Shown piece after piece: positions 1 to 34,238 of a stretch of 34,238 nt of DNA. The translations under genes were made by a program, and so were the position numbers. This stretch comes from an uncultured Spartobacteria bacterium (GTDB lineage Bacteria; Verrucomicrobiota; Verrucomicrobiia; Chthoniobacterales; Chthoniobacteraceae). Position 1 is the stretch's first letter. Every line of letters starts with the position of its first letter. The stretch spans positions 1 through 34,238 of the forward strand of contig CAIWVL010000146.1 of assembly GCA_903916085.1 (NCBI GenBank), read 5' to 3'. Under the pieces are notes generated by a model. That model searched no databases, was not told the DNA's origin, and worked only from the letters and a program-made list of their open reading frames with translations.

Positions 1-40
1 GCATCTCCGCGTGAGGTTGCCTTTTTTTAGGCGCTCTTAC
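1..40 (+). repeat. Interspersed repeat, copy 1 (partial, cut by window edge)
   Basis: About 39 bases nearly identical to the end of the repeats at 2299-2448 and 29154-29288. The shared core reads CTCCGCGTGAGGTTGCC, then a T run, then GCGCTCTTA. This copy is in plus orientation and the rest lies outside the window. It overlaps the 3' end of uvrB, so the uvrB stop codon (27-29) and last few codons lie inside the repeat. Confidence 0.75.
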
Positions 41-2186
41 GTTTTTTGCCACGTTTCTTCGCTGCCACTTGGATTTTTGCGTCCACCACCAACCCTGCGC
101 CGGCTCGTAACTCGCGGATTTGGTCGCGTAGCAACGCGGCCTTCTCGTATTCCAGCATCCCCGCCGCCTTGGCCATTTCCTCTTCCAGTTCCTTGAGTGT
201 TTCTGCCAAGGACTGGTTCGCCTCGGAGCCTTCTACGCCCGCCTCAGGTGATCCGCCACCGCGAATGATCGTGTGCAAGCTTTCCTGAACGGCTCGGCGC
301 ACACTTTGGGGGGTGATGTCGTGGAGCTTGTTGTACGCCATTTGTTTGGAGCGACGATACTCGGTGATCTCCATGAGCTGTCGCATGCTGTGCGTAATGG
401 TGTCTGCAAATAGATACACCTGGCCATTCACATGGCGCGCTGCCCGGCCTGCCGTCTGGATCAGCGAAGTCTGGGAGCGCAAATAGCCTTCCTTGTCTGC
501 ATCAAGAATGCACACCAGAGAGACCTCTGGCAGGTCGAGGCCTTCGCGCAACAGGTTGATGCCAATGAGGGTATCAAACTCGCCTGCGCGCAGGCCCCGT
601 AAGATTTCGACCCGTTCGATCGTATCAATGTCACTGTGCAAATAGCGCACCCGCAATCCGACATCCTTTAAATACTCAGCTAGATCTTCGGCGGTACGTT
701 TGGTGAGCGTCGTGACGAGTGTGCGTTCGTTGCTTTCGGCCCGTTGCCGACACAATTCCATCGTTTCGTCGATCTGGTCCTGCAAGGGGCGCACCGTAAT
801 TTCCGGATCCAGTAAGCCAGTGGGACGAATGATCTGTTCGGCAATCAGGACGGCCCCCGGAGTGGTGACGTCGAACTGCTCAATGGGCATGTCGGTGCGC
901 GAAATGCGTTGGAAAGTTCCTGGACCGCTTTCTTTGAGGCCGCCTTCTGGGTTGGGGAGGAAGGTGGAGTTGCCCACAACGGAGTTGCGAAATTCGAACG
1001 CCCCTGGGGTGGCGCTGATGTAGAGACCTTGATGGGTCATCTCCATGAATTCGGGGAAGTTAAGGGGCCGGTTGTCGAGGGCGCTGGGTAAGCGGAACCC
1101 GTGGTCGACCAGGGTGGTCTTGCGGGCACGATCGCCCTCGTACATGCCACCGATCTGTGGCAGGCTGGCGTGGGATTCATCAACCACCAGGAGGTAGTCC
1201 TTGGGGAAAAAGTCGAGCAGCGTGTAAGGGCGGGAGCCCGGAGGCCGACCGGTAAGATGGCGGGAATAGTTTTCGATTCCGCTGCAGAATCCCATTTCCT
1301 GCATCATCTCCAGGTCGTACTCGGTGCGCATCCGAATGCGCTGGGCCTCCAGCAGTTTACCGTTGGACTCGAACCAGGACACACGGTCCTCTAGCTCAAC
1401 GCGGATGTCTTTCATCGCGGCCTGAAGTTTATCAGCGGGGGTGACGAACTGTTTGGCTGGGAAAAGAGTGAACACGGTCAACTTGCCCAAGGTATGGCCC
1501 GTGAGCGGGTCAAACAGCGTGAGTCGGTCTACCTCGTCTCCGAAAAATTCGATGCGAACGGCTTCTTCATCAGCCGAGCCGGCCTGGATTTCAACGGTAT
1601 CGCCTCGGACTCGGAAGCGGCCCCGGCCGAATTCGTAGTCGTTGCGTTCGTAGAGCATCTCCACGAGTTTCGCCAAAAGGACGTCTCGCGAAAGAACTTG
1701 GCCGCTACGGATGGTGAGTAGCATTTCCAGAAAATCCATCGGCGAGGCCAAACCGTAGATACAGGAGACGGAGGCGACGACGAGGACGTCCCGACGGGTC
1801 AGAAGTGAGGAGGTCGTGGAGAGGCGTAAACGTTCGATCTCTTCGTTGATGGAAGAATCCTTTTCCACATAGGTATCGCTGGAGGGAATGTAGGCTTCGG
1901 GCTGATAGTAGTCGAAGTAGGAGACAAAGTATTCGACCGCGTTGTTGGGAAAGAATTGTTTGAATTCGGAGTACAACTGGGCCGCGAGGGTTTTGTTGTG
2001 GGAGATGACTAACGTGGGGCGGTCCAGAGCCCGAATGACGTTCGCAGCGGTGAAGGTCTTGCCGGAACCGGTAACGCCGAGGAGGGTCTGGTGGCGGTTG
2101 CCAGCCTCCAGAGAGCGCACGAGTTTTGCGATAGCCTGGGCTTGGTCGCCACGCGGCTCGTAGTCAGAGGCGAGTTCAAAAGGCAT
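27..2186 (-). CDS. uvrB: Excinuclease ABC subunit UvrB
   Basis: UvrB is the damage-verifying helicase-like subunit of nucleotide excision repair. It is loaded by UvrA and recruits UvrC for dual incision in the cytoplasm. The 719-residue product has the expected N-terminus, a Walker A GVTGSGKT at residues 37-44, the tyrosine-rich beta-hairpin region (SYFDYYQPEAY) near residue 90, a DESH box near 335, ISATPG near 390, and a C-terminal UVR domain (about 660-695) that contacts UvrC. Length is slightly above the usual 660-700 because of a lysine-rich tail (AKKRGKKRKSA). The ATG at 2184-2186 gives the canonical start; no clear Shine-Dalgarno precedes it. The last codons and TAA lie within an interspersed repeat, and an inverted copy lies about 110 bp upstream of the gene. 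Confidence 0.97.
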   Translation of the reverse strand: MPFELASDYEPRGDQAQAIAKLVRSLEAGNRHQTLLGVTGSGKTFTAANVIRALDRPTLVISHNKTLAAQLYSEFKQFFPNNAVEYFVSYFDYYQPEAYIPSSDTYVEKDSSINEEIERLRLSTTSSLLTRRDVLVVASVSCIYGLASPMDFLEMLLTIRSGQVLSRDVLLAKLVEMLYERNDYEFGRGRFRVRGDTVEIQAGSADEEAVRIEFFGDEVDRLTLFDPLTGHTLGKLTVFTLFPAKQFVTPADKLQAAMKDIRVELEDRVSWFESNGKLLEAQRIRMRTEYDLEMMQEMGFCSGIENYSRHLTGRPPGSRPYTLLDFFPKDYLLVVDESHASLPQIGGMYEGDRARKTTLVDHGFRLPSALDNRPLNFPEFMEMTHQGLYISATPGAFEFRNSVVGNSTFLPNPEGGLKESGPGTFQRISRTDMPIEQFDVTTPGAVLIAEQIIRPTGLLDPEITVRPLQDQIDETMELCRQRAESNERTLVTTLTKRTAEDLAEYLKDVGLRVRYLHSDIDTIERVEILRGLRAGEFDTLIGINLLREGLDLPEVSLVCILDADKEGYLRSQTSLIQTAGRAARHVNGQVYLFADTITHSMRQLMEITEYRRSKQMAYNKLHDITPQSVRRAVQESLHTIIRGGGSPEAGVEGSEANQSLAETLKELEEEMAKAAGMLEYEKAALLRDQIRELRAGAGLVVDAKIQVAAKKRGKKRKSA

Positions 2187-2520
2187 GGGCTAAGGATACC
2201 AGGAGCTAGGAGGAATAAGCAAACTGAGCAGAAGGAAAGGGCCACGTGCGCCTTGAATTTGCCGGGGCAAAGCACTCATGAGAGTCAAAACCACCCTGAG
2301 AGCGCCTAAAAAAGGTAACCTCACGCGGAGATGTGGAGAACGTGGAGCTTTTATAAAAACTCATTTTGAAGGTGATTCTGTAATTTCTCCGCGTCCTCTG
2401 CGCCTCGGCAGTGACCATTCCTTTTTGAGTTAATTTAGGCGTTCTTAGTCCCTAAGTTCCATCTCCCATTGTGACTCAAAACGTTGCCCGCTTTCCTGCC
2501 ACGCCGCTTTCTCCCGAACC
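2187..2520. other. Gene-free interval between uvrB and the PVC heme protein
   Basis: This 334-bp gap separates two divergently transcribed genes. Its central part (2299-2448) is repeat copy 2. The remaining 2187-2298 and 2449-2520 should carry the two promoters, but I could not pick convincing -35/-10 pairs. An AGGAGG at about 2201-2206 on the plus strand is not followed by a usable start codon. Confidence 0.7.
2299..2448 (-). repeat. Interspersed MITE-like repeat, copy 2 (full length)
   Basis: A roughly 150-bp element in opposite orientation to copies 1 and 3. Read on the minus strand it starts AAGAACGCCTAAATTAACTC and ends TTTTTTAGGCGCTCT. The two ends are imperfect inverted repeats of each other (AGAGCGCCTAAA against AGAACGCCTAAA). 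The interior carries a purine-rich phrase, GAGGCGCAGAGGACGCGGAG, and a TTTTATAAAAGCTCC block, both recognisable in copy 3. There is no coding capacity. Confidence 0.75.
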
Positions 2521-5500
2521 ATGAAGCTCAACCGGTCCTTCCTTCTCCCCTGCCTTTCCCTTTTGCTCATGCCTTGGGGGGCCCTCACTGGGGTGGCATC
2601 GCCCTTTCCCACTCCCTACAACTCCGAGCCTGATCAAACCGGCCCCATGCCCGCAGCCGAGGCCGCGGCGAAGTTCAAGGTGCCCGAGGGCTTCAATGTG
2701 AAGCTCGCGGCGGCCGAGCCCGACGTCCAAAACCCTATTGCGATGACTTGGGATTCCAGAGGCCGACTCTGGGTGGCTGAAAACTACACCTACGCAGAGG
2801 CTTCCATAAAGTTTGATCTTGGGTTGCGTGATCGAATTTTGATTTTTGAGGATAAAGATGGGAGCGGCAAGTTGGCCGAGCGCAAGGTGTTTACGGATGA
2901 ACTTCAGATGCTCACTAGCCTTGAGGTGGGGCAGGGGGGAGTCTGGGCAATGTGCCCACCTCAGCTCTTGTTCATTCCCGAGGGCAAACAGGCCGATGTT
3001 CCGAGTGGCCCGCCGCAGGTGGTGCTGGATGGGTTCACCATTCCCGAGCAGAGCTACCACAACTTTGCGAACGGTCTGCGCTGGGGGCCGGATGGCTGGC
3101 TGTACGGGCGTTGTGGCGGAACAGCCCCGGGAGACATCGGCGCTCCGGGAACGGCGCCGGGCGATCGCGTCCCTTTGCGGGGTGGGATGTGGCGTTATCA
3201 CCCCACGACGAAAGTGTTTGAAGCACTGAATTCCGGCACTACCAACCCTTGGGGGCACGACTGGGACAAGTACGGCGAACTCTTTTTTGTAAACACCGTA
3301 AACGGCCATCTGTGGCACAGCATTACAGGCGCTCATTTCGTGCGTAGCTCTACGATTGAGGGAGGCCGTAGGACCTATGAGCTCATTGATCAACACGCTG
3401 ATCATTTTCATTTCGACAATACTCAGCATTGGACCAAGTCCCGCAACGGAGCGGCCGATGCCTTCGGCGGTGGACACGCGCACATCGGGGCTCTCATTTA
3501 TCAAGGGGACAATTGGCCGCAAAAGTTTCGTGATAACCTCTTTACCTTCAACATGCACGGGCTCCGCGCCAACCAGGAGATCCTAGCCCGCGCGGGTTCC
3601 GGGTATGTGGGTCATCACGGCGACGACGTCTTTTTTCCGTCAGACAAGTGGTTTCGCGGTTTAGACCTGAGCTGCGGCCCGGATGGTGCCGTGTTTGCGA
3701 TCGACTGGAGCGACACCGGTGAGTGCCACGAGCGCAACGGCGTGCACCGCACTAGCGGGCGTGTTTTCAAAATCCAGTATGGCGATCCCAAGCCCGTGGC
3801 TGGTCTGGATTTGGCGAAGCTTTCCGCGAGCGAACTCGTACAGCTTCACTCCCACGCGAACGCCTGGTACGAACGCCAAGCGCGCCGGGTGCTTCTGGAC
3901 CGCATGAGCGCCGGAGTATCCGTGGACGATGCGAAACAACCTTTACGCGCATTGTTTGAAAAGCAGTCGGACGTGGTGATTAAGCTGCGCGCCCTGTGGT
4001 CGCTCTACGCCATCGGCGGAGCAGACGCTCAGTTTCTGGAATCGCTCCTTCAGCATCAGGACGAGCACATACGCGTATGGGCGATTCGGTTGCTCACCGA
4101 TCGCTGGAGTTTAGACAACGTCACTTCGACTCGCCCAAGCTCTATGGGCCAGGCGCCTGCCTCAGAGTTAGTGGCCAAACTTACCGCGCTCGCTCGTACA
4201 GAGCCTTCCGGTTTGGTGCGGCTGGCGCTTGCTTCCGTCCTCCAGAGGCTTCCGCTCGTAGACCGTCCTGCGCTCGCCACGGAGCTGGTTGCCCACAAGG
4301 AAGACGCCGCTGACCATAATCTCCCTCTCTTAGTTTGGTACGGCCTTATCCCCGTAGCGGATGCGAACCTCGACGCTGTGGTGAAAGTCGCTGCTCAAAG
4401 TCAGTGGCCGCAGATCACCGAACTCATCGCGCGTCGGCTGACCGAAGACATTGAGCAGCAACCAGCCGCCATCAACCGGCTGCTCGAAGCCGCCTCCGTT
4501 TCAGAGACGTTTCAGGTCGATGTGATGCGCGGAATCGCCAGGGCGCTCATCGGTTGGCGCAAAGCGCCCAAGCCTGCTGCGTGGGATGGCTTTGTTCAGA
4601 AAATTACCTCTACGACCGACGCCGGGCTCCTGGAGCGTGTGCGCGATTTGAGTGTCGTGTTCGGTGATGGCCGGGCCTTGGACGCGCTTAAAAAAGTCGC
4701 CCTCGACAAGAATGCCGACATGGCCGGGCGCAAGGCGGCGTTGCAGTTGCTCATCGACAGTCGGACGCCTGATTTGCGTTCCTTGTGTGAGAGTTTACTT
4801 CCCGTGCAGCTTATCAACGCCGTTGCAGCCAACGGGCTTGCGCTTTTTGATGAGCCTGAGATCGGGGCAAAACTGGTGGCGGCCTACCCCGCATTTCATT
4901 CTACAGAAAAGTCCAAAATCATCGCGACCTTGGTTTCAAGGGCATCCTTCGTCCGCCCTTTGCTGGCGGCCGTTGAATCTGGAAAAATCCCGCGCACAAG
5001 TATTTCCACGTACGCAGTACGGCAGATCCGGAGCTTTAAGGATCCGGAGTTGGATAAGAAGTTGACGGCAGTCTGGGGTGAGCTGCACGAGAGTGGTGAC
5101 GACAAGAAGGCGTTGATTGCGAAGTTTAAGACAGAGTTGACACCCGAGGTTTTGGCGAAGGCTGACAAAAGCCAGGGCCGTGTGGTCTTTAATAACGTCT
5201 GCTCAACGTGTCATGCGCTTTATGGTGCAGGCGGGAAAATCGGGCCGGATTTGACGGGTGCCGGGCGAGACAATCTGGATTATCTGCTGGAAAACATCGC
5301 GGATCCAAGCGCCGTGGTGAGCGCGGATTTCCGCATGACCATCGTTAATCTCAAGGATGGCCGCGTGCTCAATGGCATGGTTCGTGACAAGACCGAGAAG
5401 ACGTTCTCACTTCAGACCATGACGGACAAGGTGACGCTCGAGCGCAGCGATGTGAGCGGGCTACAGGAGTTGCCTGTGTCGATGATGCCTGAGGGGCTAC

Positions 5501-5583
5501 TCGATGCGCTCAGCCCGAATCAACGCCGGGATTTGATTGGCTACCTCATGCAGCGCAGTCAGGTGGCCTTGCCCGCGCAGTAG
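2521..5583 (+). CDS. PVC-type heme-binding protein (beta-propeller, HEAT-like repeats, cytochrome c)
   Basis: A 1020-residue secreted protein of the large family found in Planctomycetes and Verrucomicrobia, often annotated as membrane-bound dehydrogenase domain protein. It opens with a signal peptide (about residues 1-27). A propeller with sorbosone/glucose-dehydrogenase-like features follows (about 45-415; VAENYTYAE, NGLRWGPDGWLYGR, SCGPDGAVFAIDW). A helical HEAT-like region spans about 430-860. The C-terminal cytochrome c domain has CSTCH (C894, C897, H898), with a possible methionine ligand in PVSMMPEG. It is presumed to oxidise a sugar or related substrate in the periplasm and pass electrons to its own heme; the substrate cannot be told from sequence. 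The ATG start is followed at once by the signal peptide. The downstream transporter gene begins 21 bp after the stop, so cotranscription is likely. Confidence 0.92.
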   Translation: MKLNRSFLLPCLSLLLMPWGALTGVASPFPTPYNSEPDQTGPMPAAEAAAKFKVPEGFNVKLAAAEPDVQNPIAMTWDSRGRLWVAENYTYAEASIKFDLGLRDRILIFEDKDGSGKLAERKVFTDELQMLTSLEVGQGGVWAMCPPQLLFIPEGKQADVPSGPPQVVLDGFTIPEQSYHNFANGLRWGPDGWLYGRCGGTAPGDIGAPGTAPGDRVPLRGGMWRYHPTTKVFEALNSGTTNPWGHDWDKYGELFFVNTVNGHLWHSITGAHFVRSSTIEGGRRTYELIDQHADHFHFDNTQHWTKSRNGAADAFGGGHAHIGALIYQGDNWPQKFRDNLFTFNMHGLRANQEILARAGSGYVGHHGDDVFFPSDKWFRGLDLSCGPDGAVFAIDWSDTGECHERNGVHRTSGRVFKIQYGDPKPVAGLDLAKLSASELVQLHSHANAWYERQARRVLLDRMSAGVSVDDAKQPLRALFEKQSDVVIKLRALWSLYAIGGADAQFLESLLQHQDEHIRVWAIRLLTDRWSLDNVTSTRPSSMGQAPASELVAKLTALARTEPSGLVRLALASVLQRLPLVDRPALATELVAHKEDAADHNLPLLVWYGLIPVADANLDAVVKVAAQSQWPQITELIARRLTEDIEQQPAAINRLLEAASVSETFQVDVMRGIARALIGWRKAPKPAAWDGFVQKITSTTDAGLLERVRDLSVVFGDGRALDALKKVALDKNADMAGRKAALQLLIDSRTPDLRSLCESLLPVQLINAVAANGLALFDEPEIGAKLVAAYPAFHSTEKSKIIATLVSRASFVRPLLAAVESGKIPRTSISTYAVRQIRSFKDPELDKKLTAVWGELHESGDDKKALIAKFKTELTPEVLAKADKSQGRVVFNNVCSTCHALYGAGGKIGPDLTGAGRDNLDYLLENIADPSAVVSADFRMTIVNLKDGRVLNGMVRDKTEKTFSLQTMTDKVTLERSDVSGLQELPVSMMPEGLLDALSPNQRRDLIGYLMQRSQVALPAQ

Positions 5584-5604
5584 GAGAGGGATAAGCTTAA
5601 GTGC

Positions 5605-6585
5605 ATGACTAGTTCCTCAGGTGCCGTCTGGCGGCTTCTTCTCGCGACGGCGGCCTGGGGGTTAAGTTTTCCCACGGCAAAAGCGGTGATGCTTGCGCAG
5701 GATGCGCTTATTCCTGGGCAGCAGGACTGGTTTCATTCTGCTCTGACGCTCGTGGTGCGTATGGCTTTTGCCGCGCTGATCATGGGTACCATCTATCGTA
5801 AAGAGGTGTTGGGGATGGGTTGGAGTGAGGTGCGCCAGGGCATTGAGTTAGGCCTGCTGGGAGGGGTTGGGATGCTTTTCCAAACCAACGCGCAGCACAG
5901 TATTCCCGCTAGTACCTCAGCGTTTTTTACGCAGTTCACCTGCATCTTTGTGCCTATCGCTGTGGCGGTGCGCACCCGATCGAGGCCCAGCATTTGGGTG
6001 ATGGTTTCCAGTGGAATGGTACTGGTCGGCTGTGCCGTCTTAAGTGGGGTGAACGCTGGGGGGATTGCTTTCGGGCTTGGCGAATGGGAAACCATCGGCG
6101 CGGCTGCCCTGTTCACCGGTCAGATTTTGGCATTGGAACGGGAACGCTACAAACATAACGACATGCGCGCTACTGCGACGGTGATGTTCGCGGTGAAGGC
6201 GCTGGTGTTTGCGCCTGTGGTGGGCTGGGGGGCATTTACAGGGGAGAGCTGCCATGTCTGGGCGCAGATGGCCGCCGCTTACACCACGATGCCTGTGCTT
6301 TGCATGACGGCGATCCTCACCATTTTTTCGACTGTTTATGGCTACGCGACAATGACGCAATGGCAGCCGCTCGTTTCTTCGACGCAGGCGGGGCTGATCT
6401 ATGCCACGGAACCCATTTTTGCGACGGTATGGGCCCTGTTTTTACCCGGCATGTTTTCAAGGCTCGCCGACGTAGCCTACCCGAACGAGGTGCTTTCCAC
6501 CGCGTTTTATTGGGGTGCATCGCTTGTTGTGGGGGCCAATTTATTACTGCTGGTGAGCCGCAAACGTGCGCTTGGCTTGACCTAA
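5605..6585 (+). CDS. EamA/DMT-family transporter
   Basis: A 326-residue integral membrane protein with about ten hydrophobic segments in the two-fold repeated arrangement of drug/metabolite transporters. The first helix carries LLLATAAWGLSFPTAKAVML, typical of the EamA N-terminus. The second half has the STQAGLIYATEPIFATVWAL signature that ends many EamA domains. The family exports or imports small metabolites such as amino acids; the substrate is not predictable here. It starts 21 bp downstream of the PVC heme gene, with a purine-rich GGAGAGGG about 14 bases before the ATG. Whether it serves the heme protein (for example by moving its product) is only inference. It converges on the DUF1552 gene across 136 bp in which I see nothing definite. 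Confidence 0.9.
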   Translation: MTSSSGAVWRLLLATAAWGLSFPTAKAVMLAQDALIPGQQDWFHSALTLVVRMAFAALIMGTIYRKEVLGMGWSEVRQGIELGLLGGVGMLFQTNAQHSIPASTSAFFTQFTCIFVPIAVAVRTRSRPSIWVMVSSGMVLVGCAVLSGVNAGGIAFGLGEWETIGAAALFTGQILALERERYKHNDMRATATVMFAVKALVFAPVVGWGAFTGESCHVWAQMAAAYTTMPVLCMTAILTIFSTVYGYATMTQWQPLVSSTQAGLIYATEPIFATVWALFLPGMFSRLADVAYPNEVLSTAFYWGASLVVGANLLLLVSRKRALGLT

Positions 6586-6721
6586 AACTGGTTGGACTCG
6601 GGAAAATGAGCTGGCTCGGGGGTGGGGTAATTCTAATGGGTGAGAAAGAGTAAAGTGCGCTCAGTGGCCCATACCGTTGGCATCTTAAAACGTCGATCGA
6701 TACACTTCCTCCCGTCGTGAT

Positions 6722-8011
6722 TTAAGCGATCATCTCTTTGATGACACCGGAGCTGTCTCCATGCCGCTCGGCCTCGACGCCAACGCCGCGCAGCAGTGTC
6801 AGCCACAAATTGCAGAGGGGCGTGTTCCTGGGGAGCACCAGGTTATGTCCTAGCTTTACTCCTGCTCCGCGACCCGCCACGACCGTGGGACAGTTATCTA
6901 AGGTATGAACGGAGCGCAAGTTACTGCCATAAACCACGCAGGTGTGATCTAATAACGAAGTGCCGTCCGGTTCTTTGGCGGCCTGCAACTTGTCGAGCAA
7001 TCCTGCGAGTAGTTCACTCTGGGAACGGTCGCGCAACTGGGAGGCTTCCATGCGTTCCCCAGGCGCGTAATGACTCATGTCATGTGCCGCGACCTTGATG
7101 CCGAGACTTTTGATCAGCGTCTCAATGGGCTGCCGGTAAGTGAATACTCGGGTACTATCCGCCTGAAAGGCAGCCGCCATTAAGTCGTACATCAGTTTCA
7201 CTTCTTCCCGACCGCGTAGACTTTCGCTGGGTTCGGGGAAGGGGGCTTTGGGATTCGGCACACCGAGCCATTGCTCTCCTTTGGCGATACGCGTTTCGAG
7301 TTCGCGGATGCTTTGAAAATACTCGTTTAGCTTGTCGTTATCCGTCTTGGTGAGGTTCCGTTGCATCTTTTTTGCATCGGTAAGGACGGCATCTAAAACG
7401 CTTCGATTTTGTGCGAGCATAGCCTGGCGCTTTTCGAGCGACATGTTTTCCTCTGAAAACAAACGATGAAATAAAAGCACAGGGCTGTTTAAGCCACCCA
7501 TCGGTTTGCCGGCTGCATTCCAAGCGAGTGAAAGCCCTGGGCCATGGCCCTGACCATCAATGTTTGGGTCGGCGCCATTGAGTTGAATAGAGCTATGGCG
7601 TGTTTCTTTTCCGAGGGTCTGAGCTGCTACCTGATCGACAGAAATCGTGTTGTGAAAACTTTGTCCGGCTTCTGCAAACCGATTGGCACCTGTTAACCAA
7701 AACGTGCTACCCCAGTGCGCATCTTTGGAATACTGGTTACTCAATCCTTGTACCACGCTCAATGAGTTTTTGTGTCGTGCCAAGGGAGCAAGTCCATCAG
7801 GTAGAGTGTATTCTGTGCCGGGTTGGTTCAGGTCGGGAAACCAAGTTTCTTGCGTCACGCCAAAGCCTAAACCGAGGAAAATCATGCGTTTGGGACGTGC
7901 TACAATACGCTCAGCGGCGAATGCACGGAACCCAAGGGATTTCAGTGCTGGCAGAGCGATTAAAGAACCTGTAGCCCGTAGAAAATGGCGGCGGGATAGT
8001 TGGGGCGTCAT
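6722..8011 (-). CDS. DUF1552 domain-containing secreted protein
   Basis: A 429-residue protein starting MTPQLSRRHFLRATG. This is a twin-arginine-like signal (SRRHFL) followed by a hydrophobic stretch, suggesting Tat export. The remainder matches the DUF1552 family in length and features (RMIFLGLGFGV, FWLTGAN, SVDQVAAQTLG, HDMSHY, VVYGSNL). DUF1552 proteins are typical of Planctomycetes, Verrucomicrobia and myxobacteria, and are almost always encoded beside a DUF1592-type cytochrome protein, as here. Their biochemical activity is not established. The reading frame stays open to 8122, but the ATG at 8009-8011 puts the Tat signal at the N-terminus and leaves a 19-bp gap to the upstream gene. The pair is probably one transcription unit. 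Confidence 0.92.
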   Translation of the reverse strand: MTPQLSRRHFLRATGSLIALPALKSLGFRAFAAERIVARPKRMIFLGLGFGVTQETWFPDLNQPGTEYTLPDGLAPLARHKNSLSVVQGLSNQYSKDAHWGSTFWLTGANRFAEAGQSFHNTISVDQVAAQTLGKETRHSSIQLNGADPNIDGQGHGPGLSLAWNAAGKPMGGLNSPVLLFHRLFSEENMSLEKRQAMLAQNRSVLDAVLTDAKKMQRNLTKTDNDKLNEYFQSIRELETRIAKGEQWLGVPNPKAPFPEPSESLRGREEVKLMYDLMAAAFQADSTRVFTYRQPIETLIKSLGIKVAAHDMSHYAPGERMEASQLRDRSQSELLAGLLDKLQAAKEPDGTSLLDHTCVVYGSNLRSVHTLDNCPTVVAGRGAGVKLGHNLVLPRNTPLCNLWLTLLRGVGVEAERHGDSSGVIKEMIA

Positions 8012-8030
8012 GGTTGCTGGGGAAAGTAAG

Positions 8031-10727
8031 TTATTTGGAGTGAAATGCCTTGCTGGCCACAAGTGCGTGAATGAATTCGGGGAGTTGAAAATCTTTCGCC
8101 CCGGCTTTGGCGACAATCTCATTGGCTAGGTCTTCATCTGAAAAGCCAAACGCACGCCCCAATCCGTATTCAATTAAAGCTTCTACAAATCCGCGTGCAA
8201 ATCGCTCAGGTTTAGCTGCAATCAAATCGCGTAGTTCAAATACATCTTTGAAGGCTGGTCCTTTGTAAAAAGCGCCTGAAGCATCGATCTCACGCTTTTG
8301 CGGTGGTACATCGGGTCGCAGATCCACTGTGCGCCATTTTCCGGCGGCATCGAAGTTTTCGAGCCCGAACCCGATGGGATCGATTTTACGATGGCACTGC
8401 ATGCACTGAGCATCTTCCTGATGCAGCGCGATACGTTCCCGAGTGGTGAGAGGTTTACCTGCCAGTCGATTGAGTTGGGGCACGTTGGCGGGTGCGGGTG
8501 GCGGGGGATCGTTTAGGAGCTTGCGCAGTACCCAAGCCCCACGCTCGACGGGACTCGTTTGGTCGCCATTGCCGCCCATTGCAAGAATGGCAGCCATGCC
8601 CAGTAGGCCTCCACGCGGTGACTCAGCGGGGAGTTTGACTGGTCGGAACGCGTCTCCCTGGACGCCCGCTATCCCATAATAACCCGCTAACAGCCCGTTG
8701 AGGACCGCAAAGTCGGCTTTCAGAAGCCGTGTGAGGCTTTCCCTGTGGTGGAGCAAATGCGCGAACGTTTGAAATACTTCTTCCTTCGCGGCAGCCTTGG
8801 TAGGGAGATCAAAGGTCGGGTGCGTCTTGAGACTGAACTGAAAAAAGTCCAGTCGAGTAATCCCGAGCCATTGACTGACAAAGGCTCTGGTGAATTCAAT
8901 CGCGCGTTCATCCGCCAGCAAGCGTTCCACTTGTTGGGCGAGAATCTCCGGTTTATTTAATGCACCGGCCTTCGCCAGCCTCAACAGTTCCGGATCTGGT
9001 GGTGCGCTCCACAGAAAAAACGAGAGACGCGTTGCCAGTTCTAAGTCAGAAAGAGACCGCTTTTTTTCATCACCGGCTGGTTCTGCTAAATAAAGGAAAC
9101 TCGGCGAAGCTAAAATTAAAGAAAGCGGCTCAAGGATTGCGTCGGTGGGTTTTTCGCCACCTTTCCTCCTGACTTCATACAAGCGCGCCAATTTATCTAA
9201 AAAGTCTGCATCTGGAGTATTTCCACGGAAAGCACGTTGTGAGAACTCGTTTAGAAAACCGAGCGCGTTGTTGGGATCCTTTTCGAATTGTTCCAACATG
9301 GAGCGGACATCCGAGAGGCTTTTTGTCATTTGAGAAGATGGAAATGGGCCTTCCAGTTCGATCCAATCGACCCATACGGCAAATTCAGGTCCGATGTTGT
9401 TTGCCTGATAGCCTGAGGCAAAAAGAACGTCGTGAAACGAGAAACCATCTGCGTTGCCTAACATCGATTTCTCTGCAATCGCAAAGCTGCGTCCTGTCGC
9501 TGATTCCACCTTAAACGGAATCTCCAGAATCTGCGGTTCCTCCATGGTGCCTGTCACCTGATGCGTGCTCAGAAGCTGTGCAGAATTAACGCCAGATAGA
9601 AAATCAATGAAGCGCCTGTTCGTCGGTCCTTCTTTTGTGGCAGCGAGTCGGATGCGAGCCTTGTATGCACCGACTGGCCATTGGGCTGGAACCCGGACGT
9701 TGATCCAACGTTGAATGTTCGCAGAGGCCAGGTAGGCACCTGTTTTGACCTGAGGCTGGGTGAGGTAGTCTGCAATGTAGGGTGCGTGAGTTTCCCAACG
9801 CCCGTTCATCATGTCTGCGTCAATGGCATCGGAGAATCCAAACTCTTTTGGAGCTGGGGCGCCTTGCAGTTTATCCCATGCAAAATAAAACTTTGCGGGG
9901 TTCGCTTTAGTTTTTTCCTTTAATTCTGCCGCTATTTTAACGTTTTCTGGAAACTTTGCCGCCGCATCGACTTGGAGTGTCCATTTTCGATAGCGCTTTC
10001 GGATGTCATTCCAATAAGCGAGGTCCTTTTCCATTTTTGCCGTTAACTCCAATTCCGGCTCGATGTGTTGTTTTTGAACCTTCGGAGTTTCTTTTGCCAA
10101 CTGAAAGCTGAGTGTGAGCGCTTTACGTCCCAGGTCGCGATACAACTCAAACTGGTCCGGTGACATAAATAAAGCGGCGCCTACGGTGTCAAACCGGTCG
10201 GCACCACCGTCTGATGGAAGCCCGTTTACGTCTAATTCTACGCCTAACAACTCGCGCAAAGTATTACGGTATTCGCGGCGGTTAAGGCGGCGCATGGTGA
10301 TGTTGCCATCCTGGTCTGAAAGCGCCTTTCTTGCCATGACCATCGTCTGCGAGAGCGCGTCCAGGAAGTCGGCCTTTACATTCGCCGCCGGTTGTTTGGC
10401 CTCCTCGGGGGGCATGTCGCCCGAGTTTAACGAGTTAAGAATCTTCGCCCACTCATCCGCTTTTTTTACGGTATCAACCGTAAATGAAATGTTATCCAGA
10501 CGAACTTTGCCTTTTTGCTTTTCTTCGCCATGACACTCTGTGCAATGGCTTTGGAAGAATGCGCGGTATTTCTCGGGCATTTCAGCGTGCACGCCATTAT
10601 TGGAGGCCTGGGGTGCCTCTGTGACCGCAGCGTCTGTGTGGCTGAACAATCCGGCGATTAATCCGAGGACGCCTGCGTTCAAAAGACGCGTGAAAAGACG
10701 GGGAAATTTGAAGTCGAAGGATGGCAT
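8031..10727 (-). CDS. DUF1592-family cytochrome protein (PSCyt1/DUF1587/1592/1588/1585)
   Basis: An 898-residue secreted protein with an N-terminal hydrophobic signal (about 12-34). The first heme motif, CTECH (C62, C65, H66), lies in a planctomycete-cytochrome domain. DUF1587 follows (RRLNRREYRNTLRELLGV), then a long less-conserved middle that reads as a beta-rich module, then DUF1595/1592 (QRAFRGNTPD; LELATRLSFFLWSAPPDPEL). DUF1588 comes next (GGLLGMAAILAMGG, NDPPPPAPANVPQL) with a second heme motif CMQCH in DAQCMQCHRKIDPIGFG, and DUF1585 forms the end (FVEALIEYGLGRAFGFSD). Function is unproven; such proteins are thought to act in periplasmic redox chemistry, perhaps polysaccharide breakdown. 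The ATG at 10725-10727 is well placed before the signal. The DUF1552 gene lies 19 bp downstream. Confidence 0.93.
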   Translation of the reverse strand: MPSFDFKFPRLFTRLLNAGVLGLIAGLFSHTDAAVTEAPQASNNGVHAEMPEKYRAFFQSHCTECHGEEKQKGKVRLDNISFTVDTVKKADEWAKILNSLNSGDMPPEEAKQPAANVKADFLDALSQTMVMARKALSDQDGNITMRRLNRREYRNTLRELLGVELDVNGLPSDGGADRFDTVGAALFMSPDQFELYRDLGRKALTLSFQLAKETPKVQKQHIEPELELTAKMEKDLAYWNDIRKRYRKWTLQVDAAAKFPENVKIAAELKEKTKANPAKFYFAWDKLQGAPAPKEFGFSDAIDADMMNGRWETHAPYIADYLTQPQVKTGAYLASANIQRWINVRVPAQWPVGAYKARIRLAATKEGPTNRRFIDFLSGVNSAQLLSTHQVTGTMEEPQILEIPFKVESATGRSFAIAEKSMLGNADGFSFHDVLFASGYQANNIGPEFAVWVDWIELEGPFPSSQMTKSLSDVRSMLEQFEKDPNNALGFLNEFSQRAFRGNTPDADFLDKLARLYEVRRKGGEKPTDAILEPLSLILASPSFLYLAEPAGDEKKRSLSDLELATRLSFFLWSAPPDPELLRLAKAGALNKPEILAQQVERLLADERAIEFTRAFVSQWLGITRLDFFQFSLKTHPTFDLPTKAAAKEEVFQTFAHLLHHRESLTRLLKADFAVLNGLLAGYYGIAGVQGDAFRPVKLPAESPRGGLLGMAAILAMGGNGDQTSPVERGAWVLRKLLNDPPPPAPANVPQLNRLAGKPLTTRERIALHQEDAQCMQCHRKIDPIGFGLENFDAAGKWRTVDLRPDVPPQKREIDASGAFYKGPAFKDVFELRDLIAAKPERFARGFVEALIEYGLGRAFGFSDEDLANEIVAKAGAKDFQLPEFIHALVASKAFHSK

Positions 10728-10839
10728 GGGAAGATGTCCACGGACGATAAGCTAACCCCGCAGGGAGGCTGTTTCTTATTGGGAACATCCCCAAATTCGC
10801 GCAACAGGCGGCTTTGCGGAGGTGCCCGCGCGCTGCGTC

Positions 10840-13800
10840 TCAGTTAAGGCGCAAGCTGCGTCCTTCGAGCGCCACTTTGCTTCCCAAGAGATCACGGCCT
10901 GCGTTGAACGCCTCTGGCGAGCAGCCAATTTGGCTTCGCAACGTCTTGGTAGAAACTTTTTGCTCACCGCTTCCCGCTGCCGCTTGGCGGAGGATGCTCA
11001 GTATGTGCTCAGCCACGCTCTCCGGATCGATGTTGGGTTCGCTTGTGCCTCCTTTGACCCGAGGGGTAGCCTCAGATTGTACGAGTTCCTCCACGATGGC
11101 CACAGGCTCCGCGCCTGGCACCTCGATGCGCGAGGCACCACTCCGTCCTTTGAGCACTCGAATTTGCACGCTAATGGCCTCCGCCATTTCTGTGACGTGT
11201 GAAATAACGCCGACTTTGCGGCCTTGCGCCTGTAGGTGCATGAGGGCGTTTGTGGCCGTGCTGAGGGTTTCGGGGTCGAGACTACCGAAGCCTTCGTCGA
11301 TGAACAGCGACTCAATGCGGAGCCTGTTTGAAGTGAGCGAAGCCAGGCCCAACGCGAGGGCCAGCGAAACTAGAAACGATTCTCCGCCAGACAGGGAGTG
11401 CACGGAGCGTCGCTCATCGGCCATGTCCCGATCTACCATTAGCAGGTTGAGGGAGCGGGGAATGCGTTCTAGCCTGTACCGACCCGCGAGAAGGTCGAGT
11501 TGTGCATTGGCGTAGCCGAGGAGGACGTCGAGCGTACGACGCTGGGCGATGTTCCGAAACTTAGCGCCATCTGCGGAGCCGATCAGGTCGTCCAGTTTTT
11601 GCAATGGTAACGTTTGACGCGCGTGCTCGGCGATTTGGCGGTCCAATTCCATCGCGTTGGAACGGCGCTCAGCGTCTGTTCGGAGGTGATGCTGCCGGTC
11701 CTCCAGTACCGACTTTAAGGTGTTGCGCGCATGGGCGAGGAGGGGTAAATCGGCCTTGACGAGTGTTTCGTCGTCTGCCGTTGGACGCCCATTCAGGTGC
11801 ACTTGGCGGGCTGATTGGCGGGCGCTCAGTGCGCCGCTACTCTTGGCTACATCCGCCTTGATGGCCTCTAGTGCCGCGCGTTCGTGGGCGAACCAAGCGT
11901 TGTCTAGCAGCAGGATACGATCGAGTGCTGCGCGGTCGATTTTGGTGCCTGTCCTGTTGAAAAATGCGGTCAGCCAAGATTCAAGCGTTAGAGTTGCGGC
12001 GGCCAGGGCTGCGCGGGCCGTGGCCGCTGTTTTTTGTATGCTGTTTAATTCTGAACTAATGCCTTTCAGCGTCAGCTCAGCTTCTTCAAGCTCCTTGGAT
12101 AGAGCGATTTTTACCTTTTCAGCGGTATCCAAGTTCTGTTGGAACGTGCGCTCGATTGCGTGCACCGGCTGCCCGTGGAACAAACCTGAGCGTTTGGTGT
12201 GTACGACAGTGTATGCATTTGTGGCGACGTCTAGCTCGCGCGCGCGCTGGACAACTTGAGCGTCGGCTTGATTCAGGGCGTTTGCCAAATGGATGAGGTC
12301 CGCCTGAGCTTTCGCGATACTCTCTTGCAATCCTTTGAGTTCCTCTTCGAGACCCGCAAGCTGCTCGAGTTCATTGAGAAAATGCTCCTGAAAGCGGCGT
12401 GCATCCTCCTCAAATGCAGCCTCAGCCTTGGCGCTCATTGTCCAAAGCGGCGCAAGCTTCCCGGTTTCGCTTGTGTAGGTGTTCTGGCGAGTCTCATGCG
12501 TGGCCTTCGCGTTTGCGAGGTTCGTTAGGGCCACGGCGGCATCACGCTGATAGCCGCTCAGCAGTCGCTGACTTGCGCTAACTTGTTTCTCGACTGCGTC
12601 TCTTTTCTCCAGCGTGCTCTTGAGGTGCATTTCCGCGGCACGGTGAGCCTCTGCGCGCACCGTGATTTGTTCGGCCGTGCTCTCTAGTGCACCGAGGCGT
12701 GCCTCGATCACGTCTCGGCGCGCGTTGAGTTCGGTAGCCCAGAGCGAAACCGCCTCCGTGTGGACTGGAACGAACGCATTGAGAGAATGCAACTCGTGTG
12801 CGAGTTTTTTAAGTTCTTCTGCTTTGGCTGCGATTTCTTTGGACGCTGTTTTGACACTCTTTGCCAGGCTGGCTTGTTCGCGTACCAACCCCGTCCAAGC
12901 ATCTTGTTTAGCCCCGGTGTCTGCGCGTAGAGCCTTCAATGCCACTAGTTCCTCCGTCGGCGCATGCGCGGCGTAGGGATGCTCTTTGGCTCCGCACACC
13001 GGACATTCTTTGCCGTTCTCTAGTTTCTCGCGTAGCCCTGCGGACGCTGCATCCACGGCGGTCGCTGCCAACTCGAACGATTTTTTCGCGCTATCAAGGA
13101 GGAGGCTGGCTTCGGGCAGAAGCTTCGTGGTGACGAGGCTTTCTCTAAGTACCTCGCGTTCCAGTTCCTGGGTGCGCTCTGTTATTTCTTTTTCAACGGC
13201 AAGATGCTTGTCCGTAACGAGATTCCAATTTTTTAGGTGCGTCTTTAATTCACTGACAGCTTTGAGCGCAGATTGGTTGGCGGCCTGTTCCGTGGCAATT
13301 TGAGCCGCATCAAATGTCTTGGCGACGGTTCTGGCTTCCTCCAAGAGAGTTGAGAGGCGCTCAAGCTCAGTCGTAAGTGTCTGATGTGTTTTTGCTTGGC
13401 GTTGTTCGGAGTCCGCTTTTTCCTGAGCCGCTTTTTTCAAGAGGCCAAGGTTGACTGTTGCTTTTTCCAAGTCTTGCCTTGCAGAAAGGGCCTGCTCCAA
13501 GCGGTCGCGCCAGGCAAGGCGATCTGGAAGGAATGGAACGAAGCGCTCCAGTTTAAGGCGCTTCTTTTGGGTGCTTGTAAGCTCTGTTTCGAGGTTAGCA
13601 CACTGTTTCTCGCAAGCATTCTTGGCGTCGAGGGCATTTTTCGCCGTGGCTTGCGCCTCGCGTAGATGCCCTTGCGCTTTTTCCTGAGCCGCTTTTAAAG
13701 GCTCCAACTGCGCATCAAGGGCGAGGGCCTCTTTGACCAGGGGCTCCGCAGTTCGGAAGGCGGTTTGTGCTTCCTCGAGTGTCTGTACTGCGTGATTCAA

Positions 13801-14865
13801 GCGTGTTCTTTTTTCATCGCGCAGAGTTGTTGCAGTGTCCCGGTAGCGCGTGGCTTGCTGAAGCGAATCAACCGCCTGTTCGAGACTTCGCTCCGCGTTC
13901 CACTCGTTTGCGCGGGGGGTGCGAGCCTCCACAGAAATGAACTCGTTGTGCGCTAATTGAGTTTGTCGGGGTTGCGCCTCCGTTTGTCGTCCAAGGTTGA
14001 GCTCGTGCTCGCTCTCAGCTTTGGCGACCTCGGCAGAAAAAGCGCCCAGATCGACAAACCATTTCGCATGCCTTTCGCGCTCTGCAAGCTTGTCTTCGGC
14101 AACTTTTAGATCGGCAACTGCTTTGTCTCGTTCTTCTTGCGCGAGCTTGAGTGCGTCTTCTGATAAGGGCTCCGCTCCTTGGCGCGTAGCCTTGAGCGCT
14201 TTTAGGTCGGCATTGGCTTTTGCAGCCCGCTCAAACACCGCTTTGGAAATATCTCCGAAGCGTTCGGTACCCGTGAGAGCCTGAAGGATTTCAGCGCGAT
14301 CTTTGTCGGAAGCTTTGAGAAAAGTCGCGAAGTCGTTCTGGGCTAACAATACGGCCCGGGTAAACTGCTCAAAGGAAAGGCCCACTTTGTCGCGGATCGC
14401 CGGCAATACCTCCGTGCGTCTGCCGCCTTGCTCAACTTCGCCGCCTGCGCCCGGGGCAAGATTCCCCCGGAACAAGGTCATTTCCGAGCCTTGCAAAGCA
14501 CCATCATTCCGATTCCGTGCACGGCGAACGGTCCAACGCGCGGTGTAGGGTTGATTGTCGACGCCGATAAAGGCCACCTCTGTAAAGCCTTCGCCTGTAC
14601 CTCGGCGCAGCAGATTGCGGACATCCTTTTGATCAATATCGTTCTCGCCATCCTGCATTCTGGCGGCCCGCTCTCCCGAGCAAAGCCTTGGCGTTTTCTC
14701 GTACAGAGAAAGGCAGAGGGCATCGAGAAGAGTGCTTTTGCCAGAGCCGGTCTGGCCGCAGATCGCAAATAGGCCGGTATCCGCCAGCGGTTCCCGCGTG
14801 AAATCCACGGTGTGCAGTCCGGCTAGGGAAGCAATGTTCTTGAGAGAAATACGTAAAATTTTCAT
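10840..14865 (-). CDS. sbcC: Exonuclease subunit SbcC (Rad50-like ATPase)
   Basis: SbcC is the SMC/Rad50-type ATPase of the SbcCD nuclease, which opens hairpins and processes DNA ends and protein-blocked ends. The 1341-residue product has Walker A GQTGSGKS (37-44) and LLAQNDFATFL (the Q-loop region, near 175). Two long coiled coils flank a zinc hook CPVC (C621, C624). Near the C-terminus come the ABC signature SLSGGESFLVSLALALGLA (about 1155) and Walker B SLFIDEGFGSLD (about 1187). It is longer than the roughly 1050-residue E. coli protein; the extra length lies in the coiled coils and a C-terminal tail of about 90 residues after the ATPase core. Its ATG overlaps the sbcD stop by four bases (ATGA), so translation is coupled. 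Confidence 0.96.
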   Translation of the reverse strand: MKILRISLKNIASLAGLHTVDFTREPLADTGLFAICGQTGSGKSTLLDALCLSLYEKTPRLCSGERAARMQDGENDIDQKDVRNLLRRGTGEGFTEVAFIGVDNQPYTARWTVRRARNRNDGALQGSEMTLFRGNLAPGAGGEVEQGGRRTEVLPAIRDKVGLSFEQFTRAVLLAQNDFATFLKASDKDRAEILQALTGTERFGDISKAVFERAAKANADLKALKATRQGAEPLSEDALKLAQEERDKAVADLKVAEDKLAERERHAKWFVDLGAFSAEVAKAESEHELNLGRQTEAQPRQTQLAHNEFISVEARTPRANEWNAERSLEQAVDSLQQATRYRDTATTLRDEKRTRLNHAVQTLEEAQTAFRTAEPLVKEALALDAQLEPLKAAQEKAQGHLREAQATAKNALDAKNACEKQCANLETELTSTQKKRLKLERFVPFLPDRLAWRDRLEQALSARQDLEKATVNLGLLKKAAQEKADSEQRQAKTHQTLTTELERLSTLLEEARTVAKTFDAAQIATEQAANQSALKAVSELKTHLKNWNLVTDKHLAVEKEITERTQELEREVLRESLVTTKLLPEASLLLDSAKKSFELAATAVDAASAGLREKLENGKECPVCGAKEHPYAAHAPTEELVALKALRADTGAKQDAWTGLVREQASLAKSVKTASKEIAAKAEELKKLAHELHSLNAFVPVHTEAVSLWATELNARRDVIEARLGALESTAEQITVRAEAHRAAEMHLKSTLEKRDAVEKQVSASQRLLSGYQRDAAVALTNLANAKATHETRQNTYTSETGKLAPLWTMSAKAEAAFEEDARRFQEHFLNELEQLAGLEEELKGLQESIAKAQADLIHLANALNQADAQVVQRARELDVATNAYTVVHTKRSGLFHGQPVHAIERTFQQNLDTAEKVKIALSKELEEAELTLKGISSELNSIQKTAATARAALAAATLTLESWLTAFFNRTGTKIDRAALDRILLLDNAWFAHERAALEAIKADVAKSSGALSARQSARQVHLNGRPTADDETLVKADLPLLAHARNTLKSVLEDRQHHLRTDAERRSNAMELDRQIAEHARQTLPLQKLDDLIGSADGAKFRNIAQRRTLDVLLGYANAQLDLLAGRYRLERIPRSLNLLMVDRDMADERRSVHSLSGGESFLVSLALALGLASLTSNRLRIESLFIDEGFGSLDPETLSTATNALMHLQAQGRKVGVISHVTEMAEAISVQIRVLKGRSGASRIEVPGAEPVAIVEELVQSEATPRVKGGTSEPNIDPESVAEHILSILRQAAAGSGEQKVSTKTLRSQIGCSPEAFNAGRDLLGSKVALEGRSLRLN

Positions 14866-16154
14866 TGGGGCAGTTCGTTTAAGATCTGTTGCATGACGGC
14901 CTTTAGATCTGCTTCAGCTTCGGCACCATAGTGCTCCAAATGAGCACTTAGCATCATTTCGAGGGGATCCAGATTTTCGAGGCTCTCTAAGCTGGGCGTC
15001 TCAAGGGTTTGGAGCGTTGTCTCTGCGCGAGCCAACGGTTCCATCCGAAGCGTTGCCAAGCGCACGGACTTGCCCTTCAGCTTGTCTTCAATTCTTTGGC
15101 GACGCGTGGGATCCGGCCCATCATCCAGAACGCGGACTTCCAAGAAGGGATGCCGTTCCGGTGGAAGGGCCGGATCGGCTGTGAGGTCGTCCAGCCGCAA
15201 CAGAAGTTCCTCAAGGGGAACCGCTCGCGTTGCGGGAACGCGCAACAGAGGAACCGTCTTGGGAATGGGCAGCGGCGTTACCGAGCTCAGGCAGCCGTTT
15301 TCGATAGCCACTTCGAGGACGTGGTGAGCGTAGTCTTTTTCCGAAAACGAGAGTGGAATGGGGCTTCCGCTGTAGCGGATTCTGCCGGAGTCCAGTTCCT
15401 GCGGTTTATGCAAATGGCCGAGGGCCACGTAGGCGAGTTCTTGGGGAAAGGCGTCCTTTCCGAGCGCTTCAGCCCCACCGATGATGATGCGCCGTTCGGA
15501 ATCTCGCGACTCGGCGCCTTCTTGCATGTGGCAATGCCCGAGAGCGATTAGTGCTGCTTCTGGGTAGAGGCGATCTCGCAGGCGGGTAGCTTCGGCGGTG
15601 ACTTGATGGTACAAGTCCCTGATGCCATCGAGGTAAGGGTTATTCGCCTCAGGTAAAAGGGGCACATCGGCCGGGCGCAAATACGGCAATGCCAGCACTA
15701 GGGCTTTGACTTGGCCCAGTGCATTTTTGACGGGTACGATGAACTTAGAGAGAAGGATTCTCCCCTCGGCGTTCCGCGAAACCGTGCCGACCACCGAGAT
15801 TTGCAGGCTTTCGAGTAAGTCTGCGGGTGCTTCTAATCGGGCAGCCGCATCGTGGTTGCCTGCGGTAATGACCATCTGAAGGCCTGGTAACGCGGCCCGT
15901 GCGGTTTGTAAAAAAGAGTAGAAACGGCGCTGAGCAGAAGCCGGCGGATTGATGGAGTCAAACACATCGCCGGAGAGGAGGAGCACGTCGGGACGCCGCT
16001 CTTTGAGTTGCTGGAGCATCCATTCCAGGAACTGCGCGTGTTCGTATTCGCGATCGAAGTTGTGAAAAGACTGGCCCAAGTGCCAATCAGCAGTATGCCA
16101 CAGGCGAAGCGGACTGGCGTGATGCTCGGATGCGGAGAGGGGCGGGGTTGTCAT
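14862..16154 (-). CDS. sbcD: Exonuclease subunit SbcD (Mre11-like nuclease)
   Basis: The Mre11-type metal-dependent phosphoesterase partner of SbcC. The calcineurin-like motifs appear in order in the 430-residue product: HTADWHLGQ, LLSGDVFDS, ITAGNHDAA, ALGHCHMQ and ALGHLHKPQ. These supply the two-metal ligands. The C-terminal third matches the SbcD cap/DNA-binding region. The frame remains open up to a TTG at 16169, but the ATG at 16152-16154 puts the first motif about 20 residues in and is preferred. The stop overlaps the sbcC start. Upstream lies a 121-bp gap to the small secreted protein gene, containing a 7-bp-stem hairpin. Confidence 0.96.
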   Translation of the reverse strand: MTTPPLSASEHHASPLRLWHTADWHLGQSFHNFDREYEHAQFLEWMLQQLKERRPDVLLLSGDVFDSINPPASAQRRFYSFLQTARAALPGLQMVITAGNHDAAARLEAPADLLESLQISVVGTVSRNAEGRILLSKFIVPVKNALGQVKALVLALPYLRPADVPLLPEANNPYLDGIRDLYHQVTAEATRLRDRLYPEAALIALGHCHMQEGAESRDSERRIIIGGAEALGKDAFPQELAYVALGHLHKPQELDSGRIRYSGSPIPLSFSEKDYAHHVLEVAIENGCLSSVTPLPIPKTVPLLRVPATRAVPLEELLLRLDDLTADPALPPERHPFLEVRVLDDGPDPTRRQRIEDKLKGKSVRLATLRMEPLARAETTLQTLETPSLESLENLDPLEMMLSAHLEHYGAEAEADLKAVMQQILNELPQ

Positions 16155-16202
16155 TTTGCGGGAAACCAAGACGGCTTCTCCTCATCATTGCACAACCCGC
16201 GA

Positions 16203-16224
16203 CGAAAACGGGACGGGGTTTTCG
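16203..16224 (-). terminator. Weak hairpin between the small secreted protein gene and sbcD
   Basis: CGAAAAC and GTTTTCG form a perfect 7-bp stem around an 8-base loop. No U tract follows on the minus strand, so this may be a pause site, a processing site or chance rather than a terminator. Confidence 0.25.
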
Positions 16225-16275
16225 GGGCGATGTATCGCAGAGACAAGCGCCTCGGCGCTACCTCCCCGCTACCAC

Positions 16276-16824
16276 CTACTGTCGTACCGCCAGTAAATCT
16301 TTAACGCCCAAGGTGGCACCCTTGGGAAAAGTGAGTTTTGCCACGCCGTTTTTCCATGTTAACCGACATTCTGCGGCGCTAGGGCGATCGGCTAGCAGGA
16401 CACGTTTTAGAATCCATTCCCCACGTGCGCGGACGACCGCTTCGTCTGCCATAAGTCGGGGCACGGGGTCGCCCGGTGCAAAAAGAGCGAGGCGCCGGAG
16501 ATGCACGCGGCGCGTGTTAGCGAAGGCCTGGACGGCCGGGGGGATTTCATCTAGAGCGGCGACTTCGAGCTGTTCAAAGCGGACTGCAATGCCAGTCGCT
16601 ACGGGTGCCGCTACCCTGAAAAGGCCTCTTTTTTGAGGTTTAACTAATTTATCAACAGCAACTTGAGCTGCTGGCCCACGGTCTCCCTGCGCGCCGATTT
16701 CGAACTGTAGCGCCTTGGAGGTGAGCGGGTCGGGATTGGGCAGCATGGCGGCACAGACACTCTGGCATGGAATGCAGCACCACGCGCAAAACACACAAAC
16801 CAGACTGAGGAAGGCGCGTTCCAT
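16276..16824 (-). CDS. Hypothetical secreted protein (182 aa)
   Basis: I do not recognise this protein. From the ATG at 16822-16824 it starts MERAFLSLVCVFCAWC, a hydrophobic cysteine-rich segment that looks like a signal peptide (possibly a lipoprotein, though no clean lipobox spacing is evident). The mature part is mixed alpha/beta with two phrases typical of envelope proteins that evaluate sums of terms (AVRFEQLEVAALDEIP; RARGEWILKRVLLADRP). A longer frame starting at a TTG at 16848 is less likely. It lies 45 bp downstream of the TPR gene and 121 bp upstream of sbcD, on the same strand. Codon use and the long open frame support a real gene. Confidence 0.65.
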   Translation of the reverse strand: MERAFLSLVCVFCAWCCIPCQSVCAAMLPNPDPLTSKALQFEIGAQGDRGPAAQVAVDKLVKPQKRGLFRVAAPVATGIAVRFEQLEVAALDEIPPAVQAFANTRRVHLRRLALFAPGDPVPRLMADEAVVRARGEWILKRVLLADRPSAAECRLTWKNGVAKLTFPKGATLGVKDLLAVRQ

Positions 16825-16869
16825 GGGAAAGGCGTAGAGATAAAACAAGAGCAGCCGGCGACGATGCGC

Positions 16870-17214
16870 CTACTGCGTTTGTGGCCCCTTTAACTGCTCG
16901 CCCCAGCCTAAGACGCGAGCTTTCGCCCCAGCCGCCTCGGCTTCTGGGATTTGAGCGTTGCGCACGTAAAATAGGGACAAGCTGGACCACGCAAGCTGGT
17001 CTTTGGGGTGGAGTTCGACTGCGCGCAAACCCGCGGCGATGGCTTCCGGGTATTGGCCGAGTTTCATGCGAGCCATACCGAGAGCGTGCCAAGCTTCAAA
17101 GAAATTCGGATCTAACTCTGTGCAATGAAGGTACTTACTTGCAGCAGCCTCGAGTTCGCCGAGGGCGAGGTCGCCGTTGGCGTCGTCAAACAGAGCTTCA
17201 ATCGCGGGATCCAT
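16870..17214 (-). CDS. Small tetratricopeptide-repeat protein
   Basis: A 114-residue cytoplasmic protein made almost wholly of TPR motifs. The pattern is clear in ALGELEAAASKYLHCTELDP, FEAWHALGMARMKLGQYPEA and DQLAWSSLSLFYVRNAQIPEA, giving about three helical hairpins. TPRs mediate protein contacts; no partner is evident. The frame is open further upstream, but the ATG at 17212-17214 avoids overlap with the PpiD-like gene, which ends 11 bp upstream. That spacing implies one operon with translational coupling or readthrough. A role next to the chaperone is inference only. Confidence 0.85.
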   Translation of the reverse strand: MDPAIEALFDDANGDLALGELEAAASKYLHCTELDPNFFEAWHALGMARMKLGQYPEAIAAGLRAVELHPKDQLAWSSLSLFYVRNAQIPEAEAAGAKARVLGWGEQLKGPQTQ

Positions 17215-17225
17215 GGGACGGTATC

Positions 17226-18743
17226 TTACCGCCCCGCGGGCAGAGCGATCTGGAGACCGGCGGCGGTACGTTGGCGATCCACCCATTCGGAAAGCAGGCC
17301 GTCGACGCGCTGGGTTTCCATCATCGGCAACATGGTCGCCTTTTGTTTTTCGAGGTCTGCGGGATCCACTGGCTGCCTCTGGGTGACATGCACGAGCAGT
17401 GTACCCGTGGGAGACTCAATGGGCATGCTGGTTTGACCGGGTTTGAGGTCAGCCGCAGCATTTTGGATGAGGGAGGCTTCTGGGCCGGTAAGCTTGGACG
17501 CTGAACGGGAGAACGGTTCGAGGACTTCGGCTTTGTGGCCAGCAACTTGCGCGGCTTCGGCAAACGTTTTGCCGGCTTTGGTGGCTTCTTCGATTTGTTT
17601 GCGCGCCTCGGCTGCCTTTAAGGACAGTGTCTCTCTAACGCGCTCGCTACGGAGTTCTTCTGCGAGTTTTGCCTTAGCTTCTTCAAAAGAAAGGGGCTTG
17701 GCCGCTTCCGTTCCGACCAAGTGCAAAACGGTGTACCCGGTGTCGGTCTGCAGGGTGTCGGAGAAGGGTTTCTCGGTGGTTAGTGTAAAGGCGGCGGCCG
17801 AAACGCGGGGTTGATTGCCAAAATCAGCGAGGCGTTCCCCTTTGGTGAAAGCAGCGCTGGTTTTCACTTCGACCCCGAAACGTTTGGCGACTTCTTCAAA
17901 CTTAGCGTCGGGAGCGAGGAGGTTAGCGGCGAAGTCATCAGCGTGATCGGCCACTTTCTGCATGTCCTCAGCGGTAGGCGCGGGTGCTTCCTTATCTTTA
18001 TCCTTGTCCTTGACCGGGAGGGGGAAGGCCACGAACTGGACTTTGCGCTTTTCAGGGCTCTTGAGGCTCTCTTTGCGAGCTTCGTACGTCTTTTGAATGT
18101 CTTCGTCGGAGACTTTGACGCCTTTGGTGATGTCGTCCTTGGAGATGCGTACCAAAGAGGCCTCAATTAACTGAAACTGTTTAGCATAGGCTGCTTCCAA
18201 CTCGTCGGGGGCGGGAGCATACCCCGCAGCGAGGATTTCACGGATCGTTTGCATCCGGATCGAATCCCGCACGATTTCTTCCAAGTGCCCGGAATTCATT
18301 CCGCGCGGGGTGAGGGCGGCTTGAATGGCTTGGGTGTAACGAGCGTGATCGTATTGGCCGTTATTTTGGAAAGCAGGCAGATGCTGAATGGCCTCTGCAA
18401 CCTGAACTTCAGTGGGTTCGATGCCCATTTTGTGGGCCTGGTTGCGCAGCACCAGTGTGTTCCAAATGTAGTTATCTGTCACATCCGACATCGTGCGGGC
18501 GTTCTGGGCGAGGGGGATAATGAGGTCGAACATCCCCAGCATCCGGCAAATTTCAAACTGACGTCCGATGCTGCTATACTCCGCAGGCTGGACGTTGCGC
18601 CCATAGATGGTCGCAACACGTTCTGAACCAAGCTTATCCAAGCGTGTGCCGGGGCCGCCATAAAGGATGACAAACGCGATGATGACAAAAACAGTCAGGA
18701 TGATCAGCAGAGGTTGCTGAAAGCGGCGGAAAAGGTTGACCAT
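17226..18743 (-). CDS. PpiD/SurA-like membrane-anchored peptidyl-prolyl isomerase family protein
   Basis: A 505-residue protein with one N-terminal membrane anchor (PLLIILTVFVIIAFVILY, about residues 11-28) and a periplasmic body, the layout of PpiD. A SurA_N-type helical chaperone region covers about 45-200 (TEVQVAEAIQHLPAFQNNGQ is typical). A parvulin-like region follows with FVAFPLP, a charged linker KDKDKDKEAPAP, and SDTLQTDTGYTVLHLVG, which corresponds to the last strand of parvulin domains. The classical hallmark residues near the domain start are weak, so isomerase activity may be lost and the protein may act mainly as a chaperone for envelope proteins. The ATG at 18741-18743 directly precedes the anchor. 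Divergent from xerC, separated by 112 bp. Confidence 0.88.
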   Translation of the reverse strand: MVNLFRRFQQPLLIILTVFVIIAFVILYGGPGTRLDKLGSERVATIYGRNVQPAEYSSIGRQFEICRMLGMFDLIIPLAQNARTMSDVTDNYIWNTLVLRNQAHKMGIEPTEVQVAEAIQHLPAFQNNGQYDHARYTQAIQAALTPRGMNSGHLEEIVRDSIRMQTIREILAAGYAPAPDELEAAYAKQFQLIEASLVRISKDDITKGVKVSDEDIQKTYEARKESLKSPEKRKVQFVAFPLPVKDKDKDKEAPAPTAEDMQKVADHADDFAANLLAPDAKFEEVAKRFGVEVKTSAAFTKGERLADFGNQPRVSAAAFTLTTEKPFSDTLQTDTGYTVLHLVGTEAAKPLSFEEAKAKLAEELRSERVRETLSLKAAEARKQIEEATKAGKTFAEAAQVAGHKAEVLEPFSRSASKLTGPEASLIQNAAADLKPGQTSMPIESPTGTLLVHVTQRQPVDPADLEKQKATMLPMMETQRVDGLLSEWVDRQRTAAGLQIALPAGR

Positions 18744-18855
18744 AGCGGGAGCGGTTTTGGGGGAAGAAAGTTTACGGCTAGGCCGGTGTAAGTTTGTTAA
18801 GCTAAAAGCGCGGACGAACTTCTCGCAACTTGTTTCTCCCAGCGTCTCCTCCCCA

Positions 18856-19791
18856 ATGCGTGCTCCGGCCGCGCCTCCTCTCTTCCCCGTGAAAATTCGT
18901 AAGCGTCCCGACCGTTATACCACCGAGTTTTTTCGCTGCTTGGAGTCTGAGCGGGGTCTCTCTCCGCGCACCTTGCTCAACTATCGCCACGCGCTTTCGA
19001 AGTTTCGCGCTTCACGAGAGGATCTTCCCGGGTGGACGGATCTTCAGCCCGACGACTTCCGTCGCTACCTGATGAAGCTTGCTGGCGAGGGTCTTTCAAA
19101 ATCCACGGTGCGTCTCCATTTTGCCGCGCTTCGTACCTTTTACCGATTTCTCTCCGAACGTTTTAATCTAAAAACAAATCCTCTCAAACAAGTGCAGTTG
19201 CCCAAACTTGGTCGAAAGCTGCCTTTTGTTTTGACGCCCACTCAGATCGACGAACTGCTGAGTGCGCCCTTGCGCATTCCTAAAGAGAAACAGGCACCCA
19301 CATGGATGCCGCACCGAGATGTGGCGATTTTGGAGCTGTTTTACTCCAGTGGCCTGCGTCTGTCGGAGCTTACCGGATTGAACGTGGCAGACATTGATCC
19401 GTATTCGGAATCGATACGGGTACTTGGAAAAGGGCGGAAGGAGCGGGTGATTCCTGTGGGTGAGCCGGCGCTCAAAGCGATCCAACACTACAGGCACGCT
19501 GCTGGTGTGGTGGCGGGGCCCGTGTTTTTGAACAAGTCGCGGCAACGCATGGGAGCGACTGCCGTGTGGTCGCTGTTGAAGCGATACTTGAAGCACACAA
19601 GCATTCCGAACGAAGCGAGTCCGCACAAATTGCGGCACTCGTTTGCGACCCATCTGCTCGACGCCGGTGCCGACCTGCGGAGTGTGCAGTCGCTCTTGGG
19701 GCACGCCAGTTTGTCGACTACGCAGATCTACACGCACGTGAGCATCGAGCGTCTCCGCACCGCCTACGACGAGGCGCACCCCCGAGCGTGA
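18856..19791 (+). CDS. xerC: Tyrosine recombinase XerC/XerD
   Basis: A 311-residue integrase-family recombinase, the size of chromosomal XerC/XerD, which resolve chromosome dimers at dif sites. A SAM-like N-terminal DNA-binding domain (ERGLSPRTLLNYRHALSKF) is followed by the catalytic domain. All six catalytic residues are present: R168 (SGLRLSEL), K192 (GKGRKER), H257 and R260 (HKLRHSF), H283 (LLGHASL) and Y292 (QIYTHV). The reading frame extends upstream to 18736, overlapping the PpiD-like gene, but the ATG at 18856 gives the normal family length. There is no mobile-element context, which favours a housekeeping Xer protein over a phage or integron integrase. XerC versus XerD cannot be settled by eye. 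Confidence 0.92.
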   Translation: MRAPAAPPLFPVKIRKRPDRYTTEFFRCLESERGLSPRTLLNYRHALSKFRASREDLPGWTDLQPDDFRRYLMKLAGEGLSKSTVRLHFAALRTFYRFLSERFNLKTNPLKQVQLPKLGRKLPFVLTPTQIDELLSAPLRIPKEKQAPTWMPHRDVAILELFYSSGLRLSELTGLNVADIDPYSESIRVLGKGRKERVIPVGEPALKAIQHYRHAAGVVAGPVFLNKSRQRMGATAVWSLLKRYLKHTSIPNEASPHKLRHSFATHLLDAGADLRSVQSLLGHASLSTTQIYTHVSIERLRTAYDEAHPRA

Positions 19792-19828
19792 TGGGAGGCT
19801 ACGGGCGTGCGCCATGCATTCCGTCCTC

Positions 19829-21103
19829 TCAACTCCTCGTTTCCAGCACTAGCGCAGTGGTGCGTAGCGTTGCGCCTTGGTGTCTGCCTAGTGCTGAGAG
19901 CGCGTTTTGGCCCAGCGCCTCTCTTTTGGCTGGCGACTTCAGTAGTTCCGTAACCGTCGCCTCAAGCGCCTCCGCGGACTCCACCTGGATGGCTCCTTGC
20001 GCCTCCAAGAGCAGCCGCACAACCGCCGCAAAATTCTCCATGTGCGGCCCAAACACAACGGGTTTGCCTGCAAGCGCCGGTTCGACCGGGTTTTGGCCGC
20101 CGATCGCGGTGAGGCTTTTACCTACAAAAGCGACTGTAGCCAAGGCGTACCAGTCGCGTAGCTCCCCAGTCGTGTCCAGTAATAGCACGTCCCAAGGCCG
20201 CCCATCCGACAGGCCGCTACGAAGGGTAATACGGGTATTAAGTGGTGCTAACATTTTCAGCAAGTGGGGGATGCGTTCCACGTGGCGTGGGGCAATGGCG
20301 AGTTGCAGCGTGGGATGACGTTCGCGCAAGCGCAGCAAGCTTTTCACAAGCAACTCCTCCTCCCCGTCGTGCGTGCTGCCGGCGACCCACAGTGGGGCGT
20401 CGTCTTCCTTGCCCGATTGCTTTAGGAGGAGCGCAAACTCCTTAGCACGAGTGCCTACAGTGGCGTCTTGGTCAAATTTGATGCTGCCCGTCAAGTGCAG
20501 TCGGTCATGAGGCAGTCCGATCGATTCCCAGCGCGGGCGATCTTCTTCATCGGGAATGCCAACCCACTCTAGGAGTCTGAAAAAGGGAGCGGTCCAGTGC
20601 TTAAATTTGGCGAAGCGTGCGGCTGAGCGAGGGGAAAGGCGTGCGTTGGCGAGCATCACGGGGATGTTGCGTTCAAGGCAGGCCACCATGAGATTGGGCC
20701 AAAGCTCGCCTTCTATGAGAATGAGGCGCTCAGGGCGCAGCAACGACAGCACTTTGTCTACAGCAGACTGGGTATCGATCGGGTTGTAGAAAGGAAATAA
20801 CCAGTCCGAAGCGGCTTCTGCGGCTAGGGCGAATCCGGTCGAGGTTGTAATGGAGAGGGCGATACGGATGTCTGGTCTCGCGGTATGAAGTGCTTTCGCA
20901 AGCTTCAGTGCCACAAGAGTTTCTCCGACGCTAATGGAGCGAATCCAAGTCCAGCGATGCTGCTCCAGGCGGCGACTTTCTTTCGGTTCAAAGCGTCCGA
21001 AGCGTTGCCCGAAGTGGCGTTGATAACCCCCGCGCCGGATCATCCGTTTCAACACGCCCGGCACCAGGAGCGCCACTGCAAGGGGAGACGCCAGGCGATA
21101 CAC
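19829..21103 (-). CDS. waaA: 3-deoxy-D-manno-octulosonic acid (Kdo) transferase
   Basis: WaaA/KdtA adds Kdo from CMP-Kdo to lipid IVA at the inner membrane, an essential step in lipopolysaccharide core synthesis. Family landmarks are an N-terminal anchor (YRLASPLAVALLVPGVL), the R-GGYQRHFGQRFG stretch, ISVGETLVALKLAKAL, EGELWPNL followed by NARLSPRS, LTGSIKFDQ, VAGSTHDGEEE, AIAPRHVERIP, and GGQNPVEPALAGKPVVFGPHMENF near the end. The frame opens at a TTG at 21220, but the GTG at 21101-21103 aligns with the usual family N-terminus and gives 424 residues, the normal size. With that start the tRNA-Tyr gene ends 138 bp upstream. Convergent with xerC. Confidence 0.93.
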   Translation of the reverse strand: MYRLASPLAVALLVPGVLKRMIRRGGYQRHFGQRFGRFEPKESRRLEQHRWTWIRSISVGETLVALKLAKALHTARPDIRIALSITTSTGFALAAEAASDWLFPFYNPIDTQSAVDKVLSLLRPERLILIEGELWPNLMVACLERNIPVMLANARLSPRSAARFAKFKHWTAPFFRLLEWVGIPDEEDRPRWESIGLPHDRLHLTGSIKFDQDATVGTRAKEFALLLKQSGKEDDAPLWVAGSTHDGEEELLVKSLLRLRERHPTLQLAIAPRHVERIPHLLKMLAPLNTRITLRSGLSDGRPWDVLLLDTTGELRDWYALATVAFVGKSLTAIGGQNPVEPALAGKPVVFGPHMENFAAVVRLLLEAQGAIQVESAEALEATVTELLKSPAKREALGQNALSALGRHQGATLRTTALVLETRS

Positions 21104-21241
21104 CCTGAGCGATTGCCGCAGTGCGCGTTGATCTTGTGGAGACAGATGCACGAGACGAGTAAAACCCCTGCTTGAGCCAGCGAAAAGAGCGGATAGTTTC
21201 CCCGATTTTTCGCAAACCAAAAAGTCCAGACCGGAAAAGAA

Positions 21242-21327
21242 TGGTGGGCAGAGCAGGATTCGAACCTGCGAAGGCGTAAGCCAGCGGATTTACAGTCCGC
21301 CCCGTTTGGCCACTTCGGTATCTACCC
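21242..21327 (-). tRNA. tRNA-Tyr (anticodon GTA)
   Basis: An 86-base class II tRNA with encoded CCA. The acceptor pairs GGGTAGA with TCTGCCC (one G-U). The anticodon stem GCGGA/TCCGC encloses CTGTAAA, giving anticodon GTA (plus-strand 21291-21293). A long variable arm follows, then the T arm GCAGG-TTCGAAT-CCTGC, discriminator A and CCA. The long variable arm and GTA anticodon identify tyrosine. Confidence 0.97.
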
Positions 21328-21347
21328 ATTCCCTTGAAGGGAGGGAG

Positions 21348-21377
21348 ACTCTATTGCACTTCGCCAAGTTTCAGCAA
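21348..21377 (-). promoter_or_regulatory. Candidate sigma70-type promoter for tRNA-Tyr
   Basis: On the minus strand TTGCTG (21372-21377) is followed after 18 bases by TAGAGT (21348-21353), about 20 bases before the tRNA 5' end. This is suitably placed, but both hexamers are imperfect. Confidence 0.3.
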
Positions 21378-21457
21378 GTGTGTTTTCGGAAGAAGACAGA
21401 TGTCTTTTTGTGAAGACTACAGACTCTAATGCAAGCTGCTTCTGTGGAGTGCTTTGC

Positions 21458-22084
21458 TCAATGCACGTTTCGTTCCTTAATGCTTTTGAACGCAATTTTT
21501 GAAATGCGCCGCGCCACTAGGATGGATGCGGTGACGCTCAGACCCGCCAAGGGGAGCTGCCAGGGGCCACGTGAACTTTGCCCGTCTTGTAACGTCTGGA
21601 GGCCTTCTCGTAGGGATGCGCCTAAGCCGCCGAAGGCTAGGCTGGGCACTAAAATGGTGAGAAGAGTGGCCAACGCATACGCCGGAAGCCTGAGCCGGGT
21701 CATCCCGTATCCGTAGTTCGCAATGCTAAAGGGGATGGGACACAGCCTTAGCAGGATCGCGAGCTTGAGTCCTTCCTCCTCTAACGCCTCGTTCATGTTC
21801 CGCATGAAAAGGTGCTTTCCAGCGATCTTCTGTGCCCACCCTCGGGCGACCCATCGGCTCAGCGCAAAATTCACCAATGCACTCAACATTTTTGCCAAAA
21901 TCAGGATCCCGCATCCTTCCCAAAAGCCGAAGGCGAAGCCCGCGAAAATGGCGAAGGGCGTGACTGGGATTAGTATGATTTGGGCAAGGATCAAGAGCGC
22001 GCAAAAAACGGCACCAGCTTGGAGATTGAGTCCGCCGGTGAGCACTGGAATGGCTTGGAGGCGGCTCAGGATTTCGTCAACCAT
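21458..22084 (-). CDS. TVP38/TMEM64 (VTT-domain) family membrane protein
   Basis: A 208-residue polytopic membrane protein of the VTT/DedA superfamily. The family motif is seen in TPFAIFAGFAFGFWEGCGILILAKMLSA and in LLRLCPIPFSIANYGYGMTRLRL, the conserved re-entrant proline/arginine segments. About five hydrophobic segments are present, ending in a short basic tail. Members are implicated in lipid scrambling or small-ion transport across the inner membrane; the substrate here is unknown. The ATG at 22082-22084 fits. It is separated by about 120 bp from the upstream secreted-protein gene, with a hairpin between them, so it is probably a separate unit. Confidence 0.88.
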   Translation of the reverse strand: MVDEILSRLQAIPVLTGGLNLQAGAVFCALLILAQIILIPVTPFAIFAGFAFGFWEGCGILILAKMLSALVNFALSRWVARGWAQKIAGKHLFMRNMNEALEEEGLKLAILLRLCPIPFSIANYGYGMTRLRLPAYALATLLTILVPSLAFGGLGASLREGLQTLQDGQSSRGPWQLPLAGLSVTASILVARRISKIAFKSIKERNVH

Positions 22085-22171
22085 GGCGGCTCAGAGGTTG
22101 TCAGTCAGAGAAGCGTAAGAGGAAGGTGGGTGGGGTGTCGCAGGGCACTCAAGGCGGCAAACCAATCTACT

Positions 22172-22189
22172 CCTGAACCGGTGTTCAGG
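22172..22189 (-). terminator. Hairpin downstream of the 455-residue secreted protein gene
   Basis: CCTGAAC and GTTCAGG form a perfect 7-bp stem around a 4-base loop, 18 bp past the stop codon. Only a weak T-containing stretch follows on the minus strand, so termination would be inefficient. Confidence 0.35.
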
Positions 22190-22206
22190 CTAGGGCGCTC
22201 CTGTGC

Positions 22207-23574
22207 TTACCGCTTGGCTTTTTGGGATCGATGCCTGGCTTCGTCCAAGGCGAGGTCGAGGTCCTCTTTTTCCCTCTGTAACTGTAACTGTGCCTCGGCC
22301 TTGTCCAGTGCCCGGCGCACTGCGTCGGATACCTTGGGCCGTTCCTGTGCGTCTAAGATGCGGTAAAACTCGGCGAGACGCGGCGACATCTCTCGCGGAG
22401 CGGCCACGGCTTCAAACCAGTTCATGTGATCGCGGATCCGGCTCAGGCGCGCGGAAACGCTTTCTTGTTCGAGCGTAGCCTCCCGCAAGCGGCGCTCTAC
22501 ATCTGCGGTGCGCCCTTGCGCTAGGTCGCCACACACCGACGCGTACACGTCAAGGACGGGGCCGTATAGAAAATGGCCGCGCTCGCGGAGTGCGATCCAT
22601 TCGAGTTGGCGCGCGGCGAGTACGCCTTGGATGCCGGTGAGTCTACGGTAATCCGCGAACTGGTTGAGGGGAAAGGTGAAGTGATTGCCCGTGGCAGGGT
22701 CGGTGAGCTCGAATTGGAGGAGGCGTTGGATTTCGAGCTCCGTTTGCGGGCCATCCAGGCTGATGCGTTCTTGTTGGGTGCCATAGGCGGCTACGGCGAG
22801 AGTCCATTCACGTTGAAGAAGCGCCTCTGAATGGCCTAAAGACGGAAAGCAATGCTGTAGGGCACGCAGAGGCGCGGGTTGGAAGTCCGCACGGAGCATT
22901 TGCTGGACCCCGGCGACACCTTCAGGACGGTTGGTGAGGAGGGCTAGCAGGCACCGGGCGAGGTCGGTTTCCTCGGGGGTGGAGGGGGTAAGATCTGCCT
23001 CGGGCCGGGCGAGGAGCGCCACAGGGGAGGGCAACTGGCCCGATTTAAGCAGGGGCCGCAGATTGATGGGCGCGAAAAGGGGATTGGTATGGTGATGTTT
23101 ATGAAGCAGCGCATCCACAAGCCAGCGGGGCGTGGGGCGCGGTTCAGGGGGGCTTTCGGCATTTTGCCCGCGCATGGAAAGCTCCATGAGGAGGGCGCTG
23201 AGAATGGCCCGTTCCACAGCCACGGACGCTTCGCCCTCAAGCGGTGCCAGGCGAAGCTGTAGCTTTACACCACCCGGATCCTCAATGGCTTGGATTTGGG
23301 GCGGCGTTTCCTTGGGGTGCTCCGCGCTCAGCACAAACAACAGGGGACGCGCGATGGGATAGCTTTCCTGTTTGAGGCTCAGCGCCTTGAGGAGAGTTTC
23401 GCGCAATTCTTCTGCGAGGCGCAGCACTGCCACTCGTTGGGGAAAGCTTCCGCCATTCACCAGTAACTGGCGCGCTTGGTCGGAGGTTTGGACCACCCGC
23501 GCCAAGGGCGGTCCGGTTTCTGCCAGCGTGTGTGTCCCAAAAAGGAGACTCACCAGAAGGGCAGCGCGGCGCAT
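22207..23574 (-). CDS. Hypothetical secreted protein (455 aa), possibly a degenerate peptidase-MA-like fold
   Basis: I cannot name this protein. From the ATG at 23572-23574 it begins with a clean signal peptide (MRRAALLVSLLFGTHTLA). The middle has the phrases ERAILSALLMELSMRG and, about 20 residues later, PRWLVDALL. In peptidase-MA-type gluzincins, HExxH is followed by a PxWLxEG-like segment at a similar distance, but no HExxH is present here. If related, this copy would be catalytically dead. The C-terminal 130 residues are strongly charged and helical (AQLQLQREKEDLDLALDEARHRSQ), probably coiled coil. A longer frame to 23634 adds a proline-rich lead before the signal and is rejected. It is preceded by rfbA on the same strand, 71 bp away. 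Confidence 0.75.
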   Translation of the reverse strand: MRRAALLVSLLFGTHTLAETGPPLARVVQTSDQARQLLVNGGSFPQRVAVLRLAEELRETLLKALSLKQESYPIARPLLFVLSAEHPKETPPQIQAIEDPGGVKLQLRLAPLEGEASVAVERAILSALLMELSMRGQNAESPPEPRPTPRWLVDALLHKHHHTNPLFAPINLRPLLKSGQLPSPVALLARPEADLTPSTPEETDLARCLLALLTNRPEGVAGVQQMLRADFQPAPLRALQHCFPSLGHSEALLQREWTLAVAAYGTQQERISLDGPQTELEIQRLLQFELTDPATGNHFTFPLNQFADYRRLTGIQGVLAARQLEWIALRERGHFLYGPVLDVYASVCGDLAQGRTADVERRLREATLEQESVSARLSRIRDHMNWFEAVAAPREMSPRLAEFYRILDAQERPKVSDAVRRALDKAEAQLQLQREKEDLDLALDEARHRSQKAKR

Positions 23575-23645
23575 GAGAATAGGTGTGAGACCAGGAAACG
23601 CTGGGGGCCTTTGGCGGGGCTGGGGCGTTCCCAATCTGTGCGGGA

Positions 23646-24539
23646 TTAGGCCCCGCTGGATTCGCCGTCCCAGCGTGAGTTGAGGCTTTGCTCAAGGTAG
23701 GCGCGGTACTCGCTTTTAGGCAGGCTGGCGATGAGGGCCTCAAATTGGGTTAGGTCAATGTACCCCTTGGAGAAGGCGATCTCTTCGAGGCAGGCAATTT
23801 TAAGCCCCTGTCGATGTTCAATGGCCGAAATGTAATTGCTTGCCTCCATGAGGCTAACGGGCGTGCCAGTGTCCAGCCAGGCCATCCCTCGGTTTAGTAC
23901 GCGTACCTGCAAGTTGCCCTGTTCAAGGTAGGTGAGGTTCACGTCGGTAATCTCCAACTCACCCCGAGGAGAGGGCTTCAGGTTGCGACAGATTTCAACC
24001 ACGCTGTTGTCGTAAACGTAGAGCCCCGGGACTGCAAAATTGCTGCGAGGTTTGGTCGGCTTTTCTTCCAGACTGATGGCCTTGCCTGTGGCGTCAAACT
24101 CCACGACTCCATAACGTTCCGGGTCCCGGACCGGATACGCAAACACGCACGCGCCTGACTTGAGGCTGAGGGCGTCCCGCAGGAAGTCCAGGTTGCCGTA
24201 AAAAATGTTGTCGCCGAGAATAAGCACCGAGCGAACCGCGTCCTTCAGGAAGTCGGCACCAATGAGGAAGGCTTGGGCGATACCCTCGGGCTTGGGTTGG
24301 GGTTCATACGAAATCCGGATGCCGAGGCGTGCGCCGTCCCCGAGAAGTTCCTGGAAGCGGGGTAGGTCGTGCGGTGTAGAGATAATGAGCACATCCCGGA
24401 TCCCTGCCAGCATAAGCGTGGAAAGGGGATGGTAGATCATGGGCTTATCGTAAACTGGCAGCAATTGCTTACAAACGATCCGGGTGAGCGGATACAGGCG
24501 CGTGCCTGCGCCCCCAGCGAGAATGATGGCCTTATTCAT
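23646..24539 (-). CDS. rfbA: Glucose-1-phosphate thymidylyltransferase
   Basis: RfbA/RmlA converts glucose-1-phosphate and dTTP to dTDP-glucose, the first step of dTDP-rhamnose synthesis for surface polysaccharides. The 297-residue cytoplasmic enzyme has the nucleotide-binding [11 protein letters not shown] (about 9-19), [45 protein letters not shown], the [20 protein letters not shown] block and the [15 protein letters not shown]-terminal part, all standard for RmlA. The start ATG is canonical. No rfbB, rfbC or rfbD is in this window, so the rest of the pathway must be elsewhere. Divergent from the channel gene. Confidence 0.95.
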
Positions 24540-24709
24540 CGCTAGAAGTTTCGGTGCTTGCGGGTGTTATGCAAACAGTAAATGCAGTGTGCGTTGCCAT
24601 CGTAAACCGCCCTATCGCAACTGGTGGCAACTTTGGTTGGGGTAATTCTGATGTGCTGGCTCGGATTGTGCTTCTCCTCCCAGCGCAATTTTCGCAACTT
24701 TTTAGCTCC

Positions 24710-26161
24710 ATGCCACTCATCAGACACGACGGTAAAGCCCGAGGCCTGTGGGGACTCTTCCTGGTCCCTGCCAACCTCATTTTCGGTGTGACGCTTTCTT
24801 ACCGAATGCGCACCGGCGAGATCATCCATGACCTTTTCTACTGGGTAATGATTTCCATCATGGTGGCAGATTTGCTCCTGGATTTGCTCAGTACCCGTAA
24901 GAACCGCATGGATGTCGTCACAGACTGGAAGTCTGTTTTGAATCTGTACGCTCGGGGTTGGATGATACCGGACATCCTCGCGGCGATTCCTTTTGAGTAT
25001 CTCGCGGACACTTTCCATTGGGAAAGTACCTGGTTGCTGATGCTGCGAGTGCTGCCTCTTTCTAAGACTTTCAAGGTGTCCACGGTGCTGGCCGACCTAC
25101 AGTTGCACTTGCAAATGCCGAGTGCGCTCATGAAGCTCATGTCCCTCGGTTATTGGGTCATTCAGGCCGTGCACGCCTTTGCCCTCGGTTGGTGGTGGGT
25201 GGGCGGCTCCCCTGATGAACTCGAAACCACCCCAGCCAAGACGGCTTGGGTGATGGAAGATAATCAGTTGGTCCAAAAAACCGTGGCTGAGGCCGAGGTT
25301 CGAAAGCTCACCAACCCTGAAATTTATCTGCGCTCACTGTACTGGACGGTCACGACAGTGACGACCATCGGGTACGGCGATTACAGTCCCAGTAAGGACA
25401 ACAATGCGCAGATCATCTTTACGATCTTCGCTCAGCTCACAGGGGTGTCCATCTACGGTTTCGTTGTGGGTAACATTCCTGTGTTGATCGCGAACGCCAA
25501 TGCCGCTCGGGCCGCGTTCGACAGCCAGAACGAGATCATTGGGGAGTTCATGCGCGTCAAGCAGTTGCCTGTCAACATGCAGAACCGCGTGCGAGACTAC
25601 TACCAGTACCTCTGGGAATCCCGAAAAGGAGTCTCCGACTCCCAAGTCTTGGGTTCCTTGCCCCACGCTCTTTCAGTGGACGTGCTGGTTTTCCTGAACC
25701 AAGAAATTCTCCAGAAGGTAGACTTCTTCCGGGGGGTTAAGGAAATCTTCATCCGCGAAGTCGTCGACATGCTCACGACGGAAACCTACATCCCCGGGGA
25801 TTACATTATCCGTGAAGGCGAGTTTGGCACTCGGATGTACTTCCTCACCACCGGGTCCGTCGAAGTCATCGTGAACGGCAACTCTGTGGCTCGACTCGGC
25901 ACGGGATCACCTTTCGGTGAAATGGCCCTCGTCTCCGGCGACAAGCGTAACGCCAGCATCCGCGCTACCGCTTACTGCGACTTGTACGTCTTGGAACGCG
26001 CTGGGTTCGACCAACTCCGTTCCCGGTACGAAGACTTTGATAAGCGCGTCGTGGAGGTCGTTGAACAACGTGCCGCCGCAAACCGCAAGGCTCAGGAAGC
26101 ACGCGAACTCGCCGCCAAGGCAGCCGCTGAAGCCGCAGCCAAACCTGAGGGTAACGCTTAA
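24710..26161 (+). CDS. Cyclic-nucleotide-binding potassium channel
   Basis: A six-helix voltage-gated-type K+ channel with a C-terminal cyclic-nucleotide-binding domain, 483 residues from the ATG at 24710. Helices S1-S4 occupy about 12-150; S4 has few positive charges (RVLPLSKTFK), so voltage sensing may be weak. The pore carries the K+ selectivity filter TIGYGD (219-224) before S6. A C-linker leads to the nucleotide-binding fold with IPGDYIIREGEFG and FGEMALVSGDKRNASI, close to the phosphate-binding cassette consensus. It ends in an alanine-rich charged helix. The open frame extends up to a GTG at 24554 and an ATG at 24569, but codon use there is poorer in third-position G/C and the segment lacks channel-like features. 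A hairpin terminator lies 39 bp after the stop. Confidence 0.93.
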   Translation: MPLIRHDGKARGLWGLFLVPANLIFGVTLSYRMRTGEIIHDLFYWVMISIMVADLLLDLLSTRKNRMDVVTDWKSVLNLYARGWMIPDILAAIPFEYLADTFHWESTWLLMLRVLPLSKTFKVSTVLADLQLHLQMPSALMKLMSLGYWVIQAVHAFALGWWWVGGSPDELETTPAKTAWVMEDNQLVQKTVAEAEVRKLTNPEIYLRSLYWTVTTVTTIGYGDYSPSKDNNAQIIFTIFAQLTGVSIYGFVVGNIPVLIANANAARAAFDSQNEIIGEFMRVKQLPVNMQNRVRDYYQYLWESRKGVSDSQVLGSLPHALSVDVLVFLNQEILQKVDFFRGVKEIFIREVVDMLTTETYIPGDYIIREGEFGTRMYFLTTGSVEVIVNGNSVARLGTGSPFGEMALVSGDKRNASIRATAYCDLYVLERAGFDQLRSRYEDFDKRVVEVVEQRAAANRKAQEARELAAKAAAEAAAKPEGNA

Positions 26162-26200
26162 GGCGCAAGCCCGGCTCCCTTAGTCTGACTAGATGATGAT

Positions 26201-26242
26201 CGGCTGCGCGTAGTGCACACTGCGCGCAGCCGCTTCATTTTT
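26201..26242 (+). terminator. Rho-independent terminator after the K+ channel gene
   Basis: CGGCTGCGCG (26201-26210) pairs perfectly with CGCGCAGCCG (26223-26232). The 12-base interior AGTG-CA-CACT can extend the stem. It is followed by CTTCATTTTT. A strong GC stem plus T tract, 39 bp after the stop codon, is a convincing intrinsic terminator. Confidence 0.85.
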
Positions 26243-26315
26243 GCGCTGAACGCTCAAATCTCATAAGATAAGCGCCCCTGAGCGCTCATCCTTTGTGTAG
26301 CTCACCTTCACCCCT

Positions 26316-27590
26316 ATGCGTCCCCTACCCTTGCTGGCCTTGGCCTCTACCCTCGGCCTCGCCCCGCTGCTCTTTCAAACCGCTCAATGCCAGGTTTCCG
26401 AAAACGCAACCGCCCCGTTGAAAGTCAGCATCAAAGTGCTTCCCGGCCAGGTTCGGTTCGAGACGACGCGCTTTGATGTGACCGCTGGCAAGCCTGTGGA
26501 ACTAACTTTTTCCAATGGCTGCATCATGCCACACAACTTGGTTATCTTAAAACCAGACGCCGAACCTGCCGTCATTGCGGGCGTGAATGCTCTGGGCTTG
26601 GAGGGGCTCGAGAAAAATTTCGTGCCGGAAGTGCCCGGAATTGTGGCTGCCACGAAGCTGCTACAGCCTCAGGCCAAGGAAGTGCTCACGTTCTCGGCAC
26701 CTCAAGAAACGGGCGATTATCCTTACGTCTGCACCTTTCCTGGGCACTGGTACACGATGCGAGGGGTGATGCGGGTGCGTGCTTCTGGCGTGAAGTTGGA
26801 GGCTGCGCAAAGGGTCCTCGATAAACCAGCGCAAGTGCCCGATGCCCTCAAGCATTCAGAGATGTCCCATAAACCTATGGGAACCATGGACCATCCGTTT
26901 GTGATGCGTACCTTTGCCCTCGATCCGGGCTTGGATCCCGCCGTGTTTGCTCACCATGGCGTGGGCAAGGATGCGGTGAAGTACGATCCTGCCACTCGGT
27001 TGGACATCACCAAAAAGGAAGCCGACCCTCAAACGGGTGTTGTGCGCGAAATCCCCATCCCTGTGCCGTCTCTCAAGGGAGTCGCCGGTGCGATCGCGGT
27101 AAGCCATGGTCCTGATTTCTCCTACGTCTGGGATTCGACAGAGTGCCGTCTCTTTTACGCTTGGAGGGGTGGATTTTTGGATATGAACCCCTACTGGGGC
27201 CAGGAACCCGGTGGAAGCCGCTCCAAAGTCTATCTCCCTCTGATTGTGGGACATCTCGTTTACCGCGCCTCAGGGGCGATGCCTCTCGCCGAGCCCAACG
27301 ATCCTTCGCCGGTTTTCTTGGGGTATAAAATGGAGGGCGGCCTGCCTGAGTTCCGTTATCAGCTCGGACAACGTGTGATCCGGGAGAAAGTTTTGCCCAG
27401 TGCCAAGGATGGATTCGAAGTGCGCGTGACTGTAGAGGGCGGAGCGACTCCGAACTGGAAAGTGAACGCAGCTGACCTCGATGTCACCACAGTGCGGTCT
27501 GAAAATGGAGGGCTCGCGGTGGCCGTGAAGGATCGGCCCGAACCAGAGCACGTTCTGCCACCGGCATCCCCCAAACACGAGAAGCACTAA
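26316..27590 (+). CDS. Secreted plastocyanin/azurin-like copper protein with a C-terminal PVC domain
   Basis: A 424-residue exported protein with a signal peptide (about 1-25) and a cupredoxin domain (about 30-155). The type 1 copper ligands are all visible: H73 (MPHNLV), C139 (YVCTFP), H144 (GHWYT) and M148 (YTMRG). The arrangement resembles auracyanin/azurin. After a linker comes a domain of about 230 residues with FSYVWDSTECRLFYAWRGG and FLDMNPYWG, a pattern I associate with modules fused to cytochromes or propellers in PVC-group proteins. A role as a periplasmic electron carrier is likely; the partner may be the propeller protein whose gene starts 12 bp downstream. ATG at 26316 precedes a good signal peptide. 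A terminator at 26201-26242 isolates it from the channel gene. Confidence 0.88.
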   Translation: MRPLPLLALASTLGLAPLLFQTAQCQVSENATAPLKVSIKVLPGQVRFETTRFDVTAGKPVELTFSNGCIMPHNLVILKPDAEPAVIAGVNALGLEGLEKNFVPEVPGIVAATKLLQPQAKEVLTFSAPQETGDYPYVCTFPGHWYTMRGVMRVRASGVKLEAAQRVLDKPAQVPDALKHSEMSHKPMGTMDHPFVMRTFALDPGLDPAVFAHHGVGKDAVKYDPATRLDITKKEADPQTGVVREIPIPVPSLKGVAGAIAVSHGPDFSYVWDSTECRLFYAWRGGFLDMNPYWGQEPGGSRSKVYLPLIVGHLVYRASGAMPLAEPNDPSPVFLGYKMEGGLPEFRYQLGQRVIREKVLPSAKDGFEVRVTVEGGATPNWKVNAADLDVTTVRSENGGLAVAVKDRPEPEHVLPPASPKHEKH

Positions 27591-27602
27591 TTTGTTCACT
27601 GT

Positions 27603-29132
27603 ATGCGCACCTCACTTTCTCCTTTTGTGCACTCATTGACCCCTTTCCGAAATGCGCTTTTGTCGCTTGTCCTAGCGAGCGGCGCTATGAGCGTCTTTGC
27701 TCAGGAGGCAAAACCCGCCTATCAGGTGGAGGAAATTCCGGTTCCAAAAGGCATTGCGCCTGAAATTGGGGGACTTGGATTTACGCCGTCAGGCAAACTC
27801 GTGGTTCTGACCCGACGCTCGGGCATTCTCACGGCCAAGCCCACGACAGACCCCGCTCAGATGCAGTGGACTCGGTTTTCGGACCAGTCTTTGCACAACG
27901 CCAACGGGTTATTCGTTGTTTCCGATCGTGAAATGCTCGTGAGCCAGATGCCTGAACTTACGCGTATCATCGACCTCGATGGCGACGGCGTTGCTGACGA
28001 GTACCGAACCGAGGCCACCTTTAACTTGAGCGGTGCCTACCACGAGGTGACCGCAGGTCCCGTTCCTGACGGAAAGGACGGTTTCTTCATCGCCCTCAAC
28101 ACCGCCTCTCACTCCGGGTTCACCTTCGAGCACACACGCGGACCTTTCTCGGAAGTCAGCCGCCGAGGGCGCAATTTCGCTTCTGTCGAGTACCGGGGTT
28201 GGGTGATGCACTGGGATCCCAAAACCGGGCTGACTCCGTGGGCAAAAGGCTTTCGCTCGCCTAACGGCATTCAGTTCGGTCCTGATGGTTCTCTTTGGGT
28301 GACTGACAACCAAGGCGATTTCCGCACCACTAATCCCCTTTACAACGTTCAAAAGAACGCTTTCTACGGCCACCCCTCCTCCCTGGTTTGGGATCCTGCC
28401 TACGTCCAAAACAATCCCAAGCGCGACCCCCTCAAACAGCCCATGGAAGAACTGGACGCCATGCGCACGCCCGCCGCTGTCCTCTTTCCCTACGGTTTCT
28501 CACGCTCCCCCGCAGAACCTCTGTTTGAACTGACGGGTGGTAAATTCGGTCCCTTCAATGGGCAGATGCTCGTTGCGGATGCCGCCGCTCCGCGCATCAT
28601 TCGCGTGATGCTCGAACAGGTGGACGGTGCATGGCAGGGAGCTTGTGTCGATTTCTACTCAGATCATGGCCTTCGTAATGGCTCCAATCGCATGGTTTTT
28701 TCTCCTGACGGTACGGAACTGTATGTAGGCCAAACCATGCGCGAGTGGGCCAATGCCATGGAGGGTCTTCAACGCATCCGCTACAACGGCGGACGCGTCT
28801 TTGAAGTGCTTGCCATGCATTTGCAAAAGGACGGGTTCGAGCTCGAGTTTACTCAACCCGTTGATATCGGCGCCGCTGATCAACCCAGCGCTTTTAATAC
28901 GGAAACCTATTGGTACGAGTATTCCTCAAGCTACGGCGGCCCCGAATCCGACGCTAAAAAAGTGCGGCCCACAGCGGTGCGTTGGAGTGCAGACCGTCGG
29001 AAAGTTAATCTCACCTATGCGCAGATGCAGTCGCAACGCGTGATGCGTGTGACGCTCACCGGGGTAACTTCCAACGCTCAGCCCCTCGGGCATACCATGG
29101 TTGCCTACACGCTGAACCACTTGGCGAAATAA
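27603..29132 (+). CDS. Secreted beta-propeller protein, PVC dehydrogenase-like, no heme motif
   Basis: A 509-residue exported protein (signal peptide about 1-34, ending near SVFAQ). Its propeller resembles soluble glucose/sorbosone dehydrogenases: IGGLGFTPSGKLVVLTRR, LHNANGLFVVSDREMLVSQ, DGDGVADEY, SPNGIQFGPDGSLWVTDNQGDF, MVFSPDGTELYVGQT. The last 100 residues form an Ig-like module (DGFELEFTQPVD ... YWYEYSSSYGGPESD ... TMVAYTLNHL) that commonly ends PVC heme proteins. No CxxCH is present, so unlike the 2521-5583 protein it carries no heme and would need an external electron acceptor. The cupredoxin encoded 12 bp upstream is the obvious candidate, by inference. The substrate is unknown. Confidence 0.87.
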   Translation: MRTSLSPFVHSLTPFRNALLSLVLASGAMSVFAQEAKPAYQVEEIPVPKGIAPEIGGLGFTPSGKLVVLTRRSGILTAKPTTDPAQMQWTRFSDQSLHNANGLFVVSDREMLVSQMPELTRIIDLDGDGVADEYRTEATFNLSGAYHEVTAGPVPDGKDGFFIALNTASHSGFTFEHTRGPFSEVSRRGRNFASVEYRGWVMHWDPKTGLTPWAKGFRSPNGIQFGPDGSLWVTDNQGDFRTTNPLYNVQKNAFYGHPSSLVWDPAYVQNNPKRDPLKQPMEELDAMRTPAAVLFPYGFSRSPAEPLFELTGGKFGPFNGQMLVADAAAPRIIRVMLEQVDGAWQGACVDFYSDHGLRNGSNRMVFSPDGTELYVGQTMREWANAMEGLQRIRYNGGRVFEVLAMHLQKDGFELEFTQPVDIGAADQPSAFNTETYWYEYSSSYGGPESDAKKVRPTAVRWSADRRKVNLTYAQMQSQRVMRVTLTGVTSNAQPLGHTMVAYTLNHLAK

Positions 29133-29153
29133 GCGCTTCCCCCAATGCACAGA

Positions 29154-29288
29154 CTGAGAACGTCTAAATTAACTCAAAAAAGAGGGCTCACGCGCAGGCG
29201 CAGAGAGCCCGGAGAAATTACGAAATAACCTTCGCAATCAGGTTTTATAAAAGCTCCGCGTGAGGTTGCCTTTTTTTAAGCGCTCTTA
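29154..29288 (+). repeat. Interspersed MITE-like repeat, copy 3
   Basis: A roughly 135-bp element between the propeller gene and the ars cluster, in plus orientation. It starts GAGAACGTCTAAATTAACTC and ends TTTTTTTAAGCGCTCTTA. It aligns along its whole length with the reverse complement of 2299-2448, except that a segment of about 17 bases between repeated CTCC motifs is missing. The shared interior includes GGAGAAATTAC and TTTTATAAAAGCTCC. It occupies most of the 253-bp gap before the aquaporin start; the remainder shows nothing clear. Confidence 0.75.
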
Positions 29289-29385
29289 GCGCAACGCGGA
29301 TGCACACGTGCTTCGGCTTTGCCCTAGCTCTACTGGCTTGGTTCCGGCTTGCTTGGACTGCTCGTCGTCTGTAAGCGCATGCTCC

Positions 29386-30048
29386 ATGGACCGGACTTTT
29401 CAAAAGCTACTCGCCGAGGGATTAGGTACGGCCTTGCTCCTCGTGGTTGTCATAGGCTCTGGTATCATGGCCGAGCGACTGTCCGGCGGTAACGGTGCTT
29501 TGGCGCTCTTGCCCAACACATTGGCAACGGTGTGGGGGCTAAATGTTTTGATCAGCACCTTTGCGCTTGTGAGCGGGGCGCATTTCAATCCGGTTGTTTC
29601 CGCCGTCTTTGCGTTCAAGGGCGAGTTGGCATGGAAACTCCTTGTGCCCTAAGTTGTTGTGCAGTCGTCGGGAGCTGCGTGTGGCGCGTGGCTTTCCCAT
29701 GTCATGTTTGAACTTCCCGTTCTGCAATGGTCCACAAAGATACGCACGGGTAACGGTCAGTGGGTGGCCGAAGGGGTGGCCACCGCTGGACTGGTGTTAG
29801 TGATTTTACGAACCGCCAGCGGGAAGGCTGCATCAGTAATCGCCTTTTATATCGGTGCCGCCTACTGTTTCACCGCATCGACCTCCTTCGCCAATCCTGC
29901 GGCGGCCTTTGGGCGAATGTTGTCTGACACTTTCGCTGGCATTGCGCCGGAATGCGTTCCGGCCTTTGTGGTGGCGCAGGGAGTTGGGGCGGCGTTGGGC
30001 GTCGGCATGGATTGGATGTTGAAGGCGGAGTCGAGAAAAAGGGTGTGA
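29386..30048 (+). pseudogene. Aquaglyceroporin (AqpS-like) gene interrupted by an in-frame TAA
   Basis: Two open stretches in the same frame, 29386-29652 and 29653-30048, together encode one MIP-family channel of about 220 residues. The first half has the initial helices and the first pore loop HFNPV (N68). The second has the second pore loop FANPAAAFGR (N170) and the last helix. Only codon 89, TAA at 29650-29652, interrupts them; there is no frame shift. Tyrosine-to-stop by one base change is a plausible origin. In ars operons of the Sinorhizobium type, such a channel releases arsenite made by ArsC. As written, the gene yields an 88-residue fragment with a single pore loop, so it is probably inactive unless the stop is a sequencing error or is read through. 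A GTG at about 29656 could restart the second half. Confidence 0.85.
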
Positions 30049-30097
30049 GGTTGGGAGAAAGGTGCGTTGTAAGAGAAAGCGACTTGTTACCTGGCCA

Positions 30098-30141
30098 TTC
30101 TTGGTTATTTTGCCAAATAATAAAATAGCCAAATAACCAAG
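30098..30141 (+). promoter_or_regulatory. arsR promoter with palindromic operator overlapping the start codon
   Basis: TTCTTG (30098-30103), a 17-base spacer and TAAAAT (30121-30126) form a good sigma70-like promoter. A perfect inverted repeat, CTTGGTTATTT (30100-30110) and AAATAACCAAG (30131-30141), brackets the -10 element, and CCAAATAA occurs twice as a direct repeat. Transcription would start within about 10 bases of the GTG, giving a nearly leaderless mRNA. The dyad is the likely ArsR binding site. Confidence 0.6.
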
Positions 30142-30467
30142 TGACCGTTCTCTCGACTCCCGCCTCCGCCAAGCGTGTTGCTGTGCTCAAGGCACTCGCT
30201 CATCCCTCGCGCCTTCTCATCACCGAGGCCCTCATGAGCGGTGAACTTTGTGTGTGCGACTTGCGTGACCTCGTGGGTGACGATGTGTCCACTGTTTCTA
30301 AACACCTCTCGATCTTGCGTTCTGCGGGCGTACTCACCTGCGAAAAGCGTGGCCTCAATGTGTATTACAGTCTCGTGTGCGATTGTTTTGGAGAATTTTT
30401 GCGGTGCGTAGATCAAGTCTGCGCGCTGCCTCCTGTCCAGCCATCGGTGAAGATAAACTGCTGCTAA
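30141..30467 (+). CDS. arsR: ArsR/SmtB-family arsenite-responsive repressor
   Basis: A 108-residue winged-helix repressor. The helix-turn-helix is seen in LRDLVGDDVSTVSKHLSILRSAG, and the wing follows with CEKRGLNVYYSL. The arsenite-binding region ELCVCDL (C37, C39) matches the CVCDLC site of E. coli ArsR apart from the third cysteine, which is arginine here. Extra cysteines near the C-terminus (CDCFGEFLRC, INCC) could supply the third ligand. It begins with GTG at 30141, directly inside the right arm of a palindrome, and ends three bases before the DUF6428 gene, so the two are cotranscribed. It presumably autorepresses the arsR-DUF6428-arsC unit until arsenite binds. Confidence 0.93.
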   Translation: MTVLSTPASAKRVAVLKALAHPSRLLITEALMSGELCVCDLRDLVGDDVSTVSKHLSILRSAGVLTCEKRGLNVYYSLVCDCFGEFLRCVDQVCALPPVQPSVKINCC

Positions 30468-30470
30468 ATC

Positions 30471-31025
30471 ATGATAATCCAAGAATTTCTATCTCAACTG
30501 CGGGCCCATCCGACGTTGCCGCTTTCTTTCCGTCTGCCCGATGGCTCGTGGGTGCCTGCGCATTGCCACATCACCGAGGTGGGCCATGTCAGTAAGCGGT
30601 TCGTCGACTGCGGAGGCACGCGGCGCGTTCAGGAAAGTTGCCTGCTTCAGACTTGGGTTCACGACGACACCGAACACCGGCTTCTGGCTGGCAAACTCGC
30701 GACCATTTTTGAGCGGGCGGGTGACCTTCTCCCTCACCAAGAGCTCCCCATTGAAGTGGAGCACGAGCTTACCGTGGTGGCGCAATTTCCCCTTGAAAGC
30801 GTTCAAGTCGAGGACGGTCGGTTTGTGGTGAATCTTGGGACCAAGCATACGGACTGTCTGGCCAGGGCGATTTGTTTGCCTGGCACTTGCGCGCCCGTCC
30901 CTTTGCCGACATCGGTATGCGCGCCTGTCCCTGTGTCAATGTTAGTGCCAAGTGATGTAAGGATGGGCAACTGCTCCACTTTCCCTTTTCCAACGGTCGC
31001 CCCTGCGCGTTCCTGCTGCTCTTAA
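30471..31025 (+). CDS. DUF6428 family protein, ars-operon associated
   Basis: A 184-residue cytoplasmic protein. The body matches the DUF6428 family: PAHCHITEVGHVSKRFVDCGG near residues 30-50, then LLQTWVHDDTEHRLLAGKLA, IEVEHELTVVAQFPLESV and a KHTDCLARAICLP segment. Members commonly sit in arsenic operons of Bacteroidetes and Verrucomicrobia, but no function has been established as far as I know. The conserved His/Cys pairs (CHxTEVGH, DCGG, CLARAIC) suggest metal or metalloid binding. The last 50 residues are a low-complexity, proline- and valine-rich tail with further cysteines, ending CCS. It starts three bases after arsR and ends six bases before arsC, which is tight operon packing. Confidence 0.85.
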   Translation: MIIQEFLSQLRAHPTLPLSFRLPDGSWVPAHCHITEVGHVSKRFVDCGGTRRVQESCLLQTWVHDDTEHRLLAGKLATIFERAGDLLPHQELPIEVEHELTVVAQFPLESVQVEDGRFVVNLGTKHTDCLARAICLPGTCAPVPLPTSVCAPVPVSMLVPSDVRMGNCSTFPFPTVAPARSCCS

Positions 31026-31031
31026 TTCCCT

Positions 31032-31481
31032 ATGAAACCACTCGTTCTCATTCTGTGTACGGGCAATTCCTGCCGTAGTCATCTTGCGGAGGGCCTGCTG
31101 CGGGCGAGTGCCGGTGCAGTCCTCGATGTGGCCAGTGCAGGATCCAAGCCTGCAGGATTTGTTCATCCGCTCGCGATTGAGGTCATGCGAGAGATCGGTA
31201 TCGACATCCGTGCGCAGCACAGCAAGCACATGAACGAGTTTTTGAACCAGGGTGTAGAGACGGTCATTACGGTATGCGGCAATGTGGATCAGGCTTGCCC
31301 GATGTTCCCTGGCCAACTGAATCGCCATCACTGGGGTTTTGATGACCCGGCTCACGTTGAGGGATCCCGCGAGGAACAGCTGGCGGTGTTCAGGCGTGTC
31401 CGCGACGAAATCAAACGGGTTTTCGACGCTTACGCAGCCGGGCGTCTGGATTTCCGCCACTCGCCAGCGTTACCCCAGTGA
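31032..31481 (+). CDS. arsC: Arsenate reductase, low-molecular-weight phosphatase (thioredoxin-coupled) type
   Basis: A 149-residue cytoplasmic enzyme reducing arsenate to arsenite. The P-loop CTGNSCRS (C9, C14, R15) is the PTPase CX5R signature. The catalytic acid region is WGFDDP. The redox relay cysteines C82 and C89 (VCGNVDQACP) match the thioredoxin-dependent class exemplified by S. aureus pI258 ArsC, not the glutaredoxin class. It is the last gene of the plus-strand ars unit, six bases after the DUF6428 gene. It faces the second arsR-like gene across 21 bases. No ArsB or Acr3 pump is in the window; the only arsenite exit gene visible is the broken aquaporin upstream. Confidence 0.95.
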   Translation: MKPLVLILCTGNSCRSHLAEGLLRASAGAVLDVASAGSKPAGFVHPLAIEVMREIGIDIRAQHSKHMNEFLNQGVETVITVCGNVDQACPMFPGQLNRHHWGFDDPAHVEGSREEQLAVFRRVRDEIKRVFDAYAAGRLDFRHSPALPQ

Positions 31482-31502
31482 AGAAGGGTTAGTCCCTGGG
31501 GT

Positions 31503-31817
31503 CTAATCACCCAGAAAATCCATTCGGAAAGTACAGCACCCAAAGTCGAGGACTTGCCCCTCTTCCTCAACGCGGCGGCGGAAGTTGGGTGTGATGAAAT
31601 ACTCGCGCCGCTGCCCGATGGCGCGGACCTCCACAATCCCAGCGTCCTTGAGGACTCTCAGGTGCTTGGAGGTGTTGTATTGGGTGATCTCCAAATGATC
31701 CGAAAGCTCATTAACACCCCGTCCCTCCGTAAGCAGGGCCTTCACGAGGCGCTGGCGCGTACGGTCGGCGAGAGACTTCAGAATGTCGGAGCAATCTTGT
31801 GAGGCCACAGGTGACAT
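31503..31817 (-). CDS. Second ArsR-family HTH regulator
   Basis: A 104-residue winged-helix regulator. The HTH is seen in LSDHLEITQYNTSKHLRVLKDAGIV and the wing in GQRREYFITP. It lacks the CxC pair of classical arsenite sensors in the equivalent helix (GRGVNELSDHL), but ends with VLDFGCCTFRMDF, where the adjacent cysteines may form a different sensing site. The frame is open to a TTG at 31844; the ATG at 31815-31817 is preferred. It is convergent with arsC, 21 bases between stops, with a small imperfect hairpin spanning that gap. It may regulate the neighbouring ars genes or its own minus-strand unit; neither can be decided here. Confidence 0.88.
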   Translation of the reverse strand: MSPVASQDCSDILKSLADRTRQRLVKALLTEGRGVNELSDHLEITQYNTSKHLRVLKDAGIVEVRAIGQRREYFITPNFRRRVEEEGQVLDFGCCTFRMDFLGD

Positions 31818-31876
31818 TTTGGCGCAAACGCGGGGCAACTGCAATCGCTCTCACACGCGCCCGACGCAAGTTTCAG

Positions 31877-32167
31877 TTAGTGATGGGCGTGGTCGCCGGG
31901 TTCGGGTGGATTTCCGCTGAGGTGCGCGAGCGCTTTGTCGTAGCTACAACGCTCCAAGTAGTGCTTGAGCTGCGGGTGCACCGGAGGCGGGAGCGCATCA
32001 GAGAGACTATCGATGCGCTCGGACACCTCCTGGAGTGCGCGCAGATGCCCGGTAGAATCCCGCTGAACCCATGCGCGATCTGCGATGAGACCCAGGCGCT
32101 CGCGCAACGCCTCTGCTAAGCGAGCTTCTGGAGTTCCGGGGGCGGGAATGCGTTGGGACGTTTGCAC
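31877..32167 (-). CDS. Small hypothetical protein (96 aa)
   Basis: I do not recognise this. It is a charged, helix-forming protein with segments such as ARLAEALRERLGLIADRAWVQRD and LKHYLERCSYDKALAHLSG, and it ends HAHH. There is no signal or membrane segment. It starts with GTG at 32165-32167, 12 bases after the DUF2934 gene, suggesting cotranscription with it and perhaps with the downstream arsR-like gene, 59 bases away. The compact operon spacing and helical composition support a real gene, though the evidence is modest. Confidence 0.6.
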   Translation of the reverse strand: MQTSQRIPAPGTPEARLAEALRERLGLIADRAWVQRDSTGHLRALQEVSERIDSLSDALPPPVHPQLKHYLERCSYDKALAHLSGNPPEPGDHAHH

Positions 32168-32179
32168 AATTAAATGAGG

Positions 32180-32560
32180 TTAGTTGTGCGTCGAACGCTC
32201 GGAGTGCAGTTGGTGCTCGGCCTGTAGCCAATCACTGGCTGAATCGCCAGGGCGCCCCAAAGCGTGTCTCTGCTGGGAAATGAAATATGCTCGCACCGAA
32301 ATAGACTCGTGCGTGAGTTGAGTCGCCACTGAGGAACTCGATGTCTCAGCCGCTAGGGGCTCAGGAACAACCGTGACCTTGGATGGGCGTTTGCCCGGCT
32401 TCTTCGGTTTTAACTCCTCAACCATCATGGCTTCATTCCCAAAACTAGACGGCGATTCAGGCGATTGCTCCGCCTTCACCTCTACTTTTACAGCATTCTT
32501 TTTCGGAGCTCTGGTCCCCTTCACTTTGGATTCGGCTGTCTGCTCTTTTTTCGTAGGCAT
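32180..32560 (-). CDS. DUF2934 domain-containing protein with a lysine-rich N-terminus
   Basis: A 126-residue protein. The C-terminal 35 residues form the DUF2934 motif (ISVRAYFISQQRHALGRPGDSASDWLQAEHQL), a small helical module of unknown function common in bacteria. The preceding 85 residues are low complexity and rich in Lys, Pro, Ser and Glu, resembling a disordered, possibly nucleic-acid-binding tail (KKPGKRPSKV). The ATG at 32558-32560 is preferred over a GTG four codons upstream. It is the first gene of a likely minus-strand unit; miaA ends 150 bp away. No partner or pathway is indicated. Confidence 0.85.
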   Translation of the reverse strand: MPTKKEQTAESKVKGTRAPKKNAVKVEVKAEQSPESPSSFGNEAMMVEELKPKKPGKRPSKVTVVPEPLAAETSSSSVATQLTHESISVRAYFISQQRHALGRPGDSASDWLQAEHQLHSERSTHN

Positions 32561-32710
32561 AACAACTAGCACTTTAAGGTTGTATGAGCCGGGGAGGTTG
32601 GGGCGGCGTCAGTTTTCCTCATCAGTTACGTTAAAAATGCTCTAGCGTCCACCGAAACTATTTTCAGCTTTAGTGAAGTTGCACTCCAGCAAGGCTGGTG
32701 CCGCTCCCGT

Positions 32711-33610
32711 TTATTGATCCTTCAACAAGGACAATCCCTTCTCAAGGGCCTGCTCAGGCGGGATAGCCACCAGGGCCGCCTCTTTTCGTAACCACGTCTC
32801 TTGGCGACGCGCGTACTGCCGAGTGGCCGCAGTGATCTGTGAAATAGCCTCTTCTCGCGAGCATGTGCCCTCCAGGACGCTTGCCACCTGCTTCAGCCCG
32901 ATGGTTTGCTGTGAAGTCATCCCCACTTCAGGAAGCGCGCGTCTTACTTCTTCCTCCACTCCCGATGCGAACAATCGCCCGGCACGCCCTGCAATGCGTT
33001 GGTGTAAGTCCTCCCTTTTTGGCGAAACCCAGATCCCAATTGGGGGCTCACACCAGGGGGCGGTGAGTCTGAAGCTGGTGAACGCCTTTCCCGTTAGAAT
33101 ACACACTTCCAGTGCCCGAATGACGCGCCGCGGGTTTTGAAGGTCCACGGTCGCGATTGCTTCGGGATCAAGGGTGGCCAGACGCGTTCGGAGGGCGTCA
33201 AGAGGCTGTTGTTCTAGATCTGCGCGCAGATTTGCGTCGGGGCCGGGGAGTCCTTCAGAAAGGCCATACAACAACGCTTTTATGTAAAGCCCTGTGCCTC
33301 CTACGAGAATGGGAAGGCGCCCCGTTGCACGGCACTGCGTCAGGCGCTCACGGGCCAGTGCCAGATAGCAGGCAGCGTCAAAAGATTGGCTGAGGGGGAT
33401 TTCGCCGACGAGATGATGCGGTGCTTGGGCAAGTTCCTCCGCGGTGGGCTGAGCTGTAAGAAGCGGCAGGCCGCGGTAGATCTGGAAAGCATCGGCGTTA
33501 ATGATCGCCCCACCGCAACGCTGGGCGATCTCGAGGGCGAGTTGGGTTTTCCCCGAAGCTGTGGGGCCGCCGATGACCAGGCTTGGCAGGCTGGAAGAAT
33601 GCGCTCGCAT
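32711..33610 (-). CDS. miaA: tRNA dimethylallyltransferase MiaA
   Basis: MiaA transfers a dimethylallyl group to the N6 of A37 in tRNAs that read codons starting with U, including tRNA-Tyr. The 299-residue product has the P-loop GPTASGKT (15-22), INADAFQIYRGLPLLTAQPT, HHLVGEIPLSQSFDAACY, LVGGTGLYIKALLYGL, RRVIRALEVCILTGK and a C-terminal TRQYARRQETWLRKE that contacts tRNA. The usual serine in the ISADS motif region is replaced (INADAF), which is within family variation. The ATG at 33608-33610 is canonical. The leader just upstream is a G/C-rich 8-bp tandem repeat, leaving no visible Shine-Dalgarno. Confidence 0.95.
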   Translation of the reverse strand: MRAHSSSLPSLVIGGPTASGKTQLALEIAQRCGGAIINADAFQIYRGLPLLTAQPTAEELAQAPHHLVGEIPLSQSFDAACYLALARERLTQCRATGRLPILVGGTGLYIKALLYGLSEGLPGPDANLRADLEQQPLDALRTRLATLDPEAIATVDLQNPRRVIRALEVCILTGKAFTSFRLTAPWCEPPIGIWVSPKREDLHQRIAGRAGRLFASGVEEEVRRALPEVGMTSQQTIGLKQVASVLEGTCSREEAISQITAATRQYARRQETWLRKEAALVAIPPEQALEKGLSLLKDQ

Positions 33611-33623
33611 GGGACGGGATAAC

Positions 33624-33701
33624 GGGACGGCGGGACGGCGGGACGGCGGGACGGCGGGACGGCGGGACGGCGGGACGGCGGGACGGCGGGACGGCGGGAC
33701 G
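33624..33701. repeat. 8-bp tandem repeat (GGGACGGC), about 9.75 copies
   Basis: Nine perfect copies of GGGACGGC (33624-33695) followed by a partial GGGACG. A related GGGACGGGATAAC lies just before it at 33611-33623, next to the miaA start codon. G triplets recur every 8 bases on the plus strand, so the tract fits a G-quadruplex pattern (three Gs, five-base loops). It fills the 102-bp gap between the HTH gene and miaA. Confidence 0.97.
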
Positions 33702-33712
33702 AGCCCGGCGAT

Positions 33713-34129
33713 TTAGCCCAAGCCAAGTTGGCGCCACTTCATCAGCACCCAAAGTCCAGTCGCGGCTAGGAGGAGGATACCTCCAAAAACTAAGAGAGGA
33801 ACAATAGACGGGGAGCGTTCTCGAGCCGCCACCGAGTCTTCGGAGAGAGGTGGGATGTGGGCGTTTTTGATGTACTGATAATCTTTGGAGTGAAGGGCGT
33901 TGTGGCCTTCCATGGAACGCGCCTCCTGAGAGACGTCGACGCCAAGGTGCGCTCCATACATGGAAAGAAACCCCCGGCAATAGGCCATGCTTGGGAAAGA
34001 GGAATAGTCGTCTGCCTCCAAGGCTGCCAACTTGTCAGGCCGGATGCAGGTGGACTGGGCGACATCCTCGAGCGTCAGCCCTCGGTCGAGCCGTGCTTTG
34101 CGAAGTCTTGCTCCTAAACTTTCAGACAT
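33713..34129 (-). CDS. RodZ-like HTH protein with a single membrane segment
   Basis: A 138-residue protein with an N-terminal cro/RodZ-type helix-turn-helix (LGARLRKARLDRGLTLEDVAQ, then IRPDKLAALEADDYSSFPSMAYCRGFLSMYG, about residues 5-65). A short linker leads to one C-terminal transmembrane helix (VPLLVFGGILLLAATGLWVLM, about 108-130). RodZ proteins couple MreB to the envelope and share this HTH plus membrane anchor, but typically carry a periplasmic domain that is missing here. The ATG at 34127-34129 is canonical. Its stop lies 11 bp before the tandem repeat upstream of miaA, so the two genes may be cotranscribed through the repeat. Alternatively it is a minimal relative rather than true RodZ. 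Confidence 0.82.
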   Translation of the reverse strand: MSESLGARLRKARLDRGLTLEDVAQSTCIRPDKLAALEADDYSSFPSMAYCRGFLSMYGAHLGVDVSQEARSMEGHNALHSKDYQYIKNAHIPPLSEDSVAARERSPSIVPLLVFGGILLLAATGLWVLMKWRQLGLG

Positions 34130-34206
34130 GGAAATGAAAAGATGCCGTTCCTAAATGTAACACACAGTGGATCCGCTGCCTGGAAAATTCACAGGGTGGG
34201 CGGATT

Positions 34207-34238
34207 TTAGATCCCATCAAGGTCAACTAGGATCTCCC
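34207..34238 (-). CDS. Possible C-terminal end of a gene cut by the window edge
   Basis: On the minus strand the last bases read as EILVDLDGI followed by TAA at 34207-34209. The spacing of about 77 bp to the HTH gene would suit an upstream same-strand gene. Only nine codons are visible, so the product cannot be named and the call is tentative. Confidence 0.25.
   Translation of the reverse strand, partial: EILVDLDGI

Follow-up and report, generated by a model that had tools for sequence, protein, structure and literature searches.

The window, a stretch of 34,238 nucleotides from a Chthoniobacteraceae genome (contig CAIWVL010000146.1 of GCA_903916085.1), carries on its plus strand a MIP-family gene, arsR, a gene for a DUF6428 protein and arsC, in this order (Table 1). 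The DUF6428 gene is densely packed between arsR and arsC, leaving gaps of 3 bp and 6 bp, respectively, in agreement with the initial annotation. A promoter and terminator scan gave counts near chance (two promoter-like sites with 0.9 expected, three terminator-like sites with 3.5 expected), so that only the spacing of the genes points to a shared transcript. A second ArsR/SmtB-family gene (31503-31844, minus strand) is convergent with arsC. Elsewhere in the window, a cupredoxin-domain protein (26316-27590, Copper-bind match) is followed by a 509-aa protein (27603-29132) whose only matches, to propeller families of the NHL/GSDH type, are weak and below the cut-off, and a tandem repeat at ~33580-33790 appears in overlapping ORFs of the two strands as repeats of RRDGGTAG or of corresponding motifs.

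Table 1. Genes of the ars locus in the window and codons of the conserved core cysteines of the DUF6428 protein.
Feature	Position	Strand	Remarks
MIP/aquaporin-family gene	29386..30048	+	in-frame TAA at 29650-29652
arsR, ArsR/SmtB-family repressor	30141..30467	+	HTH_5 1.7e-12; ELCVCDL motif and C-terminal CC read from the sequence
DUF6428 (PF20001) gene	30471..31025	+	184 aa, ATG start; core match residues 3-136, Cys-containing tail beyond
C47 codon (DCGG)	30609..30611	+	invariant, 145/145
C129 codon (CLA)	30855..30857	+	invariant, 145/145
C135 codon	30873..30875	+	142/145
arsC, LMW-phosphatase-type arsenate reductase	31032..31481	+	LMWPc 6e-18; CTGNSCR loop and C...C pair (VCGNVDQACP) read from the sequence

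The window protein matches PF20001 with 126.4 bits (1.1e-36, cut-off 28.7; 126.2 bits in the genome search) and contains the HxTE, DCG, Q60, C129 and C135 elements conserved among the relatives compared. The alignment covers only positions 1-129 of the 155 profile positions, and the tail of the window copy, which contains Cys, is longer. Long tails are not peculiar to this copy, as L044, a relative in the same genus, has 186 aa and L041 has 175 aa; the exact tail sequence, C168 included, is unique to the window copy among the compared relatives. The motifs CHITEVGH, DCGG and CLARAIC and the terminal CCS, to which the initial annotation had drawn attention, are all present. The window ArsC matches the NCBIfam model arsC_pI258 (TIGR02691) at 2.2e-38 with 131 bits, which is below the cut-off of 174.3.

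The genome of the window (3.70 Mb in 379 contigs, 97% complete) yielded the interrupted MIP gene as its sole MIP match, and profile searches of this genome for Acr3 (TIGR00832) and ArsB (PF02040) gave no match. The gene order of the window is shared by another Chthoniobacteraceae genome (L073), in which the MIP frame is open and encodes 220 aa; the DUF6428 protein of this locus has the same sequence as the one encoded by L039, whose genome is labelled as the same genus. Thus, either the internal TAA is a sequence error, or the genome has lost arsenite exits of the MIP, Acr3 and ArsB kinds.

DUF6428 was found in 41 of the 387 sampled genomes of the phylum, in 17 of the 40 of the family and in 24 plasmid records, and in none of 14 control genomes. 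A genome scan with a close alignment (A2) as the query gave at least 586 loci. Members in ars operons occur in Verrucomicrobiota, Planctomycetota, Bacteroidota, Deinococcota and Pseudomonadota. A survey around one genome (G437) found DUF6428 in 1 of 294 genomes, G437 itself, in a sampled group that may not be Planctomycetota.

The neighborhoods of the best 80 of the at least 586 genome loci, of 16 of the 24 plasmid loci and of 12 IMG/VR loci were compared, together with 30 of the 43 phylum loci other than that of the window and with 16 family loci, both sets with flanks of 1.5 kb. Neighbors were defined as open-frame matches to profiles built from a few annotated plasmid and window genes; greedy gene calling was unsuited, with shadow ORFs winning in GC-rich loci and the window arsR being missed. 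A same-strand ArsR, ArsC, Acr3 or ArsB match lies within 2.5 kb in 67 of the best 80 genome loci, 29 of the 30 phylum loci and all 16 family loci, samples that overlap through some identical proteins, and likewise in 13 of the 16 plasmid loci and 1 of the 12 viral loci. When either strand is counted, all 16 analyzed plasmid loci (of 24 records) have an ars-type gene within this distance. In the 80 genome loci, ArsR matches occur at 0.175 per kb near DUF6428 but at 0.0039 per kb more than 5 kb away; in this background of 516 kb, none of the other ars classes was matched. The plasmid loci show densities of 0.201 (ArsR) and 0.050 (ArsC) per kb near DUF6428 against a background, over 29 kb, of 0.069 and 0.035 per kb, which is higher because some plasmids carry more than one ars cluster. 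The membership of DUF6428 in the ars system, as proposed by the initial annotation, is well supported, and a predominance of homologues away from ars genes, which would have spoken against it, did not appear in the cellular loci examined.

The arrangement of the operons varies. Of the 80 genome loci, 35 have a same-strand arsR no more than 300 nt upstream. ArsC matches within this distance are located downstream in 27 and upstream in 10; most neighbor profiles went through one iteration against the loci under study, so that the ArsC class may contain other LMW phosphatases. The order ArsR-DUF6428-ArsC is found in 13 and MIP-DUF6428-ArsC in 11 of the 80. The frequent upstream arsR would fit a co-regulator acting with ArsR. 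However, such a role is highly unlikely given that the MIP-first and ArsC-upstream orders are also common, that the Pfam scan of the window protein gave no DNA-binding domain and that family members are fused to enzyme-type domains. On Pedobacter and Pontibacter plasmids, DUF6428 is accompanied by arsR and acr3, and ArsC is neither annotated nor detected in the stretch, an association that indicates arsenite more than arsenate. Clustering of the unclassified neighbor ORFs (2,435 ORFs from 108 loci) gave clusters of at most six loci, and thus no further partner is as widespread in these loci as the ars genes. One cluster of five loci, at whose position an antisense frame is also present, is same-strand in 5/5, and another of four loci in 4/4. 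Separately, metallophosphoesterase genes lie close to Acr3 in eight Bacteroidota plasmid ars clusters with DUF6428 (L050, L053, L146, L148, L149, L152, L153 and L154), six of which also contain a GNAT gene.

Fusion proteins connect DUF6428 with enzymes. Three planctomycete proteins of 289-291 aa (L083, L097 and L103) consist of DUF6428 followed by an LMWPc domain (50-56 bits to Pfam), which by its sequence is of the LMW ArsC type and a putative reductase. A 329-aa protein of the Deinococcus ficus plasmid pDFI1 (L048), annotated as ArsN2, has a GNAT domain followed by DUF6428. A further protein (L094, 10001-10504) shares 93% identity with the fused L097 protein, yet an ArsC domain was not detected in it, perhaps because the fusion was lost. 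The three fusions with an ArsC-type domain, together with the adjacency of arsC in the genome loci, could also be explained if DUF6428 were a redox or assembly partner that reduces or positions ArsC rather than an arsenite carrier. However, the window ArsC, like the fused domains, keeps a CX5R loop and a later C...C pair, as in thioredoxin-coupled ArsC, and the Pedobacter and Pontibacter loci pair DUF6428 with Acr3 where no ArsC was detected. We therefore regard a partner of this kind as distinctly unlikely. A precedent for fused ars parts is AqpS-ArsC of Salinispora tropica, described in the available portion of PMC6205960, in which arsenate reductase is fused to a channel. Both fusions combine a reductase-type domain with a further component on the path of arsenite, but the partner in AqpS-ArsC is a membrane channel, whereas DUF6428 is a soluble domain without an assigned action.

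Some copies lie apart from ars genes. No ars-type match was found within 2.5 kb in 11 of the best 80 genome loci, four of which have fewer than 400 bases on one side; among these 11 genomes, Acr3 occurs elsewhere in three and an ArsC-family match in eight, all below the cut-off. Among the IMG/VR loci, L061 is an ars operon and the other 11 of the 12 have no ars-type match nearby, and L057-L059 encode one and the same DUF6428 protein. A 595 kb uncultured phage record (LR756511.1) also encodes DUF6428. Searches of these phage and virus records, which are possible fragments, gave LMWPc in 0 of 12 (11 IMG/VR and LR756511.1) and Acr3 in 0 of 9. The nine records with neither match (L054, L055, L056, L057, L060, L062, L063, L064 and L156) range from 20 to 595 kb. 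A terminase match above the cut-off is present in 4 of the 12 records, two of which share the same DUF6428. The phage copies adjoin UvsX/SSB, thymidylate synthase or helicase genes; in L054, SSB and UvsX genes lie just upstream. A PHROGs search with five DUF6428 proteins gave no match up to E 0.1.

The 11 genome loci and 11 IMG/VR loci without ars-type neighbors argue against a role restricted to arsenic. They would be accounted for, as would the UvsX/SSB, thymidylate synthase or helicase neighbors and the lack of LMWPc and Acr3 matches in the phage and virus records, by a general thiol or metal-handling protein borrowed by ars operons and phages alike. This explanation is very unlikely in view of the ars linkage in 67 of the 80 genome loci. 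In addition, the virus records may be fragments, and the L054 phage copy, which keeps the Cys set, shares 72% identity with a planctomycete copy, so that its presence would be explained by capture from a host. A quick tree, in which support is below 80 on 69 of the 143 inner branches, requires at least six changes of the phage label, which fits repeated capture by phages but does not prove it.

Residue conservation was analyzed in 145 non-redundant complete proteins from 155 loci, after exclusion of two without a stop codon (L065 and L119) and eight duplicates. H33, T35, E36, D46, C47, G48, Q60 and C129 are invariant, and E97 (143/145), C135 (142/145), D66 (141/145) and H69 (139/145) are nearly so. 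Of these, T35, E36, D46, Q60, E97, D66 and H69 are additional to the residues listed by the initial annotation. A CC pair lies within the last 12 residues in 134 proteins, 108 of the 145 end in CC, and 11 have no such pair. The conserved Cys/His clusters proposed by the initial annotation are borne out for H33, C47, C129, C135 and the tail CC, but not for the whole of CHITEVGH, where H33 is the only Cys or His conserved: 143 of the 145 proteins have F, Y or A in place of C32, and the position of H39 is variable (R in 70, H in 42). In a distant Deinococcus/Shinella/Mucilaginibacter branch of six sequences, H33, T35, E36, D46, C47, Q60, C129 and a tail Cys are kept in 6/6, C135 in 3/6, D66 in 2/6 and H69 in 0/6.

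The invariance of H33, T35, E36, D46 and Q60 speaks against a protein that serves as a thiol trap only and suggests, at the level of conservation, something more. These residues, mostly with D66, H69 and E97, might form the active or metal site of an arsenic-metabolism enzyme, in which the Cys would hold or orient an arsenical. Their strict conservation in the 145 sequences, their retention in the distant branch and the fusion to the acetyltransferase-family ArsN2 are in favor of an enzyme. However, neither profile searches nor fold comparisons gave a clear match to an enzyme, and the distant branch lacks H69 in all six sequences and D66 in four, which leaves an enzyme unlikely, if the best placed of the alternatives.

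AlphaFold2 models of the window protein (pLDDT 85.8, pTM 0.72) and of a short planctomycete member (L089; pLDDT 94.0, pTM 0.86) indicate a confidently predicted alpha/beta core. Foldseek comparisons of both models with the PDB showed no match at E 0.001. In VIA-align, both models matched glutamine synthetase best, in its N-terminal part (Z 3.2 and 3.4; 72 aligned residues with an rmsd of 3.4 in both), a likeness that may reflect a common arrangement only. Similarly, Foldseek against BFVD gave nothing at E 0.001; two unnamed viral models were found with a probability of 1.00 at E 0.006 and 0.014 (TM 0.42-0.57). A profile search of PDB sequences returned a single match at E 0.37. The predicted core therefore has no clear relative among solved structures, from which a new fold is not thereby proven.

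The occurrence of DUF6428 in ars operons, its fusion to ArsC-type domains and its carriage by phages make it likely that the protein takes part in arsenic handling and has so far been overlooked. Our main reading, with a probability of about one half, is that DUF6428 is an ars-operon accessory protein acting as a cytosolic arsenite carrier or scavenger, because it combines three core Cys, a CC tail and a fusion to an enzyme type that makes arsenite. According to the gene order, ArsR would control the expression of DUF6428. ArsC would make arsenite, and DUF6428 would take up the As(III) in the cytosol, where core C47, C129 and C135 may hold it as one site with the aid of the flexible C-terminal CC pair. 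The protein would then either keep the arsenite or hand it over to an exit, Acr3 or a MIP channel.

The known arsenite chaperone is ArsD (PMC6205960; PMC2440759), which was first described as a co-regulator and has the Cys pairs Cys12-Cys13 and Cys112-Cys113 (PMC2440759), according to the available portions of these papers. In the features given there, DUF6428 resembles ArsD in being a small cytosolic ars-operon protein, often beside arsR, with conserved Cys and a vicinal CC. Unlike ArsD, however, the window protein gave no match to the ArsD family in a Pfam scan up to E 1. Neither arsA nor arsD is annotated in the 14 annotated plasmid loci, for which the PLSDB tables are incomplete. A search of the available literature by the name DUF6428 returned no paper on the family (one unrelated chemistry paper was found), consistent with the initial annotation, which had described it as a family without an assigned function, and "DUF" is absent from the main texts of PMC4435449 and PMC6205960.

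Although ars operons are well studied, a recurrent part of them still bears a DUF name across five phyla. More tentatively, and with less confidence than the carrier role itself, DUF6428 could be the first family of a new type of soluble arsenite carrier, whose fold has no clear counterpart among solved structures, which bacteria would join directly to arsenate reductase through gene fusion and which large phages would have acquired several times as an independent gene for protection against arsenic. Should DUF6428 bind arsenite, ArsD would be joined by another kind of soluble carrier for arsenite, one that occurs with Acr3 or a MIP channel. PMC12607003, in its available portion, cites arsenic resistance genes encoded by viruses as already known; if the binding holds, the gene repertoire of large phages would, through the DUF6428 copies, extend to arsenic handling.
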